From Stenocarpella maydis (lineage: Eukaryota > Ascomycota > Sordariomycetes > Diaporthales > Diaporthaceae), in the NCBI GenBank assembly GCA_002270565.1, contig NQMI01000063.1, positions 62,001-126,000 of the forward strand: a stretch of 64,000 nucleotides of DNA, in the 5' to 3' direction. Both the position numbers and the translations under genes were made by a program. Of the stretch, positions 1-64,000 are shown in pieces; positions within the stretch are counted from its first letter, which is position 1; every line of letters begins with the position of its first letter. The notes under the pieces are model-generated. The model was given only the letters and a program-made list of their open reading frames with translations, made no database searches and was not told the DNA's origin.

Positions 1-1234
1 CTCTTCAGCCGTCCAATTTATTGCATTGTGCTATATGTCGCACCCGGAAACACAAGGCCCACAATGGTCTGATTTTCCAACCACGCTATGCATCTTCGAT
101 CTAGCGGCCATATAAAGTCCCAACGAGGTGGGTATGTCGGGCACTTAATATATGCGGGTCTGCCGCAGGGCATCTCGGTGAAGCAGCGAGCGTAGCTTGA
201 GCGCCACGCCGGGTGCTACCGGGGATTGATGGGTGCTCAAAGCGACTATGATCATCGTATTAACCTTCACCTGGTATGTACTTGGCTTCCGGGTCGTTCT
301 TAATCCGGTCATAGCCTAGTACCTAGGTACACTATCAAAGGCATGGTTCTTCGATCTGCCATGTATTTCAGAGATCCGAATCGAAGACCACTGCAAGCCA
401 GCAGAGTCATTAAAGTTACATCTGAACTCAAAAATACTGGCTGTCTCGGTGCTTTGATAAGCAATCTAGGAGCTAGCAGACAAAACCGTGAGGCAGCTAT
501 CTCCGCGGCTCGCGCAAAATTCAGCCGTAGGTCATGGCCGTACTAGGGGTGAGGCCTCACAGACTCTGGGAACAGGTTGGAGGGCCAAGAAATACTGTAA
601 AATGGTGTAATTTTTCGTAACGGTGACTCCAGTCCAGACTCAGAATTTTGAGTTTCCCAAGCTCAGCTTTGCACAGTAGTGATAGAAATCTCAGGGAGTG
701 ATACAGGGACAGCTGGTCTTTCAGTCCTTGATAATAGGGAAAGCTCGGATAGAATGCTTCAATCACATGGAAAATGTAGACGATCTACCGAAATGTAATA
801 GGTTATAAATCGGCTTAGCCGATTTCAATACATAGTACCCAGAACCTTGTCAAGAATTATATGGCATCACAGTCCGACCCCTTTAATTATACCCATACTA
901 TAGGCCTAAGCAAAGCCCACGATATCAAGCATTCAAGTGTTGGCTGTTTTGTACCTACATGGATATAATTACAGGGATCCAAGTGTACTGCACTTCGGGA
1001 ACCGATGGCCTGCTGGCGATCTTCTGCGGTCCGCCCCTGCCCAGGTGGTCTCAGTGCAGTACCCTTTGCCTGTTCCCCTTATAAGATAACCGAAGAGATG
1101 CATCGCACTTATCATCACATTCCCGCCCGCTCCAAAGTGCTCTGGTTCCACTCCTGTCCGTTCTGCGGTGCTATTATTCATTCCGAGACACAGCTCATCA
1201 ACCAGTCACTAGTGCAGTCGAAAACAAGTGAGTC
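1..1234. other. Intergenic region upstream of the MFS gene
   Basis: No ORF here looks coding; the longest are about 70-100 codons, lack family motifs and overlap on both strands. The stretch holds the presumed promoter and leader of the MFS gene. It contains one TACCTAGGTA palindrome at 320-329, one of five exact copies in the window. Confidence 0.6.
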
Positions 1235-3279
1235 ATGGATTCATCTATTAAAGACGAAAGAACTCAAACACCGCCAGCTTTGGCAGACAACGAAGTCGAG
1301 AAGCTCCCAAAGGAAGATGTGACCAGTCCGAAAGTTTCCATTAGCACTTCTACCTCAGAGCCACCATTTTCGGTCTTCACCCGTGGGCAGAAGCGTTGGA
1401 TAAGCTGGATGGCCTCTTTCGGGGCCATGTTCTCCACGCTTAGCAGCTTCATCTATTTCCCCGCCGTTGTACCGATGGCCAGGGACCTGGACGTTTCAGT
1501 GTCCCTTGTCAATCTCACTATCACCTGCTATTTAGTTGTGGCTGGGCTAGTCCCAGCCATGATGGGAGACCTAGCCGACCACGATGGGAGGAGACCAGTC
1601 TATCTCCTGATGTTTGTCCTCATGTTAGGAGCAAATATCGGGCTGGCTGTCCAGAACTCATACCCGGTCTTGTTCGCCCTGCGAATGATGCAGAGCGCCG
1701 GCTCCTCAGGCACTTTCGGTGCGGCGCATGGCGTAATATCCGATGTTGCCACAGTCTCTGAGAGAGGCTCATATACAGGCACGCTCATTCTCTTGTAAGT
1801 TCTTGAAACCCTCTGTACTCTTCGACCGCCTACACAAGCGTAAACGGCAATGGTTGCCATACAGGGAAAAGGGCTCGTGCTTTTATGGGCGAAAGAAATA
1901 ATTCTCATGTCGAATTCATAGACGCTGTTCCTGACGACACATAGTACAAACACAGCACCCAGTTTCGGCCCAGTCCTGAGTGGTATTTTGACAGAAAAAG
2001 CTTCCTGGCGTTATATATTTTGGTTCTTGATTATTCTAATTAGCTGCCATGGCGTGCTACTCGTACTGTTCTTCCCTGAGACACAAAGAAAGCTTGTTGG
2101 GAATGGGAGCCAGCGTGTGTACGGGTCCCTGTATCAGAACCTCTTCTGGAAGGTCACCAGATCAGAACACGTGCTTGAGAAGGCAACCCCCCCGGAGGAA
2201 ATGTTGCAGAGGCCAGTCCATATCCCGAACCCGCTGGCATGCGTTCCGATGTTATTCGAAAAGGGAAGCTTCTGCACGATTTTCTTCGGGAGTGTCACAT
2301 ATGGTGTCATGATGACGATTCAGGCATCGCTTGGATCCCAGTGTATCAGCATCTATAATTTGAGCTACCTGGAGGCAGGTCTCGTCTACCTGCCAGCCGG
2401 GGTTGCGGGAGGTTTGGGAGCCAAATGCACCGGGAAATTCCTAGACTGGTATTGTGAGTCCCCCGTCTCGAGTACTTCCAAAACTTCACGGTCGGCACGC
2501 TGATTTCACTTGCTATTACAGACCAACGCATGTGCAAAAAGCTGGATGGCTCGTTCCGGAGGTCAGCTTCTAGAGCCCATTTTTACCTGCTTGGGAATAA
2601 CAATCACCTCCCTGGAGCCCGCGTCTCGAAAGTCATGGCCATACGGTGGCCTGTTCCACGTTGCCTTTGAATGAAGATTCTTCCTTGGTTCTCTAAAAGC
2701 TGACTCTTGATGCTGGGCTAGGGGCGAGGACCTTTCCGACTTTCCAATCGAAAGAGTTCGACTGACAGGAGCATATACATTGCTCATGGTCACCTCGATT
2801 GGGACAGCCGGATATGGGGTGGCGCTGATGACAAGGACGGTAAGAAATGTGCCACTTGGACTAATCTCTTCGCAGAAGGGCTTACTTCTCAAAAAGCACA
2901 TATCGGTTGTGCTCATCTTACAGTTCATGATTAGTTTTGTGACTTCAGGAATCTACGCAGTAAGCCCCTTCAAACCCCACGTGTCTGCATCCAGCAATAG
3001 CTGAACGTTCGTTAGATTAGCAACACTCTGCTCACGGACCTGAATATGACCAAAGCCGCAACGGTCAGGGGAGCTTCCAGCTTCGTCAGGTGCCTCCTTG
3101 CCGGAACCTCCATTGCAGCGCTAGAGCCCATAGCGCAGGCAATAGGTCTCGGTTGGTGCTTCGGGATATTCGCGATCTTGCAAACATTCTCAATCCCTGC
3201 AGTTTGGCTACTGAAAGCCCATGGTCGTCGTTGGAGGGAGGAAAAGGCAGCCAAAAGAGCAGCGCGCAGTGGACGATAG
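1235..3279 (+). CDS. MFS multidrug transporter, DHA1/QDR-like
   Basis: Predicted 12-helix proton antiporter of the major facilitator superfamily, probably in the plasma membrane and exporting drugs or small organic compounds. I reconstruct six exons: 1235-1794, 1945-2453, 2522-2561, 2722-2839, 2876-2959 and 3016-3279, giving about 524 residues. Family marks are the loop motif DLADHDGRRP after helix 2, the motif-C-like NTAPSFGPVLSGIL created by splicing exon 1 to exon 2, and the C-terminal pattern of NTLL..DLN followed by FVRCLLAG, typical of yeast Qdr/Dtr1 relatives. The central loop uses a 40-nt exon, which joins in frame to give RRGEDLSDFPIERVRLTG. The N-terminal 50 residues are polar and cytosolic. 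Every junction keeps frame and has GT..AG ends, so the gene looks intact. The substrate cannot be told from sequence. Confidence 0.88.
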
Positions 3280-5472
3280 CCTGCGCGTAAATCGGTGATT
3301 GTCTAAATGCCGAGGACACGGGGGAAGACGTCGATTGAATTGTAAAGCGAATTGGGTAGTGCCATTCACGACAGTACTCGGTACTGGCATCATGCCTCAA
3401 GTCCCGTGAGATGCCTGCACAATGAGTCAGTATATCCTATAGGTACACTGACCGGCTTCCTTGAATAGCTAAAATTTGGTCTACGACATCAGACGTAATG
3501 TGATGCTGCCCGTACAACCATGGTCGATGTTAAAATAAGGTTTGGGCATCACCCACTAGAGCTCGGCTCCAGCTGTCATCTAGAGCCGCTGTAGGCTTTG
3601 ATGACTAAGCAGCGCTCCAGCGCTCCAGCGCCTTTGCAATTGATCAACGCCCGACGAGAACTGCTATGTTTTGGCTTATCTCCTCATCGCAGCCAACAGA
3701 TCAGCAAAAAGCCCGAAAAAACGATGACTCCGATTGCCACATGGAACACTGCCAGGCCAGGACTATCAAGACGGTCTCCCTGCTATCATAACGATAGCCG
3801 TAGCCTGGCCAAAACGATGGTGGATTGCCACGCCTGTCCAAGCATGGATACGATTCCCGTTGGCGAGATGGAACCCATCAGACTGTGGGCTTTTCCTGTT
3901 GTTTTTTTCCCTCTTTTTTCTCTCTCTGGTTTTTCTTTCTACTTCTAATTTCGAAACTGAAAAGAGGCCGCAGACCCAGTGCCTTCGTCTTCAGATTCCA
4001 CAGGCAAGTCAAACGTTTCTATTCGAGAGAGATCAATACCTGTGAGATGTATTGCAGTGTTTGCTACGGCCCGTATGGGATGCGAGTACACGATTCTTCT
4101 ACACACGCAGCTGCTACAACCTCATAGAATCAGACGTCGCGTCTTGTTGGGTCTCGAGCGAGCCATCAGGTCTTGGGCTACCGCGGTTGATAGCAGCACG
4201 GCGGGGCTTAAACTCGAGCTTAGCTACCCACTATTTCGTACCCACATGTACCCACCAAACAATGCAACGTGCTACACTAGTGTACAACGTTGATGTGGAC
4301 TGGAGTTGACGCTGTTGCTCAGGAACCGCACGGACAAAGGACCAGTCCACCAGCGCAGCATGTGGAATTGGCTGGCGGGCGCCTGGGCCCCTATGGTGGT
4401 TTCTTCACCTGCTCGTGGGTCGTCGTCGAAAGCTGCCCTGTGGCTTCCAATCACAAGACGACTCTGAACATGCCGCGGCCTCCCCTAAATTGCAGTTCCG
4501 AACATGACCCTCTATTTACGCGCAGTCCTGGTATATATGTTCAGTTGACCCGCGGCGGCATGCCCGTCGAACCACGCCTGATATCAGAGGCAGCCCGACA
4601 GGTTGTCAGAAAGCCGCGGACCGTGGTAGCTAAATATTTGATATCGCCCCTTTTCCACTGTGGAGACCTCTAAAGCACGCGAACCAGGTGCCTGATAAAG
4701 AAGCTTTGACCAAGGAGGTCTACTTTTGGACGTCTCCACGAATCGAGGAGATCTAGGCACTGGATTTCTCTTCCCTCCTCTTGGTCAGGGCCCTCGGGTC
4801 TGATATGCCCAGCTCGCGTGGTGAACCCACCACGCTTTCCTTTTGGCTCCCTCCATTCAGCGCTAGCCTAACATGCGCCGCTCTGACGAGGTCGCCAGAG
4901 AGCAGGGTCGGTAATGTCGTCCAAGGCAAGTGCACATCACCTGGGCCAGGAGCTATGAACCAGTCTTGCAAGTCGCCCGCTTGACAGCCGAGGTCTACCT
5001 TTGTTGGCTTGTCGTCAAATGTTACGGATAAAACCTGTGGGCATCCTACTTCCATTCGCACCAAATTCTTCGAAGTCGAGGACCACTTCTCAGCCTCTGT
5101 GTCAGGATCCCGACACCCTGTATCTGCGTTTCTTAGGGTTATGGGTCCCGGAATCGACAGACCCAATGATACGTTGGTTCCATTTTTCCTTTTATAGTTC
5201 CCTGTTCATTGAATTCTCCCCATCGATATCTAGAATCATTATATAGATGGCCGTGTCTCTCGTCGGAGCTTGTCCGCGCTGGGATTTGTTTCTCAGGTTG
5301 GCAAGTTTACAGGCTCCCGACCTGCCTGCACCACCTGCGTCTCTGGACAAAAAGCCAGCCCACCAGGAGGTTCAATTTTACATCTACAGGCAGCGTGTCC
5401 CGGTCACTCGGATCAGTCACGGATAAGCCCAAGCCGAAGAAAGTGAGGCTCAACCGTGGGCCAATTCGAAAA
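3280..5472. other. Intergenic region between the MFS and aquaglyceroporin genes
   Basis: No convincing gene. The longest ORF is a 137-codon minus-strand frame at 4753-5166 without family resemblance or clear third-position bias. A TATA-like TTATATAG lies near 5237, about 235 bases before the chosen aquaglyceroporin start, and fits a leader beginning near 5270. Confidence 0.55.
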
Positions 5473-7542
5473 ATGGCTGACCAGTCATCAAGTCAGTCGG
5501 TGCAGAGGATGGGTACCATACCAGAATCTCGACCGGCCTCGCCAGTCCAACCAGAACCGACACACCCACCGCCACGCCGTGAAGGAGAATACGAGCTGCC
5601 TGAGGCCTTGGAGAGGTCAAGCACTCAGCCGACTGAGGCAGAGAGACCAGAGCCGCCAAGTCGGCATCACCGAGGGCAGTCCGTGTCTAACAGTCTTCGG
5701 CCAGTGGATTCAAACCGGAGTCGAGCACGAGCCGGGTCGACGTCTAGCTCCCGGTTCCGTAGGAGTGACAACATGGAGAGACGGCCGACCTTCATAAACC
5801 CTGGGATGCGGAAGCGGACGACGACATGGAACTTGAATGGGCCAAGTGCGCTTGGAGGGCGACTGGTACGGCGCAGGACGATATTTCTTGGTAATGGAGG
5901 CTCTTCTGCCGTCGACAATGTCGGAGATACCCAATCAGCCGCTGGCTTCACTCTCGCTAGACCGGGCAACCCGCTCGAGTCTATAGCGGGAAACCAAGCT
6001 TATGTTGATCCGGGATACACGGACCTCAACCCAGCTTATGAGCAAGCGACCAACAATCGACCAGTATGGGGTCTTGCGAAGCCTCTCCCTCACGTCGTCC
6101 GGCCTGGCATGATCCCCACTCAGAGCGAGTTCCGCGAAAATGCCCCAGGACAACGGGAACAAGCGAATGAGGGCTTTGACCTGGAGGCTGGCCGTGTCGA
6201 GTCGCCAATGAATCCCCACAAGATCTCTAGTGCCCTCCACGCAGCCCAACAGGACCGACAGTTCAGACTGCTCAGGACCTACACGGGCCAGGGTGGCCTC
6301 GGTGACTTCACCGGACGTAAGGCTTCTGTGTCTTCGGGGCAAGGGGAACACTCCGAGTCTGAGAAGATCGGAAAGCAAGACAAGTCGGATGCTGAACAAA
6401 CACACCTTAGGCCCCGCCGCCAGAGTGTGACCGTGACTGAGCTCGCTTCAGTGGCCGATCAGAAGACGCCTAATGAGGGGGACGACGCCAACAGGCACGG
6501 ATATTTCGGCAGCGGCCCTGTTGAGCCTGTACAAACAGTCGATCCTGACTGGGTTGAAGGCGAGGAACTGAAGCCGTACGACCCGGAGGTTGATGAGATC
6601 CACAACCTGCACACCCACTGGTCCGTCATCCGTTTGAAGTTCCGCGAGCCACTTGCTGAGCTCCTCGCTGTCGTATGTCAACTTACTCTCGGCTTCTGCA
6701 CCAATCTGGCCATCACTTGCTCCAAGGACAGTGCTGGCGACGCTACTTCCGCCGCCTTCTCGTGGGGTCTAGCCACCATGGTGGGCATCTACATTGCTGG
6801 TGGCATCTCCGGTGCGCACCTGAATCCTGCGATGTCGACTATGCTTTGGGTATACCGCGGCTTCCCGCTGCGCAAGATTCCCGCCTACGGAATCGCCCAG
6901 ATCCTCGGTGCTTTTATAGCCGCGCTCATCTCCTTCGGTCTCTACCGCGACAGCATCATCGAGCTTGCCAACACCACAGACCTTGCCAGCACCGGCACGA
7001 CATCCTCGTTCCTCACGTCCCCTCGCAACACGTGGATTGATCCTGCCACGACCTTCTTCACCGAGTTCACGGGCACGGCCATCATGGCCGTCGCTATACT
7101 TGCCCTCGGTGACGATAGCAATGCACCTCCTGGCGCCGGCATGAACGCACTGATTATCGGGCTCATTAGCACTGCGATCTCCATGGCCCTGGGCTGGAAC
7201 ACGGGTCTTGCTATGAATCCTGCCCGCGACATCGGGACACGCCTTGCCTTGCTCGCCCTGGGCTATGGAACCCAGAACACCTTCAACGGGTCGTACTGGT
7301 TCTGGGGCCCGTGGTGCGGGCCGATACTAGGCGCGCTGTTCGGGGCGTGTCTATACGATGGCGCCATCTTCGTCAGAGGCGAGTCCCCCGTCAACTACCC
7401 ACGGAAGAGGATCAAGCGTGCGCTGCACAAGAAGAAGGGCAAGTGGAACAAGCGCTTCCAGGCTGTCACCCGGGGCATCAAGATCGGCCGCCCCAAGTAC
7501 GCCAGCGATGATTGGAGGTTCGAGTTCGATGAGGCGCGCTGA
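5473..7542 (+). CDS. Aquaglyceroporin with long N-terminal extension (Fps1/Yfl054-like)
   Basis: Membrane channel of the MIP family that likely passes glycerol, other small polyols and water, with a role in osmotic adjustment. It is a single exon. From the ATG at 5473 it has 689 residues; the same frame opens at 5209 (777 residues), but a TATA-like site near 5237 and the poor match of the extra 88 residues to anything favour 5473. Residues 1-370 are polar and Ser/Pro/Arg-rich, with the conserved-looking stretch PVWGLAKPLPHVVRPGM near residues 197-213, a motif type seen before the channel in fungal Fps1/Yfl054 relatives. The channel domain starts near residue 390. It has both half-helix motifs, LNPAMS near 449 and MNPARD near 580. 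The Asp after the second NPA-Arg is typical of glycerol-conducting members. The tail is very basic (RKRIKRALHKKKGKWNKRF). Confidence 0.9.
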   Translation: MADQSSSQSVQRMGTIPESRPASPVQPEPTHPPPRREGEYELPEALERSSTQPTEAERPEPPSRHHRGQSVSNSLRPVDSNRSRARAGSTSSSRFRRSDNMERRPTFINPGMRKRTTTWNLNGPSALGGRLVRRRTIFLGNGGSSAVDNVGDTQSAAGFTLARPGNPLESIAGNQAYVDPGYTDLNPAYEQATNNRPVWGLAKPLPHVVRPGMIPTQSEFRENAPGQREQANEGFDLEAGRVESPMNPHKISSALHAAQQDRQFRLLRTYTGQGGLGDFTGRKASVSSGQGEHSESEKIGKQDKSDAEQTHLRPRRQSVTVTELASVADQKTPNEGDDANRHGYFGSGPVEPVQTVDPDWVEGEELKPYDPEVDEIHNLHTHWSVIRLKFREPLAELLAVVCQLTLGFCTNLAITCSKDSAGDATSAAFSWGLATMVGIYIAGGISGAHLNPAMSTMLWVYRGFPLRKIPAYGIAQILGAFIAALISFGLYRDSIIELANTTDLASTGTTSSFLTSPRNTWIDPATTFFTEFTGTAIMAVAILALGDDSNAPPGAGMNALIIGLISTAISMALGWNTGLAMNPARDIGTRLALLALGYGTQNTFNGSYWFWGPWCGPILGALFGACLYDGAIFVRGESPVNYPRKRIKRALHKKKGKWNKRFQAVTRGIKIGRPKYASDDWRFEFDEAR

Positions 7543-8317
7543 AGACACCCTGTGTCCAGTGTTCGGTCGGATGTGTCCCGGTACAGGGACGGGCTCTTGT
7601 ACAGAGCCGTAATAATGCGGAAATACTCTCGTTTCTTCCATCTCTTTTCAAACCGCAACGCCACTCATCCTTTCAAGTATCAACTTCGAGCTTTTTCAAA
7701 GACAAAAAACATTCGCTACCAACATACACTCATTGGCTTTCATATCCGTCTCACATATCTTCGGAAAAAGGCAGCTGAGCTTGCCCTCCAAAAGTCATTC
7801 TATTCTTCACAGGCAAAAAGAGTGTGTTCTGCTGGTTCTCGTCGCTTACACCGTATCAGATTTATGGTTTGTTTTTTCTTTACTTGTCATGTCACCTGTA
7901 TACGTCTTGTATTTCTCAGCGTTTGGAATTTCTTTCAAGGGACACACGACAACAGCACGACGCACTTCATTTCCTAGCATGGCGTTTATGGGTTTCTATA
8001 TTGTCTAAAGGGCGTCCTAGCGGCCATTTCGTTACCGTTGGCAACTAAATCTTGCTCAGCTGAGAGACAAAGGCTCAATAGAACGGGATAGAGTGTTGGA
8101 AAACGAGGGTTACAATCTCGGCTGGGAGCGTCGTGCTTATTTGGGCAGTATTCGCGGGGCTTCTTATTGTAGACAGGTTCAAACAGTGCTTTCGAGCATG
8201 TTTGTTGGACACACACACGCACGCACATTCGCATATACAAATCGACACTAAACATTCTCTCCTGCCAAAAAAAAGAAGAAGAAGAAGAATTTGGAATTGG
8301 CTAAGTGAAACTGTGAT
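7543..8317. other. 3' flank of the aquaglyceroporin gene
   Basis: Probable 3' UTR and spacer between a plus-strand gene and a minus-strand remnant. Somewhat AT-rich, with purine-rich AAAAAAAAGAAGAAGAAGAAG at about 8268-8289. No ORF here resembles a protein family. Confidence 0.5.
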
Positions 8318-8781
8318 CTATATGGGGTTCCCCTCTACCAGCTCTGCAGCTTCGATTCTAACCTTCAGTGACATGTTCTGCCAGAACTCGCACCTCGACC
8401 CGCGGCCGCCCTCACAGAACAGCACGTCAACGAGGCGGAAGTTGCTGACGATTCCACCCCCGACGCCCAGGTAGTATTGCAGGTTCTTCGTGACCACGAC
8501 CTGGGGGGCTTGCCACCGCAGACTGCCGGCTGGAGGGGCTGAATAGCGGACACTGGTGCGTGTTGGTTGTCAGTCAGTCTTTGCCAGCGAAAGACCCCGG
8601 GGCCAAGAGGGGTGCGGACTACCTTTTCCACACGTGGAGCCCGTAAATGTCGTCGTAGTAGCCCTGGTATGTGGCATATTCCCGGTCGACCGTCGAGGCA
8701 GCAGATCGAGCAGTCTGGAGGACACGTCGTTGTCACCGCCATGGAGACGACGAGAGGCATCAGCAGCGAGGCGATCCCCAT
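8318..8781 (-). pseudogene. Truncated, frameshifted remnant of a secreted carboxylesterase (type B)
   Basis: Read on the minus strand, the ATG at 8781 begins a short hydrophobic leader (MGIASLLMPLVVSMA), like a signal peptide. In the next frame, and only there, comes YATYQGYYDDIYGLHVWK, ending at 8623. An intron with GT..AG ends at 8622-8553 (70 nt) then joins in correct phase to VRYSAPPAGSLRWQAPQ. Together this is the typical mature N-terminus of fungal carboxylesterase/cholinesterase-family enzymes, whose usual form is KGIRYAAPP.G.LRW..P. The leader and the esterase frame are offset by one base with no room for an intron between them, so a frameshift is implied. After the APQ the frame continues about 60 codons to a stop at 8318 with sequence I do not recognise, and the GxSxG catalytic region (normally about 500 residues in all) is absent. 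I read it as a broken gene; a spliced short secreted protein with a different start is the alternative. Confidence 0.6.
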
Positions 8782-9880
8782 TCTTTTGCAAGGCGCTCAC
8801 TACCCACGCCCCATATCCGGGTGATGGTGGGCAACACACTTGCTCTGTCTCGAGGGCAAGCTGCGGTAGTTAGGCTTCGGCTTGTATAGTTCTCGCCGCC
8901 ATTGTCTGTACTTGAACCACATACTTCCTGGCATCCTTCTCCTTACGGGAACGCACCGGGGGCTTATTCAGTATCTCGCTAGCCCTAGCACCATCCAGCC
9001 CCAGTATACTTTCTCCGCTGAATCCTACGCCAATACTCTAGTATGAGACTTGATTTGAATCATGATGGCCGAATGTCCGCGTTTATACCAAAGCATCGTG
9101 GCAGAAGGATTTCTCTTGTCGCAAGCTCAGTCCCAAAGAGAATAGCGCCATCCTAAAGGCTTGTACGAGACCAGGGCGACGCTTTGGGGACGTGTCGTCG
9201 TGTGGCAGATGGGATCAAATATCCTGAGGAGCACGTGTTGCCACCTGGGAATCAGCCAGTGTCCCTCGTGTGGGCCTGGCCTGTTGTTTACATGCATCTG
9301 ATTGCTGCTATATCTACACCATCCAATCCGTCAGATCCTCCACATTTCGTGATCCGACAGACAAGACCACGGTAGCATCATGTCTTTTCTGCGTGATAGC
9401 AGGGCCGTACACCTCCTAGCCCACCATTTTAATGTGCTTGGCCCCTTTCAGCCAGACCGAGCCCTATGCCGGTCTTCCGCCGTCTCTATTGTACAGATCA
9501 TACCTCCTCGGCCGCCACTGGTCCTTGGTCAGGATCCTACGCGGCCACTGCTTTGCGGGTAGCCTTGGATAAACGATAAAGAAATGTCTATCATTTCGTC
9601 AGCCGGTCATGCAAAAGGACCGCCCCGCCGCGGCCGCCAACCGCCACACAAAGTAAAATCAACAATGCTGCATGCCAGACCAACCACCGAGCCAAGATAG
9701 TAGAACATTGGGCATTGAGATGTCAAGACACAGGTCTTATTCGTGCCCATCTTGTTCGCTCCCCAACGCCAGATTATGAGTATTGCGGATCGGGAGGAGC
9801 GTGCTTTATCATGTGGGAGCGGAGAGTCGTTGGACAAGTCGGAACGGCCACTTTGCCGCTTCGGAGCCCCCTGAGAGCGC
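8782..9880. other. Intergenic region
   Basis: Lies upstream of the carboxylesterase remnant and downstream of TOM40. I see no reading frame with family motifs and no continuation of the esterase. Nothing else stands out. Confidence 0.5.
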
Positions 9881-11066
9881 TTAGAAGGGGATGTTCGGAG
9901 ACGGCTGGCTGCCGAGCATTTCCTGCTGCTCCTGGAGCTCCTCGCCGCCAGTCTCGATGGAAATGCCGAGGCCGAGCTTCGCAGATTGCTGTGGTCTCAT
10001 ATTAGTATCTCAACCGTACAAACCGCGTGGCACCTCTCTACTCACCGTCGCATGGTCAACATCAGCGCCAACGGTCATCATGACAGGCCCGGCGACACGC
10101 TTCTCGAGCAGACAGCTCAGCTTGCCCTTGGAGTCCAGCTGGGCGCGGAAGGTGGACATGCGGAAGTCATACTTTGCACCAAAGGTTGTGGTGCCCTCCT
10201 TCTGGAACGGGCCACCCATCATGGCGCCGGCACCGCCCGTCAAGGTAAGGCTCATGTCGACACCAGCCTGGACCTTGTCGGACAGTTTCCTCCAGTAGGT
10301 GGTGTTCAGTCCACCAGTTGCGGACAACTGCGCGGTAGCAATCCAATCCTCGCTCTTGTACTTGCCGCAGTAGGCGACCATGGCCTCAGGGGGTTGGCTC
10401 AGCGCCGGCCTCTGCCACATAGCCTCGAGACCGAGGGCGAGCTTGGGGGTCACGGCCTGCATGTAGCTGCCGATGAAGATACCGGTCAGGCCACCCTCGA
10501 GGTACGAGGGGTTCAGGCCCTTGATGGATGCCGTGAAGTCCCTGCCGGTGTACTCCTGCTCCCACTGCGCCATGTCCTGGCCTCCGGTTCCGATCTGGAA
10601 TTGCGTTTTTGTGACCAAGGATTGCGACCACCTCCAGTTGAGTCTTGTTGAGAGCTGACCGTCGTTATCGATATTTCCCTGCAAGAACATCTATTTGGGA
10701 CAATCCAACGCGTCAGTGCTCTGCGGTCAGCCCAAGATTGATGCGGTGGCAGCTGACCTTGCTTGTCCCGTAGAGGGCAGCGAATGTATATGGGTTTGAC
10801 CGCTCACCCAGCGCGAAGGCATGGGAGACCTGGAACAGAGGGTACAGGCTGAAGGCCTTGGTGAGATCGGCGCGCAGGCCGGTGAACATGTAGTTGTTTA
10901 AGAGGACATCGCGCTGGACCTCCTTGGCCAGGCCCTCGACGGTGCCCGGGTTCGACAGGCCCAGCTTTGCGCGGCGTTCTTGGAAGGAGGCGACGGCATC
11001 TGAGAAGGATTTTGCGACGGGGTTGTTGAGCAGGACGCCGAAGGGCGAGCTCGAGATTGAGGCCAT
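9881..11066 (-). CDS. tom40: Mitochondrial import receptor subunit Tom40
   Basis: Beta-barrel pore of the TOM complex in the outer mitochondrial membrane, through which nearly all nuclear-encoded mitochondrial proteins enter. Three exons on the minus strand: 11066-10758, 10690-10046 and 9988-9881, both introns phase 0 with GT..AG ends, giving 353 residues, close to the size of other fungal Tom40 proteins. Recognised by [20 protein letters not shown] and [15 protein letters not shown] in exon 1, [20 protein letters not shown] and [20 protein letters not shown] in exon 2. Exon 3 supplies KLGLGISI at residues 322-329, which matches the polar-x-Gly-x-x-hydrophobic-x-hydrophobic signal used to insert barrel proteins through the SAM complex. 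The tail is acidic and Gln-rich. It shares a 1.5-kb divergent upstream region with the phosphofructokinase-2 gene. Confidence 0.96.
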
Positions 11067-12753
11067 GACGGCAGTGGTTCAAGACGGACTTGGGCGAGAC
11101 GACTGTAGGGCGGGCGGCGGCAGCGGAGATGTCAAGCTTAGAGAATGATTGCGTCGACGTCACAGCCAAACGCAACCAGACAGAGGGATGGGTTTGGGGG
11201 AGGGCAGCAGGGCGCGTTGGCTCGGGAGGGGTTCACCGGGACCAAGCAGGCGTCACTGGATTCACCAACAATGGGACAGACGAGGCTCCCAGGCTGGGCG
11301 AGGGTGAGGTTGTGGGTTGAGGTGAGGCTGACAGAATTTGGGGGTTGTCGTCTCAACACACCTCGCAGCTATCTTGGAAGAAAGACCCAGTCCAAAAATT
11401 TCGAGCTCTGCTAGGCTCTGGTGCTAGGAACCGGGTGCTAGGGGGGGGGGGAAGTAATGAGGGTTTGCCATACGCCGAGGGAGGAATCAGAGATGGACCG
11501 TGCACGGCTGGCTACTCGAGCTACGGCTGGTGTTCATCAGGTATCTACAGATAAGAGCAAGCACTATACCTGGGTGTAGATGGACCTGGGTAGGTACCTA
11601 CTCCGTACACAGAGCAGAGAGCCGGTGCAACAAGATGGACAAATATGCAGGTACACGGTTTATATGTAATAGTATGCAGAATATGTGTGCTTCATCCAAG
11701 TACGACAAATAGTCGTATTATCATTGAGGACAAGAGGCAGTCCCCGACAAATGGAGGACAAATTAATCAACAGGCCGTGTAATTATAGAGGCAGCCCCTC
11801 TTACTTAGCGGCACCCCGCGCCAGGAGCTGACCTTGTCCAACAGAAACAGACACAGGCCCGGACCGTCTGCCATCACATATGTCCTTGACACCTCTAGTG
11901 GAAGCAAAGTTCTAAGTGTCTCTCTTTTTTTCTCTTTTTCCCCCCTCATGTGGCCTGGGCCCAGTCTCTTCTTGCCCCTTATCCACCCATCAATCAGCAG
12001 CAGCAGCTTTGAAATCACCGCATGAGAGAGAGAGGGGAAGGGGAAAAAACCCCCCAAGAGACCAGAGCGGCAGAAGCCACGACCGACCACATCCTGCAGC
12101 AGGTAGACTGCGAGCTCAACCCGCGACTCAGGCCGTCGCTTCAGCCAAGCAAGCAGGGTAACTACCCAGCCAGGCCTACCAAGCACCGCTCCGGCTTCTT
12201 CCTATGCTGTCTCTCTTGAGAGGCATTTCACCACCACCTTCATCGCCAGCGCTCCCTCCCTAAACACTTGCTTTCCTCGGCGACAACCTTGGAACCTAAA
12301 ACAACCTATATTCATACTTATTATCTGGAGCAATCGCACCTGTGCAGTCGAATTCGCCTTGCGTCCGGAGACTACCTTTTTACTGCCCCTTGACCTCCAA
12401 ATCGACACCTATCCATCCCGGTACGCCAGACATTGTGCCTGTATGGATCAACATATCGCTTATCCTGGCAGGCACTGAATATATATATATATACATCTAT
12501 TAGACCGCTTGCCTGCTTGTTCTGAGAATGGACACGCTTCTGTGAGTACTATTCCCATATATGTGGCCTTGCTTTGCCACGAGACCAGACACCCACTCGC
12601 CCTTGCCCAAGAACCCACACCCCCCCCCTATTCCTTGACCTCTCTTCCCATTCCCATATGAATCCACTCTGGATCGACATCGGACAAAGTCAAGTCCACC
12701 TGTTGTTGGCCCGCCACGTTCCTGTCAGCCTCAGTGCAATATCACTGGCTAAG
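11067..12753. promoter_or_regulatory. Divergent promoter region between tom40 and the phosphofructo-2-kinase gene
   Basis: The tom40 and kinase genes point away from each other, so this stretch must hold both promoters. It contains a G-run near 11440, a CT-rich block at about 11916-11945 and an alternating TA tract at about 12478-12493. A possible extra first exon for the kinase lies at 12528-12541. No ORF in it resembles a protein. Confidence 0.55.
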
Positions 12754-14757
12754 ATGGTCATCACTCTCATCGCTCTAGACAAATCCCGACCCCAGCCTCG
12801 ATTGGAGATTGGGGATGATCTAGACGTTCGCCCAGCTGATTCAAACAGAACGGCCGAGATCGCGGCCAACGCACCGCGGTACCGTCGGAAGAGCTCGACT
12901 TTCATCGATGCCATCCACGATGTCACTGATGATCAGGATATGGCCCCGGCCCAGCTCTATAGCACCATGTCTGGACGACTCTTCCACTCCGGCAGGATAG
13001 CAATCGTCATGGTCGGTCTCCCAGCCAGGGGAAAAACCCACATCTGTGTCTCCATGGCACGCTACCTTGCCTGGCTTGGAGTCAAGACTCGCATCTTCCA
13101 CCTTGGAGACTATCGCCGTGCCACCGTTGGCCCTGGCGGTCACGTGCCAGAGGACTATTTCTTCCCAAACGCCACGCCCTCTTCCGTCATGCTGCGCCAG
13201 AAGATCCTCAAGAAGTGTCGCGAGGATATCTATGGCTGGCTCAACCACGAGAATGGCCAGGTCGCCATCTACGATGCTGTGAACCCCACAGCCGCTGGCC
13301 GGCGGTCCCTGGCTAAGGAGTTTGCGAAACATGACGTTCAAGTGAGGCTTTTCTACCGGTGCGACCCATTACTTCGAGTGTGGACAGTATGCTGACGCTC
13401 AAGCCAGACTCTGTTCCTCGAATCATACGTCGATGACGATAAGATTCTGAGGGAGAATGCAAGAAACGTCAAAATTCATTCCCCTGATGTGTGTGCCAAG
13501 TCTAAATAGTCCTCTGCAGCCTAAATGAGACTGACGGTTGCTGTAGTTCCACGGCATGGATCCGGACGAAGCTGCCAAGCTCTACCTCCGCCGGATTGAG
13601 ATGAAAATTCCAGTCTTCGAAACCATGAATGAGAACGAGCTGAACTACGTGAAGATGATCAATGCTGGCCAGGGTTTCTTCTACAACAATGTCAGCTTCA
13701 ACGTCAGTGTGCCCCCTCGTGTCTTCTGATATAGCTGGGGATACCCGGGTGAATCCTCAACCCTGGTATTCATGTCGTTCAAAGCACGAGGCTACTGACA
13801 ACCTCTGGGTAGTATCTCTCGCATCGTATTGTATTCTACCTCACAAATTTGCACATAAAATCCAGGACAACGTTCTTCGTCCGGGCCGGTGCCGCAACCG
13901 AAGAAGACTCGTATAAAGCCGACGGCGGCCTCAGCGAGCCAGGCCAGGCTTACGCTCTCAAGATGACAGAGACCCTCATAAAACATCGCGAGCAAGAACG
14001 CCAAGCAGCCAGAGAGGCTGGTGGGCCTGAAGTTCCCTTGAAGCCCTTGACAGTATGGACGTCAACCAGATTGCGAACGGTACAGACCGCAAAACATTTC
14101 CAGGACAAAGGTTACAAAGTCCGCCAGCGGTCCCAGATGAGCCAGATCAACCCTGGCGTCTGCGAAAAGCTATCTGAACGAGCCATCCGTAGCATGTATC
14201 CTGATGAGGTCGAGAAGCACGAGCTGGATCCGTATCACCATCGCTACCCACGAGCAGAGGTAAGCCGCCCGTGGAAACATTCAAAGTAAAGGCCATGTTG
14301 CTAAGCACTTGTTCAGTCGTACCACGACCTAGCCGTCCGCCTCGAGCCCATCATCCTGGAGCTAGAGCGCGAACAAAACGACCTCCTGATTATTGCGCAC
14401 GAGTCTGTCCTGCGCGTCTTGTACGCTTACTTGATGCATTGTAGCACGACGGATATCCCAAAGCTCAAGTTCCCCCGGGACGAGATTATTGAGATCATCC
14501 CCGCGGCGTACCAGAACGAGGCGAAGCGTATCCACATCCCCGGTCTGGATCCGAGAATGATACCCGGGTCACCTGAGGACATCCGTATTCCAGTACCGAG
14601 CATGCCCCCGAGTGGGGCCCTGAGCCCAATACCAGGCCTGTCTAGTCCGGTGGAGGGTCATGCCACGCCGGTCTCTATGGAAGGGCAGAGGCCACCAGAG
14701 AAAGTCATCAACAAAGCCGCGGAGATGGTTGCGGATAAGGTTGCAGACGAGGACTGA
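12754..14757 (+). CDS. 6-phosphofructo-2-kinase with inactive bisphosphatase domain
   Basis: Makes fructose 2,6-bisphosphate from fructose 6-phosphate and ATP, the cytosolic activator of phosphofructokinase-1 and repressor of gluconeogenesis. Five exons: 12754-13341, 13408-13488, 13547-13702, 13813-14259 and 14317-14757, all introns phase 0, giving 570 residues. The kinase half has the Walker A loop GLPARGKT (residues 88-95) and the family block YDAVNPTAAGRRSL. The C-terminal half follows the phosphatase fold, but the catalytic RHGE is VRAGA (Ala300 for His) and the catalytic Glu of the E-I-x-A-G motif is Gln (QINPG). Only the second His survives (IIAHESV). It should therefore be kinase-only, like yeast Pfk26. 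Start is uncertain: ATGGACACGCTTCT at 12528-12541 followed by GTGAGT could splice to 12735 and add 11 residues in frame. Confidence 0.92.
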
Positions 14758-15433
14758 TTGAGGATGCGAGATGCGGAAGTATGCAATGATATCTGATAGC
14801 GGTGGCGGTTCCTCTCTAGAAGTGATGCCTGACTCTCATGTTCTTTGCAGAATGGATTTATCTCGTCATGCGTGTGTAGAAGTAGATTTACGAACATGAT
14901 AAGTTCCTTACAATAGCTATCATCGTCGGTGCAATATAAAGTACAAGTTGGTCAAGCCCAGGTGTGATCCAGTGTGACCGTTAGCCATCCAGAGTTTCCA
15001 ACAGGTAATGAATTAAGATTTGTGGGAGGCCCTCCCCCATCCTCCTTGCATCCGCGGAAACCTCGGGTTGGCTGAAGCCCAAGAAGGTTCCACCGAAGGA
15101 CAAGAAATTGAAATATGTGTTGTACAAGGTTTGTTTCAAAAGGGGTTGGAAAAGTGTTCTTTCTTCATGTTGGCCGCAGCTGCCCGTCAGGGCCGAACCT
15201 GCTGCTTTTTCGTGTGGGGGCGCGCGCCCTCGTATGCCATCGCCGACGGCGAAGCAGCACCTGTGTTGACTGCTAGTAGTAGGCGATGGCCGCGGCCAGT
15301 CGAGGCGGTGGCCCTTATGTGACAGAAGTCCGAGGCGTACGGATGGGACCTTTAGAAGTAGTTGTGCCGCCTCTCACTGCTGCTCCTGGAACCCCCCGCC
15401 TGCAGGGCAAAGACGCTCCCAGGGGAGGCTGCC
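14758..15433. other. Convergent 3' region between the kinase gene and the CaaX micro-gene
   Basis: Presumed 3' UTRs of the plus-strand kinase and of the minus-strand CaaX ORF. The ORFs inside are short and unlike any family. Confidence 0.5.
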
Positions 15434-15517
15434 CTACATGACAAGGCACACAGCGTAGCCGTTCCTGGCCCCGAGGGCGTCCTTGACAGTCCGGGTCTGC
15501 TTGGTGGTACGAGACAT
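15434..15517 (-). CDS. 27-residue CaaX peptide, candidate lipopeptide mating-pheromone precursor
   Basis: Too short for ordinary gene calling. The ATG at 15517 has A at -3 and opens a 27-codon frame that stops at 15434. The first 10 residues are Ser/Thr/Lys/Arg-rich. The end is NGYAVCLVM: Cys, two aliphatic residues and Met, the signal for farnesylation, AAX trimming and carboxymethylation. Known a-factor-like precursors of filamentous ascomycetes are of this size, start with a Ser/Thr-rich prosequence and often end in Asn-Gly-Tyr...Cys-Val-Val-Met, so this is a good match by pattern. None of its 25 internal sense codons after the ATG and before the final ATG ends in A, whereas the overlapping frames have many, which supports real coding. 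An in-frame TGA at 15550-15548 closes off extension unless an upstream exon is spliced (GGGCCAG precedes the ATG). It could instead be the last exon of another prenylated protein. An out-of-frame ORF (15666-15352) overlaps it and could act upstream. Confidence 0.55.
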   Translation of the reverse strand: MSRTTKQTRTVKDALGARNGYAVCLVM

Positions 15518-16586
15518 TCTGGCCCGTTGTTTGGGGCTCGGAAGAGTTCAGAGATTGCCGTGTAAATGGTGGATGGTGCCGTGAGGATTTGGGATATTGC
15601 TGATGATGAGCTGGGTGAGGGGCCGAGGATGCCATCCTCGGTGGGCGGTTGTTTATAATCCATCATGGCTGTACGGTATTGAGTTAGCAGTGCCTGTCAG
15701 ATGTGTTAGTCCCTGTCGGGCAGGACTTGCTAATTATCAACGCCTACCCAGCTTCGGATATTTGTGGCCAGCAGGTGGGCCTGTTACGATTGTTGTTAGT
15801 ATTGTTTGTGTCTCCTGGCGGTCGAGATGTGATGGCCAGCGTACGGTCCTGACCAGCGGTGTCTGTGGGATGGGTCTTCCTGCTTATCGACATGTACCTG
15901 CCCCGGGTATTTACGACCAACAGCGTGAGCCTGTTATGATTGTTGAGAGTATCATTCGTGTTTACTGATGGTCGAGAGATGTATCATCTGGCTACACCTC
16001 AAGAGGCATCACCTCAGAGGTATTCCGCTGCGAGGAGAACAGAGTGGAGGGAGGCCAGCTGTGCTTATTGAGTAAACCTTTCAAGGAGCTTAGTATTGTG
16101 TTCTGTTATTATGGGTGCCACGCGAGCTGTTGCCTGCAATAGCAACGCCGGCCTACGTCGCTGCAACGTGCGGTGGCGCCGAGACACTGTTGGTTCACTA
16201 CCTTTCAAAACTCAAGGACTGTGGCAATAGAATTGTCTTGTCAGAAAATGCTAGACGGCAAGCTGGTGGCAGAAGCAGCATTTCCTTGTTCTGGCCTGGT
16301 TTTCGTTTGTGGGTGGCTGTCCGCGCGGCCGCACACAGGAGGCCTTTATATTGTGCCTTAGTATTGTTATTTTGATTATGCGGTATGAATGTCGCCACAA
16401 CTGCCACCTTGATCTGGATCGCCCTCCTTGATGACTGACTCTTGTATGCCTTCAAATATGATCTGTTGGAACACACACAAGTCCTCCCGTCTGTGACGAT
16501 TCCCCTGGCTAGGGTGGGTATGCTGGTGACCCAGTCTTGACATGTTGCAGAGCCCGGCCGCCCCACATGCAATATCCTCCTGGGTC
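15518..16586 (-). promoter_or_regulatory. Upstream region of the CaaX micro-gene with repeated TTAGTATTGT elements
   Basis: About 1.07 kb between the micro-gene start and the cyanase stop, both on the minus strand. The 10-mer TTAGTATTGT occurs three times, at 15796-15805, 16090-16099 and 16358-16367, with different flanks. Further ATTGTT cores lie at 15789-15794 and 15939-15944. ATTGT/ACAAT is the core recognised by HMG-box proteins, which include mating-type regulators. That these drive the micro-gene is my inference. Confidence 0.4.
15711..15980. repeat. Diverged tandem duplication, period 150 bp
   Basis: The segment around 15711-15830 repeats at 15861-15980 with an exact 150-nt offset over the best part. 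GTGGGCCTGTTACGATTGTT at 15775 pairs with GTGAGCCTGTTATGATTGTT at 15925, and both copies run on into TGGCGGTCGAGATG or TGATGGTCGAGAGATG. Many differences are transitions. The outer edges are vague. Confidence 0.65.
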
Positions 16587-17289
16587 TTAGAAGCGGGTGA
16601 AAGGCAGCCTGAGTATCCAGGTTAGTCTGTATATCCGGTGCAGACGTGCAAAGCCACTGCAACTCACCATTTGCCCCTCCAGGTGATGACCACCCAGGCA
16701 TCGCCCTTGTCGTCGACCTCCTTCTCCACCTTGGTGCTGAAGCAGATGGCGCTCATGATGCCGTCGCCGAACTTCTCGTTCAGGACCGCCTTGTAGGCGT
16801 AGCCGTAGTTCTGGATGACCTCGTACAGGCGGTAGATGAGCGGCTCGACGGGGGGCATGGGCCCCGAGCGGCCGCGGTCCGGGATGGCCATTAGCTGGGG
16901 CGCCAGGACCTCCCTGGGGATGCCGAGGAGCGCCGAGAGCTTCTCGACATCCTGGGCGGAGGCCTGGGCCTGCCCGTAGAAGATGGCAGCGACGGCGACC
17001 TCGCTGCGGCCCAGCAGGTTGGCGATCTCGGAGAAGGTCAGGCCGGCCTTGGTCTTGGCGTTGAAGAGCTGTGAGGCGTGTCAGCCGCATGTTGGTAAGG
17101 TGTGTTGTGTATGGAGCCCCATGCCATGGCCGGTGGATTCATGTCATCAACTGACTTACAGTCTGCGAGTGCGCCGGCAGGCGGTCAACGATGGAGCTCT
17201 ATTGCCTCTGCTGTCAGCTTCATCACCGCGCTGGAAGATGATGAGGGATCTCGTACATCGAGGGTCGCAAGCCGCTTCTCGTCGGCCAT
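16587..17289 (-). CDS. cyn1: Cyanate hydratase (cyanase)
   Basis: Converts cyanate and bicarbonate to ammonia and carbon dioxide (via carbamate), detoxifying cyanate and freeing nitrogen. Four exons on the minus strand: 17289-17257, 17198-17160, 17068-16668 and 16608-16587, giving 164 residues. The first junction joins LATLD to [13 protein letters not shown], the second joins that to [21 protein letters not shown], and the last makes WRGKW+LPFTRF, restoring the family's C-terminus. The N-terminal part is the helical domain ([16 protein letters not shown]). The catalytic triad is present: Arg104 and Glu107 in [11 protein letters not shown], and Ser130 in FGDGIMSAI, equivalent to Arg96, Glu99 and Ser122 of the E. 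coli enzyme. The second exon is only 39 nt, easily missed by gene finders. The enzyme is a decamer in bacteria; here presumably cytosolic. Confidence 0.95.
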
Positions 17290-19329
17290 TTTTGGAGATG
17301 TCAAGACTGGGGGACTGAGCGTGTTGGGACTTGATCGTGGGCTTCGATACTGATGCTAGACTCGAGATGCCCGTGCTTGGAAACAAGGCTCTTATTTATT
17401 TGTTGGCTCAGGAAACAGGAGTGGTGGTCCTTGGTCCGAAATAGCAGGCTCGACGTCATCCGCTCCTCCACCGCGGGGGCAAACGCAGGTTCCACGGCGA
17501 CGGGTCGGGGTGGATTCTGTGGAGATCTCAGATGCGCTTGCAGGCCCAACCCCAACCCCCGCCGGCCGACTCCGCACGGAGATATCCCGGCCTGCTCTCG
17601 GCGAGGGCGAGTTGTCTACAGATTACCGAGTACTTAGTCACCGAGGGCGCCCGGGCCCGGACACCACAGCATGTCCTGTCTCCGAATCCGGGACTGTGGG
17701 TTTCACAAACCGCAGCCTCGGCACCTCGCTGTGCATGTCTGTGCAGGAAGTCCGTCAGCCCTTGGCGACATCTTATGAGCCCGAAAAAACCGCTGCCATC
17801 TCGCAACACGACAATAGACAATGGAAATAAATGAGCGTGATCGACATGCAGATTCAAAGCAGAGCCCTGCACACAAGACTGTCTTCTGACACAGGGACGG
17901 GGATTCGACTGGACCATCTCCGAGGGCATTGCAGTTTTTGGTGACCCAGAATGCCAGAATGATAGGGAGGTTACAAGGACAAGAAGAAGAGGGAAAAGAG
18001 AACAAGGAAGGCGAATGCTCCATCTGCACCATTCTCTACAGGGTCTGTGCTCAATAAGTAAGTTGGAATCTGCAGCGACTACGCTAATCCAGTGGGTTGT
18101 GTCGCGCTGGCCGCGCTGGCCGCCGGCGCGTGCTTCAGCAGTGTCCCCCTCACTCAATGCTCCCGCACCATCACCTCATCAGGGCAGCGAGTGCTGCCGT
18201 ACACTGGAATAATCCGAACCGCCCGAACGGTTGATCGCCAAGAGAACGAGTTGCGTCGATCCTCGTGCTCACTACCCTGCAGCCACACCAAGGGCCTCTC
18301 AATATGTACTACAGTGTACATGGATCCCACAGGACGTCAGTCGTTTCCAGCCTCAATGCCAAGAAAAGCTCACAGCCCTCTCGAAAACTTCGAGAAGCGA
18401 CCAAGGTCGGCCCCCGTGTTGATCCCTTGACGACGCCAAGGCCATGACAACGCACTGGACGAACGTTGTTCGACGAGACAATCATCAGCCCGTGTTAGCA
18501 CTGGGGAAAACGGGAGGCGGGTGGGGGGCCAGACCGTTCGCTCCAGGAGTTGCTCCGTTCCAGTGACGATCCCGCATTGTTTCGTATTTGTTTTATGCTT
18601 GGCTCATCAGAGTTGTCGGCCTGCCGCCCTGCCGCCCTCGACGAGCGACTGTGCGGAGCCTAATGAAAGGTACTAACTACACTATACGCCACGACCTATA
18701 ACAAGTGGCACGGCGGACAGCGTTCGCCAGGGATCTCCCAGGGTGTGCGTTGGTACACTACGCTAGGCTGCTAGGACCCACAGCAGACGGGGCAGACCCG
18801 ATGCATCCGAGAGCGACCCATACGCCGGAGCGCCCCGCCGGCGAGAGCGAGAAAGCCTCACGCGAGCAGCGAAGGATGGAAAGCTCATCTACATAGTGTG
18901 TGCAAAGAGCTAGCTCTAGTGGACATAGGTCCAAAGCGGGGGGGGGGGGGGCTTTGGTTTCACCCGGTGTCTGGCACGGTGGTAGTGTGACCTGTTGGAT
19001 CCCAGAGGCTGGGGATGTTGGATGACCCGTCGATCTGCAAAAAACAAGCTTTCTATCAATCCGACCCTAGGCCGAATCCCGCAAGGGCTGCCCACCCCCA
19101 TGCCACATCACGGCCCGTCACGAATTGGTTCGAATGCCTTCGAGACAACCAGGCATGCACAAAGGTTAGATGTATGTGTCGGGACCGGGATGAGCCACCC
19201 AAATCAAATGTTTGATTGCCTCAAATCCAATGTACACCACGCTACACAGCCCTGCTGATCTCGGCCGGCGGGGTCTCAAGCTGCATGGCCGTCCCCCAGG
19301 CCGGCACAGTCACTGCTCACCGCGGCTGC
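17290..19329. other. Intergenic region between cyanase and Aim6 genes
   Basis: About 2 kb that must hold the cyanase promoter on its left side. A 209-codon minus-strand ORF at 17528-18157 has no family motifs and erratic composition, so I do not call it. A run of G occurs near 18940-18951. Otherwise I see nothing. Confidence 0.5.
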
Positions 19330-20588
19330 CTAGGCCTTCCAGCCCCGCTTGGCTGCGGCCCTTACATTGTCGGCATTCAGCAGGTCGACGCCCTCGCGAA
19401 CCAGACGGTCCCAGATCCGGTTGCGTGTGCTGACCGGCCACTCTGGGATGTCCCAGTACCGCACCTTCAGCCCCCTTGAATGCGCTTGCTTGACCTGCTG
19501 CCTTATCCTCCTCATCTGCTCCCCGCTCATCTTGCCCATCCAGGCGCTACCGATCGTCGAGCCGAATGAGACACTTGCAAAATACGAGTTCGCCGCGTCG
19601 TATGGGGAGCCTGAGAGGCGGTCTAGGGGCGCGTCGAAGAAGTAGTCTCGATACGTGTCATTTGCAGTCAAGAGGTCGAAGGGGGTGTTCCCCGTGCCGA
19701 CGACGGTGACGGCTCTCTGTTGTATTTTGCCATTGGCCATGTGGGTGAGCCACCCTCGTTCCCTCAGTGGCTGGAGCTGCTCCACCACTTTTGGCCACGT
19801 CTTCGCGCCGTCCGTCTTGAGGTCGACGAGGAGAGCTAGTGTTTGTTCAGGCGCCGTGTCGAACACGCCGTGGCTCGTGTCATTGTAGAATTCGGTTGTT
19901 GGGTTCTGCCGCTCCAGTATCTCCACTAGGGGTTGGATGTAGAGAGACTCAAAGGTCCGGTTCGGTTGGAGGGCTGCCTTGCTGTGGCCGACGTAGAGGT
20001 GGTCCCTGTGGGCCGGGTCGTCAAAGAGCCATACATCGGCTTCGACGCTCACGCAGCCTTGGCTGAGGGCCGTGAATAGAGGCACTTTTCGCCAGTAATC
20101 GTTGTGTGAGTGTATCCGCTTTGGTATCACATCTTGAAGAAAGTTGGTTGGATACCACGACAGGCCTTCTGTACCGGTGCCTGCCTCTCCCCATTTGCAA
20201 AAAGGCGACTCCTCCACATCATCCTCTTCAAGCCACGCAGCCCAGCCCATCCGGATGCAGACATCTATTACCAAAAGCATGGCGCTAACTTTTGTCAGTG
20301 TGTGTGAGGCCGCAAAATAAATTGACCTACTCACACTAAGCTGGACAAGCACGGCAAGGCCAGAGACGGCCATGTTGTTCTTCGTCTGCATGATTTGAAG
20401 ACGGCAGGGTCTTCGTCGCAATAGTGCGGCACGACGTGGCTGGCGCCGCTCTTTTGTGCGAGAAGGTCAGATTCGGCGCTGATAGTAGCTTCACTACCCC
20501 AACTGCCTGTCCTCCGGTGAGGCATTTTTCTCGGATCCGAGTCTGAGTCCAGGTGAGGCAGTAGAGCTTCCGTGTCGGTGTTGTACAT
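19330..20588 (-). CDS. AIM6: Aim6-like PLC-type phosphodiesterase, membrane anchored
   Basis: Member of the glycerophosphodiester phosphodiesterase/PLC-like TIM-barrel superfamily, nearest to yeast Aim6 (named from a mitochondrial inheritance screen; substrate unknown to me). Two exons on the minus strand: 20588-20335 and 20284-19330, joined in phase 2 at SSL-V-AML, giving 402 residues. Residues 1-65 are polar; residues about 70-98 form one hydrophobic segment (WPSLALPCLSSLVAMLLVIDVCI), which the intron interrupts. The barrel follows, with HSHNDYWRKVPLF (His143, His145), SVEADVWL and LYVGH, the positions expected for the catalytic histidines and metal ligands. NPTTEFYNDTS and LLVDLKTDG fit the rest of the family. 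The topology suggests a type II membrane protein. The start at 20588 gives the fullest N-terminus. Confidence 0.88.
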
Positions 20589-21688
20589 GCCTGTGGCGGG
20601 GCTGCAGGGTGAAATCCAGGTGCGCGGACTACTATGTTCATATACTCGGTGGGATCGCTTTGCTTTACTCTCACAGCCCAGCCCGCGCTCGATTATTCCA
20701 GGCGGCGGCCAATCTGAATCAAGTGTCCCTGGATGTGACAGGCTCCAGGATGGCGCAATGCTTTGGGCCCCTGAACATCGGACGGAAGTGTGGCGCTAGA
20801 GGGGATGTCGAGCATACTATGTAGGTAGACTAAGCCCGTGAAGCTCGTCGAGCGTGATTTGCGCGCTCGGATAGCTCGACCTCATCCAGGCTTGTGACCA
20901 CTGCCACCTTCGACCAGCCAGCGGCAATCCGATAATAGTATCGAATGGAGGGTCCCAGGAAGGCGAAATAACGTTTCATCAAATCTTGGAAAGAGGAAAG
21001 CGCGGCGGCACCGGGGGGGGGGTCGATCGGGAGCGTGGCTGAGTGATGATGGGTAGGAAATTGGCAACGGTAGCCGGAGACTGGGAATAAAAAGAAGCAT
21101 AAACAAGAGAACAAAAGGCCCGCCTGGTGACAGGAACAGGGAACACGTCGTCTTCTCCATCAATAATACCCAGCCAGACCTGGGACCTGGGAAGGGGGGC
21201 CATCTTTAATGTAAACAGTGCTAGTGGCATGTGACCACATGGGCCGGCTCGAAGCCTGTCAGCTGCTGCCCTTGCTGCGCATCCCCTCGCTTCTCAGCAG
21301 ATGTGCTCGCGCTACCGGTGCGAGTATCGTCGCGGGCAAATAAACCCCGGAATGAAGACTGAAATGGGCGAGATGCTTCGGAAGACGAAGGGACCGTCAA
21401 TGTAACCCGAGATATCCCTGCAACAAAACGGCGCTAATTAGTGGCAGAACTGATACGGTAGGTCGGTGTAGGGAAACGGGGTCGGTCCGTTGGCACTGGG
21501 GAAACGGACCAAAAAAAAAATTCTCCAATCTGGAAGCCGCATTTACCCACGGTGCCCAACTCAGCCCTTTCCAGTGGATACCTAGCAGGGAGAATCTGCT
21601 GTACTTCACCCAAGAAACTAAAGTTTGCGCCACTCTTTCCTGGCTTCTGACACCCTGTGCTGGCATTTTATGGACACCCGCCGCCAGA
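20589..21688. promoter_or_regulatory. Divergent promoter region between AIM6 and the CCDC137-like gene
   Basis: The flanking genes point away from each other, so both promoters lie here. The stretch has a G-run near 21015-21022 and an A-run near 21510-21519. No ORF in it has family motifs. Confidence 0.5.
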
Positions 21689-22815
21689 ATGCCTCACAAA
21701 CACACCCGTAGAGATAAGGATGATTCCACGTAGGTGCAAACCTTCCCAGCCATTTGCGCTTGACTGCCTGCATGTGCATCACCAGAGGGTTAATTATAAC
21801 TGACATATTACTCCAACACGGTAGATACGACCTGCCGCCGACCCAGATAGCCCGGCCGCTTCCTGTCTTTGCACCAAAGCTGGCGAGACAAGCGTCCAAG
21901 CAAGGTGGGAACAAGGCCAGAGGGAAGCAGAATGCCCACGATGCCAGCAGAGACAAGGAACAAGACGCACTGCGAGGTGCCAAGCGCAAACGGGGCGCTG
22001 CGGACCAGAAAGACGATGCGCCTCGTGCATTCAAACGGCTGATGGCATTCGCGGACGGCAAGAAATTCAGGGACGGGCTCGATGACGGAGTCAAGGACAC
22101 AGCAGCCAACAAGAACAAGAAGAAAAAAAAGAGGGGCCAGGCGTCCGAGGGCGACGTGGATGCCGAGGCAGGCAATGCCAAGGAGGAAGCGCCTACGATC
22201 CGCCCAGGAGAGAAGTTGTCCGACTTCTCAAGGCGTGTGGACGCCGCCCTTCCGGTTATGGGACTGGTGAGCAAGTCCGCCGGCAAGAAGGACCCCTTGG
22301 GGCTCAAGACCCAGAGAACGCGGAAGGAGAAGAAAATGCACAAGCTCTATGATGAGTGGCGGCGCGAGGAGGCTGCTATTCAGGAAAAGACGAGAGAGGA
22401 GGCCGAGGAGGCCGAGGAGGCCGAGATGGACGATGAAGCAGCGGGCGTCAAGTGGAAGCTGGACCTTCAGGACCAGGCTGGCAAGGGAAAGAAGAAGAAG
22501 AAGGGGAAGAAGGGCCGCTCGGTTTGGGAGTCTGCTGACGCGGACGACGACGACCCCTGGGAGGAACTGAAAAGGAAGCGAGGCGAGAAGAAGGTCGGCC
22601 TGCACGATTTCGCAAAGGCTCCACCTGAGCTGAAGACCAAGCCAAAGGAGCTGTTCAAGGTGCGCGGTGCCGGGGTTGATGTTGGGACAATACCCAAGGC
22701 AGCGGGAAGTCTGAAGAGGAGAGAGGAACTCCAGGGTGTCAGAGAGGAGGTGGTGGCTGCATACAGGAAGATGATGCAGGGCAGAAGGGAAGGGCTGGAG
22801 GCACAGGTGGGATAG
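21689..22815 (+). CDS. Lysine-rich, probably nucleolar protein (CCDC137-like)
   Basis: Two exons, 21689-21729 and 21825-22815, giving 343 residues. The small first exon encodes MPHKHTRRDKDDS and splices in phase 2 to TYDLPPTQIARPLPVFAPK; without it the plus-strand frame starts at an unrelated upstream ATG. The middle has several basic runs (NKNKKKKKRG, GKGKKKKKGKKG), an acidic Glu/Ala coiled segment and the block IRPGEKLSDFSRRVDAALPV. The end, VGLHDFAKAPPELKTKPK followed by a helix ending VREEVVAAYRKMM, has the same architecture as the C-terminus of animal CCDC137 (R-x-x-E...V..AYR). Such composition fits a nucleolar ribosome-biogenesis or RNA-binding protein, but this is inference; no catalytic motif is visible. 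Confidence 0.8.
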
Positions 22816-23582
22816 GAATGGAACGATACTCCAGGTCGACGGTGATGAAGATGCCCATTCCGTTTGTAGGACTCTGCAGTGTCGCAGCAATCAATAATGC
22901 AAGAGACCGATGCAGGGTGGGTTTTTTTCTTCTTTTTTCCCCCCCCTCTCCCGTTGCGTACCTGCCAGGGAACAGTACCTACTACCCCTGCTCTTTTGAT
23001 TTCCTCCGGCTTGTTCGTGGTCTCGGTGAAGCTGTGGTGGTCTGGCGCTCACCTTTCTGAGCTCCGAGTCGATTCGACCCCACTCATGCTGCCAGAACCA
23101 CATGGTTTGCGTCGAGGGCTCATTCGAAAAACAACCTGGCAGCCGTGTCGCAACGACCACAAATCTGTGGCCACATTCCGTCCGCGACGACTTTCTATCT
23201 TTTAGAACCGGGCTTCTGATAGCTGCTCACCAAACCTACTTCAGGCGACCTGTTCTTCCCTGGCCGACGCGGGGTCGAGCTGCGCCAGGGGTACTCCGTA
23301 GGTAACTCTCTGTTAAGTGAGCCGCGTTGCGCCCAAGCTATCGCCCCCACAGCACCCACGACTTGCCGACTACCCTGCTACCGTACCGCCGCGCCAAGTC
23401 GCTTTGGTTTATCTGCAGCCCTGCAAGTGTCAATCTCGACGCAGCGCGCTGCAACACCATCGAATTCAGTCCACTTTTCCATCGGCAAGAAAAAACCTCG
23501 AGGTCCTGCTTTCGAACCGCATCCAGACCAACCACCGCTGCTGCTTTTCTGGTCGTTATGAACACGGAAACGCACCGGAATC
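22816..23582. other. Intergenic region upstream of TFC3
   Basis: Holds the 3' end of the basic protein gene and the TFC3 promoter and leader. A CT/C-rich block lies at about 22918-22950. No gene seen. Confidence 0.5.
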
Positions 23583-26500
23583 ATGGCTCAGGGTCTGGAC
23601 GAGCTTGTTGAATGGCTTGTCGGCGAGGTCTCGTTCTATGGCGACGGTGAGTCAAGTGGCCTTCCAACTTCACACTTTGCAATCCTTTTCAACATGAAAG
23701 GGTTTGCCCCAGACTTGATGGCCTCGTTGCCTGTCGCATCTCAGATACGCGGCACGCGCTCATCGCATCGTGACCATACCCCACGCGTCACTACGGGCTG
23801 GATTTTCAAGACAAATGCTGACAGCCGCAACAGGATGTCCCATATCTGAGCTGATCGCTGCTGTCATAAGATTTCAGCAAGATGACCAAGACAAGCGAAA
23901 AGATCCATCTGGCGAAGATGGCGACCGGGAGCCCGCAAGGGTGTCGATCAAGAGCCCGCCCACAGAACCTCAGCTTAAGCTAGTGCGCCTTGCCTGGAAA
24001 TGGCTTCTGAGCACTGGCGAAGTCAGCATCGGTCCCGAAGGCGAATGGAACCATCTCACCTTCGATGAGATAATATCTATCCCGGAAGACGATAGGCAAG
24101 CCATCGCGCCGCTCAGAGATGACAAGTCCGAGCCAGCCCCACCCAAGCCCAAGAAACTGCCCAAAGTCCGGCCTCGCCTATTCGTTGGAGAGGAGACCAT
24201 CTGGAAGACCCTCACCGGTCACAGCATCGACTACAAGCGCGTGCCCAACCTTGAGTGGAAGTGCCTAGTTGCCATCGGCTCGACAAAGGAGGATGGCATC
24301 CTCCAGGGCGATCTCAACAGGGCCACCGGCCAAGATAAGCGTTCTGTCCCCAAGAGAACCGACTTCCTCGCGCAAAAGGGATACATTGCAAAGCGCACTC
24401 ACATGGTCAGAGGCATGAAGACCAGCAAGCTCTGGCTGACCAAATTCGCACCTGCGCTGCCTGTGCCCTCCAACCCACTCGGCGGCAAGGATTTGTCTCG
24501 GGCCTCCTTGACTCGAGACATGCAACCTGTTGCATGGCACCAGCAGTGGACTGGAAAGGACAAAGAGGGCAGGCCCGAGATCCACTACATGGCACTGGGC
24601 CAGACGATAATCGCCATCACCAAGGCCTGGGGCACGCTTCGGATTCGAGATTTAAAGGCAAAGCTTGGGATCCTGGGAAAGAAGTGGCAAATGAAAGTCA
24701 TGTCGAGGTTCCTCCGTCGCTTTCACAAACTGGGCAACGTCACCTATGTCGCTGCTACTTTTGCCGGCGATAAGCATGTGTTCAAAGACTGCGTCAGGTT
24801 TGCCAGAGATCCCACCGAGTCGGATTGGAGGCTTCTCTTAGCCACCGGCAAGAAGACTTCACGGTACACAAACCAGGGCAAGGATAAGCAACCGAGAGCC
24901 AGATCGAAGCCAAAGGTAGCCAAGGGAAGAGGAAAGAAAGCGTCCAATTCTGCTCAGCCGACCGTCAAGGTTGTCAGGAAGAAACCCAAGCTGAGGTTCG
25001 GCGCGACCATGACTGGCTGGGTCCCAGAAAAGCCACTGGCGAACACAGTCGCTGACTTCGTCCTCACGGGAGGCGAGCGCGGCTACTCGACCCCTGAGAT
25101 CAGCACCGACACTGTCGGCTATGTTTTCCGTCGGCATATGTTTACTCACCTGGTCAATTTGAGCAGCGGGGACGTCCAACCTCCCGGCTTACGAGAATAC
25201 CAAATGAGCAAGGAGTTGGTCAAACTGGGAAACACAAAACAATACATGTTCTCCGTGGCTGGAGCTCGGAAATCCAAGTCAACCGCCCAACCCGAAGAAC
25301 AGCTCACTATTGATCCGGCCCTAGAACAAGATGCTGATGGTGCGGAACGGCTTTCTGCGAGCCCAAATACCCAGGACGCTTTCGGGTTTGGGTCTGTCGA
25401 TCCCAAGGTGTTTGCCGAAGTCGGGTCGTCATATCTCACACAGTTGAGTCGCATGGAACCCGGGAAACAGATCAATCCGCGGCGAACTAACGCCCGCCGC
25501 AAATCGAGGATTCACGCGAACATTGAGAGTGCACCGAGCACAGAGGCAGCAGAGCATTTGGGTGCGAAACAACGAGGCACCGAGCAGAGCCATGATGCGG
25601 ATATAGTAGCTCCGGCTCCACGCCGGAAGCGAGGCCGACCTCCCAAGGCTAAGGTTCAGCCCACCAGCGAAGGAACTGAGGCTATCCCGCCCGATAGACC
25701 GTCGAGGAAGCGCAAGGCATCACAGCGAGTATCATATCTGGAGTCTGTTGCCCTTGATAATGAGGATTCGGAGATGGCCGTAGAAGCCACTGGTGCCGAC
25801 GGGCCACCAAGACCTAGACGCAGGGCGGCAATGAAGGTGCACGTCTCCGAGGAGCAGGAGATGGGCGTGCCAGGGGATGAGCAGGACGATGGATCAGAGG
25901 AGGAAGTTGCCGAACCAGAGCAGGATCGAAGCAAGGCTGGCGTCTACATTGGCATACCTGGATCGCTCAATCCTCAACCTCAAAGGAAGGGGCGGCCGAG
26001 GAAGTCCCTCGTTGTCATCTTCAAATCAGACAAGTTGAAGGCTCCGAACTATCTTGCAGGATGGACAGATTATCCCAAGCCAGCCGCAGCGCCGTACAGT
26101 CCTGAAGCCAGGTGCGCACCACGGAAGAGCCCAACGCTGCCGCCACTTTCAGCCGGCATTGGAACCATTAGTTCTCATCGAGCCAAACCTATCGACGAGA
26201 TCGAGCCTGAGGTTCACGACGCCGTACTCAATCCACCGGAGCCCGCAGCCAACTCCTCAAAGGCCCGGAAATCGCGCCAGGAAGCTGCCGAAGCCGATGA
26301 AGGTACCATTGTTGTGCAGAACATCGGCGGTTTCGATCAAGGGCAAGACCGGGATGACCCATGGGGACACAATACTGATGTTCTTGCCCATGGAAATTCT
26401 CCGCCGGCGGTCGAACCCTTGCCAGAAGACGAAGTCACAACAGAGGCGGTCCATGCTCCTGCGAAGATAGAACGACAACCTAGGAAGCCCAAGCTCGACA

Positions 26501-29500
26501 AGTACACCTGCGAGAAGTGTGGCGGAACCTGGAAAAACGACATTGGCCTCAAATACCACTTGCAGAAGGCCAAAGTCTCCTGCAATCCATTCTACGCTGA
26601 ACACCCCGAGCTCATGATCAAACAGAAGCCCGTCCGCACCAGCCGGTCGATTGTCAGGACGCCCGAACCCCAAGATGAAGTCGCCAGCCCTGGGGGTAGT
26701 GGGAAGAGCAGTTCCAGTCTCCCGCCTTCGCCTCGGACCCCCAGGTCTGCCCGTGTTCCCAGAAAGAAGTCATTTGCCCCTAAATTCGTGGACCAGAGCG
26801 ATCCTGTGAATCAACGTACTATACTAAAGCAACGGAGCGTACTGAGCAAGAACCACTTCCGGGTATCAGGCGTGTCGGCTCCCCGCGGGCTGAGAGTCTC
26901 AGAAGCTGTTGCGAAGGATGCAGCAAAAACAATCGAGAGTGCTGCGGAAGAGGTGGACGCCGCCAACGCGGAACCAAGCGCAGCCTCGATTGTTGTCAAC
27001 GACCATACGGTAGACCATACGGTACCCGAGGACCCGAATGACACCCAGCCAGACGAGGATCTGCCTTATCTTGCACACATCCGCGCTGAGAATACAAAGG
27101 TACAACCGAGGCATTCAGCCACTGGCCTCCAAGACTTTGGGCCTGAAAACCGGGACGGCGAACGGGGCATCGACGTTGCTCAAGAGGTCCCTGAGGCACA
27201 GGTTATGGAGCCAGCGGCGAGTCTGGAAGCAACTTCGCACACGGGCTCGGAAAATGCGATTCCGTCATACCCCAGGCCTGCTTTCCAAACGAATGCATCT
27301 TCGTCGTTCGAGGCTTATCCCCTTGAGGTGCTTGACGAAACAACGCAAAAAGCCACGAATGGCAACATGACCACCAATTCCCAACCATATGAAGTCGCGT
27401 TGGCGTTTCCGCATGTATCTCTGTCGAGCACGCAACTTGGTGCCATAGCACGGGAGGCCCTACCGGCGCAACGTTCAACTTTCTCGGCCGAGACTACTGG
27501 AGAAACATTACAAGAAGACTGGCAGCGGGGTGAAGCTTTCCAAGAGCAAGTACCCCCGTTCCGGTTGCCACTTCCAGACCACAAGGCCAGAACTGCCAAA
27601 GAGGTGCGTTCACACAAGATCGAGGAAATTGTCCGGTATCTTCTCGCCAACAATGGCGGGGTATTTCCAAGTGGCACAGCATTATTTTACGCTATCTTGA
27701 AGATATTCATGCGCGAGTGGCCGGATCAGCCGTTGCCGACGACAATGGGTGTCACCAGGGTTATCAACAGGCTACGAGAACAGCAAGAGATCAAGGAAGT
27801 CTCCTCGGCATACAAGTCGCCTCCTGAGCGCCTTTGGACGACATTGGTCATACTCACGCTGACCCACACCGACCCCAATGGTCCTGTTGCCGGAGATCTC
27901 AAGAAGAAGATGAAAGCCGCACAACCGGATATTTACATCCCCCCGGTGTTTGCTCCCGATGAGAGGGAGAAAGCGTACTTCAAGAAACTCGATATACTTC
28001 CTGCCCAACGTGGCAGAGGCCCCGGTAGACGTGACCACAAACTTGAGGAGGAAATTGTGAAACTCGATGCGCCTTTCTATCTTGAAAAGGGTCTTGCTGG
28101 GGTACGACCGCGTCGCCCACGTCCCCTACAGTCTGAGGATGAAGAGTCCAACGCTGGAGATGGTGAATCAGACGTTGGCGACATGGCTACTCTACCACGT
28201 CGCCACGGCCGGAAGCGAGCTGCCGCAGGTCCGTCTTTGGAGGGACCGGCGTCCAAGAGGCCAAGAGGAAGAAGACCCAGCAACAGGATCACATTTGATG
28301 CTGTCGATGACAATGAAAATCCGGTTTCATGGTCGATCAAACCGCACAAACGAAGTATCGATGAGTCTCAAGCGACAAACCCAGTCTTAGGGTCCTTGCC
28401 TGCTTCATTTTTCTCAGGGACTGCCGGCACGCCGGCCAGTAGCTACACCGCTCCAAGCAAGTTGCAGTTCCTCGAGCCAAATACCCGCCTGGAAGAGGAA
28501 GACGAGCTGGGCATCGAACCGGACGACGTGGACGAGACCCATACGAGCGAATCAGTGGACGACCCCGCAGATTACTCAGTGCAAACCACAACAGATGGTT
28601 CATTCACAAATATGATCGAGCTCGAGTCGACAGGAAAGGGCGTATGGCCGGGTATTCACAATCAATGGTTTGAGGCACACGATGGCAGCTTCACAATGAA
28701 GGGCTGGTTCCCAGAGGCCAGGGAGCTATTAAAGGAACACCTACCGAAGACCATGGAGCAGATGGCCTACAAAATCACAAGTCACTGCAAGACTGACAAG
28801 TGGGCAGATCCAGCCTATGGCCAATTTGTCACCAGCGTGGACGGCTGCATGTTCTGGGAGCTTTCGGATCAGGGATATAGATCCATGTCGGGTACCATCG
28901 CTCCAGACTATGTCTTCATCTGTTTCGCACCGAGCCCTGCAGTTTCCAACATGGCGCCGTGTACACTGCAGTGGCATGACGAGAACAACTGGACTGCCGA
29001 CTCGATTCCTTACGAGAAGCTGGTGCATGATGAAGAAGAGGCGGCCAAGTCGACCGAGACTGCCGAACTATACGGAATCGTTCCACTAGCGGAGCGAGGC
29101 GTACGCCGGGGGCCTGGCAGGCCGCGAAAGTACCCTCTTTCTGTGCGTGACGGACCGCCGCGGAAATATGTCAGGAAGCAGCCGAAGGATGAAAGTGTCC
29201 GCGAGCTCAAGTTACAGCGCGAGCTTACTGCCTATCCGAGAGAGCCGGGTGAATACTTCCGTCAGAAGGGCCAGGAAGACCCTGAAGTTGACTGGAAGGC
29301 CGAGGACACTCGCATCGCTGCATACGTGGCGGTTTCAACGCTCCTGGGCGGCATCAACAAGGCCATGGACTGGGGCGTCATGATGAGGATCTTCCCAGAC
29401 TCGAAGCTGTCGAACCTGCGCAAGTTTTGGGCCACTATCAAGAAGGAGCGTGAAGGGTTCATCCAGAACTTGACTGCCAAGTTTCAAGAAGACTTCCTTG

Positions 29501-30756
29501 AAGCATACGAAACTGGTGACCTGCCTCCGATCGACTTCAGCAAGCCTCTGGAGTACGATTGGCTTCGTCTTATCAAGTGGACGCTGGCCCTCGTTGTGAG
29601 AGAGGGCATTGATTTGCCACCAAACATGCCACAATTCGACCAAGAGTTGGAGCTTGTTCCTGTTGAGAGGGGGGAGTTTGACTGGCGTGACAGTTATTAC
29701 CACTGGCAGAGGTCTGTCTTCAACAAGTTCCAGGATGCTGCTGCGGAGCCAGCCTCGACGGTTCTGGAGAGGCAGGAAAAGGCAGAAGATGCGGATTCGA
29801 CAATTGCACGATCCTGGGTTCGGGCACTCTGCTGCACGGACCCGGACAAGTACACGCCTCGTAGTATCAAGAAGAAGTTCCTTGCCCTCGCCCGAGGTGG
29901 CCAACGCACCGAGGAGGAGATCAGCGACCTTCTTGAGCAAACGATACGCGATCTCGAGCACCGGCGCATCGCCATCAAGCAGAAGTCGCAAGCTCTTGCC
30001 ACGGGCCGGCCCTACAAGCTCAACGAGCATTTCTTGCGCACGCTGGACCGCTACTCCAACGAAGACAAGTTCACTGTCGCTGCGGCTTTCAAGATGAAGA
30101 TGGACGAGGCCTTCCGCAAGGGCAAAGCCGTTGAGATCCCCTGGCGCACCGAGGACGGCATGGTCGTCGCGGCGTTCAACCTGCAAGCTTATGGGCGAGT
30201 GCGTATCGAGCCCGTCAAGAAGCTTCACGTCCAATTCGGCTTCAAGCCAGGATTCTACGAATCGCGCAAGTTCCCCAAGTCCTACTACCGCTTTGATCTG
30301 AAGGTGACGCCCACCTCCCGATACATGTACAATGAAGACATTGAGATCCTTCGGAAGGCAACCGATGACTCGGTCATCCCCGGCGCCACCGAGGACGGCA
30401 AGCTGCCGATGTGGTGTGATTTCTTCGGTGAGCCTGACCGGTTCCGTTGGTTCAAGATGCTGTCGGCAGTGCTCTTCGTGCTCGCCACCCGCGGCGCGAT
30501 GACGGATGAGTTCACAGCCCAGGCGCTCCGACCCTGCGTTGAGATGTTCGAGGTTGAGATAGTCCGGAAGTGGGCCCTCAAGATGGGCGTAGTGAGGGAG
30601 ATCACTGAGGGGAGCAATGCTGTCAGCGTTTCCGAGTGGTGGTGGTTGATCTGCGGCCTCCCTGTGGCCGAGGAAAGCGAGGCCAACGCTGACGGGCACG
30701 ACCAATACACCTCGTGGCATAAGCGAAGGTGGCGGGGACAATATCGAGTGCACTAA
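23583..30756 (+). CDS. TFC3: TFIIIC largest subunit, B-block-binding (tau138/Tfc3-like)
   Basis: Nuclear subunit of transcription factor IIIC that binds the B block of tRNA genes and helps place TFIIIB for RNA polymerase III. A 64-nt first exon (23583-23646, MAQGLDELVEWLVGEVSFYGD) splices in phase 1 to one 6.9-kb exon (23834-30756), giving 2328 residues, larger than the roughly 1160 of yeast Tfc3. The B-block winged-helix region is about residues 155-230 (WKCLVAIGSTKEDGILQGDL ... GMKTSKLWLTKF). Further winged-helix-like parts lie near 270-330 and 1275-1370. Between are long disordered stretches with AT-hook-like motifs KRGRPPK (about 620), RKGRPRK (about 740) and GPGRPRK (about 1781), and a single C2HC finger: Cys914, Cys917, His930, Cys938. 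The C-terminal 550 residues are well ordered (FMKMKMDEAFRKGKAVEIPWR region) and match the fungal family. Confidence 0.9.
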
Positions 30757-33333
30757 ATTACCTCTGGCCCGAGGTCGAAGTGATGCAGATAGCGCCATCT
30801 GCAATGGAGGTGTCGCTAGCCTTAGGGCTATCGGATCCTTGTCTCTTTTTTTGTTCTTTTCTTTTTTTCGGAGAAGTTTGTGTCACCATGACTGTAGTTA
30901 GCCGTGGCTGTTTGGTCAGGGACATCGATGGTCGGAAAAACAGGGGCGTTGTGGAAGACGCGGGTTGCGCAGCTTGCTGCGAGATCCCTCCCGAAACAGG
31001 ATCGAGGGTGGTGGTACAAGTCTGATGGCGTTGTTTGCATATGTACACCCTGAAATGGACTCTTCAAACCCTGGCAGCAGATTTTCCTCTTGGGAGGCTT
31101 CTGCTCAGCTTGGTGTTGAATTTCACGTCTGAAGCACCTTGTATCTATATCCACCCGTTTTCGAACAACAATTTATCCAGAGCTGAAGCGATGCCCTGCT
31201 GTCCAGTTATCTCTCAGTCGCTTCCCGCCCCGCCCCCGTCCCAACACCATTTCCCATCTTGGAAGTTGGTGTCAATCTCGGTGACAAAACCCTTCTCAGC
31301 AACCCACAGCTCATGTGCCTCAAGCTTTTCAGCCAGACCTCTTTATCTTGTTCGTGGCCTTGGGCGACGGAACACCCGAGGGCCCTTCCTCAGCACCGCC
31401 GCGAAGACGTACCGGTTCTGGTACGACAGGACGCCGTAGAACTAACTGGCGGGGCGCGCCTCCCGTGTGCTAAAGAGTCCGCCCTGCAGGGCACTCACGG
31501 CGCAAGTGGGATCATCGGCCCATTTGGACCTGTTGGGGGCCTCGTGCGAGCAGGCCATGTCGCCCGTGCCTGGTGAAGACTCTTGAGGATTTTGATCTCC
31601 TTGCCCTGCCTGCTTCTTCACGAGCCCCTAATGATAATGTGTGTCTTGGTGCGCGAGGTCAGAGCCACTCGTGATCTATGCTACGCATACCGCTTGATCT
31701 TTCCTAGCGATTCTTCATCAGTCCCATGTCAGAAATGAACATGATAGGATCCTTACGGATTGAGGCCGTGATTCTTTCTGCTGCAGGCTGCCCAGGTGTA
31801 ATTGCGGACACATGACCGAAGCCAGGCGCATGGGCGGGCCGGGCGATACAATCTGCAAAATCAGGTGCAACAGGCGAGAAGTGTTCGGTACCTAGACTCA
31901 AAACGGTGGGTAGCACCTACATGGTGGTGGGTGGCTATTGTTTGCCTCGTATGACGTGAGCCACACGGATTGCCTAGAGTAATGATAAACGAGGGCGCGC
32001 CCGGCTGGCTGGCCTTCACAACGCTTATTTGCACAGGGGCGCAGGCACAGGTAAGGCCTGGTGAAGCTTGATGAAACAAACGAACGAGGCGTGGGAGAAA
32101 CAGGTGTCTCTGGCCGGTGGAGTTGATGGCTGCTCAGGCTGTCAGCTGGTTGCATGTAGTGTAGGCGTTGAGGGCATCATGATTCAAGTGCCCTGGCCGG
32201 GCCGCAAGGAGGAGCCTTGTCGCGACAGAGGCGCGCCGGGCGTGGGCCAAGCAGCAGTTGGGAGGAGGGAGGTTGTCTTGTCGTCTTGGGTTTGACCAAT
32301 GCGGTCTAGTTTATCGAATCTGATATGCAGGGAATCTTGGCAAGATGCATCGGCGGGTGTAGTGCACGGAGTACATGGTAAGTACTGTACACTAGGCCGA
32401 CTATCACACAGCATCATCAGCAAGCAGCAATGGTAATGTCGTATCGATGTGGGAGGACTGGGGGGAGGGGGAAGATAAAAAGAAAAAAAAGAAAGAGAAG
32501 GAATAATGCATGCATGCCTTCGACTGGCCTGTTGGAGCCATGTGGAGAATGCCACAGCGGGAGGAAACGACGGTTTCGTCGTGCCTCTCTGCCTGTGCCC
32601 CTGCCCCTGCCCCTGCCCATGCATGCCAGGGCTCGGTTGCTCTACTCCAGAGTGCATCTACACTATGGATTACACAACGGAGTACACTACCCTACACCAC
32701 ATGGCGGTGCTGTATGTACCTAGGTATGTATTTATTACGCACGTCAAGTCACGCGCGCAGGATATGACGCGATTCCTGGGTAGCAACAGGACGTCATCTA
32801 GGACATTCGACGGACCAAGTACTGTACGGAATACAGAGTACCGGGTGCTTGGATGTGGCCGGTGACGGTCAGCCGGTTGCATGCCCCAAGATTATGCAAC
32901 CAGTTGCCTGTCCCCGCCGATAACGCAACGCAGCACTTCACACACGACATGTCCATGGTGTAATGAGATGGCCCAGGCACCTCAGGTACTAACTGTGTAG
33001 TCTGGCCTAGGCTGCCTTACTAGTAGTACCTAGTGTAACACACTAGCTAGCCTGCACCACCTGCCTGCGTTCCATCTCTGCCGTGAGCTGTCGCTGCGTC
33101 CTGTCCCGCCATTGAAGTCTCGGGTCCCACTCATTCACCTGCTGTGTGGTGTAGTGTACAAATCACTGTGCTCCACCTCACCATCCCTCTTGTTTGAACC
33201 TGCAGTCTCAGCGGCATTCCTATCCCGTCCCGCACCACAGCCTTCTGGTGTTTTCCCTCCCCCTCCTTCTTTCCTCCCCCCCCCTTCGTGACCCTCGCCC
33301 TCGCCATATTTTCCGTCGCCGCCGCCGCCGCCC

Positions 33334-33377
<44 letters not shown>

Positions 33378-33517
33378 GAGGGCACACGCTGTGCATTCCC
33401 CCCCTTGCGCCAGTCTTGACGTCCTCGGCTGCCCGGCCGCCCTCAACGGTTTTTGCGACCAACGCTACCGCCATCACCAGCCTTGCGTGTCTTGGCCAGC
33501 TTTACAGCGACGGCAGC
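30757..33517. other. Intergenic region between TFC3 and the ABC transporter gene
   Basis: About 2.8 kb holding the TFC3 3' end and the ABC gene promoter and leader. It contains TACCTAGGTA at 32717-32726, a tandem CCCCTG run near 32594-32617 and the (ACG)14 tract listed separately. No ORF resembles a protein family. Confidence 0.5.
33334..33375. repeat. (ACG)14 trinucleotide microsatellite
   Basis: Fourteen perfect ACG units, directly preceded by CGC-type units, about 140 bases before the start codon of the ABC transporter, so probably in its promoter or leader. Likely length-variable between strains. Confidence 0.9.
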
Positions 33518-36500
33518 ATGCCCGGCTTCGCCAGTTGCTCCTGGCCGGTATGGCACGTCGACGACTTCACCCTGTGCTTCCAAAGAGAGTCAGTGCTTTT
33601 GCGCCACGCGCCCAGCCCGCCGCCACCCTGATAAATTTTTTTTTTTTTTTTTTTTAGCGTACTCATCCTTGCCCGCCCCTGGCCTTGTCTCGGTGCTAAC
33701 AACAGTCGTACAGCTATCTCGAGGTCCTCCTGCCTGCAATTGTGGTCTCGCTGTCTCTTCTTATCCTAGTATCACAAGGTATAACCCGAACAGTCAGGTT
33801 AAAACAGTCAGGTTCAAATGCGTATAAACCACTGTCCAATGCCAGCACCAACTTCAACACTGCTCATCAACACACCGACCTTTCCCCGGAGCATCAACAG
33901 GCCGAAGACGACTCCGACAACGAAGGTCTCGCAATCAACGGCGGCCGGCTGGCTCTGGCCAAAACAACTACGAGAGGCTCGATAGTCCAGGCTGATGCGC
34001 CGCCCGCGCAGAAGCTCTCCGTCGTCGTCGAGGAACTGGCCATTGCCGCCTTGGTCGCCGCCAACGTCGTTGCACTCGCCACCGGCGCCTTTGGCGGCAC
34101 TGCCTCGCTCCCCTCTGTCATCGGCCTTGTTGCATGGCTCTACGCCCTGCTGCTCACAAGCCTCCGCCTCTTCCTCGGGAACACCCAATGGCGTGTTCCC
34201 CATCTTTGGAACCATACGGCAGTCATCTACTTCTTCCAATGGCTCTTCACCATTGTGGTATTCCGCTCTGTCGTGGTTCACCCCAGCTCCAGGCTGGCTC
34301 AGGTCCTGGTCATCGTGGAATTCGCCCTCACCACCCTCCTCTTTGGAATGGCCGTAACTACTAGGAAGGGCAACAAGACCGTGTTGCTGGAGTGGGAAGA
34401 CGGTATCCAACCGTCACGCGAGCCCCTGGCTTCCATATTTTCCAACTATACATTCATGTGGGTCGATGCCATCACCTGGCAGGGGTACAAGCAAACCATG
34501 GAGATGAAGGACGTGTGGAACCTCATGCCCAAGGACAAGGCCGGAGCTGTACTGGCCCACTACCGCCAGGTGAAGAAGACGGCGGCCTTGGCATATCATC
34601 TCTTGGCCTACTTCAAAAAGCCGCTGGTTGTACAGATTTGGTGGGCTATCCTCTCGGGCGTCTTCACTTTCATGCCAACCATGCTTTTGAAGGCCATATT
34701 GGAGTATGTCGAGCACCCCGGCGAGGCCCCCATCAACGTCTTATGGCTCTATGTCATCCTGCTGCCCGTGACGGACCTGGTCCGGTCGGTTGCTGACAAC
34801 CAAGCCCTGTGGGTTGGTCGCAAGATTTGCATTAATGTGCGGGCCATCCTGGTAGGTGAAATATACGCCAAGGCCCTCCGGCGAAAGGCTGCTGCTGGCA
34901 GCGAGACCGTCCTTGGCAAAAACAAAGACGACAAAAACCCCGGCAAAGCAAAGGGTTGGTTGGCGAAGCTAAGGCGCGCGGTTGGACTCGGGCAGGAGGA
35001 GGATAAGAAGCAGCCAGACGGCCACGGCGCGTCATCACCTGTCCGCGAGGCTTCCGATGCCAAGAAGAGCGCGGGCGATGAGCAAGCCAACCTGGGCACG
35101 ATTATCAACCTCATGTCCGTCGACAGCTTCAAAGTGTCTGAAGTCACCGCATACCTCCACTTCCTCGTCGCGCATGCACCCACCCAACTCGTCGTCGCTA
35201 TTTTCTTGCTCTACCAAGTGATGGGACTGAGTGCCATCCCTGGATTCATCGTCATGGCGGCCTTGCTTCCCATCAACATCTACTTTGGGAAGGCGTTCAC
35301 CAGCAGCCAGAAACTAATCATGGCAGCTACTGACAAGCGAATCTCTATTACCAACGAGGTCCTTCAGAACATCAGAATCATCAAATATTTTGCCTGGGAG
35401 TACCGTTTCTCCCAGATCGTCGACGAGAAGCGCAAGGCCGAGCTCAAGGCCCTTCGGAAGCGGTATATGATCTGGGCTGCGGCAGTTGCCGTCTGGAATA
35501 CGGTTCCTATACTCATCACGTTTTTCTCATTCCTGTCCTACACGCTCATCGAGAAGAAGCCGCTTTATCCATCAGTCGCATTCACGGCAATCTCGCTCTT
35601 CATGCTCCTTCGTTACCCCCTCGACCAGATTGGCGACATGATCGCCCACGTCCAAGAATCAAAGGTTTCGATCGATCGTATCGAGGAATTCTTGAACGAG
35701 GAAGAGACGCAAAAGTTCGAGCAGCTTGGCCAAGATAACCGCGACGAGGACGGGAAACAGGTCATCGGGTTCAGAGATGCAACACTCATCTGGGGAAGCA
35801 GGGATGCGGTCGCAGACGACGGCTCCATGGCCTTCCGCCTGCTGGATCTGAACATTGACTTTAAAATCGGCCAACTGAATGTTGTCACTGGGCCGACTGG
35901 CTCTGGCAAGACGTCGCTACTGATGGGCCTCCTTGGAGAGATGTCGCGCATCAAAGGGAAGGTATACCTACCGGGCGGACGAAGCCGTGAGGATGTCCTC
36001 CCGGATCCCGAGACCGGCCTAGCAGAGACATGCGCCTACGTTGCTCAGAGCGCCTGGCTCATGAACGCCAATATTAAAGAGAACATTGTCTTCTCCGCCC
36101 CGTTGGATGAGAAGCGATACCGGGAAGTCATTGTCGCTTGCGCGTTGGAGCGTGACCTAGAAATCCTCGACAACGGCGACAAGACGCTGGTTGGAGAGAA
36201 GGGTATCACGCTCTCTGGAGGTCAGAAGCAACGCATTTCCTTGGCCCGGGCCGTCTACTCGAACTCGAAGCACCTGCTTCTCGACGATTGTCTCAGCGCG
36301 GTCGACTCTCATACTGCCCAGTGGATATTCAACAACTGCATCATGGGGCCTCTCATGCGCGGAAGGACTTGCATCTTAGTAACGCATAACATTCCGCTGA
36401 CGGTACCTCACTCCAACTACGTTGTTGTCATGGAGAATGGCAGGGTGTCCTGCCAAGGTGATGCCAATAAGGTCATCGACTCCGGCAAGCTGGGCGAGGA

Positions 36501-38763
36501 GGTGCAGAAGGCGAGGGCTGGCTCGGCTTCGGCCTCCGTCTCGCGGATCCCCTCGCGCGTTCCCTCTAGCCTCGGTGAGGAAAGCGGAAACACACTTATC
36601 GACGGTGCTGGTGAGGGTGACCGGCTGTCCAAATCCAAGTCCGCCGGCACGAAGGGAGACAGCAAGGACGCCATGGACGAGGCGAAGGCTGTTGGCGCCG
36701 TCAAGTGGCCTGTTTTGAAGCTCTATCTGTCCTCCATGGGCGGATGGCGCTTTTGGTCGGCTGCCTGTCTCGTCTTTATCCTTCAGCAAGTCAGTGGTGT
36801 CGCCTCGAACGTATGGATCAGGGAATGGGCCAACCAGTATCTCGAGGAGAACACGTCGGATATCCAATTGACAGCGGCCCCTCAGAACTACCACACTGCT
36901 TCCTTGCCTTCGGCGTACCTGGGCTCCATCCCCAAGTACCCCCAGCTCCAGTCGTGGCTGCAAAGTGCCGGAAACGCCACGACCACCGTCGCCGCTGGTC
37001 CACAGGGCGTTGACGCTACGTACTACCTCCTTATCCTCGCTGTCATTGGCTTGGTCGGCGCGGTATGTGCCTTGGTCCGAGATCTGTGGATCTTCATTGG
37101 CTCCCTGACGGCGTCATGGGGTCTCCATGACCGTCTGATGAGTTCGGTAACCAAGGCTCGGTTCAAGTTCTTCGACGTGACACCACTCGGCCAGATCATG
37201 AACCGTTTCAGCAAGGACATGGAGAGTATCGACCAGGAGGTTGCGCCTGTCGCAATTGGGGTTATTACGTGTGCATTAGGCATCCTCGTTACTGTTGTGT
37301 TGATTGCCAGTGTAACACCCGGGTTCCTCGTCGCCGGCGTCTTCATCACTGCCGCCTACGTCTTTCTGGGCAAGTTCTATCTCGCTTCGTCGCGAGACCT
37401 TAAACGACTCGAGTCTGTCCAGCGCAGCCCGTTGTTTCAGCAGTTTGGAGAGACCCTCAGCGGTGTCACGACCATTCGAGCATACAGCGACGAGCGACGT
37501 TTCGTCCGTGAGAACTTGCAAAAGATCAACGCTCAGCTTCGTCCCTTCATTTATCTATGGGCCGCTAACAGATGGCTTGCGTTCCGAACCGACCTCCTGG
37601 GAGAGCTCGTTTCGTTCTTCGCCGGAGTCTTCGTGATTCTCAGCTTGGACACTGTGCAGTCTGGCTCTGTTGGTCTGTCCCTGTCCTACGCCATAGGCTT
37701 TGCGGATAATATTCTCTGGCTTGTGCGCCTGTACGCCACGAACGAGCAGAACATGAACTCGGTGGAACGCATAAAAGAGTATCTGGAGGTCGAACAAGAA
37801 GCGCCCGCCATCGTGGAGAAGAACCGACCACCGCAGAACTGGCCAGTCAAGGGCTCTGTCGAGTTCATTCAGTACACCACAAGGTATCGTGCAGATCTCG
37901 AACCCGTGTTGAATAGGCTGAGCTTCAAGATCGATGCCCGGGAAAAGGTAGGCATCGTGGGCCGAACTGGGGCTGGGAAGAGTTCCTTGGCTCTGGCGCT
38001 GTTCCGCGCTCTCGAGGCCGAAGAAGGCAAGATCCTAATCGACGACATTGACATTGGGCTGATCGGGTTGCGCGACCTGCGCGAGGCCATCACTATTGTG
38101 CCCCAGGAACCAACCCTATTCAGGGGTACCATCAGAACCAACCTCGATCCATTTGACATGTACAGCGATGAGGATATCTACGCCGCCCTCCGCCGGGTCC
38201 AGCTCATCGGCCTGGACGAGAGGATCCCCAGCCGTCCCGGATCTTCAGGCGCTGTACCCTCAACACCCAGCGCAGCTGCGGAAGCCATGGTAGAGTCTTC
38301 GGCAAGCACCAGATCTGCGTCGTTGGCCACAAACAAGAACGTCTTCCTCGACCTCGGCTCACCAGTCAACGAGTCCGGCTCCAATCTGTCCCAGGGCCAG
38401 CGACAACTCCTCTGCTTGGCGCGGGCCATGCTCAAATCACCAACAGTCCTGCTCATGGACGAGGCGACGGCCTCCATAGACTACGCCACAGACGCAAAGA
38501 TCCAAGGCACGATCCGCGAGCTAGAAAGCAGCACAATCATTACCATTGCCCATAGGTTACAAACTATTGTCGACTACGACAAGGTCCTCGTGCTGGACAA
38601 GGGCTCTATCATTGAGTACGACCACCCATGGAAGTTGATGCAAAAGAAGGATGGGCAGTTCAGGGGCATGTGCGAGACAAGCGGCGACTGGGACGTCTTG
38701 GAGAAGCAGGCTAAGAAGGCTTACAAGGCCAAGCACGAGCTTGTGGACACAGAGATACCATGA
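33518..38763 (+). CDS. ABCC/MRP-type ABC transporter (Ybt1/bile-acid-permease-like)
   Basis: Full-length ATP-driven exporter of the multidrug-resistance-associated family, likely in the vacuolar or plasma membrane and moving organic anions or conjugates. Exon 1 is 33518-33588 (MPGFASCSWPVWHVDDFTLC...), then an intron with a 20-T tract, then 33714-38763; total 1706 residues. The spliced start restores the extracellular N-terminus and first helix (YLEVLLPAIVVSLSLLIL). Order: TMD0 (about 25-225), TMD1 with a long charged loop, NBD1 (Walker A GPTGSGKTS about 750, LSGGQ about 857, LLLDDCLSAVD about 880), linker, TMD2, NBD2 (GRTGAGKSS about 1440, LSQGQ about 1582, VLLMDEATASID about 1603). NBD1 has Asp where NBD2 has the catalytic Glu, usual for ABCC proteins. 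The insertions in TMD1 and before the NBD2 signature are features I associate with Ybt1-like members. Confidence 0.93.
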
Positions 38764-40946
38764 AGGTGGGACCCGGGGAGGTTGGTTGAAGGCCCAGACG
38801 CCGAAGATATGCATGCAGCCTGGCCACTCTCACCACACAGGATACGCGTTTGAAGACACGCCACGGCAGACGTGGACGGGTAGAGAGAGGGTCTTGAGAT
38901 TGGCTCTCTGTGTACATATAAAAAGGTACGCCTTTTCCTCTGGCGTGTATAAATATGGATGGGAATCGGAGAAGGGGGTGGGGGAGAAACCCCAGCGCGG
39001 CGCAGCTTTCTTTTTATTTAATCATAGAAAAGCATGTCCACCTGAGAAATCTCACAAAAACTGATCATCATGACGGCGGTGTCAATCTACGAAGGTTACG
39101 CCTGAGTTGCCCCATGCACACGGCTCATGCTCTCGTTGATCCAGTCATCTGACAAGGCGGCTCTTGTCACAAAGGGACGTCGTTGGACCAAGCAAGACTT
39201 ACCTATCCATGTACGCCAGTTAATTAATTGATTCGATGCCGGCGTCACAACCCGCTGTGCCGGATCCAAACAGCGGTGATAACATCGCGAGTCCATCAAT
39301 GATTCAATTCTGCGCGACCAATTCATGGGGCACGGAAGGGGAAGAAAGAAAAAAAGGGACAAGAGTGGAGATGTGAAAGTTTAGTCATGGGTATATTATG
39401 CGACGCCTAACACCGCGAGAAGGTTTTCTCCGTTTTTATATATATAGCTAGGTAGTCATATACTGGGCGAACCCAGTGTTGGCTAATTATGTTGGGTAGT
39501 CAAGAAGAAGGACAAGATGATGATGGTGTGATGTTCATTAAGCATGGCGCCGTTGTTGCTGTAACCCAACCCAGAAGCTCCCTCGTCTTTCCCTTTCCCG
39601 CGATAGGACAGGAAGCGATATGCAAGGCTCTACCTTGGACCGAAATCCCCCCGTTCCTTTCCTGTGCCCATATCCCGTGTTGTTTCCCGGCCTGTGCTGT
39701 TGTACCTGGCCTCAACCTGTGGGAGGGTTTTGCGCCCCCCCCCCCAAAGTGTTTCGTTCTCCTGGCCGCCTGCTTGCCTGAGGGCGAAGAAGTGGGGACG
39801 GAAAGAAAGTAGATGATGTGAAAGAATAGAAGAGAAAACGAGATGGCCAATGGCCAAAGTCGAGCGAATCTGTGCTGTGCCCTTGTGAAAGAGAAATGGA
39901 GGCAAAGGGGAGGGGGCAGAGGGGAGTCGGCCCTCTGGGCTACAATCCCCGCCCAAGAAAACCCTCCGGAAAACGAAGGTGGGTGTGATCAAGGTCGTAT
40001 TTAATGCGGACTGAATAGCAGAGGTCTTGCGGTTACGGCGCCATGTTAATTCTCCCTTTGGTTGCCGCCCCCGAATCTGCACCGTCGCTGAGATGCCGCT
40101 TCTGTTGAATCTAGGAAGCGACTATATGAGGCCTCAACCACACTTAGAGGTATGGGGGCATCCATTTCCCTCTATAGTGCAACAGTTTCCTGACATTCTT
40201 ACAGCACAGTCCGATCTCCTGCCTGCCAATATGTCCCACACATATCCCCTTCGGCGCACGCGTGTCCGTCATGAAGAGCAGAGGTAAGCGACACGGAACC
40301 AAACAGGAGTAATAAGTACATGAGTTGTTGATCCAGAAAGACGATACAGGAAACAACAAAACTTTTTTCTTTTTTCGGTATCTCGGGTGTCCCTATCTCT
40401 AATCATCCCATTCATTATCGCAATCACCCTGCCCTTCAGTCGAGGATGGGTGTTGCTGTGTTGGGGACCCTGGGCCCCCATTCCTACTGTTCCGCCCACA
40501 TAGAAAGACAGAAACGCCAACGAATGCGAGGTATGATTGATATCCATCCAAAAACACAGAGATATCTCATTGGATTTTGTTTTCCCGTCCCGTGCAACTC
40601 CGCCCGTATGATTGGATCTGACAAAGGAAATTTCTGTTGAATGCAAGTCCCGCCCCGGAAGCCTGACGGGATACTGATTGGGTATCTGCTGCATAAAGAT
40701 GACCTGCTGTCCGACGAGAGCCCGTAGTCCACGCTTTGAAAGCGGTTTTTGTTATTGTGTTGTAGTTCGTTGTCACCATCGAGGCAAATGATAAATTGCA
40801 GATCCATTGGCGTCAAGCTCAGTGGACCCGAAAACGAAACAGACGAGCCGACAGTACCAACACATGGTGCCTGCCGTCCAGAGAATCGAACAAAAAAAGA
40901 TATGGTAGTTGTTACAGGTTGGGGGACAGGAGCTGTGTCGTATCTT
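38764..40946. other. Convergent intergenic region between the ABC transporter and PLC1 genes
   Basis: About 2.2 kb with the two 3' ends. Contains a short alternating TA run near 39438-39446 and a C-run near 39737-39745. No credible ORF. Confidence 0.5.
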
Positions 40947-43900
40947 TCATGCCGAGATGCCCTGCTCCTTGTCGAAGCTGGACTTGGGGCTCTGCTGGTT
41001 TGATGATCGGTTGAACACTGTTCTGCTGAGGTTCTTCAGCTTATTCGAGTTCTCACCCTCGGGCTCGTAGTCAATATAGATGCTGATGATGGGATCCATC
41101 TTGGTGCGGCAGAACAAGGTCGAGAAGAGATACTGGTCTCCATTGTGGTCAAATAAAGGAAGAGTGCGGTAGCCTTGCTTGAGACTGGTCAACTTCGCGG
41201 TGTAGGTGGCAACCGCCGGTGCGCGATCGTTGTAGTTGCCTCCTTCCGAGAGCTTCACCGACCACCTGACAAAGATGAGGTCTGGGTATTTTGTTTGAAC
41301 ATCGAAGACGAACGTGTCGTTGAAAACAGGGTTGAAACCATTCTCCTTGATTATCTTGGTGCGAAATCTGAGCGGCTTCTGGATTGGCGGCGCGTTGGAT
41401 TCCTGCTTATCTCTCTTGTCGTCGGCAGTGAAGACCTCAACCTCGATGTAGGGATCCACGGTTCGCCGCTCTCCCAGGTTGAAAGGACGCATGAGCTGCT
41501 GTGCCGAAATTACATCGACTGAGAATCTCACATTCTTGCGCTCCCGTTTGTTGCTCAACTGCTCGGGTAGGTCCGGGACTATATGGAAGACCCTGCCGGA
41601 TTTCGGATCCATCTGGAGCTCCCTGAAGGAACGTGGCTTCAAGACGTATCCGGATGTGTCGGTCCCACCAGCAAACATAGCTTGATTGAATTGCATGCCG
41701 AGGTCAAAAGTCTGCCAGTTCAGTGCAGCCATCTGGACACCACGTCTCCAGTAAATGAGCGGATCGAAGTTGGTCGAAGTGAAACGGTGCTGTGCTGGGT
41801 ACACACGCATCAAGTATCGCATGTTGTGGCGGAACAATGCACCTTTGCTCGACTTGTCAGAGCTGTTGTTTAGGAACGTTCGCTCTTTGAAGGAGAGGAT
41901 GTGGTTGAAGGTCTTGCAGTCAGCATCATCGAACCCTCGGAACTTGATACCAAGGCAGTACACACCAAGATCACCAAGGGCTTTGGTAATCTTGCTCTGC
42001 TTGGAGCGCGGCGGCTTTTCTGCTCCGCTGTCGTCGCTGGAACAGCTGCTGAAGGGCTCCTGGGCGTCAGATGTCTCGCCTTGAGCGGTGGTGTTGACTC
42101 GACGGTTGCTGCCCAGCCGAGACCCGGGTAAATGGGGGGCCAGCAGAGGGCTGTTAGGGGCCTGCGGCTCGACGATGGTAGGCCGGGAGAAGGGTGACGT
42201 TAGACTGTTTCCACGTCGTCTACCCGGGCCATTGGTCTCGGCGCCCCTTGTCTCGTTGAGGTTCGGCGTCTTGCACTTGATCAGGATGCGACCTCGCAGT
42301 TGTTCAGGCGTGGGAAGTTGGTCGTCACAGCCTTCGAGCTTTTCTGTCACCAGTTTCTCTCCAAAGACGTCCTTCATGATGTTGGCCATGACCTCTTGTT
42401 GCGTCGCATTGCAGTGAACCTCGAGTGAAATCCAGAGTGGATAAGTTGATTTGACGAATGCATACTTGTTGATAGCGCTGACAGCCTCGCGAAACTGGAT
42501 TTGACTGGTCAGTGTTTTACCATGAGTGACTATAGGCTGATTGTCGGGACCGTCCCAGCAGTCGATCTCCACACAACGGCAGCCTCGCATGAGAGCGGAG
42601 ATGTAACCCTCGATGCTGGAGACGTCTCCGATTTGCCTCCCAGTGAGGTATGTGTTATGCGAGCTGGAAATGAAGTATTCGTTGCACGGCCGGTCTAGCA
42701 CAAAGTCCTTTGGAGCAGCCAGAATGGGAGTGTTGTGGATGGAGGTGAGGTATTTGGCCAGCGCCGTCTCCAACATGCGCGGTCTCTCAAACGTGCCGCT
42801 GATGGAACTGGTCTCGGATGCCTTTCCACGACCGAATTGGTGGAAGATAGACTCCCAGTAGACCACGTCGTCGACATTCTCGTTCTGGACGTCCTTCAGG
42901 AACCTGAGAAAATCGTCGAAAGTCAATCCGCCCTCCGGGTCGGAGGCGATCTCCCGATACACGTCTCGAATGTCGTCTCTTCTCGCAGTGAGACGCACGA
43001 AGTCCTGGAATTCGTCAAAGTTCAGTGTACCTGTCCGAGTCTTATCTGCCTGGTCGAAATTGGCTCTTAGAGTATCTTGCGAGACATGGATGTGCAGGTT
43101 GCGGCAAACGCGCTCGACACCCGCAAAGTGGATCATCTCCTCATCAGGAGGGTTGTCCGGGTAGAGCCTGGCCATCTCTTTGCACCAGTAGATTCTGATG
43201 GCCCGGTCGTTGAACGACATCAAAGATGTCATCAGGGCTTGCCGGTGCTTCGATAGCGCATCAAGTGTGGATACCCACGCATTGAATGACTCGTCATCGT
43301 CGGCAACGAGATGCATGGTCTTCTGCTTCTTGTCTGGTAGCGCGTAGAGAATGGAGAAGAAGCGCGACTCTTCTGCCTCGGAAGCACCACAATCCAGACG
43401 GTACTGGCGAGCCTCTGGGGCGACGCGGATCTCTTTGATGTCGTCGATGTAGATCCATTTGGACGGCTTGTTCTTGTCCCAGTAGATTTTTCCGGCCTCG
43501 GAATCTAGTACCAGGTTAAGGCGCTTCCTCCTCTTGGACAGCTTCGAAACCATTGTGCCCAGTAGTAAGGATTGTGGGATGACAGGCCCTGTGTGGCTGT
43601 CGGAGGCCGTGATGCAGGTGACAACGGACGGAGAAGATGCGTTGGTTGGAGAGAAGTCACGTAAAGCCTCGCCTTCGGCGATAGGCACCGGGTGGGACAC
43701 ATGCTGTTCCCTCACGGTGCTAGCCTCTTCGTCACTCTCTGAACCAATCGCGTACTCCGGTGGAGGGGCAGCACCGCTGTCACTCCTCCCACGCCTCATA
43801 ACCGCGGGCCCCACGCTGGCATCGCGGCTGACTGGATGTGTCGAAGACGTGCGCCGGCCCCCCCTGAACCGGGAGCTTTCCGTCTTCACCCTGCTCGACA

Positions 43901-44399
43901 GACGTCTGAAGATGCCGCCGTTCTTGGCCGGTAGGGTCTCATTTTGCGCCGATCGCTCGCTCGTTATGCTCTGTGGTAGTGAGTTTGTGCTCGTCTTCCG
44001 GGATATGATGGGGCCAGGAAGCGGTTCCATCACCGGCAAAGAACAAGATTCCGAGTCCCTGCCGCGGATAGGCTCCGGAGACGGCTGTATGGAGCTGTTG
44101 GTAGTCAGCACCTCCGAGTCTGGAGACATGACGGGCGAGAATTGTCGCGGGCTGGAGGCCATGGATGAGTTGGTGATGGCGGAAGGTGGGGCGGCTGTCA
44201 TTTGTGGGTGTGCAATGAGGTTGTGGGTCTGGACCTCGCTGGGGCGAGGGCGCCGCAGCTGTGATGGTTGAGAGGTGTGAGGAGACTGAGAGGAGCCCTG
44301 AGGCAGCGAGGGAGAAGGTTGAGTTCCTTGTGGAGAGTTGGTGATGGACGGCATGTTGTTTGAAGCGGGATACGGTACCGGCCGGTAGGCTTTCTCCAT
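40947..44399 (-). CDS. PLC1: Phosphoinositide-specific phospholipase C (delta-like)
   Basis: Cleaves phosphatidylinositol 4,5-bisphosphate into inositol trisphosphate and diacylglycerol at the membrane, feeding calcium signalling. Single exon, 1150 residues. Residues 1-275 are Ser/Pro-rich and disordered. A PH-like domain spans about 278-388, EF-hand-like repeats about 440-500 (ADKTRTGTLNFDEF, DPEGGLTFDDF), the X box about 565-712, a Ser-rich linker about 713-800, the Y box about 803-925 and a C2 domain about 955-1100. All catalytic positions known from PLC-delta are kept: His581 (SSSHNTYLTG), Glu611 and Asp613 (CVEIDCWDG), His626 (VTHGKT) and Glu660 (ISLEVHCN). The protein is longer than yeast Plc1 mainly through its N-terminus. 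The only upstream neighbour in the window is a 19.6-kb stretch without genes. Confidence 0.95.
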   Translation of the reverse strand: MEKAYRPVPYPASNNMPSITNSPQGTQPSPSLPQGSSQSPHTSQPSQLRRPRPSEVQTHNLIAHPQMTAAPPSAITNSSMASSPRQFSPVMSPDSEVLTTNSSIQPSPEPIRGRDSESCSLPVMEPLPGPIISRKTSTNSLPQSITSERSAQNETLPAKNGGIFRRLSSRVKTESSRFRGGRRTSSTHPVSRDASVGPAVMRRGRSDSGAAPPPEYAIGSESDEEASTVREQHVSHPVPIAEGEALRDFSPTNASSPSVVTCITASDSHTGPVIPQSLLLGTMVSKLSKRRKRLNLVLDSEAGKIYWDKNKPSKWIYIDDIKEIRVAPEARQYRLDCGASEAEESRFFSILYALPDKKQKTMHLVADDDESFNAWVSTLDALSKHRQALMTSLMSFNDRAIRIYWCKEMARLYPDNPPDEEMIHFAGVERVCRNLHIHVSQDTLRANFDQADKTRTGTLNFDEFQDFVRLTARRDDIRDVYREIASDPEGGLTFDDFLRFLKDVQNENVDDVVYWESIFHQFGRGKASETSSISGTFERPRMLETALAKYLTSIHNTPILAAPKDFVLDRPCNEYFISSSHNTYLTGRQIGDVSSIEGYISALMRGCRCVEIDCWDGPDNQPIVTHGKTLTSQIQFREAVSAINKYAFVKSTYPLWISLEVHCNATQQEVMANIMKDVFGEKLVTEKLEGCDDQLPTPEQLRGRILIKCKTPNLNETRGAETNGPGRRRGNSLTSPFSRPTIVEPQAPNSPLLAPHLPGSRLGSNRRVNTTAQGETSDAQEPFSSCSSDDSGAEKPPRSKQSKITKALGDLGVYCLGIKFRGFDDADCKTFNHILSFKERTFLNNSSDKSSKGALFRHNMRYLMRVYPAQHRFTSTNFDPLIYWRRGVQMAALNWQTFDLGMQFNQAMFAGGTDTSGYVLKPRSFRELQMDPKSGRVFHIVPDLPEQLSNKRERKNVRFSVDVISAQQLMRPFNLGERRTVDPYIEVEVFTADDKRDKQESNAPPIQKPLRFRTKIIKENGFNPVFNDTFVFDVQTKYPDLIFVRWSVKLSEGGNYNDRAPAVATYTAKLTSLKQGYRTLPLFDHNGDQYLFSTLFCRTKMDPIISIYIDYEPEGENSNKLKNLSRTVFNRSSNQQSPKSSFDKEQGISA

Positions 44400-45456
44400 G
44401 AAAGGGGGTCCGGGGGATGCGGACGGAAAGACCTCCGACCTATGAGAGGGAAATGGACATTTATATCAACGAGGAGATGGTCAAGAGCCGCATCTTAAGG
44501 GAACCCGCGTCGGTCGGCCCAGTTGCGTCCGGGGGTTGAGTGCGGGGAATGAGATGAGACTGATGTCCCGCAGGAAAGGATCGTGGGTATGGATCAAGGA
44601 AAGTCGGGGCCTCCCTAGGGTCGAAGCTGCACGTGTGCGAGTGACCTCGCCGTCAGCAAGCAACGGACGTAGGGCAAGAGACAGGCGGCGGCGCTCAGGT
44701 CAGACGAGGTATATGCTGTGTACAGCTACTGTATGCGGCACAAGCACAAGCGCAAGGTTGCGTGGGAGGTGCCAATTCTCTGGGAAGGGGGGTGTGGGCG
44801 ATACCTCGGGTTATGTAAATACAGCGCAGCGTTTGGGGCCGTATGTCGCGATACCTGGTTCACGGCAGAGTGATGATGTGGCAGCCCGGCATGCAAGTGG
44901 ACAGATGCGGTTCCCAGGCGCGGGATGGGGGTGTATGCGAGTCCCACAGGCGGACCGCAAGGGAAGCTGCAGACTGCTTGGTCCGCGACTGGGACGGCGG
45001 CGATCTCTCTGGTGGTCCCTCGTCTGGTGGGCGCAAAGCAAGCAGCCAGCACCAAGGCCAGGACTCCTTGGCGCGCCTCCTTTGACGACGATGCGCGCGA
45101 GCCGAGTCTTTGGCCTCTTGGACCGTGTCTCTGGATCCCGAGACTCTGGTCGCCCTCGGTCCTATTGGGCGCGTGCAGTCCTCCTTGCCCTGTCGGTGCC
45201 TCCCCCGCAAAGCCCAATAGCGGATCCCCAGCAAGCGCGCGAGCGTGGGCAACGGTTGGGTCCGCCCAAGGTGCTCGGTTTCCTTTTTCAAAAGGTGCTG
45301 GTCCCAAGGCCACAGCGAAGGGGCAGTCGCGGAGAGATACAAACTGCTGGGCGGCAGGGTGGCCGAGGAAACGCCCTTCTGGTCAGGGTCCTTTGGTAGT
45401 CGGCAAGATCTGTTGTGCCTGGTGCGCCAGAGGAGGTAGAGTGTGCGTTTGTGCGG

Positions 45457-45458
<2 letters not shown>

Positions 45459-45498
<40 letters not shown>
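45459..45498. repeat. (GT)20 dinucleotide microsatellite
   Basis: Twenty perfect GT units about 1.06 kb upstream of the PLC1 start codon. Potential Z-DNA former and polymorphic marker. Confidence 0.95.
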
Positions 45499-45503
<5 letters not shown>

Positions 45504-47117
45504 TGACTGATCCAGATGGGATCGTGGGTCGCGGACTAGTCGCTGGCGTCCTATCTCTCCCTATTCTGCGATTGTGTCTTGGTTACAACTAGGAGCCGGC
45601 AGTTGCATGTGATTTGTTTCAGTCCAAGATACGGTTCGTCCAGCGTCGTTTGCAAAGTCGAAAGGCGAGGGAAATAATGTGTGCCCTGGTCCAGTTTGAA
45701 AGTAAGGAAAGGTGTGATGTGTGTGTCGAAGTGAAGTCTTGTAGGCAGAGGCAGGGTGACGGGCAGGGTAGGTACGGATGTATCTATCTAAGTATGTATG
45801 CATGGGCGACTGCGTGGTGGTGGGTGGGAAAAGCTGGTCCATAGGAAGGGGGGGGGTGTGCGCGAGTGTTGTTGGATGATTTCTTAAAGTGCGATCGATG
45901 CTAGCCTGAGTGGTATGGCCGGGAAATTGTTGGCGACAGGGACAGGGGACGGCTCGCGCACTATTTAGGAGGAAGAGAAGGAGCTGCAAAGTACCGTGTA
46001 GCTGACGGTACTAGTAGTAGTAACCAAGTACACTGGGTACGACGATTGGGTGCTGGGGAATGGCAAAGGGAGTGGAAGTGGGAGTGGTGAGAAAGGGACA
46101 GCCCCGGACAGGCTGCACAGGAGGGTACTCGATACGGCACCAACGGTGACAATCCTTTCTAGCTCGAGAGAAAGAGCGAAATGCGATTGTGACCAGAAGA
46201 CGGGATGACATGGGATGGGGGTCCATGGGGAATGAGGACCGCCAGGAGGTGTAAACAGGGCGAAAAAGGTAGACACAGGTACCTGGCCGGTTTTAGCGCG
46301 ATACCGTGGAATTGGCAGAAGCGCAGGTGCAGGCGCAAGGCGCAAGGCGCAAGGTGCAAGTTGGGCAGGTGCAGGAGTGCGGGGTGGGGGGGGAGGGACT
46401 GTGCAGGTGAGGTGCCGGGGAGGAAGGCGTCAGACGCATGTACCACCGTACCTACCCTGCCTCGTGCATTGTACACGCAGCCGTACCCGGTACCTAACAC
46501 CTGGGTCGAGACACGACCACAGACGAGGCCCGAATAAGAGTGCCACGCCCCCAGCGGGCTGTCTCCTGCGCAGCTGTCTATCAACCAAGTTGGCTACCAT
46601 CTTTACAGACCAGGAATACGAGGCATGAGGGCAAGGGCGCGGGCGAGGGCTAGGGCAGGAGCGAGTGCGACGAACTGGGAGACAGGCTGGCGACGGGCCA
46701 GCTCCCCAATCCCAGAACGATAAAATACTTCGGATATATACGCCCGTGTGTGCGTGCGTGTGTGCGGGTGCGCGTGAGCATGTTCGTCTGTACCGTGCAC
46801 ATAATATACCCCCAACAAGTACGTACTATGAATAAAACCATACCTCCATCCGTGCCGTGCCGCCCATGGTAAGAATATGCTGCTCTTGTGCAAGTGGATG
46901 AGTGGATGTGCTTGGTTGCTGCTCTCGCGCTGAGCTGAGCTGAGCTGGGAGCTGGAGCTGGGCTGAGCTGGAGTGGAGCCGAGCGAGACTGAGACGGGTG
47001 GTGACAAGACGCAATGGAAGTGGCGTATGGCGGGGACGAACTCACGGAGGAGGAAAAAGCGCGCGTGGATCGGGCTTGTCTGGGAGGGAAGTGGACAATT
47101 CAGTGGGAGGGTGTTTT

Positions 47118-47131
47118 GGGGGGGGGGGGGG

Positions 47132-47158
<27 letters not shown>
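47118..47158. repeat. G14-T27 homopolymer junction
   Basis: A run of 14 G is followed directly by 27 T. Could be a real slippage-prone tract or a sequencing or assembly artefact. Confidence 0.85.
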
Positions 47159-47162
<4 letters not shown>

Positions 47163-47500
47163 CAAACGGGGCAACGGCCCACTGCCCCAGGAATGTATAC
47201 ATTCCAAGACAGATTGAGGAATTGGCATGACTCCCGAGGTTAGGTGACGACACCGGGCGGAGAGACGAAAGGACCGTCTGTTGTCGCACCAGTTTCTCTC
47301 CAATATACTACGGCCATGTATCTAGCTACCTAGGTACAGTACGATATCTGCTGTCATATACCTACCTAGGTACTTGCAAAGGGTCAAATGGGTCGCTCCC
47401 CAAATTCTCCCATCTCCAAAGTACCCCTGGCCGACCTGGAAGGTCCTGGGGCATGAGGTAGCTATCTGAAGCAACGACGCAAACAACCAGCCGACTTGAG

Positions 47501-50500
47501 TACTAACCGAGTTAGTGGCGTTTATTTCAAGCAGATGATGAATGAGCTCTATGGCTTTCCACCCGGTCCCGACGGCGGCCTTTTTCCTTTTTCCCCCTCA
47601 ATGGGCACAGACTGTCTGTCCGGCCCATCGAGAAACACCTGGGCCCCTGTGGACAGAGACAGAATTTTCCATTGCCAATCCGCTCGCGGGCCCAAGACTC
47701 GTCACGTCACCCTTCATAATGCGACCTCCCGTCGACGTTCCAGATGCATTCCTCGGCGAGAGCGGTCACAACAGATGCTGTCTACAGGGGCGCTTCAGAG
47801 TGATGGCCGACTTGCCGGTCTGCAAGAGCCGAGCAATCATCGACTGCTCATTCTCGAGGGCTGCCACCGCAACTGAGGCGCAGTCCGCTTACTAGCAGCA
47901 ACAGCAGATCCGAATCCAATAGCCATCCCGGGAAAACTGTGCCTCTTCCTATGTGCCACCGCGCGACATTGAATTGTGCTGGATAACTAATGTCTTCCCT
48001 GGTTGTCACTTCTGTGCTAAGCACTAATTGAAGCTGTTGCCCGAGCTTGAACGGCCTGATCTTGTGGTAGAACGCGCGTCTCTGGCTGCGGAGGATGGCT
48101 TCCCACGACGGTGCTTACCTAGGTACCTTGTGCCGACACACAAGGCACTGACTGAGCCACTGGCCGGCAGTCAGGAAGCCAGCCAGCAAGCTGTCCACCG
48201 GATCTACTGTGGCACCGCGCGGGCCCGCAGGCGGTCGCTTGGCATCTGGCCGAAACAAACAGTCTGCTGTTAGTATCGGTGCGGCTAGCTGTGCTGGGTG
48301 TGGCGGGGGAGGGGGGAGACATGGTCAGAGGGTTCCTGAATCAACCTCAAACCCAAAATCCGGGGCAGACGAATGCCACAGCTACAGTGCCGTTGGGTCG
48401 CATGTTGATACACTAATAAGCCCAACGCCACACGGGTTGGCTGCAATGTCCCAGTCCCAGAACTGTTGTGATTATTTAAGGATCATTCCTAACCAAGGGA
48501 TGGCCTGCGAGCCATCCATCAGCCACCCACCAGCCATCCAAACCAAAGGTTGATGAGCCAGTCCCAGGATGGTTCGTCCGGATCGGCCTAGCAGTGCTGC
48601 CAGGCTGCCAGCGCTGTGCTAACGTCTACTGTGTACGGGGTACTTTGGCTACCGCAGTAGTAGGCCATATAGGTGGATACCGGCAGGGTGCAGGGCCTCG
48701 CAGGCTCATCAACATGAGAATCAAACAATATTTGCATGCTCAAAACCCGTGGGGCCGGACGCATCAGAGGGTAGCGTTTCCATTTCTCAGAGACGACCCT
48801 CCAAGAGAGAGGCGGTAGGCCCCTGTGCGGTATGGGGAGCCCACGCCTGAGGCCTCTGGTTGACTCAAACTCCTCGTTGATCAGTATCGAAAGTCCCCCA
48901 TGATCCCTTGCCCAAGTCTCGCATCAACAGAGAGGGCGGCAATCCGGTGGGGTCTTGGGTACACGTGTAGGGCGGGCTCGAGCCTCGGGGGATGTGATCT
49001 TCCCACCTTTGGGCTTGCAACGATCCCGGGAAACCAGACATTACGACGGGCAGGGCTCCATATCTGGGGAACCATGGCGGCGGAACCGAGGCGCCTGGTT
49101 ACCCTGTGCTAGGAGTTGGGGGCAAGGTGAAGGCCAAGGTAAACGCCCGGGGCCATCATGCCATGGAGCCCGTCACCTTTGCGAGTTGCAGCAACAAGCA
49201 ACGACGGCACACACACAATGGCCAGGACCCTGACTGTTGTTTCGCCCCACCCTGCTCCCTCGCGGGAATCTCGAGTGACTCAGAGTCCTGCGTTCAAGGT
49301 TGGCGGCTTGCGAGTGGCTCGTGGGATTCGAGTCGCATTGAATTCTTGGCCCGCATTGCGATGCATTGCTCCATCTATACTAGACCACCGGCTTCTCGTC
49401 AGGGAGCCGTTCCGCGAGATTGCCAGACGCGCAAAATAGATGGGCTGTTTGTGTGACGGCGTGCCCACCACCAGGAACAGTCTCTTGCTCGGGGGACGAG
49501 TAGCACCGGCCGTGACCCGGGAGCCCTGTCAACGCACAAAGCGAGCTTCGTTGGGATCAGAAGGCCAAAAAATACAGATGATGGAAACAAGTCGAAATCA
49601 GGCAAGGCCAACACTGCCCGTGAGAGGCAGCACATTGGTCACGTTCCCCAACATCGACGATTCTCGTTTGACTTGCGGTTGCAGCGGCATCACACTTCTG
49701 CCGCTCCATTGATTTGTGCGCCCTCTCTGGAGTCTCCAACAGGCAACCCCAATAAGCTCGTCTGTTTCTGGTGCTCGCTCCACATGTCAGGATCCTCGTC
49801 CACACTTGGATCGAACATGTATGGCCCGCCTGCGTAGCACTGCATAGCAGCGCATAGCAGCAGCAGGAGCTCACGATCCGCCAAGGGCGCCGGTCGCCAA
49901 AACTACAGCTCATGCCACGCGACGTGTGCGCGCGCCTCGATGGTGATGGGCGGGTTTGAAACAGGCCAAAACTTGATTTGACATGTCGAAGTCTATCTTG
50001 TTGTGTGCGAGCAAGCCTCGGCCGGGTCCTGATCAACGCCGGTGATGCCTATCACTGTCCATCAATCAACCGACGGGCAGCGGTCAAGCCGCCGCCAGCG
50101 GGTAGTAAAGTGCTGATCGCAGCGCGCATGCTGGGGGCCTTGACGTGGTCGCAGCCCGACGAATCACTTATTGGGGCCCGTCTGCCCGCGCGTGGGTGTC
50201 ACTTGGAGAGAGTGGCTCCCCGTACAACAACAAGTAGATGCCAATGGTTTTTGCACCGGCTCCCTAGGTATCCTCTGCAACCGCCCTGGCGGTGGCATCG
50301 TGTGCCCCAGTGCGGTGCGTTGCCCAATGCGGCGGTGACCCAAGCACAAACTCTATACACTAGGCGGTGGTGGCATCAGACGGCCGCACCTGGGGTAATG
50401 TCTGGTCGCATGGCTGCGTGTTTGGCTACACTGTGAATATCCATAGATATCCCCTCGTGCAGCAAGCAACATTTTGGGTGGGGAAAGCCTACCTAGGGAG

Positions 50501-53500
50501 GGCACCGCCCAGATGGTTCGCAGAGGGATGAACAGAAAAGTAATGGAAACGGAGATGGGCAGGGCGGCGGGAGGCAGGTACCAGGTACCAGGTACCTGGG
50601 CGGGCTCCCAGGTGCCATCCATGGTTCGTTCGAGATGCAGCCTTGTCGGCGACAACCCCTGTCGCCCACCCCACCTTTTTTGCCTTTCGCCCACATGGCA
50701 ATTGTGAAGGAGCAGGAGCCGGTTGGAGTAGGTGCGTCATTGCCGTGGAACCTTGCACAACCTTGGAAAGTCGTAAATGTCCTCATCGTCCCAGCGCCGC
50801 CAACCAAGTCGCACTCTGCCCTGGCTGCGCCGCTGGCTTCGATTTCTTCTTCCGCGCTTCCTTCGAGTTCCAGCTGCCCCCCAAGGCAACCAACCCTGTC
50901 AGCCTGTTGGAATCCGCCCCCTACCCCGGCCTACCTGGCAAGCATCGCCTGCCACAAGCGCCATTCATGACTGCAAGCTTTGGGGTTTTGGGGGGAGGTG
51001 ATGATGTTTTGCAGGCCAGCTTGCCAGCACCCCCAGATTGCATCTACATTGCATCATATCGTCACACGTGCCTGCTGGGCGTCCCAAGTCGCCAACAGGC
51101 CCCCCAGGGCAATGTCATTGACGTCTGTCTTGTCGTGCACTGACGAGGGAGGATTACATGTTTATACTACCGAGGCAAGATGTGCTCGAGCTCAGCATCG
51201 GCCTGGCTGCGAAAAGAGCAGGCTTCAGCTCCCACCTGCCAGATCCTCTGCCCTGAGCCTGCGAGTGACATTGGGCGTGGCATGCTGCAATGTTTCAGAA
51301 TGGTCCTGGCAAGAGGTACCACAAGACGGGTCGGGTCAAGAAGGATCGTGGTCTGTCAGCCGGCATGGCCCGCTGTCTCCCTCACTCTTTCTCTCTCTCT
51401 CTCCCCCCCTCTCAGGCGAGCCCATGGACATGGGCTCAACAGGCACAGGTGCAAATATACTAGTGCACTGTACAGCCCCCTTGGCGAGATGCATGATGAG
51501 ATTGTTATTATCGTGCCGGACCAGAGTCAAGACCCGTGCCGGCTGATGCTATTAATAATACCCTGTGGCCCGGGTCGAGCTGAGAGCAGTCCCCATCGCA
51601 AGGATCAGGTTTATTGGTCAATCCCGCTGCTGTCGTTGTCTTTGAGTTGCGAGGCTCAAGCACGACCTGGCCCATGCTCCCATCCCTCCTCGAAACATTT
51701 TGCCAGATGGGGAAAGGCTCACTGGGCAGACGATCTTGTGCACAAGACAGCAATGTCTCGGCCTCACCCCCCCCCATACGAGACGCCGCACAGAGCGGGA
51801 TTGGACTCTCGAGTCTTAGCTGTTGGCTCAGCCAGCCCAGCTGTGATGGGAAATGAAATGACACATGTCAAATCCAGCAAATCCCCACGACTGTCTTGGC
51901 CGACAGACTACTCCGGATGCGACGGCACCGGCATCGGCCGAATTGAGCTTGGTGAGTGACCATTCCTGGGGGAAACTTGTACTATATTGCAGAAACCATC
52001 TGAAACCTGCCCCTTTCGCAACCAGGCGAGGTCCTATAGTGACCTTCATCAGCGCGACGGTTTCTCTTCGCATGGTGCGACGACAAACCACTCACGCACC
52101 CTTCCTTCCTGTCAGTGCCTCAGTCGATCTACAATACAGGTTTTGGGGCAGTTGTCGGCGCTTCCGCCGAGCTGATCAGCCTGGGCAGGCCACGAGACCC
52201 GGGCTCGTCCTCGTCCTCCATTCCTCTGTCGTCGCCGTGATAGTCATCGCCATTGACTGATTTGGTCATCTCGATCCCCCGTTTCACAAACCCATTGGCC
52301 AAATCCATGAAGGGGCGTCCCGTTCCTGAATGATAGGCGGTAAGCTGAGACAAGGCCTGCGGCCATTGAGCGGCCCTGTGCGCCGCGGTGAGTGGCCTTG
52401 GGGGCTCCGCTTTTTGCTGCTGAATGGGTGCTGCATTACGGCTATCATACCATTCCACGCCTCGTGCTCGTCGAGTTGCGCGCCAAAGGAAGCGTCACGA
52501 GCGCACATCAGCACCACCGTGTGACGGCCGCAACCAAACCTTGTTGGACCGCCAGTTCCCTTCCCCTTCGCCTTCCCCTGCACGACAGGGTGCCTGGGGG
52601 ACTGGGAGAGGGGGGGCGGAATCCCATACATGACCAGCATTATCGAGGACAAAGGGTCTTCTTTCTCGACACCTTCCTACCCTGAGAAAACACCATGCCC
52701 AGAGACGGGCAGTTTCCGAGCCGGCACAGCCCGGCTCCCTGGAGCGTCCCAAGCCCGTAGCCTGTAGCCCGTAGAGCGGGAACTCTCAGATAGGCGCACA
52801 TGGTCTCGATGATTGGACTCGAGGTGGGAAAACCAGCACACCGCTCTTATGACTGCTTTGCTTGCCTTGACGAGCCTTGCCAGGACCCCGGGCTAATACA
52901 TAGTCGTCAGCCCAAAGGATCTCGTGCACTCTTTGATATTTAGAATCCCGCCGCCACGAAGCGCCGGCTTGCGATGCATTGTTGCACCGTACTCGGTTGA
53001 CCAACCGTGAGGCAGGCCCACAAAGCAGCAGCAGCAGTAACACACCGCGAGTGAGTGAGGGGTATCGCAGGCCGCCGGCCGCCTGCTTCATCCCCAACTG
53101 AACTGTAACGATCTCTCTGGGCAGGGGCGCCGCCCGATAGTCGACTATAGTATTACGGTAATACAACAGTACCTCGCGTGCTCCTCCGCCTGGGGTCCCT
53201 GCGGCTGCATAACATGAGTAGCCTGCCAGGCGAGGTGGGTAGTCGACCAGCCCGTGTGCCGCAGTAAATACGACCTCGACTCCACGCCTTCGACTTCGGC
53301 CCTGTACCGAGCCGCCAATCATTTCAGGCTCGATGGTTCTCTGCGTTTCAACCTTGAACCGCCTCACTTTTCTGTCTGGTGGTCTGCTGACCAAGTTCGT
53401 CATCATCACCGGGCACCAGCCAACTAACTCACTTCTCTAGTGCACTCCGTAGCAGGAGACACGTCTCGTCCCCAGACTGCATCCAAGTGCTCTCCACAAT

Positions 53501-55699
53501 CTACGGACAGACCACGTCGCTCCCGTAGCAGTGGCAGGCAGGCAGCATTAGGGTGATGGCATTTCCCACGTGGCTCATCCAATGGGCCTGTCGGCCAAGC
53601 TCGACTGCGCGGGTGCGGCGCACATCGCTGAGCAAAGGGTCCTTTGGCTCTTCATCAAGGAGAGAAAAAGCAGCCTTGTTCTTTGAGATATGTTCCCACC
53701 GTGCCACCCACCCTCTGGGTTCCGCACCCGGGCATTCGCGGAACTCTGCCGATGCGCAAATTCACAACGAGATCGGGCGGCGCATGGAGCGAGAGTCCCC
53801 CGGTTCCGAAAGCGCAGCGCAATAGGGTGGTTCCCAATGATCGTCAACGATTTGCGACGGCAGCGGAGGAAGATCTCTCCTTGGTCGTCCCACTGCCACC
53901 CCCTGCACCTATCTTTCTCACATGCTGTCCACACACATGCGCACAGAAAGAGAGAGAGAGAGACGAACGAAGTACCGACCGACACGCAGCCTACCCCCCC
54001 CCCCCAAGTCGTGACACCCACCAGAGGTGATGGGGGCTTTGGATGGGGAATGCTGGTTACGGAATGTAAAGGACTGCATCCGGGAGGCCGCAGCACGTGG
54101 CGCAGGGGATGGCAAGGGGGAGACTGACGAGATATACGATGTTGTCCTTCACATCAGGGTTGCCTTTTGCGACCCGATTCGCACCTCAGTTGTACTCAGT
54201 GTATGTATCTGCTACCTTGCTGCCCCGGCTGGTGCTGGAACGCGCCTTTTTGCTCAAAGCCCACCTACCATTATGAGATTTGCAGGGACTGGGAAGCGAC
54301 GCCCCGTGCTGGAGTCTTGGGGGTGGTGGCCCCATCAGTTTGCAGCTTTCCGTCTGTGCTCATGCAAGTCTTGAGCGAGTCACTGAGTCAGCAGCGTTTG
54401 GTCTCGCACCTCCTCCTGTCTTGGAAGGTACTAGGATACCTGCCCCAGCATAGATCTCGGTACGCGTGTGGCTGGGTCTACATAGTATAACCATTTCTAA
54501 CCAGGCTTAAGAATGAGGACAAGAAGAAGGGAAGGGAAAAAGTGAAAGAAAGAGATGAACAAATAAGGAAACACAAATACGTATACGACACAACAGCCGT
54601 GCCGCGCACCCGACTGACTGCGTCAACCAGAATAACTCAGCTTCATCTCGGGTGTTCCGTACACCGTGGGCACCCCCATCGACGAGCGCATCGCTTATTA
54701 ATAATGATGACCCAGCTGCTTCTCCCCCCAGCGCCTCATCCCCGTTCCCCAGATTAGGTACCTCTGGTGGCTCGGAGGAAACCCGGGAAAAGCAAACAAC
54801 TGCCCAAGTCCCACCACGCAACGTCGTCCGCGCTCGCCTGCTGACCCTCCCCTCCTTGTGCTGAGCCTCATGCGCCCGCGGTCCTTTCGCTTCTGCTAAG
54901 ACAACAACAGATGGAGCCGCCAGACGATCTGCAACGCAATTGCATCGTCCGCCCATGCGCCCAAGAGCCGGTGCCTGGCTTGTTTCATCCTCGCCAACAG
55001 GGGTCAGGCCAGACTCACCTCAACCTCACCCGTCATTGCGACGCCAATGCCAAATGCCGCCGTCGTCGTCAGCGGCCCATCTCCTCTGTGCCCGACTGCA
55101 CGCCGGGAAAGCCTTTGCCAGCCTGAAATTTTACAATCAGCACGGACAAAACTTTTTGTGTCTCCATCCCGAGCCTGGCAAATGACGATGCGCTATCATC
55201 TGCACCCCTTGCGATGAGCCCCCCCCGTGATGACAGACTAGGCAAACGCACCAATAGCTGTTCAGGCCTGTCCGACGAAGCAGGCAGTACAGCACGAGAT
55301 TGGCATCTTGGTGTTGCGTCTCGGTGAGCACTGCCGACAGCGGCGGACGCTTGTTGTCGCCCGGATTTTGACTCGCATGTTGGGCAACGTCAACGAGCGC
55401 CCGCATTGGCCCTGTTGGCAAAGCACTTCACGCCCGCCAGCATTATCTTGGACCTGTCAAACCATCCGATCGCATGGCTATCGCTCGGTCCCCTCGCCTA
55501 CCAAGGTTTAATGCTCGATGACTCAGGACAGGCAGGTCGCTGCTATGACAACGATACATGTCGACCAAGATCCTCGCCCGCCCGGAAAAGACTTGTGCCT
55601 GGTACTATTTTTCTATCGCCGGGCGGGAGGAGCCGCTGCAGCATGCGCCTCTGCCCAAAAGGCCCTGTGGTGCCTGCACCATCTCTGACGGGGATGATC
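47501..55699. other. Gene-free stretch, middle part
   Basis: I looked for ORFs with family motifs on both strands and found none; frames of 100-260 codons occur in overlapping sets with no third-position bias. It has TACCTAGGTA at 48116-48125, a tandem GGTACCA run near 50576-50599, a CT-rich tract at 51374-51413 and a 12-C run at 53994-54005. Confidence 0.45.
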
Positions 55700-55728
55700 A
55701 AAAAAAAAAAAAAAAAAAAAAAAAAAAA

Positions 55729-55770
<42 letters not shown>
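55700..55770. repeat. 71-nt A tract interrupted by one C
   Basis: 29 A, one C at 55729, then 41 A. It is by far the longest homopolymer here. It could be a retroposed poly(A) tail on the plus strand, a nucleosome-excluding dA:dT tract or an artefact; I see no reverse transcriptase or element body upstream. Confidence 0.9.
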
Positions 55771-55776
<6 letters not shown>

Positions 55777-58700
55777 CGAGAGAGAAAAACAGCGTCGTGC
55801 CTCTCGACTTCAGGGATTCCGACGTACGACATCTGCATGAAATAGTTGCCAGGCTCGTCACCAGTGAGAAGTGAACCTGCCTGCGTCTTGGACAGAGAGA
55901 TGACAAACGACACGTCGGGCGAGACCGCGCGCGCCCTGCAGCAATTCTTCCTAATAACGGGTCTGGCATCGTACAGATCTTGTCGCGGCAATTCAGAAAA
56001 CGTCCGCATGGCGGGTGTGTAAGCCGGCCCTTGCAATGCAGCAGGCTGGCCTTCTCTACTGTGTTGGCAAGTGTGGTCAGCCAGGTCCGAGGCTTGTCGA
56101 ACAGCATGCTGGCGTTCTTGGCTTCATTGGTGAAAACAGAATAGGGGTCACCCAGTGCCTTTGACGCGCGCAACATAATGATTAACAATGCCGCACCTCA
56201 GCGGGTAGCTCTTCCGGTCGCCATGCAACAGTTTCCCCGAGCTTCGTTCCTTGGTCTCCCCCGGCAGCCCAGCGGCGGGTTATTTTGTTGTTGGGGACCT
56301 TTTCGCTGGGCAAGCTTCTTAGACTTCGCGGAAAATTGTGTGCCCACATCCTTAGAGAAACTCCGTAGTGCCGGTGTTGCGGCACCATCCGAGTTCTCTT
56401 ACAACCGCGGTAACGAGAGTGGTCATCTTGCTTAGTCCCTACCTCAATGGACTGCGGGGAAGCGGTTTCTCGACCATGGTAGCAAGTCATGTCCTCGAGC
56501 TCCCTGTCTCTTCACGCTAAAGAAGGGTTGGGACAGCAGAGGCTTGGTGTCTTGATTGTACAAATTGCGGTGGCAGCAATGGCCGGTGGGTTTATCGTAC
56601 AGTCTACCAAACTATCGCGTGAACGACAGGGTGCTCGATCCCAGGGCGGCATTGCCCCTTTTTCGACGTCGGACGAAGAGCATTTAGAACGCTTACGTTG
56701 GAGCCTACGGAGAATGGCAGTGTCAGCGTTGTCAGCGTTGTGTGGAACAGCCCTGTCAATCTGTTTCAGCGTCTCGGTGAACTACAACCTTACCCCAAGA
56801 TGAGGACGACACGCTTGAGGCTGAAAGAGATCGGGCCATCGGGTGCCACAGAAACCGACACGTAGCAGCTGCGTGTGCAAGGCGCGCATCTGGGCCAAAG
56901 ACGGAGGGCTGATGACACACGTGATTGAAGGATGGCTGGCACGGACAACCCCCCTCCATAACTGTGTGCTGCGCGATGCTCAGTTGATGGTGATCTACTA
57001 TCGAGACTGCAGTCATTATTGGGCCACGACACCATCCCCCAGGATTCCTGGGGCCAAGGAGCATCAAGTGACGCATACAGACAAGCAGGATGGTGAGCCG
57101 CAGCCCAGGTGCCATTCACCCCCCCCCGGCACCCACCCTTCCAAGATCGTCATTAATCAGTAGATCCCAGCCGCCATGCCACGCGGTGGTCGTCGTCGAT
57201 TGGACCCCCAGTGCGAGTGGCTGTCATCCTGCGGCACCATCCCCACATTATGCTTCGGGCGCTCTCGACACACACCCTCCGTACCCGTTTTGAAGCGACA
57301 GGCATCACTCCTTCTAGAAGGCTTCCACCTCTCTGTGATGAGACTCCACCAGCAGCCCTGTAACAGATGCGCTCACAGTTCGAGTGCCTAATAAGCACGG
57401 GACTTGGTGGATATGACGTAGCGCGAGTAAACAGGGTACCAGCCGCCTTATTCCCCCGAAGCCCGGAAGTTCCGACAGGCTTACCCACTCGTCACGGAGG
57501 TGGTTCGCAGCAGATGGGATGATTATTGCTGATCTGAAAGCTCAAGAGGGCATTGGCAATGACCTAGCACCAAGTCACACCATGAGGCGAAATCCGCGTT
57601 TGCACAATATTGTGCAATTTCTGGCCGGCTTGTGTCCTCGGCAGACAGACACGGAGTCAAGCAGGCCCAGAGGGCGTATCTGGAGACCCCGGACGTCAAC
57701 GTGGGGTGTCTAAAATTGGGGAACGCGAATCCCCCACGTTTCCCAACCCCTGCACTCGTGCACTCCTGTGCTCCTGCAAACGGCCTGCCACCATTGCTTA
57801 GCCACTCCCTGCGCGCGGGACTGCATCCCCCCAGCAGGAACAGATGCTGAGATGGTGAAGGACCGACGGCCCTTTGAGCCCCGAGGACGGCTCATGCCGG
57901 CTGTTGGCTAAGGAAGGCGCTGCCTTCGGGCAAATGGACGGGGGTACTGGCACCGGCCAGGCTTCAAACCGACGCAGGATCCGAGGCAGGCCATGCTCTG
58001 GTCGAGCAGCAGGAAGTTCCTTGTCACGAGCTCTGGCGACGCTTGCTGGGTCACCCCGATCCAGCCTGGCGTTTCTGGCCCTCCTCCCTCCCGGCCGCCC
58101 AACCAGATGAGCATGGCACATCAATCTGTGGCGGCTTGGAGCTGCTGCAGGCCCCTAGATGTCATCACCAGGGGCATGCCAAGCGCCTGCTGCCAACAGG
58201 CATCAAGAAAATCGCCCGCGTCCAGTGACGCCTGCAGAGAGGTGTGCCGCATCCGGACTTCTTTTTCTCATCAACAAGGGATATTTGCTCCGCCGCCCTG
58301 CTATGGTCTTGTGCAACGTTGCGGCGGAAGGCCACCCGGTCGGCGACCATATGCCTGGTCAACCATGTCAATTGGAATGCGATAGCATCCCCATACTGTC
58401 AGCTTGGAGCCCTGGTGTTGCTGCGACGAGGTGGGCCACGCTGTTGGCATGATGTCGTGGCCAAACGGGCCTGGAACTTGCCTTCTCTGCATCACAAGAC
58501 TCGGGCAGACTCTGATGATAAAATCATGTCCTCTGATCCGGGGCCGTTCCATTCGTCACTGCTTCTGGCCATATCAGACCGCCTATGGATGGCCAGTTCG
58601 AAGCTTACCCACCTGTCCCAAGGACTGATGGTATATCCCGGGACGACTACAGCTGTTGGGCCACCCACACTACTTACACAATACTCACCTCGGAGTGTGC

Positions 58701-61700
58701 CGGTTCTCAGACATGCAGCAGACAGAGGCCAGGATGAGCTGTAAGCTTGTGGGAAATCAGTGAAACCGTTCCTGCTCGCTGAAGTGATCTCAGGAACATC
58801 CACGCCAGCTTTGCCGAATCTCAACGAGGAATATAGCAGTACTTCATAATACACAGCACGCCTTTGAGGTTATGAAGGACTTACATATGGCTTCCAACTC
58901 GCAGCGAGAACAGGGGGACACACCTTGCATCTCGTATCGCACGTGCCATGAGGCCGCCCGGCACCGCAGCCCCCGCACAGCTGCAGCAGTTCTACACTGC
59001 GTCTTTCTTTGGTTTCCGTGAGTGATAATTGGGAATGTGCACGTTGAGGGCGTGCCGCAGCTGCAGGTTGCTCGAAGGCCGCCGAGGCTAGACCTGTATC
59101 TCAGACGATGCGGCGGTTCGCAAGCTCCTTGTGCAACCACCCAGCTGCTGTGCCCAAAAAGACCGGGTGCAGGAACAGTCTCACTCGTGGGAGGGCAGGA
59201 GGTCCCATCTTCACAACCAAAAGACAGAGGGCACACAGGCAGGCCATGCCTAACCCCCCAGCATAACGACTCTGGCCTGAGCTTGATGGCTTCTACATGA
59301 CCAAGCCTGACTATTGCTTGGCCACATGCCGTGCTAGTCTTCTGATCCTCAGAGATGGGCTTACCACTGATGCCAGTCCAGAGAGATAACGGCTTAGTAG
59401 CGGGCAAGTCATACCAACCCATACCCCCCCCCCGGCCGTAATTCCTTCGCACGTAGTGTCTTAACTCGCCACCAGACTCTCGTCTCAGCCTCATGGGCAG
59501 TTATCATGATAACTTCCGTCAGAAATGATATGTGAGTTATCTTTTGCGACATTGGGAAACCGCCACAGCGTTCTGTAATACGCTCTCGTGAGCCTGAAAC
59601 TGTTGGGACGACACTTTATACCTGTATATCTGGACTCCTTACGGATGGCCGCGCCCTACACCCTTTTCTGTTAGCCAACGCCGCTCGACCTTTGGTCTTT
59701 CCCGAATGTCCCGGGGTCCCGATGTCTCCCTGATTCTCATTACACTACCTTGGCAGCTTGGTACCATCAAGAACGTCCGACAGGTGCCCTGAGCGGAATA
59801 TACGACAGCTCGCTAGGCAGCCCTGGGAGCAATCGCGGCGCACCAACTCGACCGTATCTCGAGGGGCAGCGGCTGAAGCCGTGCACCACCCTCCACGAGA
59901 CTGCCACGTCAGTCGAATGGTCTCCAAATTAAGACAGGGTTGCGTCAATATTGGATGATTTCATGCGATGAGTGCTGATGGGTTTCCCAGTGTCAAGTCA
60001 CAGGACGGGATGGTGCGGTCAATCGTTCCCAGGTGCGAATGCCTACGGTCGGCTACTCCGTCACCCCATCCGGGCAACATTACAGAGCAGTTTTGCCCCA
60101 AACCCATCACATAGGCTCCTCATCCGCAGGAAATAGGCCCAGCAGAACTGCGGCGGGAGGATGGGGCCCCAGACGGCTGCACCGCCCGCGCCAGCTTATG
60201 GAGAGCAAGCTTGAGACGCATATGCCTATCCGCTCGGTCCCGAACTGTGGGTGGCTCATAATTCCGTGCAAGTAGTTGATAGGACAACACCGACTGCTTT
60301 GGACCTAGGACTGCCTACCGGGGTTCTTATGCGGACTGGCGTGCGTTTCGAATCATTTGATTTGCGTTGAATGCGAGCACATGGTTGGTGATCCTCTCTT
60401 CTCCCCTCTCGCAGTTTTGCGCGATACACATCGCCTCCCAGTGCTTTGTTCGACGGATATCTCCTTCTTCTGATGCTGGGACTAGGCTGAAGGAGGCATT
60501 TGAGTCTGACTGCCAAGCTTGGCACGGACCGGTCCAATAATCTCGCCTCCCTCCCGCCGAGTGCATAATATGGAGCTCTTTGCGGAGCTGCGGCACGCTA
60601 TCTGCTGCTTGCCAGGAGGCGGCGGCGACGACGAAGCCGGCCGCCCCACAACCCCATACCTCCTCTTGGTCCGCCCTTGAGGATCAAATAATGCCGGGCG
60701 GCTTGACGGACCAGAGGTTCCGTCCAGACCCGGCACGGTGAACAACATACTCTAAACCGCATTGAGGGATACTCCGGCCTTCTGGCGGGCCGTTCGTACG
60801 ATGTCTTGACCCCGGAACAGATGGCCCCGGCGACATCCTGTGGCTTCCCCTGGTATCCCATGCCATATAGGCATGCCAGCTTGGGCGAGGATATCGATCG
60901 CCTTGCCCACACGGGCTTCGTCTGCTCTGGCTTCATCCCTAGGTATTAACGGCCAAGACCCCTTCGTCGTATTGCTGACTTGTTTATGGTAAAGTTCCAC
61001 TTGTATACCGCGCACAGAACTGTGACCAGCTTAGGGGGGTGCCTTCGTTGTACGGAGGCCATCAAGATGGGACACTGACACTGACGGCCAAGCCACGCGT
61101 GATCCTTGTCGCCTGGAATTGTGCACGAGGTGGGTAAGACAGAGATTAACGATCTCACTCACAACACCCGCTGCAGATCTGGGGATCCTTCTGCCTCTTA
61201 CTACGACGCATGTGGTGATGCCCCCCTCCTAATGCAAGCACATTCGTGAGGTTAATATCTGCGAGCGTCCGGGCCCCGGACTGGGAGGATAAATGTGATC
61301 ATTAATGGATTACAGCCGCAGGACGCTCGAGGCCTGCCCGCCCACCTCATTGTGCATTGAAAGATACGTCTGTTTCTCTGTCAGAAAAGCGATATCTGAC
61401 AAGTTTGCTGCCCAGGATGCCTTCTCGACCCCGGGTTCAGTGCTCGGTACATGCATGCACGCGCGCACCAGCATACGGCCCTTTGTTGAGACGCTCGTGA
61501 CATTGGCAGGGTGTGTCGTCCTGGGGGCCCAGCTGACTCCACTGCCTACTCATCAACCACGGTCACCAGGGGAAGGAGGTAAGCGTCTCGATCATGTGTC
61601 CCATGCACGATGCTGGTTTCCAGCACGTTGCAGCTCGTGTCACAGCGCCAATGTCAATACCGAGGAGGGGGCCACATGTCGAAGTGATTGCTCTTATTAT

Positions 61701-64000
61701 TCCTCGCGGCAGATTTCCTAAAGAGTCTAAAGGCTATGGGTATATGGGGTTCCAATGAGTCGGGTATATTGACGTATCACCTTCTTTCCCCCTTGGGAGA
61801 GTACTCTTCCAAATACTGACAAGCAGTCCTGTCAAGGCCCCGGCTGCCACGTCTCTATCGGGAACCGCGCAGAAATAGCTGGGAGAGGCAAGAGACCGTG
61901 AGCATGATATAATTCCTCAAGATGCCGCCTCTGTACAAGGGCAGCCATTAAGGAGCATTGAAGAATCTGGGTTCGATATAATGTAGGCCTGCTGATGGAC
62001 CAAGCCCCTGTCGCATGCCAGCCCACGCATGAATTGGACCTGGGGTCAAGACCGATATGCAGCACCTTGACCCCGCGCCGTGGGCCACCATCAGCCGGCC
62101 GCAACGCCCAAGGCGTACCGATATCTGTGCGAGAGCCGGCCGGCTTGCCCGGTCAACTGCCCGACCGGGCGGGCTTGTTGCTGAATTCTGGAGCCTCGGT
62201 ACAGCACCTGGCCGCACCCTTGGTCAGCCGCCCGGTTCACGGTCAAGTTACACAAGGGACATTTTAAGGCCGCGCCAGCACTTGTGCGTGGCAGTCTCTC
62301 ATAATCTTGACATGACATTTTATGCGTACACCTGGTGAGATATGGGCCGAGCAAAGAACCAACCCGACCACCATGGCAGAGAACCTTGCTCACTGGCATA
62401 TGGCCGATGTATGCAGCCAGCCGTCTCGGGATATCCCTGTGCAAAAACGTCCGAGGACAAAGAGGGGGGATTTCAACGAAGGTACCTCCCGTCAAAAAAA
62501 GACACTTAATCCTCCTCCTGGCCGGGTGGGCGGGGTGCTTGCTGAGAATATAGCCCGGTCCCCCTAACTGTTTTCTTTTTTCCCTCCCCCCCCCCTCTCT
62601 TTCTTTCCCTGCTAGCCTCCCGAACAGTCCGCGAGGCAGCCGAGACATGCATGTGCATTGCGGCTTGCATGCGGTTGTCGCCTTACGGGGAGACTCGGCG
62701 CGGGCTCGCTCGCCCCGCTGGCTGACTGAAGGGCCCACGAGGCAAGAGGGCAAGGTGAAGGAAACTGAGCTTGCATGCGCTGCTGAGGAGGCGCCGAAGA
62801 GCGGTGAGGCGGGGCCTCCAGTAAGAGACGAGATACGTTCGCTGCCTTGCCGTAGGCCTGGGGGGATAGCGTCAGGCCACGGCAGAGAAAAAGCCCTGTC
62901 GCCTGCAGTTTATGGGTCCCTCATGTAAGTGAGTCGAAATCGGGAAGGAGGGCTATGCGCTCCATCGGTAGGTACATCAAGTTCGGGGCCTCGGATGAGT
63001 GGCTCTTTGGGACGACAATCGGGACGAACCTTGGGACATCCCGAGCTGTCCGGCGCAAGAGGTATACAGGACTTCTCCTCACCAGTTGAGATACATGCCA
63101 GTTCGATGGGACTGACAAGACTGTCTGCCCACGAGGAAAAGGGTGTGTCTGAGTGGGTGGCTTCCCCCAAGTCGTGACTTTGCCAGGACACGGGCTGGAC
63201 ATGACAGTGACATTCCTTAATGATCTCGTCTTGTTTGGTCCAGTTTTCTTTGGTCCTAATACACCCACACGCACATACGCACGCGCACGCCTCGCTGCTG
63301 AATCTGGGTGCTACTGAGGAATCTGGCCGTGTCTGGCGGACGACATGGCATTGTCTCCTCCATGGGTCGCCCCATAGCTCCCTGTACACGGACGAGTCCC
63401 ATAGCAAAACCACACCCTGACACAAGCCTGAGATTTGGCACCGCCCAACGCCATCTTATTGAACACCACCGCCATGAGTTAACGACACCGCCTTCGACAC
63501 CAGCGCCTGTGTGTGCGTGTTACGTTCCGCCCGCGTACACTCAGCCTCCTCCGTCCACTCTCAACCCCTGGTTCTTCATCGATCTGGTGTCACAACCTGC
63601 AATACCCCTTTCCTGAGATCACTATCCTCCTCCTGTCTTCCCCCCACCCCCTTCATCGTAAGCCCTGTCACCATCGTGGTCGGGCGTAGTACGTCGGGCT
63701 CACAACACGCGGCACTCGCATGCATGCGACCCATTTTGCATCACCAGCAAGTCATGCGGGCGAAATCGAACCCGGCCGCTGCGAGTTCCAACTCCTCCAG
63801 GACACCGAGGAGGAGGGGTATACACAAGATATGTCTTGGATGTTGCCCACTCTCAGAGCCAAGCTGGTCGCACGAGGGGGCGGCTTCCCCGGCGGCCCAT
63901 CTTCCGTGCACAAGGTGGCAGGAGGGGAGAGGGGGGGGGGACGGTGGATGGGCATGAGTTGCACAGCTCATAGGCGGGACAGCATAAAGTCGGGGCATGC
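55771..64000. other. Gene-free stretch, right part to the window edge
   Basis: No convincing gene. A 104-codon plus frame at 56489-56803 has two hydrophobic segments but poor codon bias. A pyrimidine tract lies at 62571-62608. Pyrimidine-rich DNA near 63540-63660 is like fungal leaders and may belong to a gene starting beyond the window. Confidence 0.4.

Follow-up and report, generated by a model that had tools for sequence, protein, structure and literature searches.

Within the 64-kb window, by which we mean the whole stretch of DNA analyzed, a very short open reading frame on the minus strand raises the question of whether it could encode the precursor of a lipopeptide mating pheromone, the a-factor. 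The frame (15434..15517, minus strand) opens with an ATG at 15517, closes with a TAG at 15434–15436, and encodes the peptide MSRTTKQTRTVKDALGARNGYAVCLVM. An earlier note had described 27 minus-strand codons with an A at −3 and the ending NGYAVCLVM, and translation confirms all of this; the lack of A-ending codons that it had seen inside the frame extends to all 26 codons after the ATG (13 end in C, 8 in G, and 5 in T). Its description of the N terminus as rich in Ser and Thr stands in a mild form, the first 10 residues having 1 Ser and 4 Thr together with 2 Arg and 1 Lys. Its further proposal, that this is the gene of the farnesylated pheromone, gains support from linkage to a cyanate lyase gene, from similarity to known precursors, and from the receptor genes and MAT1-1-type locus found elsewhere in the genome.

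The residues directly before the stop form a CaaX box, C-L-V-M (15437..15448, minus strand), for which farnesylation is expected because the box ends in Met. The available text of PMC10569646 gives a C-terminal CaaX box as the single strictly conserved character of a-factors and describes their precursors as very short (<100 amino acids), a range that includes the 27 residues encoded here. The same text reports a Gly-Tyr pair near the C terminus as conserved in Sordariomycete a-factors, where it is common and not universal; the present peptide has Asn-Gly-Tyr ahead of the CaaX box (15455..15463, minus strand). Its N terminus, MSRTTKQTRTVKD, is polar (by inspection) and basic and so departs from the hydrophobic N terminus that, with the lack of a signal peptide, serves as a working criterion for a-pheromones in the accessible part of PMC13037118; that criterion was set for the Ceratocystidaceae, and polar residues also open the printed precursors of Magnaporthe grisea and Chaetomium globosum. 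No Pfam match was found for the 27-residue peptide.

The frame lies between two convergent genes, and Pfam matches bear out the flanking phosphofructo-2-kinase and cyanase genes that the earlier note had named. The 6-phosphofructo-2-kinase gene (12658..14757, plus strand) has PF01591 (6PF2K) in 12658–13392 and PF00300 in 13963–14286; its start is uncertain, and its last exon (14434–14757), which has no Pfam match, was assigned by position. The start and the final intron of the cyanase gene (16587..17289, minus strand; PF02560, cyanate lyase, at 16667–16891) were assigned by eye, and with that intron bridged the stop of the gene falls at 16587, about 1.07 kb from the ATG of the short frame, which is downstream of the cyanase gene on the same strand. 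An a-factor gene near cyanate lyase is described for Neurospora crassa, M. grisea, Gibberella zeae, C. globosum, and Podospora anserina; candidate precursors are encoded on its downstream side in M. grisea and C. globosum, as is the precursor of P. anserina. In N. haematococca the space from cyanate lyase to EBP2 holds an h-type frame (PMC3068285). The earlier note had suggested synteny as a check, and in the present genome the cyanate lyase neighborhood agrees with the published one in position and strand, but linkage to EBP2, the other usual a-factor neighbor, is absent; EBP2 lies on another contig (C84), so that synteny with the published a-factor loci is partial. Order and orientation at the cyanate lyase locus are themselves variable, and the arrangement is lost in Hypocrea (PMC3068285); the locus description in that paper does not mention a phosphofructo-2-kinase neighbor. 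Cyanate lyase (in the Sordariomycetes) and EBP2 are both common neighbors, but neither defines an a-factor gene. The available text of PMC13037118 reports no consistent synteny among pheromone loci of the Ceratocystidaceae, so that missing synteny would have counted for little, and its presence here is informative. Judged by a neighboring protein of 353 residues, on which the assignment rests, we take the genome to be that of Diaporthe or a close relative: among the best 120 of 2817 matches, this protein is 80% identical to that of Diaporthe amygdali, 78% to D. ilicicola, 66% to Discula destructiva, and 65% to Cryphonectria parasitica, with four further matches at 78–82%.

We compared the peptide with the two published precursors printed in PMC3068285, those of M. 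grisea and C. globosum. Both are of the same size class, have a single terminal CaaX box, and are encoded downstream of cyanate lyase, as is the case here; the M. grisea box is CVIM, and the final residues of the C. globosum precursor are missing from the printed string. Alignment gave a score of 28 with the C. globosum precursor (M, TTxQT, and NGY in common) and 29 with that of M. grisea, which shares MS, TK, GAR, and the final C and M and has no Gly-Tyr. When the interior of the peptide was shuffled with its ends fixed, these similarities gave p values of 0.0014 (C. globosum) and 0.0167 (M. grisea) in semi-global alignment and of 0.0032 and 0.033, respectively, in local alignment, and among 235 other window frames of 20–35 residues none scored as high against C. 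globosum and one did against M. grisea. Overall identity to either precursor is low, and unlike both, the present peptide has Ala-Val directly ahead of the Cys. The mfa-1 gene of N. crassa, an established a-factor gene whose 3′-UTR is long according to the part of PMC3068285 available, occupies the same type of locus beside cyanate lyase; EBP2 is unlinked in the present genome. Precursors of the h-type, such as Trichoderma reesei HPP1, likewise have a terminal prenylation box but are described in the same source as three repeats ending in CpaX with Kex2 sites; in place of three (L/I)GC(T/S)VM-type units with Kex2 sites, the present peptide has one Cys and one C-terminal unit, CLVM. A further comparison is with C. 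parasitica, also of the Diaporthales, where strains of either mating type carry the a-type precursor genes mf2-1 and mf2-2 and MAT-2 activates them (PMC7849911, available text). Whereas Cryphonectria has two a-type copies, we found one in the present genome, and a search with the peptide at E ≤ 10 gave no further copy. The C. parasitica Mf2/1 precursor reportedly ends in NGYSYCVVM, which would give the same NGYxxC spacing. Among the papers listed by literature searches that named Diaporthe, none reported its a-factor, although such a report may still exist.

Elsewhere in the genome we found STE3-type and STE2-type receptor genes and, on two contigs, prenyltransferase-alpha repeats. A MAT1-1-type locus (L009:3975-8382; G000:C286) holds an alpha-box gene (PF04769) and an HMG-box gene about 2.7 kb apart with an uncharacterized set of open reading frames between them, and we take the two genes to be MAT1-1-1 and MAT1-1-3. 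No Pfam match in the open reading frames of this locus was one that we would assign to MAT1-1-2, and among the 7 of 9 HMG-box (PF00505) matches that were translated (all except L030 and L031) we recognized none that we would presume to be MAT1-2-1. An intron inside the HMG box of MAT1-2-1 could hide that gene, so that the fungus might be homothallic. According to the available text of PMC6562746, control of the a-factor in heterothallic species lies with MAT1-2-1, and the alpha-factor is the only one that MAT1-1 strains express, T. reesei being an exception; the earlier note had held that a missing minus-strand transcript would speak against the gene, yet in this alpha-box strain such a result would be compatible with it. 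In C. parasitica the three pheromone genes are all present in each haploid strain; mf2-1 and mf2-2 show hardly any expression in plain culture and are activated by strains of the MAT-2 type (PMC7849911, available text). By analogy, because the present strain carries the MAT1-1 alpha-box gene, its a-factor gene would be expected to be mostly silent.

The strict alpha-factor pattern WCxxxGQxCW has no match in the genome, and a looser pattern gave 11 matches against 10 for the control, so that the looser pattern alone proves nothing. Of the nine matches inspected (all except those on C271 and C306), only that on C279 has a signal-peptide-like start and Lys-Arg. It belongs to a candidate alpha-factor precursor of 87 residues (L022:3891-4154; G000:C279:129890-130153, plus strand) with a single WCFWKGEPCW-KR unit, in contrast to Fusarium precursors, which are described with 11 repeats. 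The decapeptide sought in the available text of an alpha-factor paper (PMC10057649) does not occur there.

Against the reading of the short frame as an a-factor gene, one might hold that it is a chance intergenic frame that is never translated and that the real gene lies elsewhere. CaaX-ended frames also arise inside unrelated genes (PMC3068285, available text), and the window alone has 541 first-ATG frames of 15–60 residues, of which 19 have a Cys at −4 and 3 follow the CaaX-like rule. In 150 resamplings of the 64-kb window a loose CaaX-ended frame of 20–40 residues appeared in 58% (0.89 expected per window), a Met-ended one in 6%, and the Gly-Tyr version in 1.3%; such a frame somewhere in the window is by itself unsurprising, one loose example is also present among 24 other loci (106 kb), and the motif rules were picked after the frame had been seen. 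The interval beside the cyanase gene gives a different picture, because 3000 first-order Markov resamplings of its 1906 nucleotides (14758 to 16663) yielded the loose version in 3.7%, the Met-ended version in 0.17%, and the version whose Cys is closely preceded by Gly-Tyr in 0.1%. A scan of the 53.5-Mb genome of 312 contigs for GYxxC-a-a-Met-stop, restricted to exactly this spacing, gave one match, against none for the reversed control. Two supports are independent of the CaaX and Gly-Tyr motif, namely the published cyanase linkage and the choice of codons. Synonymous codon choice in the frame is closer to that of the window's genes than to background composition (log ratio 4.76), has a p value of 0.0004 under background composition, and lies at the 99th percentile even of coding-usage samples; its score is reached by 2 of the 1562 stop-free 26-codon stretches of the interval, a set that should itself include the frame's own stretch. 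With the similarity to the printed precursors added, a chance origin becomes very unlikely. Still harder to credit is that the 27 codons belong, as an exon or incidentally, to a longer protein, encoded by one of two overlapping frames of 106 and 104 residues on the same strand in other reading frames or by a spliced gene. Neither long frame has a relative at E ≤ 1 in a protein search that needs shared exact words and scored 2 and 17 candidates, respectively, and we rejected both as rival genes; the stop-free frame that encloses the 27 codons spans 37 residues only; and GT is absent from the 143 nucleotides before the ATG, which argues against a nearby upstream intron or 5′ splice donor.

The frame might also be the relic of a genuine a-factor gene, out of use because the fungus reproduces asexually or by selfing. 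Truncated or lost a-factor genes are reported for unisexual Huntiella species in the available text of PMC10182648, and self-fertility would fit with an intron-split MAT1-2-1 HMG box that escaped our search. Decay of this kind has left no trace in the frame, the CaaX box, or the start context, all of which are intact, and the codon bias is above that of the window's average gene, while the receptor and alpha-box matches carry no stops. We regard disuse as very improbable, slightly more so than a chance origin.

The surroundings of the frame are compatible with a gene. A TATAAA (15652..15657, minus strand) lies at −140, and the putative 5′ leader of about 105 nucleotides (15518..15622, minus strand), whose upstream end is guessed from the TATA box, contains neither ATG nor GT. 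A further ATG at −118 is so near the TATA box that the message probably does not include it, and downstream of it the ATG of the frame comes first. The P. anserina pheromone genes are intronless (PMC3125171, available text), and the T. reesei hpp1 message has an 82-nucleotide leader and a 347-nucleotide 3′-UTR, other a-type genes also having long 3′-UTRs (PMC3068285, available text); the leader of about 105 nucleotides and the 676 nucleotides to the presumed stop of the 6-phosphofructo-2-kinase gene leave room for an hpp1-like leader and 3′-UTR.

Taken together, these data indicate that the 27-codon frame is very probably the a-factor precursor gene of this Diaporthe-like fungus. For this reading speak the CaaX-ended frame, the cyanase locus, the similarity to known precursors, the Gly-Tyr pair, the unique pattern, and the codon choice, as well as the TATA box with its clean leader, the STE3 and STE2 genes, the prenyltransferase-alpha repeats, and the MAT alpha-box gene. 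Against it stand the unlinked EBP2, the polar and basic N terminus, the lack of a Pfam match and of a strict HMG core upstream, the occurrence of CaaX frames inside unrelated genes, and a locus that varies in order, is lost in Hypocrea, and has no consistent synteny in the Ceratocystidaceae. By the known pathway, MAT1-2 cells would switch the gene on, and the precursor would be farnesylated on Cys-24, lose Leu-Val-Met, and then be carboxymethylated, with N-terminal trimming leaving a peptide that ends in …NGYAVC. A Ste6-type transporter would export this peptide, and the STE3-type receptor of MAT1-1 cells would sense it; in the present MAT1-1 strain the a-factor gene would be mostly silent and STE3 used for sensing partners. 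The gene would add a further a-factor precursor to a known class and leaves the understanding of how such pheromones act unchanged. Annotation misses genes of this kind because of their shortness and variability, and placement at the cyanase locus offers a direct route to the a-factor gene in other Diaporthales. Mate recognition in a large plant-associated genus becomes testable in this way, and the region upstream offers a concrete candidate promoter element for mating-type control.

That element is ACAATACTAA, of which three perfect copies in one orientation lie upstream of the frame at −288 (15796..15805), −582 (16090..16099), and −850 (16358..16367), all on the minus strand and spaced by 268 and 294 bp. 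These are all the perfect copies in the 64-kb window, where ACAATACTAA with up to one mismatch occurs 7 times against 1.17 expected, a count reached in none of 100 shuffles. Some other 10-mers likewise reach at least three copies within 1146 nucleotides somewhere in the window; most of these are simple repeats, yet CGGCCTCCTC, GGCAGGGGCA, AGGCGCAAGG, and TACCTAGGTA are among them too, so that three copies alone are not exceptional. The DNA upstream of the frame also holds a pair of diverged direct repeats, each 115 bp long (15713..15827 and 15863..15977), and the proximal copy of ACAATACTAA lies in the former. The two repeats align locally with a score of 94, whereas 1000 resamplings gave at most 34; the repeat finder did not pick them up at the settings used. 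Across the 39 loci examined, exact ACAATACTAA is found in 5, two of them views of the locus described here and three of them views of the EBP2 locus, and it is absent from the alpha-factor, STE2, STE3, and MAT gene loci. The single copy at the EBP2 locus lies just past the EBP2 gene (L010:4909-4918; G000:C84), and that 9.9-kb locus contains no short CaaX-ended frame.

The HMG core A(A/T)CAA(A/T)G is reported for Podospora (PMC3730723, available text), and the site ATCAAAG for the pheromone genes of that fungus; we searched the region upstream of the frame for this published core and rejected it, with 0 matches. We tentatively propose the ACAATACTAA trio within the diverged-repeat promoter as a candidate mating-type switch, an element for the MAT1-2 HMG factor unlike ATCAAAG, although we consider this rather unlikely. 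If true, mating-type control of the a-factor promoter would have been rewired in the Diaporthe lineage, with the gene remaining at its place beside cyanase. The 1146 nucleotides upstream of the frame also contain 7 occurrences of ACAAT/ATTGT, a number reached in 6 of the 629 sliding windows, of which one lies near 27.6 kb and the other five cover this same region. The former, the sole other stretch of equal ACAAT/ATTGT content (27601–28746, 7 in 1146 nucleotides), falls within a long open frame that encodes a TFIIIC B-block domain.
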